From the IMG/VR virus record IMGVR_UViG_3300044722_000026, positions 1-44,155 of that record: a stretch of DNA of 44,155 nt. The stretch is one strand, 5' to 3'. Both the position numbers and the translations under genes were made by a program. This DNA is from a virus. Every line of letters begins with the position of its first letter. Positions within the stretch are counted from its first letter, which is position 1. Below, piece by piece: positions 1 through 44,155 of the stretch. The notes beneath the pieces are model-generated. The model was given only the letters and a program-made list of their open reading frames with translations, did no database searches and was not told the origin of the DNA.

Positions 1-219
1 CTAGAATGGCACGTTTTGGCACGCGGCCAGGAAGCCGGCTGCGGCGAGTAGGGCGATGACCAGGAGCAGCTCCGCCGGCGGGCGCTGGTGCGGGGAGGCG
101 GTGTGGCTGTCGAGGGCGAGGCAGGCGCGGAGGAGCAGCTCGGCCTGGGTGGCTCGCTCCAGTCGCGCGAGGGCGATGGTGCCGGTGTAGCGGCAGAGCA
201 ACCAGGCGAGCGCGCGCAT
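1..219 (-). CDS. Small membrane protein at the left end
   Basis: This 72-residue protein starts at ATG 219 and ends with TAG at the first bases of the window. The C-terminal third is strongly hydrophobic (about residues 50-66) and ends LAACQNVPF; the N-terminus is moderately hydrophobic. It is the last gene of the late region, downstream of the endolysin and a TM-coiled-coil protein, so a holin or other lysis role is possible but rests on position only. The LAAC string resembles a lipobox but sits near the C-terminus, so it is not a lipoprotein signal. Confidence 0.6.
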   Translation of the reverse strand: MRALAWLLCRYTGTIALARLERATQAELLLRACLALDSHTASPHQRPPAELLLVIALLAAAGFLAACQNVPF

Positions 220-246
220 CGGCCTACGGAGGGTTGGCGACGAACG

Positions 247-264
247 TTTCCACGCGTCTGGAAA
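247..264. repeat. 18-bp dispersed near-palindrome, copy 1
   Basis: TTTCCACGCGTCTGGAAA lies in the 57-bp gap between the last two leftward genes. Invariant TTTCCA/TGGAAA arms flank the six-base core CGCGTC. It is identical, on the other strand, to the copy at 9169. Confidence 0.7.
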
Positions 265-276
265 TGACGGAGGGCG

Positions 277-780
277 TCACGTGGCGGAAATCGGTTGGGT
301 CGCTTGGGCCGGGGACTTGATGGCCAGCAGGCCGAGGTCCACTAGTTTGATGATGACGGTGTCGGCCACGTCTTTCATCAGGCGGCCGGCTTCGACGGAA
401 GTGGTCTTGCGCTCCTCGGTGTTGGAGGTGAGGGCCAGGGTATTGGCGGCCACGGTCTTGATCATCTGCTCCTGCATGGAGAGCCGGTCGGCGGCGATGA
501 CGGTGACGAGTCTCTCGAGTTGCTCGCTATATCTCCCCCGGTCCTGGGTGGCGACCAGGCGCTCGGCGTCGGCCTTGGCGACGATCTGCTCGTGATGGGT
601 CTGCACCTGGGTGAGCCGGCGCTCCTGCTGGACGATGAGCAGGCGGAAGATAAACACCACGGCGCTGACCAAGCCGAGCCCGATGCTGATGATGACGCTG
701 AGCGGGAATTCGAGCGTGGCCGGGTCCCGGACGGCTTGGGCTGCGTCAGCCAGGAGCGGAAAAATGGGGAGCAGAGTCAC
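277..780 (-). CDS. Membrane-anchored coiled-coil protein (candidate i-spanin or holin)
   Basis: This 167-residue protein starts at GTG 780. A short hydrophobic N-terminus is followed by a clear transmembrane segment at about residues 26-49 and then a long charged helical stretch (about 50-135) rich in Q, E and R that looks like a coiled coil. One TM followed by a periplasmic coil is the layout of Rz-type inner-membrane spanins, and an outer lipoprotein partner candidate lies at 3563-3724. A holin or a tail-associated membrane protein is also possible. A TTGACA box lies 14 nt upstream of the start (795-800 on the + strand). Confidence 0.6.
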   Translation of the reverse strand: MTLLPIFPLLADAAQAVRDPATLEFPLSVIISIGLGLVSAVVFIFRLLIVQQERRLTQVQTHHEQIVAKADAERLVATQDRGRYSEQLERLVTVIAADRLSMQEQMIKTVAANTLALTSNTEERKTTSVEAGRLMKDVADTVIIKLVDLGLLAIKSPAQATQPISAT

Positions 781-807
781 GCGCGAAGGGCGCGTGTCAA
801 GGGGGGC

Positions 808-1194
808 TCAGCGCTCGAGCTTGCGGAGGCGGGCGACGATGAGCGTCAGCACCTGGCGGAGCTCCGCGGCGCTGAGATTGCCGGCATCGAGCTTATCGCT
901 GAGGGCGCTGAACGAGGTGGTCTCGGCGGTTACTTTGGCGGCGGCCGTCGCGCGCGCGGCAGTGAGTGCGGTCTTCGCGGTCGCGATGTCTGCGGCGGTG
1001 GGCTGCGGACCCAGCGCGGCATTCCACTGCACGAGCTGCGGTCCGCGGCCGTCGCTGTCGTCCCTCACGAGGTAATCTTTGACGGGGACCGCCGCGGGCG
1101 CGAACTGACGGATCGCGTCGCCGAGACTCGGCTCGGCTGCGTGCGTGGCCACGGTGACGATCAAGGCCAGGAGGAGGTAGAGTTTTGCTTTCAT
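808..1194 (-). CDS. Exported small tail-region protein
   Basis: This 128-residue protein has a classical signal peptide (MKAKLY, then a hydrophobic run, then THAAEPS; cleavage predicted near residue 20). The middle holds VQWNAALGPQPTAADIATA, which resembles the 'W..LGPQPT.ADI' segment common in small phage fibre-associated proteins. The C-terminal half is an Ala/Thr-rich helix. It directly follows the C1q-like fibre gene, so a fibre-associated or adsorption role is a reasonable inference. The exact function is not recognised. Confidence 0.65.
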   Translation of the reverse strand: MKAKLYLLLALIVTVATHAAEPSLGDAIRQFAPAAVPVKDYLVRDDSDGRGPQLVQWNAALGPQPTAADIATAKTALTAARATAAAKVTAETTSFSALSDKLDAGNLSAAELRQVLTLIVARLRKLER

Positions 1195-1198
1195 AAAA

Positions 1199-2110
1199 TC
1201 AGGGGATGACGATGCCGGACCAAAGCGCGGAAATGTTCAGCGCCGAGCCGGTGTCTTGATAAAAGTAGATCTCGAAATAGTCTCCCGTTCCGTTGCAGTC
1301 CGCTTGAAGCGACGTCCCTATATATTGGGAGAGGACCGTGTTGGTGTTGTGCACAAAACGGTCGAGCTCTACTCCGTTTTTGTAGAGCACGAAGACATAC
1401 GGATTGTAAATCGCGCCAGCGAAGTTCACCCCGCCAGCAAACACGCAAATGCCCGCAATCGTGGGCGTCCACCTGGAGCTTGCGAAGGTACCGGCTGAAT
1501 CCCTTCGCTCCGTTCCCAGAATGAGCTTTGTCATTACCCCGCTGGCGCAACTCGTTACCGCGGCAAAGTTATCCGCGCTGAACGATTGCGAAACCGTCGT
1601 GCTGGCAGTTACCGCCCCGGTTCCGTGACCACTCAAAAAGCCAGTCAGCGTGGCTGCCCCCGTGCCGCCGTTGGGGACGCCGAGCTGGCCGGTCGTGATA
1701 TTGGTTGCGACGATTCCGGTACCGACTTTGCTGCCCGTCAGAGATCCGTCAGCGAGGTCGTCGAGGTCGGCGTCCCAGGCCTGGACGTTGGTCCCGATGA
1801 CGAGCGAGAGGGAGGTGCGGAAGGCAGCGTAATCCGCGCGGCCGAGAAGGGTCTGGACGTTGGCCGAGGGCGTGATCCCGGCGTAGATGGTGAGATCCGC
1901 GTCGTAAGCCTGGACGTCGGTGCCGATGACGAGGCCGGCGGCGGTGCGCAGGTTGGCGGAGGTGGGCCAGATGAGCGCGGTGCCGCTCGGGGAGAGGGTG
2001 AGGGAGCGGCTCGGGGCTTGGGCGGGCGCGGCGAGCGCCAGGGCGAGGAAAAAGAGAACGCCCAACGCCGAACGCCGAACGCCGAACATCGAAGGAAGAG
2101 AAGGGATCAT
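1199..2110 (-). CDS. Tail fibre with C1q-like C-terminal head
   Basis: This 303-residue protein starts at ATG 2110 and overlaps the previous stop as ATGA. The N-terminus reads like a signal peptide (LGVLFFLALALAAPAQA), with its first residues encoded by a period-7 repeat. Two fibre-like repeats follow, each with VIGT(D/N)VQA(Y/W)DADL, then the fibre motif GVPNGGTGA (about 165-175). The last 130 residues have the C1q/TNF-like pattern (KL..GTERRDSAGTF, WTPTIAGICVFAGGV, VFVLYKNG), expected to form a trimeric jelly-roll tip. A host-binding fibre is the best call. A signal peptide on a phage fibre is odd; a start further downstream cannot be excluded. Confidence 0.75.
   Translation of the reverse strand: MIPSLPSMFGVRRSALGVLFFLALALAAPAQAPSRSLTLSPSGTALIWPTSANLRTAAGLVIGTDVQAYDADLTIYAGITPSANVQTLLGRADYAAFRTSLSLVIGTNVQAWDADLDDLADGSLTGSKVGTGIVATNITTGQLGVPNGGTGAATLTGFLSGHGTGAVTASTTVSQSFSADNFAAVTSCASGVMTKLILGTERRDSAGTFASSRWTPTIAGICVFAGGVNFAGAIYNPYVFVLYKNGVELDRFVHNTNTVLSQYIGTSLQADCNGTGDYFEIYFYQDTGSALNISALWSGIVIP
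2037..2085. repeat. Period-7 repeat inside the fibre N-terminus
   Basis: The heptamer GAACGCC is repeated about four times on the + strand around 2061-2085. It is translated as the FGVRRSAxGV stretch near the start of the fibre protein. It resembles the intergenic heptad repeats elsewhere in the late region and may be an intergenic repeat captured by an upstream start codon. Confidence 0.5.
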
Positions 2111-3423
2111 AATCTGGATTGCCAAAAGACGGGGTTGGTCGCGCTGTTGAAGTCGGCGGGGCGGACGAGGCCAGCCGCGGTGTCCTCGGCCGGGGTGGTG
2201 TAGCCGGCGGTGCCGGCGACGGTGACGGTGACGGGAACGGTGAACGTGGTGGACGAGAGCACGGTGACGACGCGGTTGCCGTCGATGGTGGGCGTGGTGT
2301 TGCTGCCGCCGATGGCGGCGGTCTGGCCGCTGGTGAGTCCGTGCGCGGTGGAGGTGGTGACCACGCTCGAGGCGGCGACGGTGGCGCCGGTGATGACGAG
2401 CTGGCGCAGGCGCCAGAGGAGCGGCGCATCGTCCACCTGCACCGCGAGCAGGGTGCCGACGGCGAAGGTGCTGAGCGTGGCCAGGGCGTCGAGCTTGCCG
2501 GCGGTACCGCCGGTGAGGCCGGTGACGTCGTAGTAGTTGAGCGCGATCCGCGCGGGGACCGGGTAGGCCGGGGTGGCGTCGGTGGCGGTGCCTTCGCCGC
2601 CCTGGTTCACATCGTGGAAAAGCCGGACGGTGAAAGTCTGGCTCGAGATCACGGCGCCGTTGGCCGTGGCTTCGATCTCGGCCATGAGGTCGATGTATTC
2701 GACGTCGGCGAGAGTGTTGGGGAGACTGCCGTTGATCCACGTGCTGACGGTGAACGACGTGGTCTCAGCGGTGGCGTTGGTGCGATTGCCGAGATCGGGA
2801 TCCGTGACGGTGACGAGATTGCCGAGCGCGGTGCAGGTGAAGACGTCGGTATTAAGCGCGGCCGCGAGGACGGTGGCGATCTGCGCGGCCGTCATGTTGC
2901 CGGTCACGGTGGTGATCTCGAGCGCGCGGGTGCAGGCGGCGGCGCCGACGGGGATGGTGGTACCGGCGTTATTTACGTCGATCCACACGCCGACGCTGCC
3001 GGCGGCGTCCCACAGCTTGAAGAAGGTGCCGTTCACGCTGACCTGGTCGTCGCCCACGGTCCGGATCTCGGTGACCTCGGCGAAGCCGAGCGGGTCGTAG
3101 CCGAGGAGGTTGTTCGCCTTCACGGTGTTCCAACTCGGCGCGACGGTGTAGGTGGTGGTGATGCCGCTGCCGGTGACCGTGACGGCCCAGCTCGCGCCGT
3201 TGTAATTGCTCACCACATAGCTGCCGTCGTAATCGCCGGCGACTTTGCAGCCGAATTTGAAAGTCAGCGGGGTGGCGAGGGCGCTGACGACGCCGTCGGT
3301 GTGGATCTGGATGGGGACTTGCGAGGAGTCACCACGCTTGATCTCAAAGGGCAGCGTCGCGGAGACGCGCTGGAACAGGCTGTCGGTGATCGCTCCGTCT
3401 GTGAGGTTTTGGTAGAGGCGCAC
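2107..3423 (-). CDS. Large tail/baseplate protein upstream of fibre
   Basis: This 438-residue protein begins at GTG 3423 (MRLYQNLTDG). It is low in charge and rich in Thr, Val, Ala and Gly. The C-terminal part holds the phage structural signature LTSGQTAAIGGSNTTPTIDG followed by RVVTVLSSTTFTVPVTV, a beta-structured module often seen in tail appendage proteins. It overlaps the fibre gene by four bases, which suggests coupled translation and an assembly partnership. A TTGACA box lies 16 nt upstream of the start (3440-3445). It is not assigned to a named family. Confidence 0.7.
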   Translation of the reverse strand: MRLYQNLTDGAITDSLFQRVSATLPFEIKRGDSSQVPIQIHTDGVVSALATPLTFKFGCKVAGDYDGSYVVSNYNGASWAVTVTGSGITTTYTVAPSWNTVKANNLLGYDPLGFAEVTEIRTVGDDQVSVNGTFFKLWDAAGSVGVWIDVNNAGTTIPVGAAACTRALEITTVTGNMTAAQIATVLAAALNTDVFTCTALGNLVTVTDPDLGNRTNATAETTSFTVSTWINGSLPNTLADVEYIDLMAEIEATANGAVISSQTFTVRLFHDVNQGGEGTATDATPAYPVPARIALNYYDVTGLTGGTAGKLDALATLSTFAVGTLLAVQVDDAPLLWRLRQLVITGATVAASSVVTTSTAHGLTSGQTAAIGGSNTTPTIDGNRVVTVLSSTTFTVPVTVTVAGTAGYTTPAEDTAAGLVRPADFNSATNPVFWQSRL

Positions 3424-3465
3424 GGCGGCGGGGGCGGGGTGTCAATGGGGGGCGGGGGCGGGGAA

Positions 3466-3574
3466 GGTTGATGGTTGAGAGTTGATGGTTGATAGGGCCG
3501 CCGCCTGGCCGCTTTGCCCGCCGCTCTCCGCGCGCATTTTTCCGCCCATCAACCATCAACTCTCACCTATCAAC
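3466..3574. repeat. Heptad-repeat inverted element A
   Basis: The left arm (3466-3496) is four GTTGAtg-type heptamers. The right arm (3547-3574) is their near-perfect inverse, separated by a 50-nt GC-rich loop. A homologous element lies at 11255-11360. It overlaps the 3' end of the o-spanin gene and fills the gap before the next gene. It could fold as a hairpin in the late transcript. Confidence 0.7.
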
Positions 3575-3724
3575 TTTCTCCCCCTCCCCCTGCCAGCCGC
3601 CGACGGTGTAGGTCGGTTTCGTGCCCGCTGTGTTCGCTTGCCAGATCTCCTCTTGCGTGGTGGAGCAGGCGGGGAGGAGGGCGATGGCGAGGACGGCGGC
3701 GAGGAGCAGGAGGAGGCGTTTCAT
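3563..3724 (-). CDS. Small lipoprotein, candidate Rz1-like o-spanin
   Basis: This is a 53-residue protein starting at ATG 3724. Positively charged MKR is followed by a Leu/Ala hydrophobic run and the lipobox LPAC, with Cys20 the expected lipidated residue. The mature part is only 34 residues, ending in a polar G/E/K-rich tail. It lies directly downstream of the endolysin, as Rz1-type outer-membrane spanins do. A coiled-coil inner-membrane partner is encoded at 277-780. Assignment rests on lipobox, size and position; it is not strikingly proline-rich like lambda Rz1. Confidence 0.7.
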   Translation of the reverse strand: MKRLLLLLAAVLAIALLPACSTTQEEIWQANTAGTKPTYTVGGWQGEGEKVDR

Positions 3725-3757
3725 AGTCCCGGCCGGCTGTCAGCCGGGGGGGAGATT

Positions 3758-3818
3758 CTTGGTGCTTGGTTCTGGGTTCTTGGTTGGAACGAAGAACGAA
3801 GAACAAAGAACGCAGAAC
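3758..3818. repeat. Heptad-repeat hairpin between endolysin and lipoprotein
   Basis: CTTGGTG/CTTGGTT-type heptamers (3758-3787) are followed by GAACGAA/GAACAAA heptamers (3788-3818). The arms are partly complementary (14 of 17 in the best register), so the element can fold back. A separate 15-bp palindrome, CCGGCTGTCAGCCGG, lies at 3733-3747. Confidence 0.6.
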
Positions 3819-4472
3819 TCACCCGATCCTGATCAGACTCCGGATGTCCGACACCCGGCGGCTCTTGCGATAGACGCCATCCCCTTCCCGGCCCCCGTCG
3901 GCGTTGGTGTTGCCTTCGATGGTGGGGATGCGGCCGGCGGTCTCGGCGCCGACGGCGAGGCCGATGTGCGAATAGGTGTACACGACGAGGTCGCCGGCGC
4001 GGGCGGCGATGTCCTTGGGCTTGTGCAGGGTGACGCCGCGGCCGGATTGATCGCGGGCCCAGCGCTCGAAGTCCCAGGCGCCGGCGGTGGTGGGACGTTT
4101 GAAGGCGATCACGGGGCCGGTGAGGATGGCCTCTTTCACGAGCCAGCAAATGAACGCGGCGCACCATGGCCATTGGTCGGGAGGCAGATTGGTGGCGGAC
4201 TGATATTCGCGGATCCGGGCGCCGGAATTCTCGCCCCCGGTTTCGTGGACTCCCACTTCCTTCCCGGCCAGGCGGACGAGCACGGCGGCGAAGCCGGCCG
4301 GCACGACGACGGGGTCGATCGCGGGCGTCGCCGGCGGCCAGGCGGAATCCGGAGCGGCCGCGGCGAGCTCATCGATGCGGGCGCGGGTGCGCTCGAGGAA
4401 GTTGCCGAGGTGCGGCGGATCGAGGGCGAGCAGGTCCTGGATGGCGATGCGAGTGGCGAGGGCGGTTTGCAT
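3819..4472 (-). CDS. CHAP-domain endolysin
   Basis: This 217-residue protein has a helical N-terminus (about 1-60) followed by a CHAP-type amidase/endopeptidase domain. The catalytic cysteine is in WPWCAAFICW (Cys104), the histidine in YSHIGLAVG (His169), and the third polar residue in the EGNTNADGG segment (Glu186/Asn188). The domain begins with the usual GVHETGGENSGARI approach to the active site. It cleaves peptidoglycan at lysis. No signal peptide is visible, so a holin or other export route is needed. A TTGACC box lies 13 nt before the start (4486-4491). Confidence 0.88.
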   Translation of the reverse strand: MQTALATRIAIQDLLALDPPHLGNFLERTRARIDELAAAAPDSAWPPATPAIDPVVVPAGFAAVLVRLAGKEVGVHETGGENSGARIREYQSATNLPPDQWPWCAAFICWLVKEAILTGPVIAFKRPTTAGAWDFERWARDQSGRGVTLHKPKDIAARAGDLVVYTYSHIGLAVGAETAGRIPTIEGNTNADGGREGDGVYRKSRRVSDIRSLIRIG

Positions 4473-4615
4473 GGCCCTGCGCGGGGGTCAACGGCGGGCA
4501 CTCCAACACTCCATTTCTCCACCCACTCCCCCTGGAAGTTTGGTAGGGCGTGGGGATTCGCAGATACAAGTCTTGCGTCACATTTCAGCGGCGGCACTTC
4601 AACACTCCCATTGCA
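4473..4615. other. Intergenic repeat tract upstream of endolysin
   Basis: This 143-bp gap holds no convincing gene. It contains CTCCA/CACTCC-type 7-8-mer repeats at about 4499-4535 and a stem-loop element at 4547-4582 that recurs at 17195-17231. The TTGACC box before the endolysin gene is at 4486-4491. Confidence 0.6.
4547..4582. repeat. REP-like stem-loop element, copy 1
   Basis: GGCGTGGGGATTCGCAGA is followed by a short variable loop and then TCTTGCGTCACA. The copy at 17195-17231 shares both flanks and has a better stem (GCAGAC/GTCTGC). Only the loop and closing stem bases differ, as expected of a mobile or host-derived REP-type element. Confidence 0.6.
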
Positions 4616-5461
4616 TCACACGCGCATCGGCCGCGGCACGATGAGGAGCTCGCCGGTGTGCGAGTCGATCACATCGCCCCAGGGGAAATAGCCGTTGGTC
4701 GCGGGGGGTTTGATGAGGATGTCGCAGATCATGGGACAGGGCTGCGAGTCTCCCTCGCCGGTGGTCGGGCTGGTCCAGCCGTAGATGGGGGTGGCGAAGG
4801 TCATCAGGCCGTTGTCCGGCGGGGCGAGGCCGGTCTCGACCTGGAATTTCAGGTAGCCGCATTGACCGTAGCCGCCGCCGGTCAGTGGGTAGCCGGTCCC
4901 GGGGTCGGTGGAGTCGGCGGAACCATCGATCGCCTCTTGCTCGAGCGTGGTGTACCCGTTGTAGTAGAAACCGGTCCGGTTCGGGTCGGTGGTGTCGTAA
5001 CCCATTACCATGTGGAACTGGAGCCGGAAGTAGAGGGTGCCTCCATCCCCGGTGAAGGTATCCACGAAATTGGCGCCGGCTCCGCCCAGATAGAGGACCT
5101 CCTGCGGGGAATCGACCTGGAAGCTCTCGAAGCCGTTCACGAAGCCGAACGCGGGAAGGAAGTGTTCCTGGCCGGCGGTCAAGCCATTGCCGCCGGCGGT
5201 GGTGTAGCTGTAGGGCAGCGGCGCGCCGGCGCCGGGCGTGGTGAAGGGCGCTGACCATTCATTGATGGTGGCATCGAGGTCGAATTGCCAATCGCTCACG
5301 CGCGCGGTCATGGCGAGCAGCCACGCCAGGCCGGTGCTGTTAATGCCGCCGAAGTCGTAAAATTCGCCCACCGGTGCGCCGCTCGGGACGTCGACTTTGA
5401 GGAGCTTGCAGTAGTTGGCGCTGGTGCCGCGCTTGCCGAGTTTGTTGACGCGACGCGGCAT
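4616..5461 (-). CDS. Minor tail protein, unrecognised
   Basis: This 281-residue protein starts at ATG 5461 (MPRRVNKLGKRG); the upstream stop and this start overlap as TGATG. It is Gly-, Tyr- and Thr-rich with little charge and no visible membrane segment, like extracellular beta-rich structural proteins. It is the last tail-tip gene before the endolysin, so a tail-tip or adsorption role is inferred from position only. Confidence 0.65.
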   Translation of the reverse strand: MPRRVNKLGKRGTSANYCKLLKVDVPSGAPVGEFYDFGGINSTGLAWLLAMTARVSDWQFDLDATINEWSAPFTTPGAGAPLPYSYTTAGGNGLTAGQEHFLPAFGFVNGFESFQVDSPQEVLYLGGAGANFVDTFTGDGGTLYFRLQFHMVMGYDTTDPNRTGFYYNGYTTLEQEAIDGSADSTDPGTGYPLTGGGYGQCGYLKFQVETGLAPPDNGLMTFATPIYGWTSPTTGEGDSQPCPMICDILIKPPATNGYFPWGDVIDSHTGELLIVPRPMRV

Positions 5462-5556
5462 CAGATCGGCTCCCAGGTCAGAGAGGAGGCGCCATCGGTA
5501 ATCACCAGGCGCAGCCAGTAGCAGCGGCCGTCGCCTGGACGCGGTGGCAGGCTCAT
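5461..5556 (-). CDS. 31-residue mini-protein related to its upstream neighbour
   Basis: This very short gene starts at ATG 5556 (ATGA overlap with the upstream stop) and ends at TGA 5461 (TGATG overlap with the next start). The sequence GRCYWLRLVITDGASSLTWEP closely parallels GRYWLRLVKTLGVPTLSWEE in the upstream protein, so it looks like a duplicated C-terminal module. Tight coupling on both sides supports real translation. Function is unknown. Confidence 0.6.
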   Translation of the reverse strand: MSLPPRPGDGRCYWLRLVITDGASSLTWEPI

Positions 5557-5921
5557 ATCTCCACCGGTTCGTCGCCGGCGTCCTGCTCGGTGGCGAGGGC
5601 ACCATTGGCGAGCACCACGACCTCCTGAAGCTCTTCCCACGAGAGCGTGGGGACGCCGAGGGTCTTGACCAAGCGCAGCCAGTAACGGCCGTCCGCGCCC
5701 GGATACGCGGGCAGGCCGCTGCCGGCCGGGGCCGCGCCGGTCTCATTGGGATCCACCACGCGCAGGACGCGGCCGTTGTCGGTGGGGGTCTCGGCGAGGG
5801 TCGCGTCGTCGGCGCGGGTGCGGTCGTGGATGAGCGCCTGCAGGAGGCGCTTGAGGTAGGCGCCATCGACCCAGGTGGGCGCGTCGTCGGTGATGTCCTT
5901 GAGCAGGTCCTCGAGGCTCAT
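5553..5921 (-). CDS. Small tail-tip-region protein
   Basis: This 122-residue acidic protein starts at ATG 5921 (MSLEDLLKDI) and overlaps the preceding gene by four bases. It has a helical N-terminus followed by a compact segment GADGRYWLRLVKTLGVPTLSWEEL, whose relative forms the 31-residue product of the next gene. There is no membrane segment. A structural accessory in the tail tip is inferred from the operon. Confidence 0.6.
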   Translation of the reverse strand: MSLEDLLKDITDDAPTWVDGAYLKRLLQALIHDRTRADDATLAETPTDNGRVLRVVDPNETGAAPAGSGLPAYPGADGRYWLRLVKTLGVPTLSWEELQEVVVLANGALATEQDAGDEPVEI

Positions 5922-6520
5922 GCGACCAGGAGGTACTTGTAGATGAACCTCTCCCGCGTTTCCCAGATGGGGATGAGATCCTTTGACCAGGTGCGGGTCT
6001 CGAGGATCCAACCGGTGATGCCGTTCAGGATCACGTTGGTGATATCGAGGGTGCCGCAACTGAAGTTGCCCAGACCAGTGGAGAGAAAACTCTCGACCGC
6101 ACTCCCGCCGACGCCGGTGTAGTCGGGTTCGGTGGTGACGACGCGAATGCGCGTGACGGTGGGGATCGGAATCTGCAGCGCCGTGAGCGGCGGGCCGAAG
6201 ACGACGGTCTGGGCATCGCAGGTCAGCTCGAGGCTCTGCACCTTGGCGGCGACGAGGCCGCGATAGCAGGCGGTGAGCTCGATCATGCCCGAGGCGTCCT
6301 GGCGATCGAGGACCTCGGTGACGAACATCTGGGTATAGACGGCGTCGGGCTGGCCGCGCTGGGGCCAATTGCTCCGCGGCGTGTCGGGATGGGTAAGCCA
6401 GGTGCGCTCGCCACAATCGAAGCCGCCGCCGGAGGTCTGGCGGAAGTTCGGCTCGGCCTGGGGGATGAGCGCGCCGACGGAGATCCCAGCTCCGACGATG
6501 ATGCGGTCGCCGCGGGCCAT
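5918..6520 (-). CDS. Tail protein downstream of tape measure
   Basis: This 200-residue protein starts MARGDRIIVGAGISVGALIPQAEPNF. It is mixed alpha/beta with no membrane segment or catalytic motif visible. It follows the tape measure immediately, where siphoviruses encode distal-tail or tail-tip adaptor proteins, so that role is inferred. It overlaps the next gene as ATGA. The exact family is not recognised. Confidence 0.65.
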   Translation of the reverse strand: MARGDRIIVGAGISVGALIPQAEPNFRQTSGGGFDCGERTWLTHPDTPRSNWPQRGQPDAVYTQMFVTEVLDRQDASGMIELTACYRGLVAAKVQSLELTCDAQTVVFGPPLTALQIPIPTVTRIRVVTTEPDYTGVGGSAVESFLSTGLGNFSCGTLDITNVILNGITGWILETRTWSKDLIPIWETRERFIYKYLLVA

Positions 6521-6522
6521 GG

Positions 6523-8019
6523 CTAGTTCCGGCCTCCGTTCATGGTGGCGGGCAGGCGCTTGTTGAGGATGTCCCAGATGTCGGCGGCGCTCTTGTGCTT
6601 GGTCACGTCCAGCGCGGGTGCGGCCGCGGCGGCCGGCCGGTCTTTGCGCGGGAAGAGCGCGCGCCAGGCCGGATCGTCACCATCGAGGCCGAGGCCGTGC
6701 CGCTTGGTGTCGATGTGGAAGGCTTGCTCTTTCGCAAAATCGGTGCGCTCGGAGTGCAGCCCGCCGACGGTGGTGCGACGGCGGCCGGTGACAGGATCGA
6801 TGGCGCCGTTCGCGAGATTCTTGAGGAAGCGGCCGCGGAGACGTTCGCCGCGGCGATCCGCGCGGATGTCGCGGTTGATCTCGCCGGCGCGGCGGCGGGT
6901 GCCATCGGGATTCAAGTACCGGCCCATGAGGGTTTCGCGCTCTTCGTTTTCGGCGCGCTGCAGGTTGAGGCCCTCGGCGCGTTGCTGCGCAGTGGTGAGG
7001 TTGCCGGAAGCGAGGAGGTCGCGGCTCTGCGCCTGGCGCTCCTGGCTGGTGGCGAGTGATTTCTGGAAGCCGCTGCGGGCGCTGCCCTGGATGGTGAGCT
7101 CGCGCGATTGCGATTCGTGGCGCGATTTGGCGAGCGCCTCTTCGGCCGCGACGCCTTTCCGCAGCCACGAGTAGCGCTCCTTGATGAGCGCCAGGCTCTT
7201 GTCCGACATGTGTAGCTCGCGCGCGGCGAGGTCTTCCTGTTTTTCCTGGAGGGCCAACTCGGCGCGCCTGGCTTCGAATGGATTATTCTCGGCGCCCGGC
7301 GCGTTGAACCGCGCGGCGCTGGCCTGGTGCGCGTAGCTCTCCTCTCCGAGCCCGCGGAGCTTGGCGAAATCTTTGGCGGAGCCCTTTTCCCGCATCTCAC
7401 TCTCTTGCTGGAGTTGCTTGGGGTTCTTTTGCTCGCCAAACAATCCGGTCATGAAGTCGCTCTGCCTCACGCCGGCGATGGCGTTGTCGTAGAATTTCCC
7501 GACGCCCTGCCACACCGGGTTCGAATCGCGCAGCCGGGCGGTGTCCTGGAGTTTTCCCTGTTGCTCGCGCTCGCCGTTGATCTGGTTCAGCGAATCCTGA
7601 GCCTTGCGCCCCAGCGCTTGCGGGCCATCGGCGGCGGAGGCAAAGGTGGCGTCGCGACTGGAGCCCTGGAAGGTCTGGGCGAGGCGCTCGCCCGCCTTGT
7701 TGGCGGCTTCGGTGTCCTTATTGAGCCGGTGCATGGCGGCCCCGACGGCCGCAATGCCCGCGGCCGCGAAACCAGCGGTCACGCCGATGCCCCCGATCGC
7801 GTGAGACAGGCGATGGACGCCAAACATGGTGCGGCCTTCGGCCAGATCCTTGACGCCCTGGATCAGGTTCGCGGAGCCGCCGGGGATGCCGCCGCGGCCG
7901 TTTCCGTTGCCCTTACCGGCGCCGTGGACGCGGTCCATGGCCTTCTCGTAGGTCTGCGCGCCTTTCTCGACGCTGTTGGTGTCCCAGACGAAGGTGGTGC
8001 GGACGGTTTGATCGCTCAT
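6523..8019 (-). CDS. Tape measure protein
   Basis: This 498-residue protein has an N-terminus (VRTTFVWDTNSVEKGAQTYEKAMDRV) that matches the usual start of phage tape measures. A Gly-rich linker and a hydrophobic segment (about residues 78-95, IGGIGVTAGFAAAGIAAVGAAM) follow, then long charged helices. Tape measures set tail length at about 1.5 angstrom per residue, so a short tail of roughly 75 nm is expected. It lies one gene after the frameshifted G/GT chaperones, as in lambda, and overlaps the upstream stop as ATGA. Confidence 0.85.
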   Translation of the reverse strand: MSDQTVRTTFVWDTNSVEKGAQTYEKAMDRVHGAGKGNGNGRGGIPGGSANLIQGVKDLAEGRTMFGVHRLSHAIGGIGVTAGFAAAGIAAVGAAMHRLNKDTEAANKAGERLAQTFQGSSRDATFASAADGPQALGRKAQDSLNQINGEREQQGKLQDTARLRDSNPVWQGVGKFYDNAIAGVRQSDFMTGLFGEQKNPKQLQQESEMREKGSAKDFAKLRGLGEESYAHQASAARFNAPGAENNPFEARRAELALQEKQEDLAARELHMSDKSLALIKERYSWLRKGVAAEEALAKSRHESQSRELTIQGSARSGFQKSLATSQERQAQSRDLLASGNLTTAQQRAEGLNLQRAENEERETLMGRYLNPDGTRRRAGEINRDIRADRRGERLRGRFLKNLANGAIDPVTGRRRTTVGGLHSERTDFAKEQAFHIDTKRHGLGLDGDDPAWRALFPRKDRPAAAAAPALDVTKHKSAADIWDILNKRLPATMNGGRN

Positions 8020-8714
8020 GCCGCGGCCCTCTGGTGGAGCACGGCGGCCGCTTCGGCGCGCTTGCGGTCGATGTAGATCTGCATGTCCGCGAGGCGGCGT
8101 GCGACCGCCTTGGCGACGAAGCCGGTCTTGGCGTTCATGGTCTCGATGCCCGGGGTGCGATTCCAGAAGGTGACTTCGACCTCGCCCGGGGAACGGCGGA
8201 CGACGGCGCCGCCCCGCTCGTGATTGACGGCGCCGGAGCTGGCCTTGAGCGAGCCGCCGAGATCGAAGATCGCGCCGAGCCAGCCGGAGGCGAGGAAGAG
8301 CCGCGCGTTATTGCGCATGTCGATAACGAAGCGCTGCATCTGCGCGAGCGTGGGGCGCTGGGAGAGGAAGGTGTCGTCGGCGAGGTGGTCCTTTTTGCTC
8401 TTGCGGCCGCGCTTGCGGATGAGCCGATTGCGCTTGGCCAGGGCCCAGCCGACCCATTGTGCGGGCACGCCGCGGCCGAGCCGGCCGTCGCCGAATTTCC
8501 GCGGAATCTTCCAGCCCTGCGCTTTCACATCGGCGCTGATCTCGGCCTTGCTGGGCGCGATCGCGGCGGTCTCGACGTAGAGATCGGTGGCCAGCTTGCG
8601 CGATTGATCCTTCCACAGGAATTCCTGATCGCGCCGGTTCACCGTCACGTACTCGCGGAAGCTGTGCCGCAGGGCGTCGATATCGCCTTGGTTGATGGTG
8701 ATGCCGGGAAGCAT
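8016..8714 (-). CDS. Conserved tail-morphogenesis protein between GT and tape measure
   Basis: This 232-residue, very basic protein starts at ATG 8714 (MLPGITINQGDIDALRHSFREYV). A helical N-terminus leads to a lysine/arginine-rich middle (RNRLIRKRGRKSKKDH) and a small beta region (EVEVTFWNRTPG). It sits between the tail chaperones and the tape measure, an unusual place for an extra gene. The pattern recalls HK97-gp10-like joining proteins, but I cannot assign it with confidence. Confidence 0.65.
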   Translation of the reverse strand: MLPGITINQGDIDALRHSFREYVTVNRRDQEFLWKDQSRKLATDLYVETAAIAPSKAEISADVKAQGWKIPRKFGDGRLGRGVPAQWVGWALAKRNRLIRKRGRKSKKDHLADDTFLSQRPTLAQMQRFVIDMRNNARLFLASGWLGAIFDLGGSLKASSGAVNHERGGAVVRRSPGEVEVTFWNRTPGIETMNAKTGFVAKAVARRLADMQIYIDRKRAEAAAVLHQRAAA

Positions 8715-8747
8715 GGCGGTTGGGAAATAGGCAAAGGGGGACGCCGG

Positions 8748-9002
8748 CTAAACGCCGGGGGCATACTTCGCCGCGGCGGTGTCAAAGTGGGTGCGGCGCG
8801 CGCTGTGGGCGCCGGAGCTGCGGCGCCGGCGGCAGCGGTAGCCATCGAGCCAAAGCCAAGCGTGCCGGTAGCGGAGCAGCTCCGCCAGGCTCAGCTCCCA
8901 GCGGATGAAGTCGGGAGTCCAGCCTCCGGACTCGCGGACGGTGGCGGCGATGAAGAGCGCGTCGTCATCGGGCTCAGCGCCGCGGGGTCCGGACTGACGG
9001 TT
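8748..9002 (-). CDS. GT extension of tail assembly chaperone, reached by -1 frameshift
   Basis: This is the second-frame ORF of the tail chaperone pair. It is open from the A9 run down to TAG at 8748, giving 84 residues after a -1 shift. The frame has no start codon of its own near the run. Its protein contains DDDALFIAATVRESGGWTP then FIRWELSLAELLRYRHAW, typical of T-type extensions, and ends in an Arg-rich tail. The fusion product (9397 to 8748) would be 216 residues. In lambda-like phages the minor GT product binds tape measure and recruits tail tube protein. Confidence 0.85.
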   Translation of the reverse strand, partial: NRQSGPRGAEPDDDALFIAATVRESGGWTPDFIRWELSLAELLRYRHAWLWLDGYRCRRRRSSGAHSARRTHFDTAAAKYAPGV

Positions 9003-9397
9003 TTTTTTTCGGCGAGTGAAACCTCCGCGGCTTCGACGATGCCGAGGATCTCATTGGTCAGCCGGCGCACTTCGGCGAGGTCCTCGTCGCTAAGGTCGTC
9101 CATGAGCAGGCTGACGGCGGCGCGGAAAGTCGGGACATCGTCGGTCGCGACGAGCAGAGCGCGACGTTTTTCCAGACGCGTGGAAACGGCGGCGTGATGC
9201 GCTTCGGCGAGGATGTGGAGGAGGGCGGTGTCGTGGAAGGCACCGGTGTCGTCGGGGGCGACGACTTTGTTGCGCAGATCGCGGAGGCCGCGGGTGAGCG
9301 GGGCGAGCTCGCGACCGCGCCAGATGCGAGGGCCGCGCAAGCTCTCACCAGCGAGCTGGCGCTGGATGTCCTCGTCGCTGAGTTCGGCGGTGATCAT
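8891..9397 (-). CDS. Tail assembly chaperone G
   Basis: This 168-residue product starts at ATG 9397, overlapping the upstream stop as ATGA. The body (residues 1-132) is helical and acidic (ELSDEDIQRQLAG, LSDEDLAEVRRLTNEIL). After the A9 run the zero-frame tail becomes low-complexity Pro/Ser (SPDPAALSP), whereas the -1 frame is protein-like, which marks the normal recoding point. It precedes the tape measure as in lambda and HK97. The copy-2 18-bp dispersed motif lies within it at 9169-9186. Confidence 0.85.
   Translation of the reverse strand: MITAELSDEDIQRQLAGESLRGPRIWRGRELAPLTRGLRDLRNKVVAPDDTGAFHDTALLHILAEAHHAAVSTRLEKRRALLVATDDVPTFRAAVSLLMDDLSDEDLAEVRRLTNEILGIVEAAEVSLAEKKTVSPDPAALSPMTTRSSSPPPSASPEAGLPTSSAGS
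9001..9009 (-). promoter_or_regulatory. A9 slippery run, G/GT -1 frameshift site
   Basis: The coding strand reads GCC GAA AAA AAA ACC here. Slipping back one base after codon 132 gives AAC CGT CAG and continues into the T frame. Nine consecutive A in a GC-rich gene is a strong recoding or transcriptional-slippage signal. Confidence 0.88.
9169..9186. repeat. 18-bp dispersed near-palindrome, copy 2
   Basis: TTTCCAGACGCGTGGAAA lies inside the chaperone G gene, where the coding strand is read as S-T-R-L-E-K. It is the exact inverse complement of the copy at 247. Confidence 0.7.
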
Positions 9398-9618
9398 GAA
9401 TTGAAAAAGGTGGCGGAGCCGATGACCTGGCCGGCGCTGTTGTGGACCGGCCTCCAGGGACGGCAGCCCGGCAGCGCGGCGAAGAGCGCCGACGCGATCG
9501 CCGTGGTGGTGTTTGCTTCGTCCTGGAGGCTGAGGACGAGACGATCCGGAAGCGGCGCGGCGGCCGTCTCGGTGATGCTGGCGGCGCCAGTGGTGACGGT
9601 GCGGGAAATGGAGATCAT
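9394..9618 (-). CDS. Small tail-region protein
   Basis: This 74-residue protein starts at ATG 9618 (MISISRTVTTGAAS) and overlaps chaperone G by four bases. It is Ala/Thr-rich and mildly amphipathic, with no signal or membrane segment. The start was chosen because the region upstream is a repeat-bearing gap. Function is unknown; its coupling to G suggests tail assembly. Confidence 0.6.
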   Translation of the reverse strand: MISISRTVTTGAASITETAAAPLPDRLVLSLQDEANTTTAIASALFAALPGCRPWRPVHNSAGQVIGSATFFNS

Positions 9619-9791
9619 GGTGGGAAAAACGCGGTGAGAGAAGAGGCGGAGACGAGAGCAGGCGCCGGCGTGGGAATCGGCACAGTAATGACATTCCGGA
9701 CAGCGGAAGGGGGGCGCGCGGAGCCATTGCTCCATTACTCCATTACTCCCGGAGTGGTGGAGCGGTGGAGTGATGTGAGTGGCGACGTGAG
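9619..9791. other. Intergenic gap with repeat hairpin
   Basis: This 173-bp gap has no gene I can support. At 9730-9775 it holds CTCCATTA repeats followed by GGTGGAG(T/C) repeats that are partly complementary and can form a hairpin. A short frame running into the next start as ATGA exists on the minus strand but has no ATG, so I do not call it. Confidence 0.55.
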
Positions 9792-10580
9792 TCACAGCAG
9801 CGCGTGGAATTTGTCGCGGGTCTTGGTGGTCGAGTCGGCGGTGAGGAGGAGCGTCTGGTCGCCGTCGAAACTCTGGCGGATGATGAGGCTCTGGCCCTTG
9901 GCGATCTTGAGCAGGTGCGAGTAGTTGAAGAGCACGCGGCTCATCCACTGCGGAGGGGTGGCGCCTTCGTTCAACGCGGCCGTGAGCAGGACCTGGGGAG
10001 CGGCGACGCCGTCTTTGACGCGCTGGAGAAAGAAGCTCCGGCCGCTGAAGGCGATGGGGGCGAAGCCGCAGGCTTTGAGCACCGCGGCGCCGTGGATGCT
10101 GTCGGTGGCGTAGCAGGCCTGGCCCGTTGCTTCGATGGGGAGGAGGGCGCGGCCTTCGCGGTGCGATTGCAGCACGGTGACCCAGTACTGGCGCGCATCG
10201 AGGGCGGCGCGCATGGTGACCAGCGGATGGAATGGATGCTCGAGCTCCATCTTTGCGCGCTCGATCCAGGCGCCGAGGATCTCCTCGGTTTTGTGCGCGT
10301 CCTCTCCCCCACCCTGCGAGACGTCGCCGAGCCACCAGACGGTGGTGCGGCCGATTTCGGAGCCGGACTCACTGAGGCCCACGTCGTCGGTGAAGGGCGC
10401 GGGATCGCGAAAGGGAATGCCGAGCGTGGCGAGACACGCGGCGAGCGCCGTGTCCTTGACCGGGTAATGCGGGAGGGTGATGCCGCGGAGATTAAACTCC
10501 TGGCCTTCCCGGGTGAGCTGCGGGGCCACGGTGCCGAGGAGGCGGTTCGTGGCGGTGTAGATGTTTTCGGGGTCTGACAT
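9792..10580 (-). CDS. Conserved tail-region protein, unrecognised
   Basis: This 262-residue soluble protein starts MSDPENIYTATNRLLGTVAPQL. It has no membrane segment; conserved-looking stretches include GITLPHYPVKDTALAACLATLGIPF and VTMRAALDARQYWVTVLQ. It sits between a candidate tail-tube gene and the tail chaperones. Role is unknown; position suggests tail assembly or modification. Confidence 0.65.
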   Translation of the reverse strand: MSDPENIYTATNRLLGTVAPQLTREGQEFNLRGITLPHYPVKDTALAACLATLGIPFRDPAPFTDDVGLSESGSEIGRTTVWWLGDVSQGGGEDAHKTEEILGAWIERAKMELEHPFHPLVTMRAALDARQYWVTVLQSHREGRALLPIEATGQACYATDSIHGAAVLKACGFAPIAFSGRSFFLQRVKDGVAAPQVLLTAALNEGATPPQWMSRVLFNYSHLLKIAKGQSLIIRQSFDGDQTLLLTADSTTKTRDKFHALL

Positions 10581-10630
10581 TTTGGGGATGTGGGGATGTG
10601 GGTGACTGAGCCGGCGTTGCCGGCGGAAAG

Positions 10631-10798
10631 TTACTTGGGAGCCTTCGGCTCGGGCCCATCGAGTCGGGCCTTGAGGTGCGAGAGGCGTTCGCCGAATTGC
10701 GCGAGGAGGGTCTCTCTCTCGGCGCCGGTGGCGGCGGCCAGGCGAGCGGTGATCGCGTCGTGTTCGGTGTGGAGGCGCTTGCGGTCTTCGGTGCTCAT
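10631..10798 (-). CDS. Small charged helical protein
   Basis: This 55-residue protein starts at ATG 10798 (MSTEDRKRLHTEHDAITARL) and ends at TAA 10631. It is highly charged and helical, with a heptad-like pattern suggesting a short coiled coil, and ends GPEPKAPK. It fills most of the gap between the candidate tube protein and the 262-residue gene on the same strand. Function is unknown. Confidence 0.55.
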   Translation of the reverse strand: MSTEDRKRLHTEHDAITARLAAATGAERETLLAQFGERLSHLKARLDGPEPKAPK

Positions 10799-10827
10799 GG
10801 AAATTGCGACGAGAACGAGGACGACGC

Positions 10828-11217
10828 TTAGGCGATGCCGTGACGCTGGATGGTGCTGCCGGAGATCATCCGGAGGTCCTCGCCCTGGTGGCTGACTTTG
10901 TTGGACTTCACGTAAAGGCCGCCGGCGGCGACGCCGTTCTTGGGAGTCCCAATGCCGAGATCATTGGCCAGGGTCAGCGCGACGCCAGGCTGGGCGAGCG
11001 CGACACCGGTCACGCCATTGAGGATCGCGGAGAAGTCCTGGTTCGCGACGAAGTCGAAGAAGACGTAGCCGATGGTGTAGCCGAGCGCGGAATTGAACAC
11101 TTCCTTGACCTTCGAATCGACGGTCCGGTCGGCGGACTGGATGATGCAACCGGTCTCTGCGGTGAGCAGGAAGGTGGCACCGGAAAGGTTGATGAGAATG
11201 GGATCGCCGGCGGCCAT
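10828..11217 (-). CDS. Candidate major tail (tube) protein
   Basis: This 129-residue protein starts MAAGDPILINLSGATFLLTAETG. It is beta-rich and low in charge, with regular hydrophobic/polar alternation and no membrane segment. It is preceded by a tail-terminator-like gene and followed by the tail chaperone region, which is the siphovirus place for tube protein. A TTGACA box lies exactly 16 nt upstream of the start (11234-11239). Assignment is by size, composition and gene order. Confidence 0.55.
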   Translation of the reverse strand: MAAGDPILINLSGATFLLTAETGCIIQSADRTVDSKVKEVFNSALGYTIGYVFFDFVANQDFSAILNGVTGVALAQPGVALTLANDLGIGTPKNGVAAGGLYVKSNKVSHQGEDLRMISGSTIQRHGIA

Positions 11218-11254
11218 GGTGCTGCCCGCGCGCTGTCAACGGGGGGCGGCGGAG

Positions 11255-11360
11255 GGTTGATGGTTGAGAGTTGATGGTTGATAGGCCGCCGCCTCGCCGC
11301 TCTTCAGCCGCGCTCCGCGCGGGGGTTCCGCCTATCAACAATCAACTCTCAACTATCAAC
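11255..11360. repeat. Heptad-repeat inverted element B
   Basis: This is a close relative of element A at 3466-3574. The left arm (11255-11285) has the same GTTGATG/GTTGAGA heptamer order. The inverse right arm (11331-11360) overlaps the stop of the upstream gene, with a GC-rich loop between. Arms are more conserved than the loop between the two copies, which favours a folded RNA or DNA role. Confidence 0.7.
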
Positions 11361-11832
11361 TCTCTGCCGTGTGTTCCGTCCCCACCGCCTTCACCTCGAT
11401 GACGTAGCTCTCGGTGCGGAGATCGCCCTCGATCGAGCGGGCGCAGCCGGCGGTGCGGATGGCGAGCATGACGGCGATGGCCCACGTGCTCGAGGTCAGG
11501 GCGGTCCCGAGATTGGTCGTATCGAGCAGGGTCTCGAGCGCGCCGCAAAGCGACTGGAAGGGATCGGCCTGGCCGCCCGGGACCTTGGCGTTGCCGCGGA
11601 TCGCGAACTCGAGCCGGAAGTTGCGGATGGGCGCATACTTCGCGGTGCGGCCTTCGTCGGTCGCGGAGATGATCAGGCGCGGGCGCTTGGGCTTGTCGGA
11701 CTCGGGCGTGATGGCGGTGTCTTCGTCGCGGCGCTTGACCTCGAGCGCGGCGAGAGCGGGCACGGTGATCGCGAGATCCCGAGCGGCGTGCATGAGCCGG
11801 AGGCCCAGCGGGAGAGTGAGCGGATCACTCAT
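11356..11832 (-). CDS. Candidate tail terminator/completion protein
   Basis: This 158-residue protein overlaps the upstream gene by eight bases. The pattern PFQSLCGALETLLDTTNLGTALTS and the beta-rich C-terminus (LRTESYVIEVKAV) resemble small minor-tail proteins that cap the tail tube. It lies immediately before the candidate tube gene, as terminators do. No decisive motif is visible, so the call rests on position and size. Confidence 0.55.
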   Translation of the reverse strand: MSDPLTLPLGLRLMHAARDLAITVPALAALEVKRRDEDTAITPESDKPKRPRLIISATDEGRTAKYAPIRNFRLEFAIRGNAKVPGGQADPFQSLCGALETLLDTTNLGTALTSSTWAIAVMLAIRTAGCARSIEGDLRTESYVIEVKAVGTEHTAES

Positions 11833-12379
11833 CGGCGCTGCCGATCGCGAGGACGAGCTGCACGGCCGCGGGATCCTTGTGGCCCTTCACGGCTTTGACC
11901 TGGTGGGCGCCTTCGTTGATGAGGTCGCCGTCGGTGGGATACTCGCCGTCGGGAAATTCCGCCTTCGCGACGACGAGGAAGTACTTCGCCTTTTCCACGA
12001 AGCCGCCTCCCTCCTGGAGCTCTGACATCGTGGGCTCGTCGCGGCGGACGCAGGCGTATTCGTCGCCCTGCCATTCGAAGGTCTGGCGGTAAGAAGTGAT
12101 GGCGAAGCCCATGTCGCGGGCGAGCTCTTCGCGCAGGGAGAGCGCGGGCGCGGCGACCGGTGCGGTGAACGCGGCGGTGGTGATGATCGAGGAGAGGGCG
12201 CCGGCGAATTCGTCGCCCCCGCCGCCGTAGGAGACGCCGACGCGGACGTCGGCGGTGGCGGGCAGGGTGAGGGTGCCGGGGACGCCGTCGCCGCGGTCGA
12301 TGCCATCGCGCACGTCGTCGGCCGCGGCGTAGCTGGCGGCGAGCGGGGCGACCGGGAAGGCGGCGAAGAAGGCACCCAT
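11825..12379 (-). CDS. Head-tail region protein with two-part structure
   Basis: This 184-residue protein has an N-terminal half rich in Gly, Ala, Val and Asp, with the phage-like phrases DDVRDGIDRGDG and LTLPATADVRVGVSYGGGG. The C-terminal half (YRQTFEWQGDEYACVRRDEPTMSE) is globular. The N-terminal phrases resemble repeat modules of structural proteins. It is placed between a repeat fibre-like protein and the tail terminator candidate. Exact function is unknown. Confidence 0.6.
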   Translation of the reverse strand: MGAFFAAFPVAPLAASYAAADDVRDGIDRGDGVPGTLTLPATADVRVGVSYGGGGDEFAGALSSIITTAAFTAPVAAPALSLREELARDMGFAITSYRQTFEWQGDEYACVRRDEPTMSELQEGGGFVEKAKYFLVVAKAEFPDGEYPTDGDLINEGAHQVKAVKGHKDPAAVQLVLAIGSADE

Positions 12380-12395
12380 GGGGAAAGCCGGAAAA

Positions 12396-12426
12396 GGGCT
12401 AAAGACTAAAGGCTAAAGGGCTAAAC
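12396..12426. repeat. Period-7 tandem repeat in late gap
   Basis: Four CTAAAG-type heptamers run through the 41-bp gap and the stop codon of the upstream gene. Unlike the other heptad elements, no complementary arm is evident. Confidence 0.55.
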
Positions 12427-13608
12427 GGCCGTGAGCGCGATGTCGTCGTGCGAGGCGCCGGTCCCCTGGTTGGTCCAGCGCGTGGCGAAGCCGACGCGTG
12501 GGATCTTGCCGACCTCGGTGGCGACGGCGCCGAGTGCGGATGCGGTGGCGAGCGCGGCGAGGGCGGTGTCGAGATTGGCCGCAGCCAGGCCCAGGGCGTC
12601 GCGCGTCTCGGCGGCGCTGAGGATGGTGTTCATGATCCCCGTGGTGGCATCGATGATGAGGGATTCATCCGCGGGGTCGCTGGGGAGGTTGTCGGTCTTG
12701 GCCTTGATCGCGGCGATGCCGGTGTTGTCCGGGGAGGTGTAGGAGAAGGTCGCCATCCGGGAGGAGACGGAGGCATCGATGCGGCCGAGTTCCGTGGTCA
12801 GCTCGGTGCGCACGGCGCTGGCATTGGCCGCGGCGGAAGGCGGCGCGGTGTAGGCGAAGGTGGCCATCCGGGAGGAGACGGCGGCGTCGATGCGGCCGAG
12901 TTCCGTGGTCAGCTCGGTGCGCACGGCCGTGGCATTGGCCGCGGCGGAAGGCGGCGCGGTGTAGGCGAAGGTGGCCATCCGGGAGGAGACGGCGGCGTCG
13001 ATGCGGCCGAGTTCCGTGGTCAGCTCGGTGCGCACGGCCGTGGCGTTGGCGGCGGCGGAGGGCGGCGCGGTGTAGGCGAAGGTGGCCATCCGGGAGGAGA
13101 CGGAGGCGTCGATCCGGCCGAGTTCCGTGGCCAGCTCGGTGCGCACGGCCGTGGCATTGGCGGCGGCGCTCGGGGCCGCGGCGGCGTCGGTGAACCCGGT
13201 GATGTTGGTGCCCTTGGCGAGCGCGAGGCCAAAGGCGGCGCTCTGGTTGTTCACGGCGGTCAGCTCGATCTCCAGGTCGATCTGGGCCATGTTCGCCGCT
13301 CCCTTGAGGGTGATGTGGACCCAGCCCGCGCCGGTCGCGAGGCAGGCGTCAGGGATGCCGAGCTCCATCGCGCCCGGCATGTTGGTGGCAGAGACTTCCT
13401 TGAAGGCGCCGCTCGTCCACGTCCCCAGCGTCGAGCTGGCCAGGGTGATCGAGGTCGCAGAAGACTCGCCCTCGCGGCGGTAGTAACCGGTCAGCGAAGC
13501 CGTGTTGTAAGCGAGCCCGATCAGCTTGCCGCCGACTGACGACGAGGAATCGGAGACGACGACTTCCACGCTCTTGCTGGTGGTGCCTTTGACGAGGGAG
13601 AGTTTCAT
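12421..13608 (-). CDS. Repeat-containing structural protein
   Basis: This 395-residue protein has a globular N-terminal domain (about 1-140) resembling small beta-rich appendage domains (VSDSSSSVGGKLIGL, GYYRREGESSATSITL). Four repeats of 37 residues follow, built around PSAAANATAVRTELTTELGR and SSRMATF.YTAP, then a helical C-terminus. The repeats are helical and fibre-like. At DNA level they have a 111-bp period (12752-13195) and are nearly identical. A head fibre, neck or tail appendage is likely; position favours the head-tail junction. Confidence 0.65.
   Translation of the reverse strand: MKLSLVKGTTSKSVEVVVSDSSSSVGGKLIGLAYNTASLTGYYRREGESSATSITLASSTLGTWTSGAFKEVSATNMPGAMELGIPDACLATGAGWVHITLKGAANMAQIDLEIELTAVNNQSAAFGLALAKGTNITGFTDAAAAPSAAANATAVRTELATELGRIDASVSSRMATFAYTAPPSAAANATAVRTELTTELGRIDAAVSSRMATFAYTAPPSAAANATAVRTELTTELGRIDAAVSSRMATFAYTAPPSAAANASAVRTELTTELGRIDASVSSRMATFSYTSPDNTGIAAIKAKTDNLPSDPADESLIIDATTGIMNTILSAAETRDALGLAAANLDTALAALATASALGAVATEVGKIPRVGFATRWTNQGTGASHDDIALTAV
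12752..13195. repeat. Four 111-bp direct repeats
   Basis: The anchor GCCATCCGGGAGGAGAC recurs at 12752, 12863, 12974 and 13085, an exact 111-bp period. Most differences between copies are single bases. They encode 37-residue repeats, so copy number could vary by recombination without breaking the frame. Confidence 0.9.
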
Positions 13609-13615
13609 AACGCGG

Positions 13616-14737
13616 TCAGTTGTTGATGCCGCCGTTCATGCCGGGCTGGAATTTGACCGCGCCGGCGTCCTGGTGCTGCGTGGCCCCGACATCCCGGTTT
13701 TTCACCGCCGCCGTGCCTCGCCCTGCCGCCCCTGTAATAAGTCGGTAGTCGTCGCTGCCGGTGGCCGTGTAATCGGTCGCGGAGCCGCCGGTGTCGGTCG
13801 TGATCTCCAGCCAGTTCGGCGAGTCTCCTAACCCAGCATCACCATTAGTGTTGTCTCGCGTCCGGTTGTTATTGCGCACCACCAAATCGGCCTGGGTGGC
13901 AGAGTTCTGGTTGTTGATTGCGTAACCGCAGTCGGTGATGTGGTTGCTGTCGATCGACGCGAAGCCATTTAGATTTGTGGCGTTAGCCGGAAGCCGGATA
14001 GCAGCCGTGGAGCAGCCTTGGAACGTGTTGCTGTAAATTAAAGCAGTGCCAGCAGATCGGTTATCGGTAAAGTCGAGGCCGACCGCGGAGCCGAAAAAGA
14101 GATTGTCCACCCAATAAGAAGCACTGGTGGCGCTGCCTGTCGCGCCCGCTCCCGTTCCCCCCTTAAAGCGGTTCCGCAGGTATCTCCACCCACCGCTGAG
14201 ATTACCACACCCTGCCCCGCCTCCCGATGTGCAGTCCGAGTCTGTGAGAATCCCGCTAGTAGAGTTGGTGGAGATTGCTCTCGTCGAGCCGCCCGTATTG
14301 AGGTTCGTGCACGACACCCACCGAATGGCCGCGGAAATGCCCCCCGCTAAGGCGACCCCGTTCCTATTCGCAGTGACGATAAACCGCTCAAAGATCGTAA
14401 AGCCGGCAGTCGTAATTGTGAACGAAGCGCCGCAGTCGAGCGTCGGGAAGCCGGTGGTGTCGATCGGACCCGTGCCGGATACCGTGCGGCCCAGCGTATC
14501 GAGGTCGCCGATGGTCGCACTGTAGCCGCGCCACCAAATCGGCTGGGTTGTAGCTGTCGCGGCATTGGTTTGGGTGAGGCTCGCGGAGAGGGTATAAGTG
14601 CCAGCTTTGACATTGATCCGATCGCCCGCTGCCGCGTTGGTAAACGCGGTTGCGAGACTCATCGGCGTCGCACTATTGGTGCTGTTCGCGTAGGTGTCCG
14701 TCCCCGCCGTAGTTACGTATCGTTCGGTCATCGCCAT
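13616..14737 (-). CDS. Right-handed beta-helix protein
   Basis: This 373-residue protein starts at ATG 14737, where the preceding TAA and this ATG share a base; GGAGGAAT lies upstream as ribosome binding site. It begins MAMTERYVTTAGTDTYANST and AFTNAAAGDRINVKAGTYTL, the classic entry to a pectin-lyase-like beta-helix. Repeated short strands follow, rich in N, S, G and T (SNTFQGCSTAAIRLP, SNHITDCGYAI). Such proteins are often tail spikes or polysaccharide depolymerases. No catalytic residues can be assigned. The gene sits at the head-tail junction rather than with the fibre, so a head decoration is also possible. Confidence 0.75.
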   Translation of the reverse strand: MAMTERYVTTAGTDTYANSTNSATPMSLATAFTNAAAGDRINVKAGTYTLSASLTQTNAATATTQPIWWRGYSATIGDLDTLGRTVSGTGPIDTTGFPTLDCGASFTITTAGFTIFERFIVTANRNGVALAGGISAAIRWVSCTNLNTGGSTRAISTNSTSGILTDSDCTSGGGAGCGNLSGGWRYLRNRFKGGTGAGATGSATSASYWVDNLFFGSAVGLDFTDNRSAGTALIYSNTFQGCSTAAIRLPANATNLNGFASIDSNHITDCGYAINNQNSATQADLVVRNNNRTRDNTNGDAGLGDSPNWLEITTDTGGSATDYTATGSDDYRLITGAAGRGTAAVKNRDVGATQHQDAGAVKFQPGMNGGINN

Positions 14738-15060
14738 TATTCCTCCGGCAATGTCACGGTCCCATCCGCGTGAAACTCCGGCATGACCGGAGGAGCGAGA
14801 GCGATCGAGCCGGGGCGGGCGACGTTGAGCAGCTCCTGGAACTGCGCGGAAAGGATGAACAGTGGCGTGGCTCGCGGCCCCAGCTTCGCCAGGATCGCGG
14901 CGGGCGTCGCCAGCGGGTTGGCCCAGATCCGGGTGTAGATCGCCTGGACGCTGCGGACACACTGCTGATGCAGGCCGGCGGTGTCGGCCAGGATGTGATC
15001 GGCCTCCTGCTGGGCGGGATCAATGGGGGCGGGGTCGAGGGAGTAGTCGAGGAGGGGCAT
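14737..15060 (-). CDS. Small head-tail region protein
   Basis: This 107-residue protein starts MPLLDYSLDPAPIDPAQQEADHI. It is helical, with ILAKLGPRATPLFILSAQFQELL in the middle and an acidic C-terminus. Its stop overlaps the beta-helix start, so the two are translationally coupled. Function is unknown. Confidence 0.6.
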   Translation of the reverse strand: MPLLDYSLDPAPIDPAQQEADHILADTAGLHQQCVRSVQAIYTRIWANPLATPAAILAKLGPRATPLFILSAQFQELLNVARPGSIALAPPVMPEFHADGTVTLPEE

Positions 15061-15065
15061 GGCGT

Positions 15066-15533
15066 TCAGTTCCAGCGGAGGTAAGCGCGCCGGCCGCCGG
15101 CGAGCTGGCCCGGGATGAGGCAGAGGGCGATGAGGTCGCGGGCCCTGGCGGGAGTGAGGATGGCGCCGGCGATCGCGCCAAAGCCGTCCTTTGGGGACCA
15201 GTATTCGTGCCGGTCGAAGAGCTTCTTGAATTTGTCGGCGGCGAGCACGCGGGCGAGTTGCTCGTCGTCGGCGTTGCGAAGCTCGAAGGTGTCGGGACTC
15301 AGCGTGGCCTCCTTGGCGGCGACGACCAGGGCGGTGTGGCCTTCCTCGTCGCGGTACCGGCCGGCGCCGAGGGCGATCAGGGCGTCGTTAACGGCGGTGA
15401 GCTCGGCATCGATGACGAGCAGCTCGGCGACCTTGGCGTCGCGCTCGAGGCGCTTTGCGTCCAGTCGGGCGATGAGGGCGAGGCCTTCGGCGACGAGCGG
15501 GGTGAGGGTGGCGGGGGCGGGTTTGGTGGCCAT
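15066..15533 (-). CDS. Small helical head-region protein
   Basis: This 155-residue protein starts at ATG 15533. The first half is a long charged helix (LIARLDAKRLERDAKVAELL); the second half holds FKKLFDRHEYWSPKDGFGAI and a hydrophobic helix ending in RAYLRWN. It lies five bases before the next gene. It may be a neck or head-completion protein by position, but no family is recognised. Confidence 0.6.
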   Translation of the reverse strand: MATKPAPATLTPLVAEGLALIARLDAKRLERDAKVAELLVIDAELTAVNDALIALGAGRYRDEEGHTALVVAAKEATLSPDTFELRNADDEQLARVLAADKFKKLFDRHEYWSPKDGFGAIAGAILTPARARDLIALCLIPGQLAGGRRAYLRWN

Positions 15534-15545
15534 GGGTGGTGAGCT

Positions 15546-15618
15546 CTCCACCACTCCCCTACTCCACCACTCCCCGGGAGCGGTGGAGTGGTGGAGCGGT
15601 GGAGTGGTGGAGTGGTGG
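15546..15618. repeat. Period-8 repeat hairpin in late gap
   Basis: CTCCACCA/CTCCCCTA repeats are followed immediately by GGTGGAGT/GGTGGAGC repeats. The two arms are complementary, with almost no loop, so a long hairpin or cruciform is possible. It occupies the gap between the GT-methyltransferase and the 155-residue gene. Confidence 0.7.
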
Positions 15619-15629
15619 CTGAGGCCCTG

Positions 15630-17039
15630 TCAAAGCCAGGTGCGGCGGGCGGGGTCGTAGGTGACGTCGGCGTGGCAGGAGTTACAGCGGCCGCCGTCTT
15701 CGGTGATGGTCACCGCGAGGTGCGGACAAGTGCGCACAAACCAGCAGCGGCCGATGCGCTCGACGATGGCCTCGCCGGTAAATGGGAAGACTTCGCGAAC
15801 CGCGGCGTGGACGGAATCGTAGTCGTAATCGTGGCCGCCGATCAGGCCGCCGGGCTTGAGCTTGGGGAGCCAGGCGCGCAGATCGGCGCGGACGGCTTCG
15901 TAGATGTGGTCGCCATCGATGAAGATGGCGTCGAAGGTGGCGTCGCAGAACATGTGGGCCGCCAGGGTGCTATCCATCTCGTAGATGGCCGGTGCCATGC
16001 CGAACTCGCGCATGGTGGACTCGAAGACGCCGCGGACGCTGCCACCGCACTCCTGGACCAGGCGGTAATGGACGTCGCCTTCGTTGGGGGTGCCCTGGAA
16101 GGTGTCGATCGCGGAGATACTGGCGGCCTTGCCTTCGGCCACGAGGAAGGTGCTGAAGGCCGCGAGGCTGCGGCCGAGCCAGCAGCCGATCTCGGCGACG
16201 CAGGCGTGATCGGGCAACTCTTTGGCGAAGCGACGATAGATCTCCGCGTCCGCATCGGAAAACCAGCCGGGCACGGCGTGCCAGCCGTCGGTGCGCTCGA
16301 GCTGGGCCCCGCTGAAGCGATAGACCTTGCTGCCTTCGTGCCCGAGCGCGATCCGGACGTCCACGAGCGTGGGGACGCCGAGGGCGCGGGCGCGTTCGCA
16401 GAAGAACCAGTCTTCGGAGATCCACTCGCGCAGCGGGTAGCCATCCGGGTCATGGGACTGAGGGGACGGATGGGACGGATAGACGGACATCGCGCCGGTG
16501 ACCACGCCGCTGGGGAAGAAGTCCCACTCGACGGCGCCGTGATTGTGGTAGCGCAGGGCGGGGCCGCCGTTGTCCTCTTTCATCGCCTCGAGCAATTCGC
16601 GCTTTACGAGCATGAAGCCGCGGCCGCAGCGGCGGACCGTGGCGAGATTCCGCGCGTCTGGAATCGGAAGCTCGTCAAAGGTGCCGATGCAGGGCGGCGC
16701 GTCGTCCTGCTTCTTCGGGTAGAGGCCATAGACGAGCGGGACGGCGGATGATCCGCTGCAATGGCTGAGGAGGTTTTCCACGTCGAGCGGGGTGAAGTGG
16801 ATGTCCGCGTCGAGATTGATCCAGACGTCGCAGTCGCTGGCTAGGAAGGCGTTGGCGACCTTGTTCATCCCGCGGTTCGCGTGGGAGTCGCTCGCTCGAT
16901 CGAGTTGCACGTCGCGGCCGGCGAAGGCCCGGGCGTGGCAGATCATGAAGCTGGCCATGACGGCGCCGTTGCCGTTGTCCAGGAGAGGGAGATAGATCCG
17001 GAGGCCGGAGGTCGGAGGTCGGAGGGCGGAGGTGGGCAT
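15630..17039 (-). CDS. Glycosyltransferase-methyltransferase fusion
   Basis: This 469-residue protein has two enzyme domains. The N-terminal part (about 15-255) looks like a GT-A glycosyltransferase, with INLDADIHF at 74-82 giving the DxD (Asp77-Ala-Asp79) and ISEDWFFCERA near 207-217. The C-terminal part is a class I SAM methyltransferase: motif I EIGCWLGRS at 283-291 and FIDGDHIYEAV at 373-383. A short Cys/His tail (CPH, then CNSCH) may bind metal. The first residues (MPTSALRPPTSGLR) are encoded by a period-7 repeat. It probably modifies virion or host glycans. Confidence 0.8.
   Translation of the reverse strand: MPTSALRPPTSGLRIYLPLLDNGNGAVMASFMICHARAFAGRDVQLDRASDSHANRGMNKVANAFLASDCDVWINLDADIHFTPLDVENLLSHCSGSSAVPLVYGLYPKKQDDAPPCIGTFDELPIPDARNLATVRRCGRGFMLVKRELLEAMKEDNGGPALRYHNHGAVEWDFFPSGVVTGAMSVYPSHPSPQSHDPDGYPLREWISEDWFFCERARALGVPTLVDVRIALGHEGSKVYRFSGAQLERTDGWHAVPGWFSDADAEIYRRFAKELPDHACVAEIGCWLGRSLAAFSTFLVAEGKAASISAIDTFQGTPNEGDVHYRLVQECGGSVRGVFESTMREFGMAPAIYEMDSTLAAHMFCDATFDAIFIDGDHIYEAVRADLRAWLPKLKPGGLIGGHDYDYDSVHAAVREVFPFTGEAIVERIGRCWFVRTCPHLAVTITEDGGRCNSCHADVTYDPARRTWL
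17000..17033. repeat. Period-7 repeat at start of the GT-methyltransferase gene
   Basis: GGAGGTC-type heptamers occur about four times on the + strand. They encode the first dozen residues of the enzyme, so either the repeat is translated or the true start lies further in. No other start codon is available before residue 28. Confidence 0.6.
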
Positions 17040-17056
17040 ATGGTGATTTGGAGATT

Positions 17057-17133
<77 letters not shown>

Positions 17134-17194
17134 ATTAAGATGAGGGGCGGCTGCTTCGCCCGTGGGACCGCGCACAGCTCGGAAAGATGGGTGA

Positions 17195-17231
17195 GGCGTG
17201 GGGATTCGCAGACTAGGAAGTCTGCGTCACA
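17195..17231. repeat. REP-like stem-loop element, copy 2
   Basis: Same flanks as the element at 4547-4582, with the perfect inner stem GCAGAC/GTCTGC around a 6-nt loop. It lies in the 118-bp gap between the tRNA and the next upstream structural gene. Confidence 0.6.
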
Positions 17232-17251
17232 CTCACGGCGTCACACTCCTC

Positions 17252-17644
17252 TTACTGGACCTGCTTCAGGCCCACCGCTTCGATGCTCACCGGGTAGGCG
17301 GGCGAATTGGTGCCCGCGAGGACGATGCGGGCGAAGAGGTAGCGGAAGGTGGCCCGGGTATCCACGGCCAGGGTGCCGCTTGCGGCGGTGTTATTGGTCG
17401 TGGCCACGTTGCCCACAGCGAGGGTGACCGCTTCGCCGGCGACATTATTCGCGGCGTGCTGCAGGGTGACGGTGATCGCGCCGTCGTTGTCGCCAATGGT
17501 CTTGACGCCGAGCGCGACGCGCACGCCGATGACGCCGATGAATTGCTGCAGGTCGAGCCCCGCGCTGGCCACGTTATTCGTGGCGCGGCTCAAGGGGGCG
17601 GCGATGGTGACGTGAGTGACGGAGTTTTTGAGGTCGAGGGACAT
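17252..17644 (-). CDS. Small head-region structural protein
   Basis: This 130-residue beta-rich protein starts MSLDLKNSVTHVTIAAPLSRA. It is low in charge and rich in Val, Ala, Asn and Thr, ending PVSIEAVGLKQVQ. It lies two genes downstream of the capsid, where decoration or head-completion proteins are encoded. No specific family is assigned. Confidence 0.6.
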   Translation of the reverse strand: MSLDLKNSVTHVTIAAPLSRATNNVASAGLDLQQFIGVIGVRVALGVKTIGDNDGAITVTLQHAANNVAGEAVTLAVGNVATTNNTAASGTLAVDTRATFRYLFARIVLAGTNSPAYPVSIEAVGLKQVQ

Positions 17645-17692
17645 GGGGAAAGGTGGTTAGTGCTGCGGTGCTTGGTGCTTGGTTCTTCGTTC

Positions 17693-17902
17693 CTACGCGG
17701 CGGGCGCTTCGGGTTTGCCGGAGACTTTCTTGACCTTGGGCTTGGGCGGCTCGGGCGCGGGCTGATCCTCGGGCGCCTCGATGACCTGGCCCTTGTTCGT
17801 CCGCACGAGCTGGCGCGCGGTGTTTTCGTCCACCTCGAAGGTCTCGCCGGTGAAAGCAGGCTGCCCGGAGAGGAAGGTGTCGCGGGTGATTTTAACGAAC
17901 AT
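17693..17902 (-). CDS. Small post-capsid protein
   Basis: This 69-residue protein starts MFVKITRDTFLSGQPAFTGETFEV and continues DENTARQLVRTNKGQVIE. That is a compact beta-hairpin-like fold common in short genes just after the capsid gene. The C-terminal third is Pro/Lys/Glu-rich and probably disordered. Function is unknown. Confidence 0.65.
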   Translation of the reverse strand: MFVKITRDTFLSGQPAFTGETFEVDENTARQLVRTNKGQVIEAPEDQPAPEPPKPKVKKVSGKPEAPAA

Positions 17903-17969
17903 GGATCGGGAAGAGTTGGCGGGTCACGGGACCCTCAAGTTGCTTTTGGAGTTACTCGCGGAAGCTTGT

Positions 17970-19907
17970 TTACTGCGCGCCGGAGTCAGTCGAGACGGCG
18001 AAGGAAACGACGTGGCGGACACCCACATCGCTCCACAGCGTGATGGTGATGGTGACGACGCCGGTGGCGTCGTTGGTGTAAGGATTCACGACCACGTCGA
18101 TGCCGGCCCAGTCGGCCAGGATCAGGTCGTTCCAGTTGCCGTAGATGACTTTGTCGCCGGGGACCTGGTTCGTGCTGAACGCGGGGCGGCCGACCACGGT
18201 GCCCTGGTCGATGTTTCCGTCCCAGATGAACTTGGTGGAGTACTGCGTCTCCGGGATGTTCATCTGCTTCGCCGCGCTGGCCGGCGTGGTCATGTAAGCC
18301 AGGGCGCCGCGCGAGGCGTTGTCGGCCGCGACCTGCGCCTGGAAGTCGATGAGCTTGGCGCGGGTGGCCGCGGCGCTGAAAGTGACGCTGTTCAGGCCCG
18401 AGGGCTGATTCAGGATGCCCAGCGGTTCGGCGCCGCCGGCGCCGTTGATCGCAGCCAGATCCTTGGCCAGGGCGAGCACCGTGGTGATATCATTGCGGAC
18501 CAGCGCTTCGACGCTGAGATCCGTCTGGTTCATCAGTTCCTTCGTATAGCCGGTCCGGCCGATGAGGCGGCGAGGGACGAGGCCGAGCTGCTCGAAGGAC
18601 TGGTCGGTGGCGGTGGCGGTGCCCTGTTCATTGAGCCAGTAGGCGGTGGCGCCGCCGCTGATGCGCGGGATGGCGATATTGCCGACGAGCCCAGAGAGGG
18701 TCATGGCGCCCATCTGCGCGACGAGGGGCTTGTTGCGCAGGAGCTCGATGATCGAGCCGGTGAGGAGATTGGTGCCGACGAGCGCGCCGCCGCTGGCGAA
18801 GGTCGTCTGGTTGAGCGTCTTGATCGCGTGGGTCAGCGCCTTGATGGAGCGGATGCCGAGGTCGTTGCTCTCCGCGAGATTCGCCATGGCCACGTCGTGC
18901 GGGATGAAAAAGCCGTTCGCGCTCTTGCCGATGATCTTGGCGGTGGCGTCGCTGGCTTCCTTCTCGAGGCCGGAGAGGCGGCCGCCGTGGGACTCGCGCA
19001 GGGCCTTGAGCAGCGAGTAGCTCTTCACCTCGTCCTTGTTCAGGCCGAGCACCGGGGTGGTGATCACGGGCGCGGCTTTGGCTTTGTTCTCGAGGATCCA
19101 GCTCTTGAACTCGTTCATCGATTTGTCGTCGGAGATGAAGTCGTGGGCTTCCTTGACGCAATCGAACTTCGCGCCGATCGCGAGGATCTCCTTGTCTTCC
19201 ACCCGGCGCAGACTCGTGGCGGTCTTGATGGCTTCGGTTTGCTGTGCGGGAGTGAGGGTTTCGGCGGGCATAACGGTGATTGATTGAGCGGCGGATGGTT
19301 GCTGCAGAGGCGCTGCCTTGGCCGTGTCAACGACGGGCGCGGGGGATGCCGCGAATGCGGCGGTGATTTCGGCGGGGACTTCCGCGGAGAGGCTTTTGAG
19401 CGCGCAGATCGCGGGCAGGCGCGGCTCGCACGGCGTGGGCGTGTAGCTGAACTCGATGGGATGCCAGCGGGTGATGTGGCCGTCGGCGGCCTTGCGCACC
19501 AGGTGCGCGGCGCTGCCCGAGCTCCACTTGAGCTTTCCCTTGGCGCAGAGGTCGGCGATGGCCTTCTCGTGGCCGTCGGACATATCGAGCACGGTCGAGA
19601 CGAAGATGCCCACGTCGTCGCGCGTGGCCTTGACCGGAGCGAAGGTGCGATCGCACACGCTCTCGAGGCCCTTCACGGATTGCCCGTGATGGAACATGGT
19701 CGCGGCGCCGTCGCCACTGCGCGGACCGAAGTCGGTCTTGGCGGTGAAGTACTCGCCGGTGAGATCCTTCTCATCGGCCGCGGAAAAGCGGATGGCGTAG
19801 GCGCCGACGGAAACCTTGCCGTCCTGGACGGCGCCGAGGGCTTTGAGCGGCTCGCTGCCCTCGATGATGAGGGTGTCGGACTGGAGAGTTTCAGCGGCCT
19901 GCGGCAT
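17970..19907 (-). CDS. Prohead protease-scaffold-major capsid fusion
   Basis: This 645-residue protein joins head maturation functions in one chain. Residues about 25-165 look like an HK97-type prohead protease, with the candidate His in FHHG (73-74) and Ser in KWSSGSAAHLV (129-132). A helical Ala-rich linker (about 175-330) could act as scaffold (delta) domain. Residues about 330-645 are an HK97-fold capsid (TGSIIELLRNKPLVAQMGA, NGAGGAEPLGILNQPSG, YGNWNDLILADWAGIDVVVNPYT). The protease presumably cuts itself and the linker away during maturation. A TTGACA box lies 16 nt before the start (19924-19929). Confidence 0.85.
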   Translation of the reverse strand: MPQAAETLQSDTLIIEGSEPLKALGAVQDGKVSVGAYAIRFSAADEKDLTGEYFTAKTDFGPRSGDGAATMFHHGQSVKGLESVCDRTFAPVKATRDDVGIFVSTVLDMSDGHEKAIADLCAKGKLKWSSGSAAHLVRKAADGHITRWHPIEFSYTPTPCEPRLPAICALKSLSAEVPAEITAAFAASPAPVVDTAKAAPLQQPSAAQSITVMPAETLTPAQQTEAIKTATSLRRVEDKEILAIGAKFDCVKEAHDFISDDKSMNEFKSWILENKAKAAPVITTPVLGLNKDEVKSYSLLKALRESHGGRLSGLEKEASDATAKIIGKSANGFFIPHDVAMANLAESNDLGIRSIKALTHAIKTLNQTTFASGGALVGTNLLTGSIIELLRNKPLVAQMGAMTLSGLVGNIAIPRISGGATAYWLNEQGTATATDQSFEQLGLVPRRLIGRTGYTKELMNQTDLSVEALVRNDITTVLALAKDLAAINGAGGAEPLGILNQPSGLNSVTFSAAATRAKLIDFQAQVAADNASRGALAYMTTPASAAKQMNIPETQYSTKFIWDGNIDQGTVVGRPAFSTNQVPGDKVIYGNWNDLILADWAGIDVVVNPYTNDATGVVTITITLWSDVGVRHVVSFAVSTDSGAQ

Positions 19908-19944
19908 TGACCGCAGGTGGGGCTGTCAATCAGGGTGCGGAATC

Positions 19945-20037
19945 ATGGCCACCAAACCCACAGCCAAGCGCACGACCACCAAGGCCACCCCGAAGACGAT
20001 GCCTGCCAAGGCGGTGGCGAAGAAGCGGAAGACTTAG
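19945..20037 (+). CDS. 30-residue histone-H1-like basic peptide
   Basis: This tiny gene (ATG 19945, TAG 20035-20037) lies on the opposite strand to its neighbours. The product is almost only Lys, Ala, Thr, Pro and Arg (MATKPTAKRTTTKATPKTMP), like the C-terminal tails of bacterial H1-type DNA-binding proteins. A role in binding packaged or host DNA is possible. The low-complexity composition makes a chance ORF possible too. Confidence 0.45.
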   Translation: MATKPTAKRTTTKATPKTMPAKAVAKKRKT

Positions 20038-20116
20038 CACTCATGCTTGATCTTTCGTTGCCCGGCACGGTCGAAAGACGGGCAAGCGCAGTTCACGGGC
20101 ACTGAACGCACCAGGC

Positions 20117-20350
20117 GTGAAAACCGTGGGCAGCAATGCCGAACAACCTGCCCCGGCTACCACACCGGGCAAACGAAAGCCATGTTCGCCAGCAGAGGTG
20201 CTCGTTGCCTTGGAGGAATCCGTCAAATTGCAGAGCCACTACGCGAGGCTTCTCAATAGTTGGGACGGCGGAACCCGGATCCGCTTCAAAAACGCAGACG
20301 AGTGGATTGCTCGTCTCCGCGAAACAGGAACCCTGCCCAGTCTTACGTAA
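20117..20350 (+). CDS. Small accessory protein on opposite strand (moron-like)
   Basis: This 77-residue protein probably starts at GTG 20117. The C-terminal two-thirds (VALEESVKLQSHYARLLNSW then DGGTRIRFKNADEWIARLRE) looks like a genuine folded helical protein. It is convergent with the 78-residue gene on the minus strand. Both reading frames end inside the same 16-bp palindrome (20339-20354) with the residues S-L-T and overlap by eight bases. The gene is placed within the head operon against the direction of late transcription, as morons often are. Confidence 0.6.
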   Translation: MKTVGSNAEQPAPATTPGKRKPCSPAEVLVALEESVKLQSHYARLLNSWDGGTRIRFKNADEWIARLRETGTLPSLT

Positions 20351-20354
20351 GACT
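20339..20354. repeat. CTTACGTAAG palindrome, copy 1
   Basis: AGTCTTACGTAAGACT is a perfect 16-bp palindrome that supplies the TAA stop codons of both converging genes. Related copies are at 24302, 29562 and 37737. Confidence 0.75.
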
Positions 20355-20579
20355 CGCGGCTGCGACCTGCTGCGCCTTGAGCTCGTCCCGATGATGCTCG
20401 AAGTGCAGGCGGGCCAGCGTCCCCGCAGACCGCTCATCGACGCCATGCCGCCGGTAAATGGCCGCCGCATCTTCCACCGACCGGGCGGTGGCATTGACCT
20501 CGGCATCCGCCGCGACCAGATCGTCGTCGCGGGTGGAGCGAACCGCGGGCGCGGCAAGGCTGGCGGCGGGTAAACTCAT
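20343..20579 (-). CDS. Small head-operon protein
   Basis: This 78-residue protein starts at ATG 20579 (a TTG lies six bases upstream). It is Ala- and charged-residue-rich and helical (SVEDAAAIYRRHGVDERSAG, RLHFEHHRDELKAQQ). It lies between the metallopeptidase frame and the capsid gene. Function is unknown; a scaffold-like or accessory role is only positional inference. Confidence 0.55.
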   Translation of the reverse strand: MSLPAASLAAPAVRSTRDDDLVAADAEVNATARSVEDAAAIYRRHGVDERSAGTLARLHFEHHRDELKAQQVAAASLT

Positions 20580-20597
20580 GGCCAACAGTAGCCCTGA

Positions 20598-21362
20598 TCA
20601 GGCTTCGCGAGCAAGCTTTTGAGCGGAGAAATGCCGGTCAAATTCGGCGGCGATCGGGGCGAATTCTTCGTCGCTGTGGTACATCAGATCTCCGTAACGC
20701 GACTGCCGATCGCGGTCTAGCTGTTGCCGCAAAACTGGGTCGCCGCTTTGCGTGGCGATATACTGGGAATAGGCACGGGCAAAGCGCTCCTCGGGCTTGT
20801 TCAGATAGCGGTAATGGGCGGCGTATTTATCCCGGCGACCGCGGGCAAGGCGCACCTCACGCTTGAGCTTGGTGGAGGCTGGGCCTTTCTGAATCGCTGC
20901 CATCAGCCGCGGCATCGCGCCCGATTCAGATCCAAATTCGCGATGGGTGCCGAAAGCCTGGTGATCGATGAAATGTCCCATCTCGTGGACGGTGGTGAGA
21001 GCGGCGCTGGAGTCGCCCGGACGCAACCAAATGCCGGCAGTGTCGTCTCCGGCGATGCGGTAAGCGCCGTGGTCGCTGGCCGAGACGCGCGCGGCCTCGG
21101 CTCGCACCCGGACCGGGTTGAGCCGGTCATTGATCCCATGCACCTTGGCGATCTGCGCCAGGCCGTGCTGCGCGCCGGCGGCTTCCGGCCCCGAGGCTTC
21201 GATTCTGACGACGCTATGGATGCCGGTTTTGGCCACGTGCTCTTCTGAGCCGCCGCTCCCGCCGCCACCAGAGGGATATCCATCCGGCCCGAGGAAGATG
21301 TGAGCGCCGTTGTGCGTGATCCAGCCTTTCGCGGCGGGATCGACTACGGGTTCAGCGTCTTT
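20598..21362 (-). CDS. Zinc metallopeptidase domain, likely made as portal fusion
   Basis: This frame is open from the A9 run at the end of portal to TGA 20598 (254 residues). The N-terminal part reads GWITHNGAHIFLGPDG and a Gly/Ser linker, resembling linkers of phage portal- or MuF-associated effector domains. A zincin motif HEMGHFIDH follows in TTVHEMGHFIDHQAF, with a later Glu in KPEERFARAYSQYIA, the usual third-ligand region. No ATG, GTG or TTG occurs in the first 41 codons of the frame; the first is GTG at 21236, with only a weak ribosome binding site. A -1 shift would give a 918-residue portal-peptidase. Confidence 0.75.
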   Translation of the reverse strand, partial: KDAEPVVDPAAKGWITHNGAHIFLGPDGYPSGGGGSGGSEEHVAKTGIHSVVRIEASGPEAAGAQHGLAQIAKVHGINDRLNPVRVRAEAARVSASDHGAYRIAGDDTAGIWLRPGDSSAALTTVHEMGHFIDHQAFGTHREFGSESGAMPRLMAAIQKGPASTKLKREVRLARGRRDKYAAHYRYLNKPEERFARAYSQYIATQSGDPVLRQQLDRDRQSRYGDLMYHSDEEFAPIAAEFDRHFSAQKLAREA

Positions 21363-23353
21363 TTTTTTGAGTCGGAAAGAGCCTGATAGCGCAGCGGCGT
21401 GAGATCCAGGACGGGGAGCGAGCTCGTGATCTTCCCCTTCTCGGCCTTGGCCAGGTGATGATGGCCATCGATGATCCGGTCATTGAGGAGGAGGATTTGC
21501 TTGCCCTTGCGCTCGAGGACTTCGGCGGCCGCGCCCGCGATGGTGCGCCGGGCGACGCGCCGGCGGGCGGTGGCGAGGTTGTGCTGGTCGGCCTTGGTGA
21601 TGAGCTCGGGAACGGTCATCTGGTAGCGCAGCACATTGGCCGTGGGATCCGCGTCGGGGCAGAATTCACCGATGGTCGCGCGAACGTGATCGGGGAGCGC
21701 GGTGAGTGGGACTTCGCCGAGGTAGGCGGACTTGATGGCGAGCGGCTCGTCGTCGTCCACCGTGGGATCGGCGGCGCTGGCGGCGGGATCCGCGAGATCC
21801 TCAGCCAGGCCGGCCGCGGCACGCATGGTCTTCTCGCGACCGAGCGTGGCGGTGACTTCCTCGAAATCCTTGCCGGCTTCGGCGGCGAATTCGGTGCGGG
21901 TGCCGACGCCGAGGTCGATGGCTTCCTTGGCCGCCTGGATGTCTTTGACCGGATCGATCCAGGGGAAGCTGCGGCCGAAGAAACAGACGGCCTCTTCATC
22001 GGTGAACTCGGCGAAGCGGCTGAAGGGCAAATCGAGGAGGCCGCGGAGCATGGCGGACTCGAGGACATCGGGGAACACTTCGCGCAGGATCTGGGCGATG
22101 AAGAAGCTCTGGCCGCCGCGGTAGCCTTCGCGCTCCTCGAGCATGCCGATACGGGTGGCGCTGAAATTGGCGTCGCTGGGGTCATTGGCGAAGCTCGAGT
22201 AGCTCACGCCCATGCCGACCGCCGCGGCGCGTTTCTGCGCCTTGGTGAAGGGCTCGTAGGCTTCGGTGGGGTTGTGCCAGTCGATCGACTTGATATCGAA
22301 GCCCATGGGCAACTCGAGGAATTCGCCGGGTGAGCCATCGATGGTCCGGCCGCCAAGGGCGTCCGGATCGAAGTCGGCGGCGAGCTCCTCCGGCACTTCC
22401 TTGGTGATGACGCCCATCTTTTGCGCGCCGGCGCGGGCGGCGACCAGGCCCGCCTCGTCGTAGCCGCCGAGCATCTGCAGGCGCAGCATGGAGGCGACCA
22501 TGGCGGGGATGCCGCGGGTCTGCTCGATGCGCTTGAAGACGAAGGGGTGAATCATCTCCTCGACGGGGACGCGGGTCCGGCGCGGGCTGATGTTATTCCC
22601 GAAGAAGTAGTCGCCGGGGTGATTGGCGAGGAGCCAGTAGGCGACGGGGAATTTCCAGTCGCCGTGCAGCTCCACACCCATGCGGACCTCGTGCATGCCG
22701 CGCTGGCAGTACGGGAAGCGCGAGCCATCCGGCAGCCGGCGCTCGGCCGGGCAATTGCACGCGACGCCGCGGAAGTCGATGTACTGGTCGTCGAGGTAAT
22801 CGCTCTCGAGGAGCTGCAGGGCGAAGCCGAATTCATTGGGCGCGCCTTTGACCTTGCGGATGAGCAGGTCGCCATCGCGGCCGATGGTGCGCTCGATGAG
22901 CTTGCAGGCCTCGGTGGCTTGCTGCGTGCGCGTGACGAGAAAGTTCTCCTTGCGGCAGAACCGGCGCCACACGCGCTCGATGGCGGTATTCGCCGCGGTG
23001 TCGTAGGTCACGGCTCCGGTCTCGGGGTCGAGGTCCTCGGTGAGCTTGACCTTCATCTGCAGGATGAACCCGTCGTGGCCGACGACGTTGTTTTCGCGCA
23101 GCTTGAGATACCCCTCGGCGTGCGGATCGTTCTGCTCCAGGTCACGCGAGCGGCTGCGGAGGATCGGGAGCTTGCCCTGCAGCTCGGCATCGGCGCTGAG
23201 CCGGGAATTGGCCATCCAATCGCTGGTCAGGCGATTTTGCATGGCGGCGTCGAAGAGCTTCACGGCGCGGCCGCCCGGGGACTTGGTCCAGGTATTGTCC
23301 GGCTGGCGCGTGTGGGTGACGCCGGTGCGGGAAGTGGCGCGGACGAGCTTCAT
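21344..23353 (-). CDS. Portal protein, lambda family
   Basis: This 669-residue protein has typical lambda-type portal sequence. The N-terminal part holds LQGKLPILRSRSRDLEQNDP then HAEGYLKLRENNVVGHDGF, and the middle EMIHPFVFKRIEQTRGIPAM and GMGVSYSSFANDPSDANFSA. It forms the dodecameric DNA channel at one capsid vertex. Upstream is a connector gene with ATGA overlap. The last codons pass through an A9 run (S-K-K-K-T-L-N-P-stop), where a -1 shift enters the metallopeptidase frame. The length is longer than lambda gpB, mainly through a C-terminal extension. Confidence 0.9.
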   Translation of the reverse strand: MKLVRATSRTGVTHTRQPDNTWTKSPGGRAVKLFDAAMQNRLTSDWMANSRLSADAELQGKLPILRSRSRDLEQNDPHAEGYLKLRENNVVGHDGFILQMKVKLTEDLDPETGAVTYDTAANTAIERVWRRFCRKENFLVTRTQQATEACKLIERTIGRDGDLLIRKVKGAPNEFGFALQLLESDYLDDQYIDFRGVACNCPAERRLPDGSRFPYCQRGMHEVRMGVELHGDWKFPVAYWLLANHPGDYFFGNNISPRRTRVPVEEMIHPFVFKRIEQTRGIPAMVASMLRLQMLGGYDEAGLVAARAGAQKMGVITKEVPEELAADFDPDALGGRTIDGSPGEFLELPMGFDIKSIDWHNPTEAYEPFTKAQKRAAAVGMGVSYSSFANDPSDANFSATRIGMLEEREGYRGGQSFFIAQILREVFPDVLESAMLRGLLDLPFSRFAEFTDEEAVCFFGRSFPWIDPVKDIQAAKEAIDLGVGTRTEFAAEAGKDFEEVTATLGREKTMRAAAGLAEDLADPAASAADPTVDDDEPLAIKSAYLGEVPLTALPDHVRATIGEFCPDADPTANVLRYQMTVPELITKADQHNLATARRRVARRTIAGAAAEVLERKGKQILLLNDRIIDGHHHLAKAEKGKITSSLPVLDLTPLRYQALSDSKKKTLNP
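21360..21368 (-). promoter_or_regulatory. A9 slippery run at portal/metallopeptidase boundary
   Basis: The coding strand reads TCA AAA AAA AAG ACG. A -1 slip after codon 664 gives AAA GAC GCT and runs into the metallopeptidase frame. The run length and shift direction are identical to the G/GT site at 9001-9009. Confidence 0.7.
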
Positions 23354-23904
23354 GGCCGGACGAAGCGGATGCCGAGGGTGCGGCGCACGGGCAGGCCGGC
23401 CGCCGCGCTGGCGGCGGATTGCTCGAGAAGGACGCGGCGCTGATACTTGAGCTGCAGGCGCTCGAGCGCTTCGACGGCGATGCGGTCGATCTGCTGGCCG
23501 TCGATGTTGGTGGACTCGAGGCCGTTCGGGATCCGGCCCTCCAGGGCCGCCTCGATGAGGACCAGCATGCGCGAGGCGTGGGTGCTGCCGAGCGCCGCCA
23601 GGGGGCTAGGGAGGATGGTGAGCGCGCCGCGGCCGACGGTGGTGCGCGTGGAGCCGGCCTCGACGTAGGCGGTCCAGAGATAGACGCCAGGGGCATAATT
23701 GCCCGACGCGTCGGCGGTGATGGTGACGGCGTGATCGGCGCCGGACGCCGCCGCGGTGATGGTGATCAGCGACTTTCCAGACGCCTGGAAAGCGTACTTG
23801 AGGACGTTGCTGGTCGCCGGGTAATCGGGCAGCGAACGCGTCCACTGCACCGTGTCTCCGGCCGTGATCGCGCTGGGCTCAGAGGTGGGGATCGACACAG
23901 GCAT
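23350..23904 (-). CDS. Head-tail connector in gpW position
   Basis: This 184-residue protein has an N-terminal Ig-like or beta-sandwich part (about 5-95: ITAGDTVQWTRSLPDYPATS, GNYAPGVYLWTAYVEAGSTR). The helical C-terminal part contains HASRMLVLIEAALEGRI, GQQIDRIAVEALERLQLKYQ and an Arg-rich end. This two-part layout between terminase and portal is known from lambda-like phages, where it replaces or extends the gpW joining protein. A TTGACA box lies 16 nt upstream (23921-23926). Copy 3 of the 18-bp motif lies inside. Confidence 0.7.
   Translation of the reverse strand: MPVSIPTSEPSAITAGDTVQWTRSLPDYPATSNVLKYAFQASGKSLITITAAASGADHAVTITADASGNYAPGVYLWTAYVEAGSTRTTVGRGALTILPSPLAALGSTHASRMLVLIEAALEGRIPNGLESTNIDGQQIDRIAVEALERLQLKYQRRVLLEQSAASAAAGLPVRRTLGIRFVRP
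23774..23791. repeat. 18-bp dispersed near-palindrome, copy 3
   Basis: TTTCCAGACGCCTGGAAA lies within the connector gene, read in the coding strand as F-Q-A-S-G-K. Confidence 0.7.
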
Positions 23905-23949
23905 TCGGCCTGCGCGGGACTGTCAATGACGGGCCCGGGGCTGGGTTCA

Positions 23950-24033
23950 TCACAGCATCACCCAAAGAGCCCAGGAAACGGTCCATGCGACGATCCAAAA
24001 CACGACGAAAGCACATCCTCCGGTGAACTTCAT
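23950..24033 (-). CDS. 27-residue membrane microprotein
   Basis: ATG 24033 to TGA 23950 encodes MKFTGGC followed by a Trp/Val/Ala-rich single membrane span (FVVFWIVAWTVSWALWVML). It lies between a zinc-ribbon gene and the connector gene on the same strand. A GC-rich genome rarely gives such a clean span by chance, but the size leaves real doubt. It could modulate lysis or superinfection. Confidence 0.5.
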   Translation of the reverse strand: MKFTGGCAFVVFWIVAWTVSWALWVML

Positions 24034-24050
24034 TTCCAATGGGACGGGGC

Positions 24051-24293
24051 TCAGGGCACAGGCTGGAGATCCCCTGCCTCATTCATGGTGCACAGGACGC
24101 CGTTGGCCCATACGAGAACGGTGTTTTGGATCAGCCTTACCGTGGGCTTGTGACGGAGCGGTGCTCCACAGGATTCGCAGCGGTCGCCCGAGACGACCGA
24201 GGCGCAATACTCGCACGACGGGGGTGGGGGGGGTGCAGTCGATACCGCAATCCAAGGAGTTCGCCAGTTGGGTCCAGGAACGCGCAATCCCAT
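24051..24293 (-). CDS. Small zinc-ribbon protein
   Basis: This 80-residue protein starts at ATG 24293. It contains CEYCASVVSGDRCESC, a CxxC-x8-CxxC zinc ribbon (about residues 27-42), followed by a short beta region. The ribosome binding site AAGGATGG comes from half of the CTTACRTAAG palindrome just upstream. Role is unknown; it lies between a DUF3102-like gene and head genes. Confidence 0.6.
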   Translation of the reverse strand: MGLRVPGPNWRTPWIAVSTAPPPPPSCEYCASVVSGDRCESCGAPLRHKPTVRLIQNTVLVWANGVLCTMNEAGDLQPVP

Positions 24294-24301
24294 TGGAAAC
24301 C

Positions 24302-24317
24302 ATCCTTACATAAGGAG
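24302..24317. repeat. CTTACRTAAG palindrome, copy 2
   Basis: ATCCTTACATAAGGAG contains the stop codon of the DUF3102-like gene. On the minus strand the downstream half (AAGGAT) serves as a Shine-Dalgarno-like sequence for the next gene. Confidence 0.65.
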
Positions 24318-24875
24318 ACCAGCCACCCACTCGCGGCCGCCGATTTCGATGATGCGCCGCACCACGGGCTCGAGGTCGTGGCGGAGGACGTCGGGTTCCG
24401 GCGCGGTGGCGAGGCCGATCTTGCACTGCTGGTCCCACTTGAAGAACTGGTTCACGAAGGTGAGCGGGTGCGGGGTCGGGGTGATCCTCTGGTCGCCCGG
24501 GAGCTCCGGGCGCTCCTTGGCGGGGATGTAGCCCCAGAGAAACTTGCGGATCGACTCCGCGTTCAAATCCGTGGAATCCACGGATTTGGCGTCGTTTTCC
24601 CGAAAGAGGGTCATGCAGCGCTGGCTATTGCGCTCGCCCAGGTCGGGCCAATTGCCCCCCAACCAGAAGAGCCAGCGGCCGTGGCCGATCGCGTCCTTGA
24701 TGCGCACGAGGATCCCGCCAAGGCGGAAAGCGAGCATGAGCAGCTCGTCGCGTTTGAGGCGGAGGACCTGCTCGGCGCTGACGATCTCGGCGTAGGTTTC
24801 CTTGGCCGCTTCCAGGAGCGGCCGGACGCGTTCGGCGAGCTCGAGGCTGTCGCGGGTGGCGAGATCGGTGCTCAT
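24306..24875 (-). CDS. DUF3102-like phage protein
   Basis: This 189-residue helical protein has the segment LGGILVRIKDAIGHGRWLFW then LGGNWPDLGERNSQRCMTLF. That matches the pattern of DUF3102-type proteins (a helix with 'K..IGHG.W..WL', then an HTH-like 'S.RT.QR.M'). It is probably DNA-binding. The location between accessory genes and the head module is unusual for a regulator. It overlaps the upstream gene as ATGA. Confidence 0.65.
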   Translation of the reverse strand: MSTDLATRDSLELAERVRPLLEAAKETYAEIVSAEQVLRLKRDELLMLAFRLGGILVRIKDAIGHGRWLFWLGGNWPDLGERNSQRCMTLFRENDAKSVDSTDLNAESIRKFLWGYIPAKERPELPGDQRITPTPHPLTFVNQFFKWDQQCKIGLATAPEPDVLRHDLEPVVRRIIEIGGREWVAGLLM

Positions 24876-25801
24876 GCCAGGTGGGCGAGCTGGCAGCGCA
24901 GACGGGTGACGTCTGGCCGCATGGCGAGGGCCTTGAGGCCGGCGAAGGTGTCGCGGAGGCAGTTGACGCCTTTGTCTTTAGCCTGCCGGGTTTTGTTCGT
25001 CGCCCGGCCAAGTTCGGCCAGGGTGCCGGCATCGATGAGGTCCGGACGCAGCTCGTAAGCGACAAGCTGCAGGCGTTCGCCGAGCGCGGAGATCGATGTG
25101 GCGCGCCGCATCCATTCCAGGAAGCGGCTGTAGATATCACCGGTGGACCGCAGCGCCTCGATGGCTTCGCTGAGGCGGAAGGCCGGGAACAGCGAGAGGA
25201 AGCCGCGGGCGAGATCCGGATCGACGTGCAGGCCGCCAGCCAGATCGGTGCGCATGCCGGCAATGAGGACGGCGCTGCGTTTGCCCAGTTCGACCAGGCC
25301 CACGGCGTCCAAGGCCCAGCGCAGGGCCTCGCCGAAGGTGTCGGACGCGGCGCGCACGGCCGCGGGCGAGAGATCCTGGACTTCCACGGCATTGTGCTGG
25401 GGCTCGAGGCGATCGACGGGGTGATCGTGGATGCAGGCGGCGTGCAGTTCGGCCGGGTCGCAGAAATCCACGTCCGGATCGGCCGGGCCGCCCTGGGGCC
25501 GGCCATCGGCCGGCGGCGGCCGGTGCAGGCCGTGCAACCTGGCGAACGCCTGGTCCACTTCGTTCAACGACTCGAACCATCGCCGATAGGTCCGCGCGTC
25601 GGCTTTCTCTTTCGCGATCGCGTTGCCCTGGCTCTGGCTCTCCGCGAGGGAGAGCTCGTTTTCCCGTTGCTTGCCGCGGCCGCCGCTCGCGCCGGCGGAG
25701 GGCGGCAGGTGTGTGGTGCGCCGGGTGCCGAGATGGGGATTGCCAGGATTCTGGTAGCTCTGCAGCTCCGGCTTCAGAAGAGGACCGAGATTGGTGATCA
25801 T
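24872..25801 (-). CDS. Unrecognised 309-residue protein
   Basis: The start at ATG 25801 (MITNLGPLLKPELQ) was chosen for its ATGA overlap with the upstream gene; an earlier in-frame start would overlap that gene heavily. The N-terminal 60 residues are polar and disordered (NPHLGTRRTTHLPP). The remainder is helical and acidic, with RTYRRWFESLNEVDQAFARL and PDLARGFLSLFPAFRLSEAI. There is no catalytic motif. It is coupled to the DUF3102-like gene, so a joint regulatory role is possible. Confidence 0.6.
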   Translation of the reverse strand: MITNLGPLLKPELQSYQNPGNPHLGTRRTTHLPPSAGASGGRGKQRENELSLAESQSQGNAIAKEKADARTYRRWFESLNEVDQAFARLHGLHRPPPADGRPQGGPADPDVDFCDPAELHAACIHDHPVDRLEPQHNAVEVQDLSPAAVRAASDTFGEALRWALDAVGLVELGKRSAVLIAGMRTDLAGGLHVDPDLARGFLSLFPAFRLSEAIEALRSTGDIYSRFLEWMRRATSISALGERLQLVAYELRPDLIDAGTLAELGRATNKTRQAKDKGVNCLRDTFAGLKALAMRPDVTRLRCQLAHLA

Positions 25802-26085
25802 GAGCGAATGAACGAGCAGAGGACGAGGACGATGATCATCAGGAGGAGGATTCCCATCGGCCACGCGATCGGATGGTGGGTGCTCGGGAGCCTCAGCCAG
25901 AACTCGCCGGCGCCGGAAAGCGACGGCGCCGGACTGACCCGGCAGGCCCAATAGCGCCGTCTATTTTCGAGCCACTCGAACCGCCAATCGGTGCAAAAAC
26001 CAACGCCGGACGCGGCCAGGTGCCAGAAGTCACCAATGCGGGCGAAGCGGTGCGCGGTATTAAGGATCGGCGAGCGGAAGGTCAC
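25798..26085 (-). CDS. Small C-tail-anchored membrane protein
   Basis: This 95-residue protein starts at GTG 26085. The soluble part is rich in aromatic residues and arginine (FCTDWRFEWLENRRRYWACR). It is followed by one strong transmembrane segment at the C-terminus (about 76-93: PMGILLLMIIVLVLCSFI). Only one or two residues follow the span, so it is tail-anchored. Function is unknown. Confidence 0.6.
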   Translation of the reverse strand: MTFRSPILNTAHRFARIGDFWHLAASGVGFCTDWRFEWLENRRRYWACRVSPAPSLSGAGEFWLRLPSTHHPIAWPMGILLLMIIVLVLCSFIRS

Positions 26086-26265
26086 AGGCGTCGAGTGGCG
26101 GAGGAGCCGGAGTCAACAGCCTGCAGGATGACACACCTTTTTTGCCCCCATTCCCGCCACGGCGGTAAAAGCGCCCACAAGCGCTGGGGAGCGCTGGGGA
26201 GCGCTCATGAGCGATAATCTCGCTAAAAATAGATTTGACGGCTTCCTGCCACGCAGCCGCCCTCG
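26086..26265. other. Intergenic region with AGCGCT repeats
   Basis: There is no gene I can support in this 180-bp gap. At 26181-26213 it has two GCGCTGGGGA units followed by GCGCTCATGAGCG, which is a palindrome. CCGCCACGGCGG lies nearby at about 26154-26165. Confidence 0.5.
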
Positions 26266-26610
26266 CTACTTCGGCCCATCGAAACCGCGGGGGAGAATGC
26301 GCAACAGCTCGACGATCCACTCCGGCCTCGCCTTGCGCCCATCCACAAAGGGCGACGTGGGCTCGTTGGCGACGGCGTTGACGCACTTCACCCCGATATT
26401 CAGCATGGCGGCGAGTTGCTGGACGGAGAAGAGCACCCATGGGTATTTCTCCGCCACGCGATTCAACTCCTGAACTTCCCACGGCATCATCTCGCGCCGA
26501 TCTGGCAGGCCGACGATGGCTTCCCTCTCTACCTCCACGACGGTGCGCGGCGGTGGCCGGGCGGCGCCGGGCGTCGGCGTCGGCCGTGGCTTGGGAGTCT
26601 TTCTGGGCAT
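26266..26610 (-). CDS. HTH-like DNA-binding protein
   Basis: This 114-residue protein is taken from ATG 26610. A basic Pro-rich N-terminus (MPRKTPKPRPTPTPGAARPP) is followed by a folded domain with the HTH-like stretch VLFSVQQLAAMLNIGVKCVN and a wing-like FVDGRKARPEWIVELLR. It lies just downstream of the terminase genes. It could be a second terminase-small-like or regulatory protein. The exact start is uncertain (an ATG seven codons upstream is also in frame). Confidence 0.6.
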   Translation of the reverse strand: MPRKTPKPRPTPTPGAARPPPRTVVEVEREAIVGLPDRREMMPWEVQELNRVAEKYPWVLFSVQQLAAMLNIGVKCVNAVANEPTSPFVDGRKARPEWIVELLRILPRGFDGPK

Positions 26611-26775
26611 CTCTGCGGGGCACCGTAGCACGAAAAGCGGCCAGGCCGAAGGTCCGGGTAGAGGCCGCTTATAAGGGGCCGGCGGAGCGCTCCGGGCCTG
26701 ACCGGTAGTTCGGTGACCGCCGATCGCCGGGAGTCAATGCGCGGGAACGCCCCGCTCCGTGCTATGCTGCGCGCC
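26611..26775. other. Divergent intergenic region
   Basis: This 165-bp region separates the leftward HTH-like gene from the rightward zinc-finger gene. A TATGCT box at 26763-26768 lies 7 nt before the rightward start, with no good -35 at the right spacing. I see no other gene. Confidence 0.4.
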
Positions 26776-26967
26776 ATGCCCGGCGCCACCATCCTGATCG
26801 AGCCGCCCGACGAGCAGCGAGCGCTCGGCGAGGCGCTCGAGGAAATGGAGCAGCGCAGCCGACTGCGCGATGGAGTGAAAGCGCACCTCGACCACTGCCC
26901 TGAATGCGGCGAGGGCGGGATGCTGTGCGCCTCCGGCGCACGCCTGGTGCGGACGGCGATCGGTTAG
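26776..26967 (+). CDS. Small Cys-rich protein on opposite strand
   Basis: This 63-residue protein starts MPGATILIEPPDEQRALGEA. A charged helix leads into HLDHCPECGEGGMLCASG, where three Cys and flanking His residues could form a zinc knuckle. It converges on the large terminase gene, overlapping its stop by four bases. Isolated opposite-strand genes of this size are typical morons. An upstream in-frame ATG at 26713 is less likely because the region before 26776 carries the only promoter-like box. Confidence 0.5.
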   Translation: MPGATILIEPPDEQRALGEALEEMEQRSRLRDGVKAHLDHCPECGEGGMLCASGARLVRTAIG

Positions 26968-28940
26968 CGCTTCCACCCGCCGACGAAGCCGCCCACGCGC
27001 TTCACGCCCTGCGTGACGAAGCCGCGCCGTGGGGCTGGTTTCCCAACCGGCTTCTCTGACGCGGCGGGACTGGGGGCGGGTTTACCCGCTTTCTCGCCGG
27101 GCTCTGGAACGCGGAGCTCAACGGCGAGCAGCGCGTACTTCGGCTTGAGGATTTTCTCGGCGGCCATGCAGCCGACGGCGCCGTCGAGCGATTCGTTGCG
27201 GACGCCTTGTTCACAGCCAAACCATTTATGCCACTGGCCGTCGCGCCCCTGGCGGTCTTCGCTGTTTTCGGCGAGGAGCATTTTGAAAAACTGCTCGCTG
27301 AATTGTCCAAGCGCTGGGTAGTGGCGGTAGCCTGTGCTTTGCAGATTATCCTGAGCCAGGCGCTGGTAGATGACTTCCTTGGCGGCATTGGTGCCGAGCA
27401 CCCAAACCGGCGTCTTGTGTTTGCCTTCGCGCCGGGCACGGCGTTCGACGAGCGGCCGAGAGAGCTCGGTGTCGCCGCGGGAGGCGTGGATTTTTCGGCG
27501 CGCTCGCGGTCGGGTGAAATCAAAGACGTGATCGCGCCAGTTGCCGGCGTCCACGAGTCCGCCGGCGGGACGGAGGATTTTGCCGGAGGGATGCGCATAG
27601 CTCGTCGAAAGAAGGATGCGATCGAGTTCGGCCCAGACACCCTGATCCGGCTTCACGAGGGGGGCGCCTTTGCCGCCTTTGATGACCTGATAATCGAGGG
27701 CCCAGACCTGTTGATTCTCACCGTGCCCTTCGATGAATAGCTCGAGTCGATCGAACTGGACGTCCACGAAGAAGACGATGAGGAGCACACCCGCGGGCAG
27801 CAATTGCGCGGGGTCGTACTCTTCACGCCTGAGAAAGAGCGCGCTGTGTTCGGGTTTGGCGTCGCCGGCCGACTGATAGGTCTCGGCGTCGCGACGATTG
27901 ACCATGACGCGTCGGGAACGTTCGGGGTTGTCGCTCGTCTCGACGTCGATCTCCTCCTGGGCAACGAGCTGCAGGAAGCCGCCGGGATATTTGACTTCGT
28001 CCACGGCGTGAGGCCAGAGCAGCGCATTGGCGTGGAACCCTTTCTTGCCGATAAACTCGTAGCGCGGTCGCCACTCGCCGGCGCGCGACATGGTGTAGCG
28101 CTGGTGATCGGTGAGGAGGTCGGCGCAACGCGGACAGCGCAACCGCGCGTCCTGCGGCCGTGCGGGCTCATAGACGATCTGGCTGCGGTGCATGATGAAC
28201 GGCTCGCCGCCGCAGATCTCACACGTCACCCACCACTCGTTGTAATCGGTCTTGAGGAGCTTGGCCTCAATGCGGCTCTTGCCCTTGAGCGAGGGGTAGG
28301 AGCAATAGACTTCCCGGGTGTCCGGAAATTCGTCGCCCCTGCCTTTGAATTGCTTGAGCTGGTCGCCTTCGTCGCTCTCGATCTCGACGATCGCGTCGAT
28401 CTCATCGGCATAGAGCCGGTTGCCTTTCGCGCGCCGAATGTCGCCGGGGGAGTTGGCGCCGACGATGTCGATCAGTCCGCCGGCGTAGATTTTGTGGAGT
28501 AAGGTGTTGTCGCTTTTGCGGCGGCCGGTGCCGTCGCCGATTTTCGCGTGCAATTCCGGCGTCGGGTCGATGAGCTCGCGCATGAGCTGGTCTTTGCTCC
28601 ACTTCTTCCCCTGCCCCAGCGTCGGCCACATGACGAACATGTCTGACGGATCCTCGTCGATCCAATAACCGACCGCGTTGAGGACGACCTCGGATTTTCC
28701 GCCGCGCGAGTAGAGCTGGAAAACGGTCTCCTGATTCCGGCGATCGAAGAGCGCGTCGAACATTTTGCGTTGGTAAGGCGCGTAGTCGAAAGAGAACGGC
28801 CGACTGGCGCCGTGCTTCGCCGGCATGCGGCGCACGGTCTGGGCCCACTGGTCCGGCGGTAGGATGCTCCAGGTCGCGAAGCACGCCTCGAGATAGCAGG
28901 CGCGGCGCTTGCGGCGCTCAGCCAGGGAGATCTCATCCAC
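26964..28940 (-). CDS. Terminase large subunit, GpA type
   Basis: The GTG start at 28940 overlaps the small-subunit stop and gives 658 residues. The N-terminal ATPase has Walker A-like SRGGKSEV (78-85), an adenine-binding region MWPTLGQGKKWSKDQL just after it, and Walker B ADEID (178-182). A Cys-rich insertion (CEICGGEPF, CPRCADL) probably binds zinc, as in GpA-family terminases. The C-terminal nuclease includes FFVDVQFDRLELFIEGHG, with an Asp expected in the metal site. The last 50 residues are Pro/Lys-rich. Confidence 0.9.
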   Translation of the reverse strand: MDEISLAERRKRRACYLEACFATWSILPPDQWAQTVRRMPAKHGASRPFSFDYAPYQRKMFDALFDRRNQETVFQLYSRGGKSEVVLNAVGYWIDEDPSDMFVMWPTLGQGKKWSKDQLMRELIDPTPELHAKIGDGTGRRKSDNTLLHKIYAGGLIDIVGANSPGDIRRAKGNRLYADEIDAIVEIESDEGDQLKQFKGRGDEFPDTREVYCSYPSLKGKSRIEAKLLKTDYNEWWVTCEICGGEPFIMHRSQIVYEPARPQDARLRCPRCADLLTDHQRYTMSRAGEWRPRYEFIGKKGFHANALLWPHAVDEVKYPGGFLQLVAQEEIDVETSDNPERSRRVMVNRRDAETYQSAGDAKPEHSALFLRREEYDPAQLLPAGVLLIVFFVDVQFDRLELFIEGHGENQQVWALDYQVIKGGKGAPLVKPDQGVWAELDRILLSTSYAHPSGKILRPAGGLVDAGNWRDHVFDFTRPRARRKIHASRGDTELSRPLVERRARREGKHKTPVWVLGTNAAKEVIYQRLAQDNLQSTGYRHYPALGQFSEQFFKMLLAENSEDRQGRDGQWHKWFGCEQGVRNESLDGAVGCMAAEKILKPKYALLAVELRVPEPGEKAGKPAPSPAASEKPVGKPAPRRGFVTQGVKRVGGFVGGWKR

Positions 28941-29385
28941 GGCTGCGGAGACGTTTCGCCGGCATGGAGCGGAACGAGGCGAAGAGCTCGTTGATGAGGT
29001 CCGGCGTGAGGGCTTTGCCTTTGGCGTTTTTGAGTCCCGCGGCGATCGCCTGGAACGTCTCGTTATCAACGGCATCGATGACGTCGTGTGGAATTCGCTC
29101 GCGCTGCAGCTCCTCGTTTTTTAGGCGGAAGTTCTTCGCCTGCTCGCGGTCCTTGTCGATGCGCGGGTCGGCGCCGAAGACCGCCTCGCAAATGGCGTGT
29201 GTCGAGAACTTCCCGTCACCCCCCTCCTCAATGCTCTTCTCGCGAATGCGCTTCGCGAGTGTGCGACGGTCGAGGCCGAATTCCGTGGCCGCATGCTCTA
29301 CGGTCCACCGCACGGCTTTCGAGGGCCGTCCCTGTCCGCGGTCGCTGGTGCTTGGAGTTGCTCGATGCTCACGCTTTTTCGTCAC
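28933..29385 (-). CDS. Terminase small subunit
   Basis: This 150-residue protein has the Nu1-like plan. The HTH region is WTVEHAATEFGLDRRTLAKR then IREKSIEEGGDGKFSTHAIC, and a charged helix (KDREQAKNFRLKNEELQRER) follows for oligomerisation. It recognises the packaging site and feeds DNA to the large subunit directly downstream. It starts at GTG 29385, with a TTGACC box 13 nt upstream (29399-29404). Confidence 0.88.
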   Translation of the reverse strand: MTKKREHRATPSTSDRGQGRPSKAVRWTVEHAATEFGLDRRTLAKRIREKSIEEGGDGKFSTHAICEAVFGADPRIDKDREQAKNFRLKNEELQRERIPHDVIDAVDNETFQAIAAGLKNAKGKALTPDLINELFASFRSMPAKRLRSRG

Positions 29386-29577
29386 CCACCCAGCGAGGGG
29401 TCAACCTTTTGTGGACATCATGGGCCCATCCCATCTAGCGCGAAATGGGGAGTCCGGAACCCGCGTGGGAATTTTGGGCCGGGAAGGACCCGTCGCTTTC
29501 GCACGGGTGAGAGGCCGTCGCACAGGTGCGAAGCCCTCGCATCTTTGCGAGGGCCGCGAGCGTCCTTACGTAAGGAC
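29386..29577. other. Intergenic region before terminase genes
   Basis: This 192-bp non-coding region separates the early operon from the packaging module, so it is the natural place for a late promoter or a packaging (cos/pac-like) site. It contains a perfect 8-bp hairpin with 4-nt loop at 29534-29553 (CCCTCGCA/TGCGAGGG), the palindrome at 29562-29577 and the TTGACC box at 29399-29404. No T-tract follows the hairpin, so it is not a standard terminator. Confidence 0.6.
29562..29577. repeat. CTTACRTAAG palindrome, copy 3
   Basis: GTCCTTACGTAAGGAC is a perfect 16-bp palindrome that abuts the stop codon of the upstream gene. Confidence 0.75.
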
Positions 29578-29877
29578 TCAGTTCCTTCCCGCCCGCCCTC
29601 GTAGGTAAGCTCGGCGCGTGGCGAGGTTGGCAATCTGCGCCGCCATCAATGCCGGCGCGGCCTCCTGCATTGTGGCCCACTGCGTGGCCTTGTCCTCGTA
29701 GGTCAGCTCGCGCGACTGGCACAGCTCACACCAGCGATTGAAGGCCTTGGCTTTGAACTGCGCCTCGATCATCGCGCACGCTCCCTCGAAAGTCTGGGCA
29801 TCGTCTTCATACGCAGCCCCGAGCACGCAATGGCGCTGCGGGCAGAGCAGTTGAACGACGTGGACGCGCTTGCTCAT
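29578..29877 (-). CDS. Small conserved zinc-ribbon-like phage protein
   Basis: This 99-residue protein starts MSKRVHVVQLLCPQRHCVLG. CPQRHC near the N-terminus pairs with CELC about 40 residues later, a likely metal site. The spacing helix (FEGACAMIEAQFKAKAFNRW) is amphipathic. This type recurs just before terminase genes in several phages. It is the last gene of the replication operon and overlaps the upstream gene by four bases. Confidence 0.65.
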   Translation of the reverse strand: MSKRVHVVQLLCPQRHCVLGAAYEDDAQTFEGACAMIEAQFKAKAFNRWCELCQSRELTYEDKATQWATMQEAAPALMAAQIANLATRRAYLRGRAGRN

Positions 29878-30296
29878 CCCGCGGGGCCTTCCTTTCGCAT
29901 TTGATAGCCGCGCTCCTCGAGTAGTCGCTCGATCGCCTCAAGATTGGTCGTGAACGCAGTGCTGTGAGCGTGCTTCAGTACCCAGCAAAGGACATCGAGC
30001 GCGGCGAACAGAGCCAGGCGAGATTCCGCGCTGAGAAAGTCACTCGGCACCGTACCCATCCGGATTGCGTGGAAGAGGTCATGGGCGCGCTGTACATCCA
30101 TGAAAGGTCGCAGCGCTTCGGCACTGCGATCAGGCCCGTGCGAACGGAACGTCTCGTACATCTCCTTACCCCGCAGCAGCTCCGCGATCGGCGTCAGACA
30201 CGCCGGATGCCAGCCCGGTCTCGAGAGCGATAGTTTCGCCAGTGCGAGCAGGATGGCTTGTCGTTGCCCCTCTTCTAGTTCGACGTTCCGCTGCAG
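29874..30296 (-). CDS. Small early protein with unclear start (CTG?)
   Basis: The frame is protein-like from at least codon 5 onward (VELEEGQRQAILLALAKLSL, RPGWHPACLTPIAELLRGKE), well before its first ATG at 30161. Between the upstream in-frame stop and that ATG only CTG codons are available; the first is at 30296, inside the end of the preceding gene, and would give 140 residues. If ATG 30161 is used the product is 95 residues. The C-terminal part contains VQRAHDLFHAIRMGTVPSDF. Function is unknown. Confidence 0.6.
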   Translation of the reverse strand: MQRNVELEEGQRQAILLALAKLSLSRPGWHPACLTPIAELLRGKEMYETFRSHGPDRSAEALRPFMDVQRAHDLFHAIRMGTVPSDFLSAESRLALFAALDVLCWVLKHAHSTAFTTNLEAIERLLEERGYQMRKEGPAG

Positions 30297-30481
30297 TCAT
30301 CGTCGGTGCAGTCGCAGACCATGCACGTCCCTGGCTCGGTAATTGACGCGGCTACGATCCGGAGAGCGACTGAGCCGAGGGGGGTGAGCTGTTCGTAACG
30401 GCACGCGCAGATCAGCGGGATCAGCGCATCGAGCTCCTCGCGCGAAATGCGCAGTGCGACGAACCGGTCCTCGCTGCTCAC
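30275..30481 (-). CDS. Small early protein
   Basis: This 68-residue protein starts MSSEDRFVALRISREELDAL. A helical N-terminal half precedes a Cys-rich acidic tail (CMVCDCTDDDCSG) that could bind metal. It overlaps both neighbours and is part of the ParB-centred operon. Function is unknown. Confidence 0.55.
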   Translation of the reverse strand: MSSEDRFVALRISREELDALIPLICACRYEQLTPLGSVALRIVAASITEPGTCMVCDCTDDDCSGTSN

Positions 30482-30702
30482 GTCTCAACGAGCTCCGGAT
30501 TTCTGAGATCAATCTCGAAGTCTTTGGGAACCCGACCGCGCCGGAAAAGCTTCTGCCGGTGTACAAGCGCGAGGCTGTAGCAGGCCTCGGGATAGCTTGG
30601 AGCGTCAATGAGGACTTCGTGCTCTTTGCCGTTCGCGCGGAACCGAAAACGATATCTAAATAGCGGACCCGTGACAATCGGACGGAACTTGCTGGTGATC
30701 AT
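30478..30702 (-). CDS. Small basic early protein
   Basis: This 74-residue protein starts at ATG 30702, overlapping the ParB stop as ATGA. It is basic and beta-rich (LFRYRFRFRANGKEHEVLID) with an acidic C-terminus. The tight overlap on both sides supports it. Function is unknown. Confidence 0.6.
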   Translation of the reverse strand: MITSKFRPIVTGPLFRYRFRFRANGKEHEVLIDAPSYPEACYSLALVHRQKLFRRGRVPKDFEIDLRNPELVET

Positions 30703-32555
30703 TTGCGCTTCTTCGCCCATCGGGCTCGTTGCACAGCGGCAATCCTCGCTTTCGCCTCGGGAGTTAGCAGGCTGCGACCTTTCTTTACCACTGGCGGCCG
30801 CTTCGATGGCTTCGCCGCGACGACATTTCCAGACGGGTGGAATTGCTCTTCGATGCGCTTCACATCCACGCCCCAGAGCCCGCACAAGGTGAGTAGCGAC
30901 TTATCCCAGGAGCCCTGGGCAAAGTCGAACGGAGCCCACTGCCAGGCGATCGACTCCATGATCATCCCGCGCAGTTCTTTCGCGTTGAAACCCTGGACCC
31001 GCTCTTCCAATGCCTCTTTCAGGCGATTGCTCGGGACATCCTTCAACCCTCGGCGATCGACGACCTGTTTGGTGCGCTCGCCCGAGCTCGTGATCCGGCC
31101 CAGCACTCTCTCGCAGACCAGGTGCAGGAATCGCTCGTTCTCCCCTGCCCGCTCGGCCGCGACGACCAACTCATCGAGGATGCGGTTCCAGACGGCTCGG
31201 CGGACCTTCGCACGATCGCGCTTCTGCGCAGCCTCCGCGCGTTCGGCACTTTGCAGTAGCAACTCGTTCACAACGCTCGCACCGCGCGGCCGATTCTTTT
31301 GCACGGCCGCCTCCGCGAGCTTCAGATCGTACACGATCTCCGGTGAACCGTCGGGCGCCCTAGCCAGCACCGGATCAGGAGCATGTTTCCCCATCGCCTT
31401 GGTCCAGGACTTGTACCCGATGAAGTCAAAGTTTCGTTCCGAGGCACCGCACACAAAGCCTGAGTGCGGGTCCACGTGATTGACGCCGTGACGGAACACT
31501 CGCTGGTTCTCCGCGTCCGTCAGGACTTTCCTACCCATCGCCTGGTACGCAGCGCGCTGGCTTTGCCACAGCGCGAGGCGATGCTCGCGCTTCTCCGCCT
31601 CCTCGACCAGGCGCTGGCTTTCGCGAAACGGAATTGGCGCGTTGCCTGGCGTGTTGGCGATCGTGGCCGCGAGCGATTCCACGGTTTTAGGATCGTGGAT
31701 CTTCTTTGACCCTCCCAGCAAGGCCGCGTGCGACGCTGGCAGCCGGCCGGTGCTGACCAGGTCCCGCGCTTTCTCAGGTAGCTCGAGTAATGTGAGCCGC
31801 TCGTAAATGACTGACTTCTCCTTGTGCAGCCGCGTCTTGATTCGCTCGATCGCTTCCACCTTACCCATCCCCTCGCCAATGTAGGCATCGCGGAGCTGCT
31901 GATACATGCGGGCCTCTTCCATCGGGTTAAGGTTCTTGCGCTGGAAATTCTCCTCGCCCTGGAGCTCGAGGGCCTCGGTGTCGCCCACGTCCCGCACGTT
32001 CGCTGGGAACAGCGCTTTGGCTGCCTTGGCGGCGAGCCAGCGGCGCTCCCCGGCGATGAGCTGCCACTTGATCAGCGGCTTGGCGGGATCGGGCTTTACC
32101 GGCCGGATGATCCCGTTCTGCAACACACCGCGCAGTTTGACGCTGTCGATCAATTCGATCGTCTCCGGCTCATCGATCCCGATCACACGGTTGAACGGTG
32201 ATCGTTCGATTGTCTCCGGGTCATAGAGCTGCACGCCGTCGCGATTGGGCACGCGCTCCAGGCCCCGCGCCTCAGCGAGAAAGGCGTTCTGCTCGTCGCG
32301 AGGTAAGCCGCGAAACTCCGACTCGTTCGCGCAGCCGGCCGCGGCGATCGCTTTGCGCATCAGCTCCTCGAGGCTCATCGCAGCCTCTAGCACGGTCGGC
32401 GCCTCGCTGCCATTGGTCGCCGGCTTGAAGCGGCCTGACGGCTCTTCTTTCATTGCCGCGGAGAGTCTGCTCCCGGGCAATGCTGGGGCGGGCTTCTTCG
32501 CCGGTTTCTTGGCCGCGGTAATGGAGCTGGGGACGACGGTCGTTTGTACTCGCAT
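30699..32555 (-). CDS. Large ParB-like protein
   Basis: This 618-residue protein has the ParB/Srx-type N-terminal fold at about 105-215. It carries the signatures IAGERRWLAAKAA (167-179) and EENFQRKNLNPMEEA (201-215), followed by an HTH-like region (about 230-290, KEKSVIYERLTLLELPEKA). The C-terminus is long and basic, ending TPEAKARIAAVQRARWAKKRK-like. No ParA ATPase is encoded nearby, so plasmid-style partition is doubtful; DNA-binding regulation, CTPase-based spreading or nuclease activity is more likely. Copy 4 of the 18-bp motif lies inside. Confidence 0.8.
   Translation of the reverse strand: MRVQTTVVPSSITAAKKPAKKPAPALPGSRLSAAMKEEPSGRFKPATNGSEAPTVLEAAMSLEELMRKAIAAAGCANESEFRGLPRDEQNAFLAEARGLERVPNRDGVQLYDPETIERSPFNRVIGIDEPETIELIDSVKLRGVLQNGIIRPVKPDPAKPLIKWQLIAGERRWLAAKAAKALFPANVRDVGDTEALELQGEENFQRKNLNPMEEARMYQQLRDAYIGEGMGKVEAIERIKTRLHKEKSVIYERLTLLELPEKARDLVSTGRLPASHAALLGGSKKIHDPKTVESLAATIANTPGNAPIPFRESQRLVEEAEKREHRLALWQSQRAAYQAMGRKVLTDAENQRVFRHGVNHVDPHSGFVCGASERNFDFIGYKSWTKAMGKHAPDPVLARAPDGSPEIVYDLKLAEAAVQKNRPRGASVVNELLLQSAERAEAAQKRDRAKVRRAVWNRILDELVVAAERAGENERFLHLVCERVLGRITSSGERTKQVVDRRGLKDVPSNRLKEALEERVQGFNAKELRGMIMESIAWQWAPFDFAQGSWDKSLLTLCGLWGVDVKRIEEQFHPSGNVVAAKPSKRPPVVKKGRSLLTPEAKARIAAVQRARWAKKRK
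30826..30843. repeat. 18-bp dispersed near-palindrome, copy 4
   Basis: TTTCCAGACGGGTGGAAT matches the consensus at 17 of 18 positions. It lies in the ParB-like gene, read in the coding strand as F-H-P-S-G-N. Confidence 0.6.
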
Positions 32556-32569
32556 AGCTGGTGTTGGGG

Positions 32570-32959
32570 TTAAGTGTCGAACTGCGGCTTTTCTCCTCTT
32601 TCGATCACCTGGCTGAAGAGCGGGTCCAGAGCGCCGAGTTTCTCCCGGGCTGCCTGGACAAACCCGCTAACTCTCTCCTTCATGAGCGCGCTAAAGCCGG
32701 GATGCCGGCATGCGAGCTGAAGCGCCGCGACGAGCTCAAAGACGGACAGGGCGTCCAGGTGCAAAATCACGGGCGTCTTCGCATGATGGCCGAGAGCGGC
32801 GAGGAATCGCGCCTCCAAGTCGAGGTCGGGGTCACTGAGGAAACGGTGACAGTGCCCGCAATACTTTTCGCGCACGTCATTGGAGTTGTGGGATGTCCGT
32901 CCGCACGCGTGACAGGTGATGCTCCTGCCATCGGCGCTGATCGTGTATGCGTTGTTCAT
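32570..32959 (-). CDS. Zinc-ribbon early protein
   Basis: This 129-residue protein starts MNNAYTISADGRSITCHACG. A zinc ribbon is formed by CHACG and CGHCH about 17 residues apart (about residues 16-37), preceded by a beta-hairpin and followed by an all-helical part (LEARFLAALGHHAKTPVILH). Its last helix ends 14 bp before the ParB-like gene. It may bind nucleic acid in replication or regulation. Confidence 0.65.
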   Translation of the reverse strand: MNNAYTISADGRSITCHACGRTSHNSNDVREKYCGHCHRFLSDPDLDLEARFLAALGHHAKTPVILHLDALSVFELVAALQLACRHPGFSALMKERVSGFVQAAREKLGALDPLFSQVIERGEKPQFDT

Positions 32960-33153
32960 CGCCGCCCTTCCGGTTGCGCGTCCCTAGGCTTGAGCTCAGC
33001 CTGGAGCTCCATCAGTAGGTCCAGTCTCCCCCAGTGAAATGCAGCTCGGTAACCGTCGCGGTGTTCCCAGTGCCTTATCAGCTTTCTCTCCTCTGCACAC
33101 GCGGCTTCCATCTCAGCCGCCGCCTCTTGCGGAGATCTTGCCTTGTCGCTCAT
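32956..33153 (-). CDS. Small helical early protein
   Basis: This 65-residue protein starts MSDKARSPQEAAAEMEAACA. It is highly charged, with a likely coiled-coil first half and WEHRDGYRAAFHWGRLDLLM. It overlaps the replication-like gene upstream and the zinc-ribbon gene downstream by four bases each. Function is unknown. Confidence 0.6.
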   Translation of the reverse strand: MSDKARSPQEAAAEMEAACAEERKLIRHWEHRDGYRAAFHWGRLDLLMELQAELKPRDAQPEGRR

Positions 33154-34253
33154 GCGAAGAGTGCGGTGGCTTTGCGCAGCAGCGCCGCGAGCGCCCGCCA
33201 GCGCGGCTGGGTGCCGTTGAGCTTCTTGCGCATGTATTCCTGGTCACAGGGCAGCAGGCGATCGCTGAGGCCCATCTCCACGGCGCGCGAGACATAGCCG
33301 TCCAGGATCCATGACCAGGGCACGGCGATCGGCGGCAGCGCCCGGCCGCGGTCGTGGTAGGCGTCCACCGTCACTCGCATCGGCCGCGTCAGGACCTCCA
33401 GGCGCTTGTGCCAGAGCTTGCCGTATTTCGCCAACTGCTCCGGTCCCAGCGCTGCCTCCATGCGCTCCACGAGAGCGATGTCGGGTACAAACCCGGCGAT
33501 CAAAGCCATCGGCGAAGCCGCGCTTTCGAGCCGCTGCCCCGCAGCACTTTCCCCCTTTAAAGCTTTTAAAGGTTCCATGGTAGGAACTTTAAGCTTTAAA
33601 GGAGGGCCAGTTGTACCCGGTACGACCGCCTCCGTTTCCTCTGTAACCTCACACATTGAGGTCCCACTCGTACCGGGCACGAGTGGCTGAACCACGTCGG
33701 AATCGCCGCACCGAATTCCCCCGGTCGTACCGGGTACAAGTGCCCCAACTCCCGCGCTACTGTCAAGATCGCGGCTGGCCGCGACGAACCCGTCTTCCAG
33801 ATCGCGTTCCCGCTCGAATAGAACGCCCTGCTCCGGATCGCGACCATCCCGGAGCAGCGCGAGCGCACGCTCCGCGCGCGCTAAAACCTCGTGGGTGTAC
33901 CGGTCGGGCAGTTGCCAATTCTGCCAGGCCGGTTTGATTTCAAAAATCGTCTCGATGCACGTGGCCACCACCCGGCCGGAGCGCCGCTGCACCCTCTCCT
34001 CACGCCGGCGGAAGATTTTCGCCTTTTCGCCGGCATCCAGCACCTTGCTCAGATTGCCCACGCAATTGATCTTCGCCGCCGCGGCGAGCAACTCCAGGCG
34101 ATAGACCCGCGCCTCGCTCTTCGGCTCTGGAGCGGCAAAGGAAAGCTGCAGCAGCACCTCCAGGACGCGGGCGACCTGCTCCGGCACGTTGCGCGTTTCC
34201 ACTCCCTCACGGCACTGCATGTACCAATCCAGGTATGGGATTTCCTCGCTCAA
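33150..34253 (-). CDS. Candidate replication initiator with intragenic iterons
   Basis: This 367-residue protein starts at TTG 34253. The TTGA overlap with the upstream stop and GGAGG about 8 nt before support this start. The N-terminal region (about 20-110) is helical with a basic wing-like segment (KIFRRREERVQRRSGRVVAT). A middle linker (about 160-235) carries VPGT three times at an exact 19-residue period (173, 192, 211). The C-terminal domain (about 240-367) is helical. No enzyme motif is seen. A lambda-O-like initiator whose gene contains the origin fits the DNA structure, but this is inference. Confidence 0.5.
   Translation of the reverse strand: MSEEIPYLDWYMQCREGVETRNVPEQVARVLEVLLQLSFAAPEPKSEARVYRLELLAAAAKINCVGNLSKVLDAGEKAKIFRRREERVQRRSGRVVATCIETIFEIKPAWQNWQLPDRYTHEVLARAERALALLRDGRDPEQGVLFERERDLEDGFVAASRDLDSSAGVGALVPGTTGGIRCGDSDVVQPLVPGTSGTSMCEVTEETEAVVPGTTGPPLKLKVPTMEPLKALKGESAAGQRLESAASPMALIAGFVPDIALVERMEAALGPEQLAKYGKLWHKRLEVLTRPMRVTVDAYHDRGRALPPIAVPWSWILDGYVSRAVEMGLSDRLLPCDQEYMRKKLNGTQPRWRALAALLRKATALFA
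33554..33602. repeat. AT-rich inverted repeat inside initiator-like gene
   Basis: Arms CCTTTAAAGCTT (33554-33565) and AAGCTTTAAAGG (33591-33602) are perfect inverse complements. The 25 bases between them continue the partial symmetry. This is among the most AT-rich stretches of the early region and sits beside the iterons, so it is a candidate DNA-unwinding element. Confidence 0.7.
33613..33737. repeat. Three GTACCSGGYAC iterons at 57-bp spacing
   Basis: GTACCCGGTAC at 33613, GTACCGGGCAC at 33670 and GTACCGGGTAC at 33727 are each 57 bp apart. Two are perfect 11-bp palindromes around a centre base. They lie in the disordered linker region of the gene and adjoin the AT-rich inverted repeat. 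Confidence 0.75.
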
Positions 34254-34456
34254 ACCGCGGCCTCCTCTCTTGGCAACAGCCATTCGATCACCGCGCCGTC
34301 GTTGCGCTGCGCGAGTTCCTGGGCCTCATCCCGACGCACAAAGACCAGCGCCTGTCCGGACTCGATCGTGCGGCTGCCATTCTTGGCCGCGAGATAAGAG
34401 CGCGGCTGTCCCTTTCGATCCATAGCCACCACGTAGCGAGGAACCAGGTCGCTCAT
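34250..34456 (-). CDS. Small early protein
   Basis: This 68-residue protein starts MSDLVPRYVVAMDRKGQPRS. It is compact and beta/alpha (ESGQALVFVRRDEAQELAQR), with its end overlapping the TTG start of the initiator-like gene. Its own start overlaps the HTH gene by four bases. Function is unknown. Confidence 0.6.
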   Translation of the reverse strand: MSDLVPRYVVAMDRKGQPRSYLAAKNGSRTIESGQALVFVRRDEAQELAQRNDGAVIEWLLPREEAAV

Positions 34457-34773
34457 GCGGCCTCCCTTCGGTCGCCGCGGCGAACCAAGGTCGAGAGTTC
34501 TTTGACCGCTTCAACCAGGCGCGGATCGCGGATGAAGAGCAGGCGGTTGTGCAGCTTCCGCAGCGCCTTTTGCTCGATCGCATAAATCAGCCCACGGGCG
34601 CATCCACACCAGGCGGCGATGTCCGCTTGGGTAAGTGGCACACCTGGCCGGGCCAGGCATTGGAGGATGGCCAAGCCTAGATCGATGCGCGCCGTCCGTT
34701 CGAGAGCGGCGCCGGCGCCATGCACAATGCCAAATTCGGATTTTCCCGAGATACGAATCGGCGCCCTGACCAA
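34453..34773 (-). CDS. Sigma-region-4-like HTH protein
   Basis: The product is up to 106 residues, with the start uncertain (TTG 34773 or an internal GTG). The C-terminal half, VPLTQADIAAWCGCARGLIY followed by AIEQKALRKLHNRL, follows the sigma-70 region 4 / LuxR-type HTH pattern, with the recognition helix ending in 'ALRKL'. It is the first gene of the second early operon. A perfect 18-bp palindrome overlaps its start, which suggests autoregulation. A transcription activator of the replication or late genes is plausible. Confidence 0.65.
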   Translation of the reverse strand: MVRAPIRISGKSEFGIVHGAGAALERTARIDLGLAILQCLARPGVPLTQADIAAWCGCARGLIYAIEQKALRKLHNRLLFIRDPRLVEAVKELSTLVRRGDRREAA

Positions 34774-34782
34774 TAGGTCAGG
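34765..34782. promoter_or_regulatory. Palindromic operator candidate at HTH gene start
   Basis: CCTGACC-AATA-GGTCAGG is a perfect 7-bp-arm palindrome overlapping the first codons of the HTH gene. Confidence 0.5.
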
Positions 34783-34939
34783 CGTGCTCTTATGCTGGCG
34801 CGAAGCCAGTGAATGTGGTCTTTTTGTAATTGTTAATGAGGTTAACTATCGAGTCGCCTTACCGGGGCGCGGCGTAGTGAAAAGGCGCCGCGCCCCGAAG
34901 GCTTTCAGCAAAAGTAGAGGTCTGGAGTAGGTGTCTGGA
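34774..34939. other. Promoter-bearing intergenic region of second early operon
   Basis: This 166-bp gap holds an AT-rich patch at about 34820-34850 (TTTTTGTAATTGTTAATGAGG), likely promoter DNA for the leftward HTH gene, and a perfect 12-bp hairpin at 34863-34897. I could not fit a confident -35/-10 pair. Confidence 0.5.
34863..34897. repeat. Perfect 12-bp GC-rich hairpin
   Basis: CGGGGCGCGGCG and CGCCGCGCCCCG flank an 11-nt loop. No T-tract follows on either strand, so it is not a classical terminator, but it could stop or protect the transcript of the first early operon. Confidence 0.7.
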
Positions 34940-35101
34940 TCAGGCCCCACCCCCTTTGAAATGGTCGTGGCAGCGCTTCTCCTCCGCGGCCTCGTGCATG
35001 CGATCGAAGCGCCGCCGGCGACGCGCGGCACGTACGGCCGCGAGGCCGAGCAGCGCCAAAGCAAACACCGCGGCGAGGCTGAGGATCTGCAGCCAGGTCA
35101 T
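34940..35101 (-). CDS. 53-residue single-span membrane protein
   Basis: ATG 35101 overlaps the upstream stop as ATGA. The product begins MTWLQI and has one membrane span (about residues 4-23, Leu/Ala-rich), followed by a strongly basic stretch (RAARRRRRFDR) and a charged C-terminus. The positive-inside rule puts the C-terminus in the cytoplasm. It is the last gene of the first early operon. It could act in superinfection exclusion; there is no direct evidence. Confidence 0.65.
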   Translation of the reverse strand: MTWLQILSLAAVFALALLGLAAVRAARRRRRFDRMHEAAEEKRCHDHFKGGGA

Positions 35102-35367
35102 CGCGCGAGCCTCCGATCGATCTTCAAAATGAGCGTCTCACCGGGGAGGGTCTTCGCCGCCACGCCAACCAACCGCTCGAGGCGGCACGCGGCGCGCCGG
35201 ATCGTCGCTCGGATATCCCGCAAGGAGTTACGCGCCGCATCTTCGCCGCGGTGCGCGGGGTCGCTCCACCGGCCGAGCTGCCGGGCCGCGTTCAAGGCGA
35301 CCAATGAGGACCGCAACATCTCGTGCGCCGCCACCAATTCCGCAGCCGCTTCGTGGGACAGGTTCAC
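35098..35367 (-). CDS. Small basic early protein
   Basis: This 89-residue protein starts at GTG 35367 (GTGA overlap with the upstream stop, GGAGGG before it). It is an Ala/Arg-rich helical protein (SHEAAAELVAAHEMLRSSLV, LRDIRATIRRAACRLERLVG). Function is unknown. Confidence 0.6.
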   Translation of the reverse strand: MNLSHEAAAELVAAHEMLRSSLVALNAARQLGRWSDPAHRGEDAARNSLRDIRATIRRAACRLERLVGVAAKTLPGETLILKIDRRLAR

Positions 35368-35669
35368 CAAAAAACCCTCCCTGGACTGCAGGCTCCATAG
35401 GTCTGGCTCTCCCGCACCGGCAGCGGCGCGCCGGCTTGCATCGCCGCGATAAACTCGTCCGTGGTCCCGCCGCATTGGCGGACGCAGCAGTCGGCGAGCG
35501 GCCCCCATTGCTCGAGCGTCACCCGCTCTCCGTCCACCATGAAACAAAGCACGCTGCCCAGTCCTTCCAAATACACGCGCAGCGGAATGAAGGAGCGCAC
35601 CGGCACCTGGTCATCCGGGAAGATCCCGCAGAATGGAGATTCCGGCCGGAGCCGCGCGGTCGCATTCAT
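35364..35669 (-). CDS. Small early protein
   Basis: This 101-residue protein starts MNATARLRPESPFCGIFPDD. It is beta-rich in the middle (SFIPLRVYLEGLGSVLCFMV) with several Cys (CCVRQC), and ends GRVFW. It overlaps both neighbours by four bases in the first early operon. Function is unknown. Confidence 0.6.
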   Translation of the reverse strand: MNATARLRPESPFCGIFPDDQVPVRSFIPLRVYLEGLGSVLCFMVDGERVTLEQWGPLADCCVRQCGGTTDEFIAAMQAGAPLPVRESQTYGACSPGRVFW

Positions 35670-36280
35670 CGGGCACCTGCCTTCGCTGTGCGCGCCGTCG
35701 CGAGCGCGATGTCCTTGGCCTGGCTGAGCGACGCAAAGGCCTCGTGTGAGCCGCCAGGCACGTCGGGGTGCGCCATCTTCGCCTTCGCGCGCCAGGCATC
35801 CACGATCTGCGCCTCAGTCGCCGCCGGCGCAATGCCGAGCGCTTCCCAGCAACTCGCTTCGGTCCTTTCGTTGAGCGCCGCGTAGCCCGCGAAATCGCGT
35901 TCGAGCGAACTCACCCCCCAGCGCTGCTGGCCGCGCAACGCCTCCACGTGTTTCGCGATCGCGTAGAGGTTCTCTTCCACCGTCATCCACTTATCGCACG
36001 GCAGGACGACCCGCTTTTCGGCGAGCGTGAAATAAACGGCCACACCGGCGTCGCGAGGTCGCGCCTGGTTGGCGTAAGGACGGCCGTCCAGCCGCGTTTG
36101 CACATTGGTCGAGATCATGTAGCGCACTGCTCCGAGCCGTCGCAATTCACCCTCGACCGCATCCAGCGCCGTGGTCATCGATACATCCCCGCGGCCGCGG
36201 TGACCGAACTTCGAGCGCTTCGGAAACTTGGACCGCGGCCAGCCTAGCGGCCAGGCCAGGGGGTAAGTCGTCTCGCTCAA
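35666..36280 (-). CDS. J-domain protein
   Basis: The TTG start at 36280 overlaps the upstream TGA, with GGAGGAAGG upstream, and gives 204 residues starting SETTYPLAWPLGWPRS. The C-terminal 55 residues form a J-domain: LGIAPAATEAQIVDAWRAKA, then HPD (171-173), then the helix EAFASLSQAKDIAL. The middle domain (about 35-120) has the pattern VYFTLAEKRVVLPCDKWMTV typical of this phage family. J-domains stimulate DnaK ATPase, so it may recruit host chaperones for replication. Confidence 0.8.
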   Translation of the reverse strand: MSETTYPLAWPLGWPRSKFPKRSKFGHRGRGDVSMTTALDAVEGELRRLGAVRYMISTNVQTRLDGRPYANQARPRDAGVAVYFTLAEKRVVLPCDKWMTVEENLYAIAKHVEALRGQQRWGVSSLERDFAGYAALNERTEASCWEALGIAPAATEAQIVDAWRAKAKMAHPDVPGGSHEAFASLSQAKDIALATARTAKAGAR

Positions 36281-36714
36281 CGGCCTTCCTCCTTTTCCAG
36301 TTGTTCCAGCGCCGTGCGTGGCTCCGCAGCCTCGCACGCCGTCGGGATGAGCGGCTCCGCGAGTTCCGGATCGCGCTCCCTCACCGCGTCGCGAAAGGTG
36401 GTCAGCGTCGCGAGCACCGTGCCCTTGGCGAGCGACCCATTGCAGATCTCCGCCGCGAGCACCACGTCGAGCGCCGCGAAAAGCTCCGCGAGCGAATGTG
36501 GCAGCGCTTGCGCAAGCTCCGGAGGCCAACCGGCCGCGATCTTGATGACATTGCCCGCCTCCGCGGCGCGCAGCGAATTGCCCAGCGGATGACCGTACGT
36601 GGTCACGTGCTGGCCTTCGTCCGTCCGGAACGACCACACCACGATCTGCTCGATCCCGTGCAGTTCCGCGATCTGCCTGGCTTCCTCGACGGCCACGGGA
36701 CGATACGGATTCAT
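36277..36714 (-). CDS. Conserved phage protein
   Basis: This 145-residue protein starts MNPYRPVAVEEARQIAELHG and continues IEQIVVWSFRTDEGQHVTTY, a segment I recognise as recurring in phage early regions without a known function. The C-terminal part is helical and acidic. It overlaps both neighbours. Role is unknown. Confidence 0.65.
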   Translation of the reverse strand: MNPYRPVAVEEARQIAELHGIEQIVVWSFRTDEGQHVTTYGHPLGNSLRAAEAGNVIKIAAGWPPELAQALPHSLAELFAALDVVLAAEICNGSLAKGTVLATLTTFRDAVRERDPELAEPLIPTACEAAEPRTALEQLEKEEGR

Positions 36715-37028
36715 ACGTGTCCCCTTTCTCCATACCGCTCGGCCAGCGCGGCGCCGGGCGCTTCATTTCCACCCGTCTGGAAAGCGTTCACCGCGGCGAT
36801 GATGAACTCCGCGGTCTCCTCATCGATGTCCTGGTCGGCGCCCGGGTCGAGGGGCGTCTCGAGAGAGAGCACCACGTCGCCGCGCGCATCGCGGACCTCC
36901 ATGCCATCGAGGTGCCACGGCTGCGGATGCCGCTCGAGAGAGATGGCGGCGAAGGGCGGAATTGAACCGCCTCCCTGCAGGCCCGTTGGGCCGTAAGGTG
37001 CGCCACGCAACATCGCCGGGTCGCTCAT
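36711..37028 (-). CDS. Small early protein
   Basis: This 105-residue protein starts MSDPAMLRGAPYGPTGLQGG. The middle reads DGMEVRDARGDVVLSLETPL and the C-terminal helix EETAEFIIAAVNAFQTGGNE. The latter contains copy 5 of the 18-bp motif. The pattern 'D..G..V........I..AVN' is common in small phage proteins of unknown function. It overlaps both neighbours. Confidence 0.6.
   Translation of the reverse strand: MSDPAMLRGAPYGPTGLQGGGSIPPFAAISLERHPQPWHLDGMEVRDARGDVVLSLETPLDPGADQDIDEETAEFIIAAVNAFQTGGNEAPGAALAERYGERGHV
36766..36783. repeat. 18-bp dispersed near-palindrome, copy 5
   Basis: TTTCCACCCGTCTGGAAA lies within a small early gene, read in the coding strand as F-Q-T-G-G-N. Confidence 0.7.
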
Positions 37029-37345
37029 CGTTTTACCTCCGCGGCCTCAAACAAGCCAAGCAGCTTTGCGAAGCGAGCATCCATGGCCTGCTCCACTTCT
37101 GCGGTGGTCAGTTCCTCGATCGTCGCCAACTCGCGTTTGAACCGGAGCAACAGCTCCAATCGCTTGAGGATGATTCGCGATGACTTTCCGATAGCGGGAT
37201 TGGCCTGCTCTTCGGGATCATCCTGGGCCGACACGCCGACCCCCACCATCGCGACCAGGTGCCGCTCATCGAGGCGCGCGATCGCATCCACAATGGCGCG
37301 AGCCGCAACCGAAAGGCGGATGATCTCAAGCTTGCTCGGGATCAC
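37025..37345 (-). CDS. Small helical early protein
   Basis: This 106-residue protein starts MIPSKLEIIRLSVAARAIVD. It is almost wholly helical, with GKSSRIILKRLELLLRFKRE in the middle and an acidic end. Four-base overlaps on both sides tie it to the early operon. Function is unknown. Confidence 0.6.
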   Translation of the reverse strand: MIPSKLEIIRLSVAARAIVDAIARLDERHLVAMVGVGVSAQDDPEEQANPAIGKSSRIILKRLELLLRFKRELATIEELTTAEVEQAMDARFAKLLGLFEAAEVKR

Positions 37346-37719
37346 GCAGCCACCTGCCTTTCTGCCAGCGCCTTCGCCTTGTCGAGCGGCACGTCTGCCA
37401 GACCCGCCTCGATCAAGTCGGCGACCGCGATCGCGACCACATTCACGCCATCGTTGTAGTTCGCGTTGGCCGCGATCTCCTCAGCCGTGTAGCGGCCGGC
37501 ATCGACCAGCGAACGGGTGTAACCCTTTCCGTCCGCCCGCCACCAGATCGCGGGTCCTTCGGAGCTGCGGGAATGTTTCAGGGAGAGCAGGAAGAATTCT
37601 CCTCCACTCGAGTAGCGCTTCTTGAGCAGCTCGTGGACGGCGTCAATGATCGCTCCCGGCTCCGAAGGCACTTGCAGGAGCGCCGACAATGCGCGCGTCA
37701 TTACCTCCGGCGATATCAC
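37342..37719 (-). CDS. Small early protein
   Basis: This 125-residue protein starts MISPEVMTRALSALLQVPSE. It is mixed alpha/beta (GGEFFLLSLKHSRSSEGPAI then WWRADGKGYTRSLVDAGRYT, with NYNDGVNVVAIAVADL after). The WWR..GKGYT..L..AGRY segment resembles a short module repeatedly seen in phage proteins. Function is unknown. Confidence 0.6.
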   Translation of the reverse strand: MISPEVMTRALSALLQVPSEPGAIIDAVHELLKKRYSSGGEFFLLSLKHSRSSEGPAIWWRADGKGYTRSLVDAGRYTAEEIAANANYNDGVNVVAIAVADLIEAGLADVPLDKAKALAERQVAA

Positions 37720-37985
37720 GCGGCCACCGCCTTTCCATCCTTACATAAGGACGTTGGCTTGATCCGCGCGCAGTCGTAGCCGCCGGCACCGCAACCCTCG
37801 ACCTTCACCACCCAGCCGCCGTGGCCCAGCGTCCACGGCAGCGAAGCCAGGCGCGAATTCATGAGCTGGCCGTTGTCGAGCTCCACCACCACCGGCATGC
37901 CGATCGTGTCGAGCCGCATGGCCGACTTGTAACTCGCCAGGATCGCCTTTCCCGGCGGCCGCTTGATGGGCCTCGTGATCCTCAA
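37716..37985 (-). CDS. Small early protein
   Basis: This 89-residue protein starts MRITRPIKRPPGKAILASYK. It is basic at the N-terminus and beta-rich in the middle (MPVVVELDNGQLMNSRLASL). The C-terminal codons pass through a CTTACRTAAG palindrome (37737-37752). Function is unknown. Confidence 0.6.
   Translation of the reverse strand: MRITRPIKRPPGKAILASYKSAMRLDTIGMPVVVELDNGQLMNSRLASLPWTLGHGGWVVKVEGCGAGGYDCARIKPTSLCKDGKAVAA
37737..37752. repeat. CTTACRTAAG palindrome, copy 4
   Basis: ATCCTTACATAAGGAC lies about 20 bp inside the 3' end of an early gene. It is the only copy that is wholly inside a coding region. Confidence 0.65.
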
Positions 37986-38776
37986 AGCGCCCGCCCTTCC
38001 AGCAAGTACTCCGCGTCGCTCGGCATGCGCAGGCAGCGGTCAAAGCCCTGGGTCCCGCCGGCGAGCGAGAAGTAAAAGACGGGCTCACAATCTTCGCGGT
38101 GCAGGTTGCACTCGTAGCGCCCGCCGATGGCCGTTCCGTCGGGCAGGACGAGCGTAATGCCATGGCCGCAATGCACGTCGCGCCGGCCGAGGTAGTGGCG
38201 GTAGCCGCCCGACTCGTGGACGAGACGCAGACGATCGGTCCGCATTCCCGGCCCGGTCGAGCACTTGCGCTGGAACGCAAACTCCGCGTCGTCGGGAATC
38301 GAGAGCGAAACCTCCTTGCCGTGGCTGAGCCGAAAATCGAACCGCGGCTTGCCATCGACCTCATGCAGGTAGCCGGCGATGGTCTTCCCGTCGGCGAGCA
38401 TCAGGTGCCGTGGTGGCCGGTCGATGCGCGTGTCCTGGGACGAAAGGCCGACATCCTGAATGGAACGCGAGTCGCGCTTGCTGCGCAGGCGGATGACGAG
38501 CTCGTCACGCCAGCCCTCATAGAGAGCGTCCTTGAACAAGTCGTATCGCTCGTCGTCGCCTGCCTCGCCGCTCTCCCACAGCGCGGAAAGCTGCGGGCGA
38601 TGCGCATCCAGTTCCGCCCACTTGCCGGTGCGAGCCTCCCACACATCATCCCAATACTGCGGCTTCCATTCGGCTCCCCAGCTATCGGCCATCTTGCGGG
38701 CGATCGTGCGCCCGAGTTCCGCCCATTGCTCCGCGGTTAGGCCTTCCGCTGTTCGCTCTTCGGTGGCCGCGCTCAT
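37982..38776 (-). CDS. Early protein of 264 residues
   Basis: The start at ATG 38776 (MSAATEERTAEGLTAEQWAE) was chosen for its ATGA overlap with the upstream gene. The N-terminal third is helical and Trp-rich (WKPQYWDDVWEARTGKWAEL). The rest is beta-rich with paired 'G..H....F....G' units (DGKTIAGYLHEVDGKPRFDF, DGTAIGGRYECNLHREDCEP), suggesting an internal duplication. No family is recognised. Confidence 0.6.
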   Translation of the reverse strand: MSAATEERTAEGLTAEQWAELGRTIARKMADSWGAEWKPQYWDDVWEARTGKWAELDAHRPQLSALWESGEAGDDERYDLFKDALYEGWRDELVIRLRSKRDSRSIQDVGLSSQDTRIDRPPRHLMLADGKTIAGYLHEVDGKPRFDFRLSHGKEVSLSIPDDAEFAFQRKCSTGPGMRTDRLRLVHESGGYRHYLGRRDVHCGHGITLVLPDGTAIGGRYECNLHREDCEPVFYFSLAGGTQGFDRCLRMPSDAEYLLEGRAL

Positions 38777-39045
38777 GCTGCCACCTGCCCTTCCGCCCAC
38801 AGTCGCTTCGCGTTCCACTCCGCACCGCACTTCGCGCGGATCCTCACGTCGGCCAGGGTCGCGTCCGTGGTCCCGATGACGAATCGCGGGAAGGTATCAA
38901 AGGGCGTCTTGATCAGGTAACGGAACCGCCCCCCATCGAGCGGCTGCATCTCGATCACCTGCAGCACATCGGGCTCGCGTTCGAGCCTCCTCCATACGGC
39001 GGCGGTTAAGTCTTCCATCACTGGCTCAGTCGTGTTAGTTCTCAT
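38773..39045 (-). CDS. Small early protein
   Basis: This 90-residue protein starts MRTNTTEPVMEDLTAAVWRR, and an internal ATG at residue 10 is a possible alternative start. It is mixed alpha/beta (PLDGGRFRYLIKTPFDTFPR). A 9-bp direct repeat TTAGTTCTC (39035-39043 and 39054-39062) covers its start region. It is the first gene after the + strand terminator. Function is unknown. Confidence 0.55.
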   Translation of the reverse strand: MRTNTTEPVMEDLTAAVWRRLEREPDVLQVIEMQPLDGGRFRYLIKTPFDTFPRFVIGTTDATLADVRIRAKCGAEWNAKRLWAEGQVAA

Positions 39046-39062
39046 CTGTGTAGTTAGTTCTC

Positions 39063-39101
39063 GACCGCGTCCGGCTCGTAACCGGGCGCGGTCATTTTTT
39101 T
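39063..39101 (+). terminator. Rho-independent terminator on the + strand
   Basis: The stem GACCGCGTCCGG/CCGGGCGCGGTC is 12 bp with one G.U pair, closed by the 7-nt loop CTCGTAA and followed by ATTTTTTT. It is a textbook intrinsic terminator for rightward transcription. No rightward gene precedes it, so it may end an antisense transcript. On the minus strand the T-tract is upstream and would not terminate. Confidence 0.75.
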
Positions 39102-39126
39102 AGGGTTTCACTGGCACCGACAGTTT

Positions 39127-39558
39127 TCATGCGGCCGAGGAGGCGCGGCCGGACGCGCGCAGCGCGACCGACGGGAAAGGGATCAACTGCGGACCCGCGG
39201 GATAGACCACGTGCGCCGCGAGCACCGCGTCCAGGTCCGCGCGCAGATAGCGCTGCAGCGGCACCCGCTTCTTCGGCTCGCCGGTTTCGTCTTCTTCCGG
39301 ATCGCCAAAAATCTCGCTGTAAGGAATCCCCAGCTCATCGCGCTTGCGCTGGAAGGTACGCAGGCTCCAGCCGCAATGGGCCGCGGCCTGGCGCGTGGTC
39401 AGCCATTGGCTTTCCCGCTTCGCCACTTCGATCGCCGCGTCATGGATGATCTTGCGTGTCTCGTCCGCGCCCGGCACCGCGCTCGCCAGGGCGCCCATGA
39501 TCTCGCGCATGACTTGCAGCAGCATCGTCTCCGCGGGTGACTCCTTGGGCGCGCGCAT
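39127..39558 (-). CDS. Excisionase/MerR-like DNA-binding protein
   Basis: This 143-residue protein begins with an amphipathic helix (MLLQVMREIMGALASAVPGA). It then has a winged-helix pattern, QWLTTRQAAAHCGWSLRTFQ followed by RKRDELGIPYSEIFG, as in AlpA/excisionase and MerR-type HTH_17 domains. A C-terminal part (KKRVPLQRYLRADLDAVLAA) also fits that family. It could direct prophage excision together with the integrase, or regulate early genes. Confidence 0.7.
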   Translation of the reverse strand: MRAPKESPAETMLLQVMREIMGALASAVPGADETRKIIHDAAIEVAKRESQWLTTRQAAAHCGWSLRTFQRKRDELGIPYSEIFGDPEEDETGEPKKRVPLQRYLRADLDAVLAAHVVYPAGPQLIPFPSVALRASGRASSAA

Positions 39559-39569
39559 GATCGTGGGGG

Positions 39570-39749
39570 TCAGGCCGCTTCCAGGCGCGCCAGTCGGCGC
39601 CGGTAGATGTTCAGGCGCGTATCGTAGCGCTTGAAGGAGCCCGGCGTGCAGACTCCCACCATCGCGCGCTCCACGCGGTCGATCTCACCACGGACCGCCA
39701 CGATGCCCGCGCGCGCCGCTTTCCGCTTCACGAGTTCTCTCTCTTTCAT
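39570..39749 (-). CDS. 59-residue basic helical protein
   Basis: ATG 39749 to TGA 39570 encodes MKERELVKRKAARAGIVAVR and a second basic helix (SFKRYDTRLNIYRRRLARLE). Very high Arg/Lys content suggests nucleic-acid or acidic-protein binding. It lies between two small genes on the same strand. Function is unknown. Confidence 0.55.
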   Translation of the reverse strand: MKERELVKRKAARAGIVAVRGEIDRVERAMVGVCTPGSFKRYDTRLNIYRRRLARLEAA

Positions 39750-39770
39750 CGTCGCGGAGGACTTCGGATT

Positions 39771-39944
39771 TCAGGCCGCCTCGATCTCTCGATGCCAGCG
39801 GTCGTAGTAGCTGGCCAGCATGCCCACCCGATCCAGGTAGGCTTGGCGATCGCTCGGCGAGCGCGAGCAGCCGTCGATGCCGGCCGCGCGGAACTCCGCC
39901 AGTTCCGCCTTCAGCCAGGTGATTGTGGCGAGCGTCTCGTCCAT
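39771..39944 (-). CDS. 57-residue early protein
   Basis: The start at ATG 39944 gives MDETLATITWLKAELAEFRA, then SPSDRQAYLDRVGMLASYYD. A longer in-frame version would overlap the ribbon-helix-helix gene. It is helical and acidic, and lies 4 bp after that gene. Function is unknown. Confidence 0.6.
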   Translation of the reverse strand: MDETLATITWLKAELAEFRAAGIDGCSRSPSDRQAYLDRVGMLASYYDRWHREIEAA

Positions 39945-39948
39945 GGGC

Positions 39949-40143
39949 TCAGGCGGCTTTCTTCGTCTCGCGGGCGAGCTTCTCGCGCGCGGCTTCACGC
40001 AACCATTGCGAGAACGGAATACCGCGGGCAGCGGCGTTGTCGCGGACTGACTCCGCTTCAGTTGCGTCAAGCGCGAAGCTCAACATGTCAGCCTTGGTGA
40101 AGAGGCCGCGCCGAGGCGCTTTTTGTGGCGATTTGTTAGGCAT
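39949..40143 (-). CDS. Ribbon-helix-helix regulator, leftward
   Basis: This 64-residue protein has a basic N-terminus (MPNKSPQKAPRRG) and a compact RHH-like domain: strand MLSFALDATEAESVRDNAAA, then GIPFSQWLREAAREKLARE, where the 'S.WLREA...KL' helix is typical of CopG/Arc-type repressors. It is the first gene of the leftward early operon. A perfect palindrome overlaps its promoter, so autoregulation is likely. Confidence 0.7.
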   Translation of the reverse strand: MPNKSPQKAPRRGLFTKADMLSFALDATEAESVRDNAAARGIPFSQWLREAAREKLARETKKAA

Positions 40144-40217
40144 TGCGAATGATTAATAATCTTTACCAAAACGCCGTGCAATAAAAATCTTGTGTTATTC
40201 TTGTGAGGAATTAAGAA
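40144..40217. promoter_or_regulatory. Divergent promoter/operator region
   Basis: This 74-bp AT-rich region lies between divergent ribbon-helix-helix genes. A leftward promoter candidate has TTGCAC (40176-40181), a 17-bp spacer and TATTAA (40153-40158), so transcription would start within a few bases of ATG 40143. The perfect palindrome GATTA-A-TAATC (40151-40161) covers that -10. For the rightward gene only GAGGAA (40205-40210) is clear as ribosome binding site, 7 nt before ATG 40218. Confidence 0.6.
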
Positions 40218-40415
40218 ATGTTCGTAATGAAAGCCCGCCCGATATCAATGAGCATGGACGACGAGCTGGAAGCTGAAATGGAGCAGCGGCGAAAGGCTGA
40301 GCACATGACCCGGAGCGAGTACTTGAGGAAGTGCATCCGCGAAGAGATTCAGCGTTATCGTGTCCACGCCGCTCAATTTGGAAGTCCCACTCCACCACTG
40401 CAGGTCGCCGCCTGA
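40218..40415 (+). CDS. Ribbon-helix-helix protein 1, rightward
   Basis: This 65-residue protein has the CopG-type pattern: strand RPISMSMDDELEAEMEQRRK, then HMTRSEYLRKCIREEIQRY with the 'TRSEYLR' helix start typical of the fold. It overlaps the next gene by one base (TGATG), so the two RHH proteins are coupled and may form a heterodimer. It is oriented away from the leftward RHH gene. Confidence 0.75.
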   Translation: MFVMKARPISMSMDDELEAEMEQRRKAEHMTRSEYLRKCIREEIQRYRVHAAQFGSPTPPLQVAA

Positions 40416-40762
40416 TGGGGAAGAAAGGTTACAGCGTCAGCATGGACCCGTCCGAGAGAGCAGAGATCGAAGCTGCGATCGAGCGACGCAGGAAGAGCGG
40501 AGATCGGCGCGATCGCGAACTCGACTTCTCGAAATGGATGCGCGAGGCGATTTTTGAGAAGCTCGAACGCGACTCCGAAGCGGAGAAAAAACCGGCCTTG
40601 GAATTCCTTCCGGTAAAACCCGCAGCAGCGGATGTCCCCGCTGCCAACGTCCCCTCCACGGACTCAACGCGCTTCTCCGCCGGCGGAGAGCCAGCGCCTC
40701 GCAAACGCAAGCCTGCCGGCGCCGCCAAAGTCGCGGCCCAAGAATTCCGAGTTGGCTCATGA
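40415..40762 (+). CDS. Ribbon-helix-helix protein 2, rightward
   Basis: This 115-residue protein starts at ATG 40415, sharing a base with the upstream stop. The N-terminal RHH domain (KKGYSVSMDPSERAEIEAAI then DFSKWMREAIFEKLERD) resembles both neighbouring RHH proteins. The C-terminal 50 residues are a disordered Pro/Ala/Lys tail. Confidence 0.7.
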   Translation: MGKKGYSVSMDPSERAEIEAAIERRRKSGDRRDRELDFSKWMREAIFEKLERDSEAEKKPALEFLPVKPAAADVPAANVPSTDSTRFSAGGEPAPRKRKPAGAAKVAAQEFRVGS

Positions 40763-40784
40763 GCCTTCTCGCCCTCCTCGACCT

Positions 40785-41012
40785 ATGAAAGAGCGCATTC
40801 GCCAACTGCTTCACGCGGCGCCGTTTCAGCCCTTCGTCATCCGCATGGCCGACGGCAGCACCCATGTCGTCACGCACCCGGATTTTGTGCTCGCCGCGAG
40901 CGACCATCCCCACGTCGTCGTGGAAGAGCCGACGGGCAATATCCATTACCTTTCCGTCCTGCTCATCGTCAGTGTGACCCTGCTCATCGAGCCGCAAAAG
41001 CAGGTGGCCTGA
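40785..41012 (+). CDS. PFxPF-family small protein, copy 1
   Basis: This 75-residue protein starts MKERIRQLLHAAPFQPFVIR. The family pattern is an initial helix, then 'PF.PF', then a beta-rich part with HPDF and a last strand LLIEP. Such small proteins are frequent in verrucomicrobial and planctomycete genomes, function unknown. It shares an upstream leader (CTCGCCCTCCTCGACCTA) with the next gene, marking a tandem duplication. Confidence 0.7.
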   Translation: MKERIRQLLHAAPFQPFVIRMADGSTHVVTHPDFVLAASDHPHVVVEEPTGNIHYLSVLLIVSVTLLIEPQKQVA

Positions 41013-41035
41013 GCGCTCTCGCCCTCCTCGACCTA

Positions 41036-41278
41036 ATGAACGCCGAAACCATTAAGGATCTACTCGAAGCGTCGCCGTTCGTGCCGTTCACCGTCCATCT
41101 GCCCGGGCGTCCACCCGTGCTCGTGCCGCACCCGGACTTTGCCTTCATCGCACCCTTTGGGCGGGCCATGCTGGTTTATCGCGAAGACGGCCTGCGCTCC
41201 ACCTGGTTGGATATCCCGCTCATCACGCAGATCGAGCCCGTGGACAAGCCGGGGCGCCGGAAAAAAGGCTCAACATGA
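41036..41278 (+). CDS. PFxPF-family small protein, copy 2
   Basis: This 80-residue paralogue of the preceding gene starts MNAETIKDLLEASPFVPFTV and has VPHPDFAFIAPFGRAMLVYR in the middle. It is about 23 bp downstream of copy 1, with the duplicated leader between, and ends KPGRRKKGST. It overlaps the broken third copy as ATGA. Function is unknown. Confidence 0.7.
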   Translation: MNAETIKDLLEASPFVPFTVHLPGRPPVLVPHPDFAFIAPFGRAMLVYREDGLRSTWLDIPLITQIEPVDKPGRRKKGST

Positions 41279-41383
41279 CTATTGAGACCATCCGCGAGGG
41301 CCGTCGAAAAGCGTCCGTTCCGTCCCTTCATCCTGCAGGTCGGCGCTCGCTCAACGGTGCGAGCCTTCACAGAGATCCCATGA
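41275..41383 (+). pseudogene. PFxPF-family copy 3, frameshifted and truncated
   Basis: ATG 41275 starts MTIETIRE as in copy 2. After one extra G near 41299 the other frame reads AVEKRPFRPFILQVGARSTV, with the family's PF.PF motif, before stopping at TGA 41383. The C-terminal half of the family is missing. The stop overlaps the next gene's ATG. A single-base indel plus truncation is the simplest reading. Confidence 0.65.
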
Positions 41384-41709
41384 AACTCATCATCACTGCA
41401 GCGGCGCTGACCGCGTGTCTCTCAATGGCGGTCCACGGCGTCCCATCCGGCGCTGATGCCTTGGTAGCATCAACCCCGCAATCACAGCTCTCGCAAGAAA
41501 GGGCCGTCGCCGCTTATCCAGACATCGGCGTCAAAGGCAGCGAGCTCAACAAGGCTTTTGTGGACGTCTTCAACCACTGGAAGACTTGGAAGCCAGAGCA
41601 ACTGCAACGGGACAATTGGCCGGAGCTCGTCGCGCGGGAAGCGGTGCGGGTCCTCATGAATCGGCGCGCCGAGGAGAAGCGCCAGAAGACCATCATCATC
41701 GAGCGCTGA
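41380..41709 (+). CDS. Small secreted protein
   Basis: This 109-residue protein starts at ATG 41380 with a signal peptide (MKLIITAAALTACLSMAVHG). The mature part is helical and charged (NKAFVDVFNHWKTWKPEQLQ, EAVRVLMNRRAEEKRQK). The start overlaps the stop of the broken PFxPF frame. A periplasmic role is likely; function is unknown. Confidence 0.6.
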   Translation: MKLIITAAALTACLSMAVHGVPSGADALVASTPQSQLSQERAVAAYPDIGVKGSELNKAFVDVFNHWKTWKPEQLQRDNWPELVAREAVRVLMNRRAEEKRQKTIIIER

Positions 41710-41731
41710 ATGAGCGTCGCGGCCTAAGCCC

Positions 41732-41989
41732 ATGACTGACGCCGGCGACTCACTGACCCCCGAGATACTCGGGGTCATCGACCGCATGATTGAGACGGGC
41801 TGGGTGTGCGCGTCGGCTTACAGCCAGGGCATCACGTCATCACAATTGACCGACGAAGGCGTGATCGCGGTCCGCCTATTGCGTCGCTTTCTCGCCGTGG
41901 GCGGCAAGATCACCGCTCCTGAGTTCGGCTGCTTTCTCAGCCTGATTCAAAGCTCCACCCTGGAGTTCGTTGATGATGATGCGAGCTGA
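41732..41989 (+). CDS. Small accessory protein
   Basis: This 85-residue protein starts MTDAGDSLTPEILGVIDRMI. It is helical with conserved-looking segments GVIAVRLLRRFLAVGGKITA and PEFGCFLSLIQSS. It lies between the secreted protein and the coiled-coil gene in the rightward cassette. Function is unknown. Confidence 0.6.
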   Translation: MTDAGDSLTPEILGVIDRMIETGWVCASAYSQGITSSQLTDEGVIAVRLLRRFLAVGGKITAPEFGCFLSLIQSSTLEFVDDDAS

Positions 41990-42115
41990 CTTTGCCACCT
42001 CAGCGAGGTCCCACTCGACGTGGCGGCTCCCCTTCGGGCGAGGCAGCGCTATTGGGGTCTGGGAGTCGCTCATGGTAATCGCCCACCATAGTCAACGCGG
42101 CGGCGAACGCACGCC
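41990..42115. other. Gap with leader repeat
   Basis: This 126-bp gap ends in a 22-bp sequence (42091-42112), repeated exactly at 42712-42733 before the integrase gene. I see no rightward gene in it. Confidence 0.6.
42091..42112. repeat. 22-bp leader repeat, copy 1
   Basis: It begins GTCAACGCGG and ends GAACGCAC, three bases before ATG 42116. The exact second copy stands three bases before ATG 42737. Confidence 0.85.
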
Positions 42116-42325
42116 ATGAGCTTGCTCGATCAGATCGTGGAGAAGCTGCAGGACGAGGAACCGGAGTCGGTTATCGCGGTCGTTCGCGAGCGGCTCGCCT
42201 TCGTCGAACTGCGGGAAAAGGCGCTCCTGCAGAAGATTGAAGACCTGCAGCGCGAAGCGGCCGACGCGAAACGCGAGAACGCAGACCTGAAGGCCGTTAG
42301 AGCGCACGCCACAACACGAACGTGA
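42116..42325 (+). CDS. Small coiled-coil protein
   Basis: This 69-residue protein starts MSLLDQIVEKLQDEEPESVI. Most of it is a heptad-patterned coiled coil (LREKALLQKIEDLQREAADA). It overlaps the membrane-protein gene by four bases (GTGA), suggesting the two act together. Its leader is the 22-bp repeat shared with the integrase gene. Confidence 0.65.
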   Translation: MSLLDQIVEKLQDEEPESVIAVVRERLAFVELREKALLQKIEDLQREAADAKRENADLKAVRAHATTRT

Positions 42326-42693
42326 GCACCCCGAGCACAAAGCCCAGCAGCCATTTGGGCCAAAACGAATCATGGCGGGAGCGATACATTCGTTTGGTCA
42401 CGCACCTGCCGGAGCAGGGCGTGGATGTTCCGCCGGAAGATTTGCAGGCCCTCGAAGATCTCATCGATGCGGGCTACTTACGAGGCAAGGCCGTGTTCGA
42501 CGCCGGCGCTGGCTCGGTGCGCGGCGCGGTGCTACGCGGTGCTACGCTAGCGGGCCGGCTGTTCGCAGAGGAGCAGCAGGAGATTCTGGACGACCGTAGT
42601 CTTTGGGGCCGCATCAAGTCAGGTTCGGGAGTCTTCATCGGTTGGCTGTCGGGCCTTATTTCCGCACTGATCGTTTACTACGTCACCAAATGA
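42322..42693 (+). CDS. Small tail-anchored membrane protein
   Basis: This 123-residue protein starts at GTG 42322. A helical acidic region (VDVPPEDLQALEDLIDAGYL) and a charged helix precede one C-terminal transmembrane segment (about 103-120, GVFIGWLSGLISALIVYYV). It is coupled to the coiled-coil gene. Such tail-anchored phage proteins sometimes act in superinfection exclusion; that is conjecture. Confidence 0.65.
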   Translation: MSTPSTKPSSHLGQNESWRERYIRLVTHLPEQGVDVPPEDLQALEDLIDAGYLRGKAVFDAGAGSVRGAVLRGATLAGRLFAEEQQEILDDRSLWGRIKSGSGVFIGWLSGLISALIVYYVTK

Positions 42694-42711
42694 CGCGCAC
42701 GCAGCGACGCG

Positions 42712-42733
42712 GTCAACGCGGCGGCGAACGCAC
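42712..42733. repeat. 22-bp leader repeat, copy 2
   Basis: Identical to 42091-42112, placed three bases before the integrase ATG. Neither copy contains a good Shine-Dalgarno sequence. Confidence 0.85.
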
Positions 42734-42736
42734 CCA

Positions 42737-44155
42737 ATGAGCAAGCACAAGCGCCGGGACAACTTCGCCGTGGCCGGCCCGATCCGGGTCCGCTGGCACA
42801 AGCTCACCGATGGGCGCACCGTCGTCGATCCGCGCCGCTACGGCCGCAAGCGGCAGACCTTCACCGATCACGCCGAGGCCTTGCGCGAGGCGCGCACGGT
42901 CGCCCTGGCGATCTACGGCGGCGGCGCCGAAGCCGCGGCCCTCACTCCCGCGGATCGCGCCGGCTACGCCCACGTCGTCGCCGAGGCGCGCAAGCATGGC
43001 GTCGATCCCGTGGCGGCGATCAGCGAATGGAGCGAGCAACGGCGGGCCATCGCCGGCAGCCGGCACACCCTGGCGGCGGTCGTCGCCGCCGGGCTCACCG
43101 CCTTGCGCCGCGTGCCGCATCTCGTGCCCGACGTGGGGCGCGAATTTATCGCCAGCAAAGCGTCGCAGGATCTCGACGGCCGCTACCTGCGCGGCATCGC
43201 GAGCACCTGGCGAATCATGGCCGAGCGATTCCCCGGCGCCGATATTCGCGAGCTCACCACGCAGGACCTGGTGCGGCTCCTCGATGGCGAGATCGAGTCC
43301 GGCCAGCGCGTGGGCGGGCTGCGCAAACGCAATGGTGAGATCCTCGGCACCCGCCGGCGCGACAACATCCTCGATGAGATCCGCCAGGGGTTTCAGTTCG
43401 CGCGGATCCGCGGCTATCTGCCCGATGAGATCAGCGCCGCGCGCCAGGTGCCGATGCTGCACAAGCTCGGCACGCCCATCAGTTTCTTCACCGTTGTCGA
43501 GATGCGGCTCATCCTCGAGCACGTGGCCGACGAGTGGCGTCCCTTCGTCATCTTCGCCTGCTTCTCCGGGCCCCGCACCGGCGAGCTCGCCATTTCCAAA
43601 GACGCGAAGAAGAGCAAGGACCCGCTGCGGTGGGAGGACATCGATTGGGAAGAGCGCGAGATCCACATCCGCGCCGAGACCTCGAAGATCGGCCGCGTGC
43701 GCATCGTGCCGCTGCTCGACAACGCCTACGAGTGGCTGCTCCCGCACCGGCGCGACACCGGCACCATCGCGCCGGCCGGCGAACGGCCCGACCGCGAGTT
43801 CGGCAAAGGCGGCCGGCTCGAAAAGGCGATCAACGAAGCCCTGCAGACCGCGCCACGGCTGACGAACGAGAGGCCCGTGCAATTGCAGATGGAATCGATC
43901 GATCCCGCACCGCTGCCGCTGCTCACCGAATTCACGTGGCGCAACAACGCGCTCCGGCACAGCTACGGCAGCTACCGGGCGACGATCCTGCGCAACCTCC
44001 ACCAGCTCGCCGACGAAATGGGCAACAGTCCGGAGATCTGCGCCCGCCACTACCGCAACCCGCGGCCCAAGAGCCAGGCCAAGGCGTGGTTCCAGATCAT
44101 GCCACCGAAGCCGGTGGCGAACATCGTGCAACTCCCCAGCCAGGCGGTCGCGTGA
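42737..44155 (+). CDS. int: Tyrosine recombinase (phage integrase)
   Basis: This 472-residue protein has an N-terminal arm/core-binding part (about 1-240) and a C-terminal catalytic domain. The first catalytic Arg is in FACFSGPRTGEL (Arg280) and the second in NALRHSYGSY (Arg407). The nucleophile is in ICARHYRNP (Tyr439). Two usual histidines are replaced: the first of HxLRH by Asn404 and that of LGH by Asn430 in MGNSP. I associate this variant with verrucomicrobial recombinases. It would integrate and, with an excisionase, excise the prophage. Its gene ends with the window. Confidence 0.88.
   Translation: MSKHKRRDNFAVAGPIRVRWHKLTDGRTVVDPRRYGRKRQTFTDHAEALREARTVALAIYGGGAEAAALTPADRAGYAHVVAEARKHGVDPVAAISEWSEQRRAIAGSRHTLAAVVAAGLTALRRVPHLVPDVGREFIASKASQDLDGRYLRGIASTWRIMAERFPGADIRELTTQDLVRLLDGEIESGQRVGGLRKRNGEILGTRRRDNILDEIRQGFQFARIRGYLPDEISAARQVPMLHKLGTPISFFTVVEMRLILEHVADEWRPFVIFACFSGPRTGELAISKDAKKSKDPLRWEDIDWEEREIHIRAETSKIGRVRIVPLLDNAYEWLLPHRRDTGTIAPAGERPDREFGKGGRLEKAINEALQTAPRLTNERPVQLQMESIDPAPLPLLTEFTWRNNALRHSYGSYRATILRNLHQLADEMGNSPEICARHYRNPRPKSQAKAWFQIMPPKPVANIVQLPSQAVA

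Follow-up and report, generated by a model that had tools for sequence, protein, structure and literature searches.

The window is the complete IMG/VR record IMGVR_UViG_3300044722_000026 (44155 bases), and the source phage looks temperate from its gene content. The right end encodes a tyrosine integrase (42737-44155; phrog_1, E=5e-15). The genes for a gpA-type terminase, a lambda-family portal and a phage capsid are on the minus strand, and the early region (~30-41 kb) is also read leftward. In this early region we identified a candidate initiator gene (33150..34283, minus strand), flanked by the genes for a small HTH-like protein and a ParB-like protein. The former (34453..34773, minus strand) lies upstream and has weak, below-cut-off HTH matches. 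The ParB-like protein (30699..32555, minus strand; ParB_N and HTH_ParB) is encoded downstream in the same operon, with two small genes separating it from the candidate initiator gene; no accompanying ParA was seen. Also encoded upstream in the early region is a J-domain protein with the HPD motif (35666..36274, minus strand; phrog_9210, with function listed as unknown in PHROGs), which has relatives in Synechococcus, Erythrobacter, Caulobacter and Microbacterium phages. Helicase, helicase loader and primase domains were not recognized among the early genes scanned, and neither a lambda P-like loader gene nor a DnaB-like helicase gene was found among the scanned neighbours of the candidate initiator gene.

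The product of the candidate initiator gene, P0001, has 377 aa if translated from the ATG at 34283 and 367 aa if translated from the TTG at 34253. The TTG is the likelier start because AGGAGG occurs 7 nt upstream and because the ORF before it (34250-34456) has a stop codon that overlaps it; the original prediction had ended the gene at 34253, in agreement with this choice. P0001 has no match in Pfam, PHROGs or PDB and belongs to no recognized family. Searches of Pfam and PHROGs gave no winged-helix match and no HMM match to O-like families (e.g., phrog_678 and phrog_391). Searches of viral contigs, genome contigs, and phage and plasmid records identified no close relatives, and 388 genomes, sampled from the phylum around an Akkermansiaceae genome, gave no convincing match. 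The sole match is a weak one (23%, E=2.6e-4), over the C-terminal part, to a protein of phage G001 that in turn has weak similarity (E=0.0019) to a replication initiation protein in PHROGs. Single-sequence structure models of P0001 are poor (mean pLDDT 41 for the full length and 51 for the N-terminal 160 residues), and neither of these two low-confidence models demonstrates a winged helix or DNA-binding domain.

Within the gene, a linker-coding segment (33540..33760, minus strand, ~residues 175-250) contains three palindromic sites and an AT-rich inverted repeat, none of them assigned to a strand. The motif GTACCSGGYAC has only three exact matches in the 44155 bases, all in this segment, with cores starting at 33613, 33670 and 33727 and thus 57 bp and 57 bp apart. 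Allowing one mismatch gives 8 matches, where 1.39 are expected and none of 100 shuffles reached 8. Iterons A (33607..33629; core GTACCCGGTAC, 33613-33623) and C (33721..33743; core GTACCGGGTAC, 33727-33737) are imperfect inverted repeats, whereas iteron B (33664..33686) is a 23-bp near-perfect palindrome, CCACTCGTACCGGGCACGAGTGG, with core GTACCGGGCAC at 33670-33680. Two of the three cores are perfect 5+1+5 palindromes; the middle core is imperfect, yet its 23-bp site forms 10 of 11 possible pairs, a level (at least 10/11) found at only four centres in the 44 kb. Across the three sites, 7, 8 and 10 of 11 pairs are symmetric. Each site provides two half-sites with a consensus of about CACTYGTACC. 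These six rank at the top of the record in a half-site matrix scan, with no seventh equally good site, although the ranking is circular in that the matrix was built from the same six half-sites. Iterons A and C match better inverted (25 nt, 92%) than direct. Beyond the 25-bp cores, similarity among the 57-bp units is at about the chance level (8-12/32 in direct register), and the three sites and their shared codons are therefore not explained by plain recent tandem duplication. When viral contigs were scanned, pairs of the palindrome 42-72 bp apart were found at 8 loci, three with 57-bp spacing (two of which are near-identical contigs). Their contexts look unrelated and lack a matching gene, so we rejected them as relatives and attribute them to coincidence or other regulatory repeats.

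Directly beside the sites is an AT-rich inverted repeat with low duplex stability (33551..33605; arms of type TTTAAAGCTT), a candidate DNA unwinding element. Its arms (33551-33565 and 33591-33605; 15 nt, 93%) include 12-bp perfect arms, CCTTTAAAGCTT, and the repeat is predicted to form a hairpin when single-stranded. A nearest-neighbour calculation ranks 33554-33603 second among the least stable 50-nt windows of the 44 kb record; other low-stability windows, at 40180, 34811 and 40119, are outside the larger genes. The original prediction had described three palindromes exactly 57 bp apart, an adjoining AT-rich inverted repeat with perfect 12-bp arms and the placement of both within the linker part of the protein. 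We recovered all of the palindrome positions and the spacing, found the sites to be the sole exact matches in the record, located the 12-bp arms inside the longer 33551-33605 repeat, and found that every element falls within the linker-coding segment.

Codon use in this segment is unusual for the phage. The mean relative codon frequency falls to 0.13-0.24 at residues 181-260 and is mostly 0.3-0.6 elsewhere, the first 15 residues also being low. The sites encode VPGT at residues 183, 202 and 221, every 19 residues. Gly is GGT in all three motifs (9% of Gly codons in the phage) and Val is GTA, GTG and GTA (GTA being 3% of Val codons). The AT-rich repeat uses TTA three times (~1% of Leu codons), CTT, and CCT four times. 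A crude ranking of all ORFs by repeat coverage was too noisy and was replaced by tests against synonymous permutations, in which near-identical 12-mer pairs within 250 nt were counted (n=300). The P0001 gene has 22 inverted pairs where 6.6 are expected, a count reached in 0/300 permutations; the palindromes and the AT-rich repeat both contribute to this signal. Of the controls, lambda O and P22 18, the positive ones, stand out through direct repeats (0/300); lambda P, P22 12, ParB, TerL, the portal and another early gene are not significant, and a borderline result was obtained for the capsid gene (inverted, 8/300). In a separate count, motif-like sites as numerous as observed arose in only 3-4 of 3000 synonymous shuffles. 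Because synonymous shuffles almost never recreate the repeats, and because rare codons are used, the data support DNA-level selection on the sites and not a protein repeat. The shuffle tests and the rare-codon use thus agree with the earlier suggestion that the VPGT repeat is a by-product of constraint on the DNA.

Relatives of the phage were found by a terminase-based search. One of these, G422 (IMGVR_UViG_3300013296_000696), has a terminase 58% identical, a ParB 37% identical and a J-domain protein 60% identical to those of the phage, along with a small protein that by inspection resembles the HTH-like protein. In a search by ParB it was the only clear orthologue, and the helix-turn-helix stretch is conserved between the two ParB proteins. 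Immediately upstream of its parB is an ORF encoding 379 aa (L188:6185-7324), which resembles the P0001 gene in operon position, size, layout and possession of in-gene palindromic repeats, but differs in repeat type and in protein sequence, for which BLASTP gave no meaningful alignment with P0001. Its linker DNA contains four palindromic ~23-bp repeats of type CGTGTGCGGAATTTCCGAACACG (at about L188 6805-6827, 6830-6852, 6849-6871 and 6879-6901), with centres 19-30 bp apart, that are significant in the same synonymous tests. The repeats are unrelated to GTACCSGGYAC, of which G422 has no copy at <=1 mismatch.

Two other relatives, G433 and G437 (terminases 42% and 44% identical), encode O-like initiators (phrog_678, E=2.8e-22, and phrog_391, E=7.5e-21, respectively), the linkers of which carry repeats of types AAAGGGCGAAC and GGGTGTCACCCA. 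In G433 the AAAGGGCGAAC repeat is translated in more than one frame, as KGE and as ERANG, which suggests that it is conserved as DNA. In-gene repeats were not detected by the synonymous-permutation test in the candidate initiators of G001, G425 and G428, and thus such repeats are common, not universal, in this set. The gene adjoining the candidate initiator of G001 (L174 3619-4953) has a long run of VWDSV/VRDSV-type repeats that is open in several frames.

Phages lambda, P22 and L each carry their own iterons inside the initiator gene (PMC8022706). The lambda iterons adjoin an AT-rich tract and are imperfect inverted repeats of ~18-19 bp, with a minimal iteron of ~19 bp; the tract is required for unwinding (PMC6022878, PMC7466680). 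The locus described here shares with ori-lambda in gene O several ~19-bp imperfect inverted repeats in the linker-coding part of an early-operon gene, under DNA-level selection as in lambdoid origins, and an easily melted AT-rich tract directly adjacent to them. It differs in that lambda has four closely packed sites at ~20-24 bp and this phage has three at 57 bp, in that the AT-rich tract is itself a long inverted repeat, in the lack of any sequence relation found between lambda O and P0001, and in the lack of a recognized P-like loader gene beside the initiator. The origins in gene 18 of P22 and of phage L are comparable in that distantly related initiator genes contain differing iterons in their coding sequences (PMC8022706), and P22 18 is positive in the same synonymous test as the P0001 gene. 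However, a DnaB-like helicase gene follows 18 in P22 and none was recognized in this phage. At the level of description, P1 is also similar: its lytic origin, oriL, probably lies within its own initiator gene, repL, and an AT-rich coding segment is affected by synonymous change (PMC9948254).

These elements sit inside the gene; that the gene encodes an initiator and that the DNA is its origin is our inference. We consider it probable that 33551-33743 is the phage replication origin, located inside the gene of its own initiator. An in-gene origin of the ori-lambda kind, with new sequences and spacing and an unrecognized initiator that would bind and activate it, is supported, not proven. This reading, which the original prediction had proposed, is favoured by the early-operon position, the adjoining meltable element, the behaviour of the lambda O and P22 18 controls, and the in-gene repeats of relatives. 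The strongest support is comparative, as the G422 gene beside parB carries different palindromic repeats. The cumulative GC-skew maximum is at 29206 (29.2 kb) and not at 33.6 kb, unlike what is predicted for a simple bidirectional origin at 33.6 kb, and is uninformative to slightly unfavourable. Also weighing against this reading are the orphan status of P0001, its poor structure models, the unusual 57-bp spacing, the lack of a recognized loader or DnaB-like gene beside it, and the repeat-free candidate initiators of G001, G425 and G428.

Other functions for the sites were considered. Plasmid centromeres contain repeated inverted repeats, and the sites could be parS-like partition or spreading sites for the lone downstream ParB and not an origin, given their palindromic form and regular spacing and the presence, two small genes away, of the gene for a ParB with HTH_ParB. 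We regard this as very unlikely because G422 lacks these sites (at <=1 mismatch) despite a related ParB (37% identical) with a conserved helix-turn-helix stretch. The sites vary along with the initiator, not with ParB, and a dispersed 16-bp palindrome, RTCCTTACRTAAGGAC (29562, 37737 and 24302), would suit ParB at least as well. A protein-level repeat, xVPGTtG at 19-residue intervals in the flexible linker, of which the DNA repeat would be a by-product, could account for the shared codon phase and peptide of the three sites, and linkers tolerate repeats. It is nonetheless highly improbable: rare codons occur where the palindrome needs them, A and C are more alike inverted than direct, the signal is lost on synonymous shuffling, and the adjoining AT-rich element has equally rare codons.

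Alternatively, the segment could be an operator or a structured RNA or ssDNA element of the early operon (autoregulatory sites, or a translation or transcription hairpin), with replication starting elsewhere. Single-strand folding of 33540..33760 is far better than that of shuffles (z = -8.0), its RNA reaches -106.9 kcal/mol against -80 kcal/mol for synonymous permutations (0/300 as stable), and a 25-nt pairing joins the two outer sites, A and C. However, palindromic binding sites fold by construction, and lambda iterons also form hairpins (PMC7466680). A terminator tail and a promoter-like site were not found near the segment, and the relatives carry tandem iterons, not a conserved hairpin. 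We think this alternative quite unlikely.

Returning to the origin interpretation, we suggest that the N-terminal part of P0001 would bind the three ~19-23-bp inverted repeats as dimers. The bound protein would wrap or bend the DNA and help to melt the adjacent AT-rich inverted repeat (33551-33605), after which the C-terminal domain may recruit the host replicative helicase. This domain, the part of P0001 that weakly matches the G001 protein, is the candidate helicase contact because no helicase, loader or primase was recognized in the early genes scanned. Initiation in lambda depends on the host DnaJ/DnaK system, and the upstream J-domain protein is accordingly an attractive candidate for an additional component. 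It is conceivable, though we hold it unlikely, that P0001 and its G422 counterpart form an unrecognized, very fast-diverging initiator family with widely spaced in-gene palindromes and operate alongside a lone ParB and the phage's J-domain protein, the latter supplying the DnaJ step that lambda borrows from the host.

A probable replication origin has thus been located in a temperate phage whose initiator escapes sequence recognition. Even where homology fails, in-gene repeats that are destroyed by synonymous shuffling can point to an origin and its initiator: lambda O, P22 18 and several of the metagenomic initiators, but not every one, are detected in this way. If the interpretation is true, the lambda-type arrangement extends to an orphan initiator.

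Several other repeats were identified in the record and its relatives. Imperfect 19-bp tandem and inverted repeats occur at 29390-29577, an apparently non-coding stretch directly upstream of the terminase small subunit gene and near the cumulative GC-skew maximum (29206), and may represent a cos or pac site. The dispersed palindrome RTCCTTACRTAAGGAC is present in three copies at <=1 mismatch (29562-29577, 37737-37752 and 24302-24317), and its core within 2 mismatches occurs 3 times where 0.03 are expected. Together with a related palindrome, AGTCTTACGTAAGACT, the set also includes 20339-20354, and both palindromes are possible ParB or repressor sites. In L181 and L183, GGTACCGGGCACCCC repeats (2695-2762 and 3300-3367), including two with 57-bp spacing, lie in a non-coding stretch beside TGTTTCACGTGAAACA, the classic parS sequence of chromosomes.

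A perfect 24-26-bp palindrome lies inside the gene downstream of the terminase (24564-24588). Palindromes of this length occur in an apparently homologous place in five related phages (also G001 31493, G420 23664/25803, G421 28932 and G422 18160/15646), and two of the five have another close to the 3' end of the terminase gene. They differ in sequence between phages (e.g., CAAATCCGTGGAATCCACGGATTTG and AAATTACCCGAGCTCGGGTAATTT) and are otherwise few in the 3.5 Mb of loci compared. Tandem repeats of 7-8 bp, often as facing pairs, are found mostly between late genes (3466-3818, 9724-9782, 11252-11364, 12397-12425, 15546-15618 and 16998-17033). In one late gene, an in-frame 111-bp unit is repeated nearly four times, the copies being 95% alike (12736-13168), and a tRNA-Met (CAT) gene is located among the late genes at 17057-17133.
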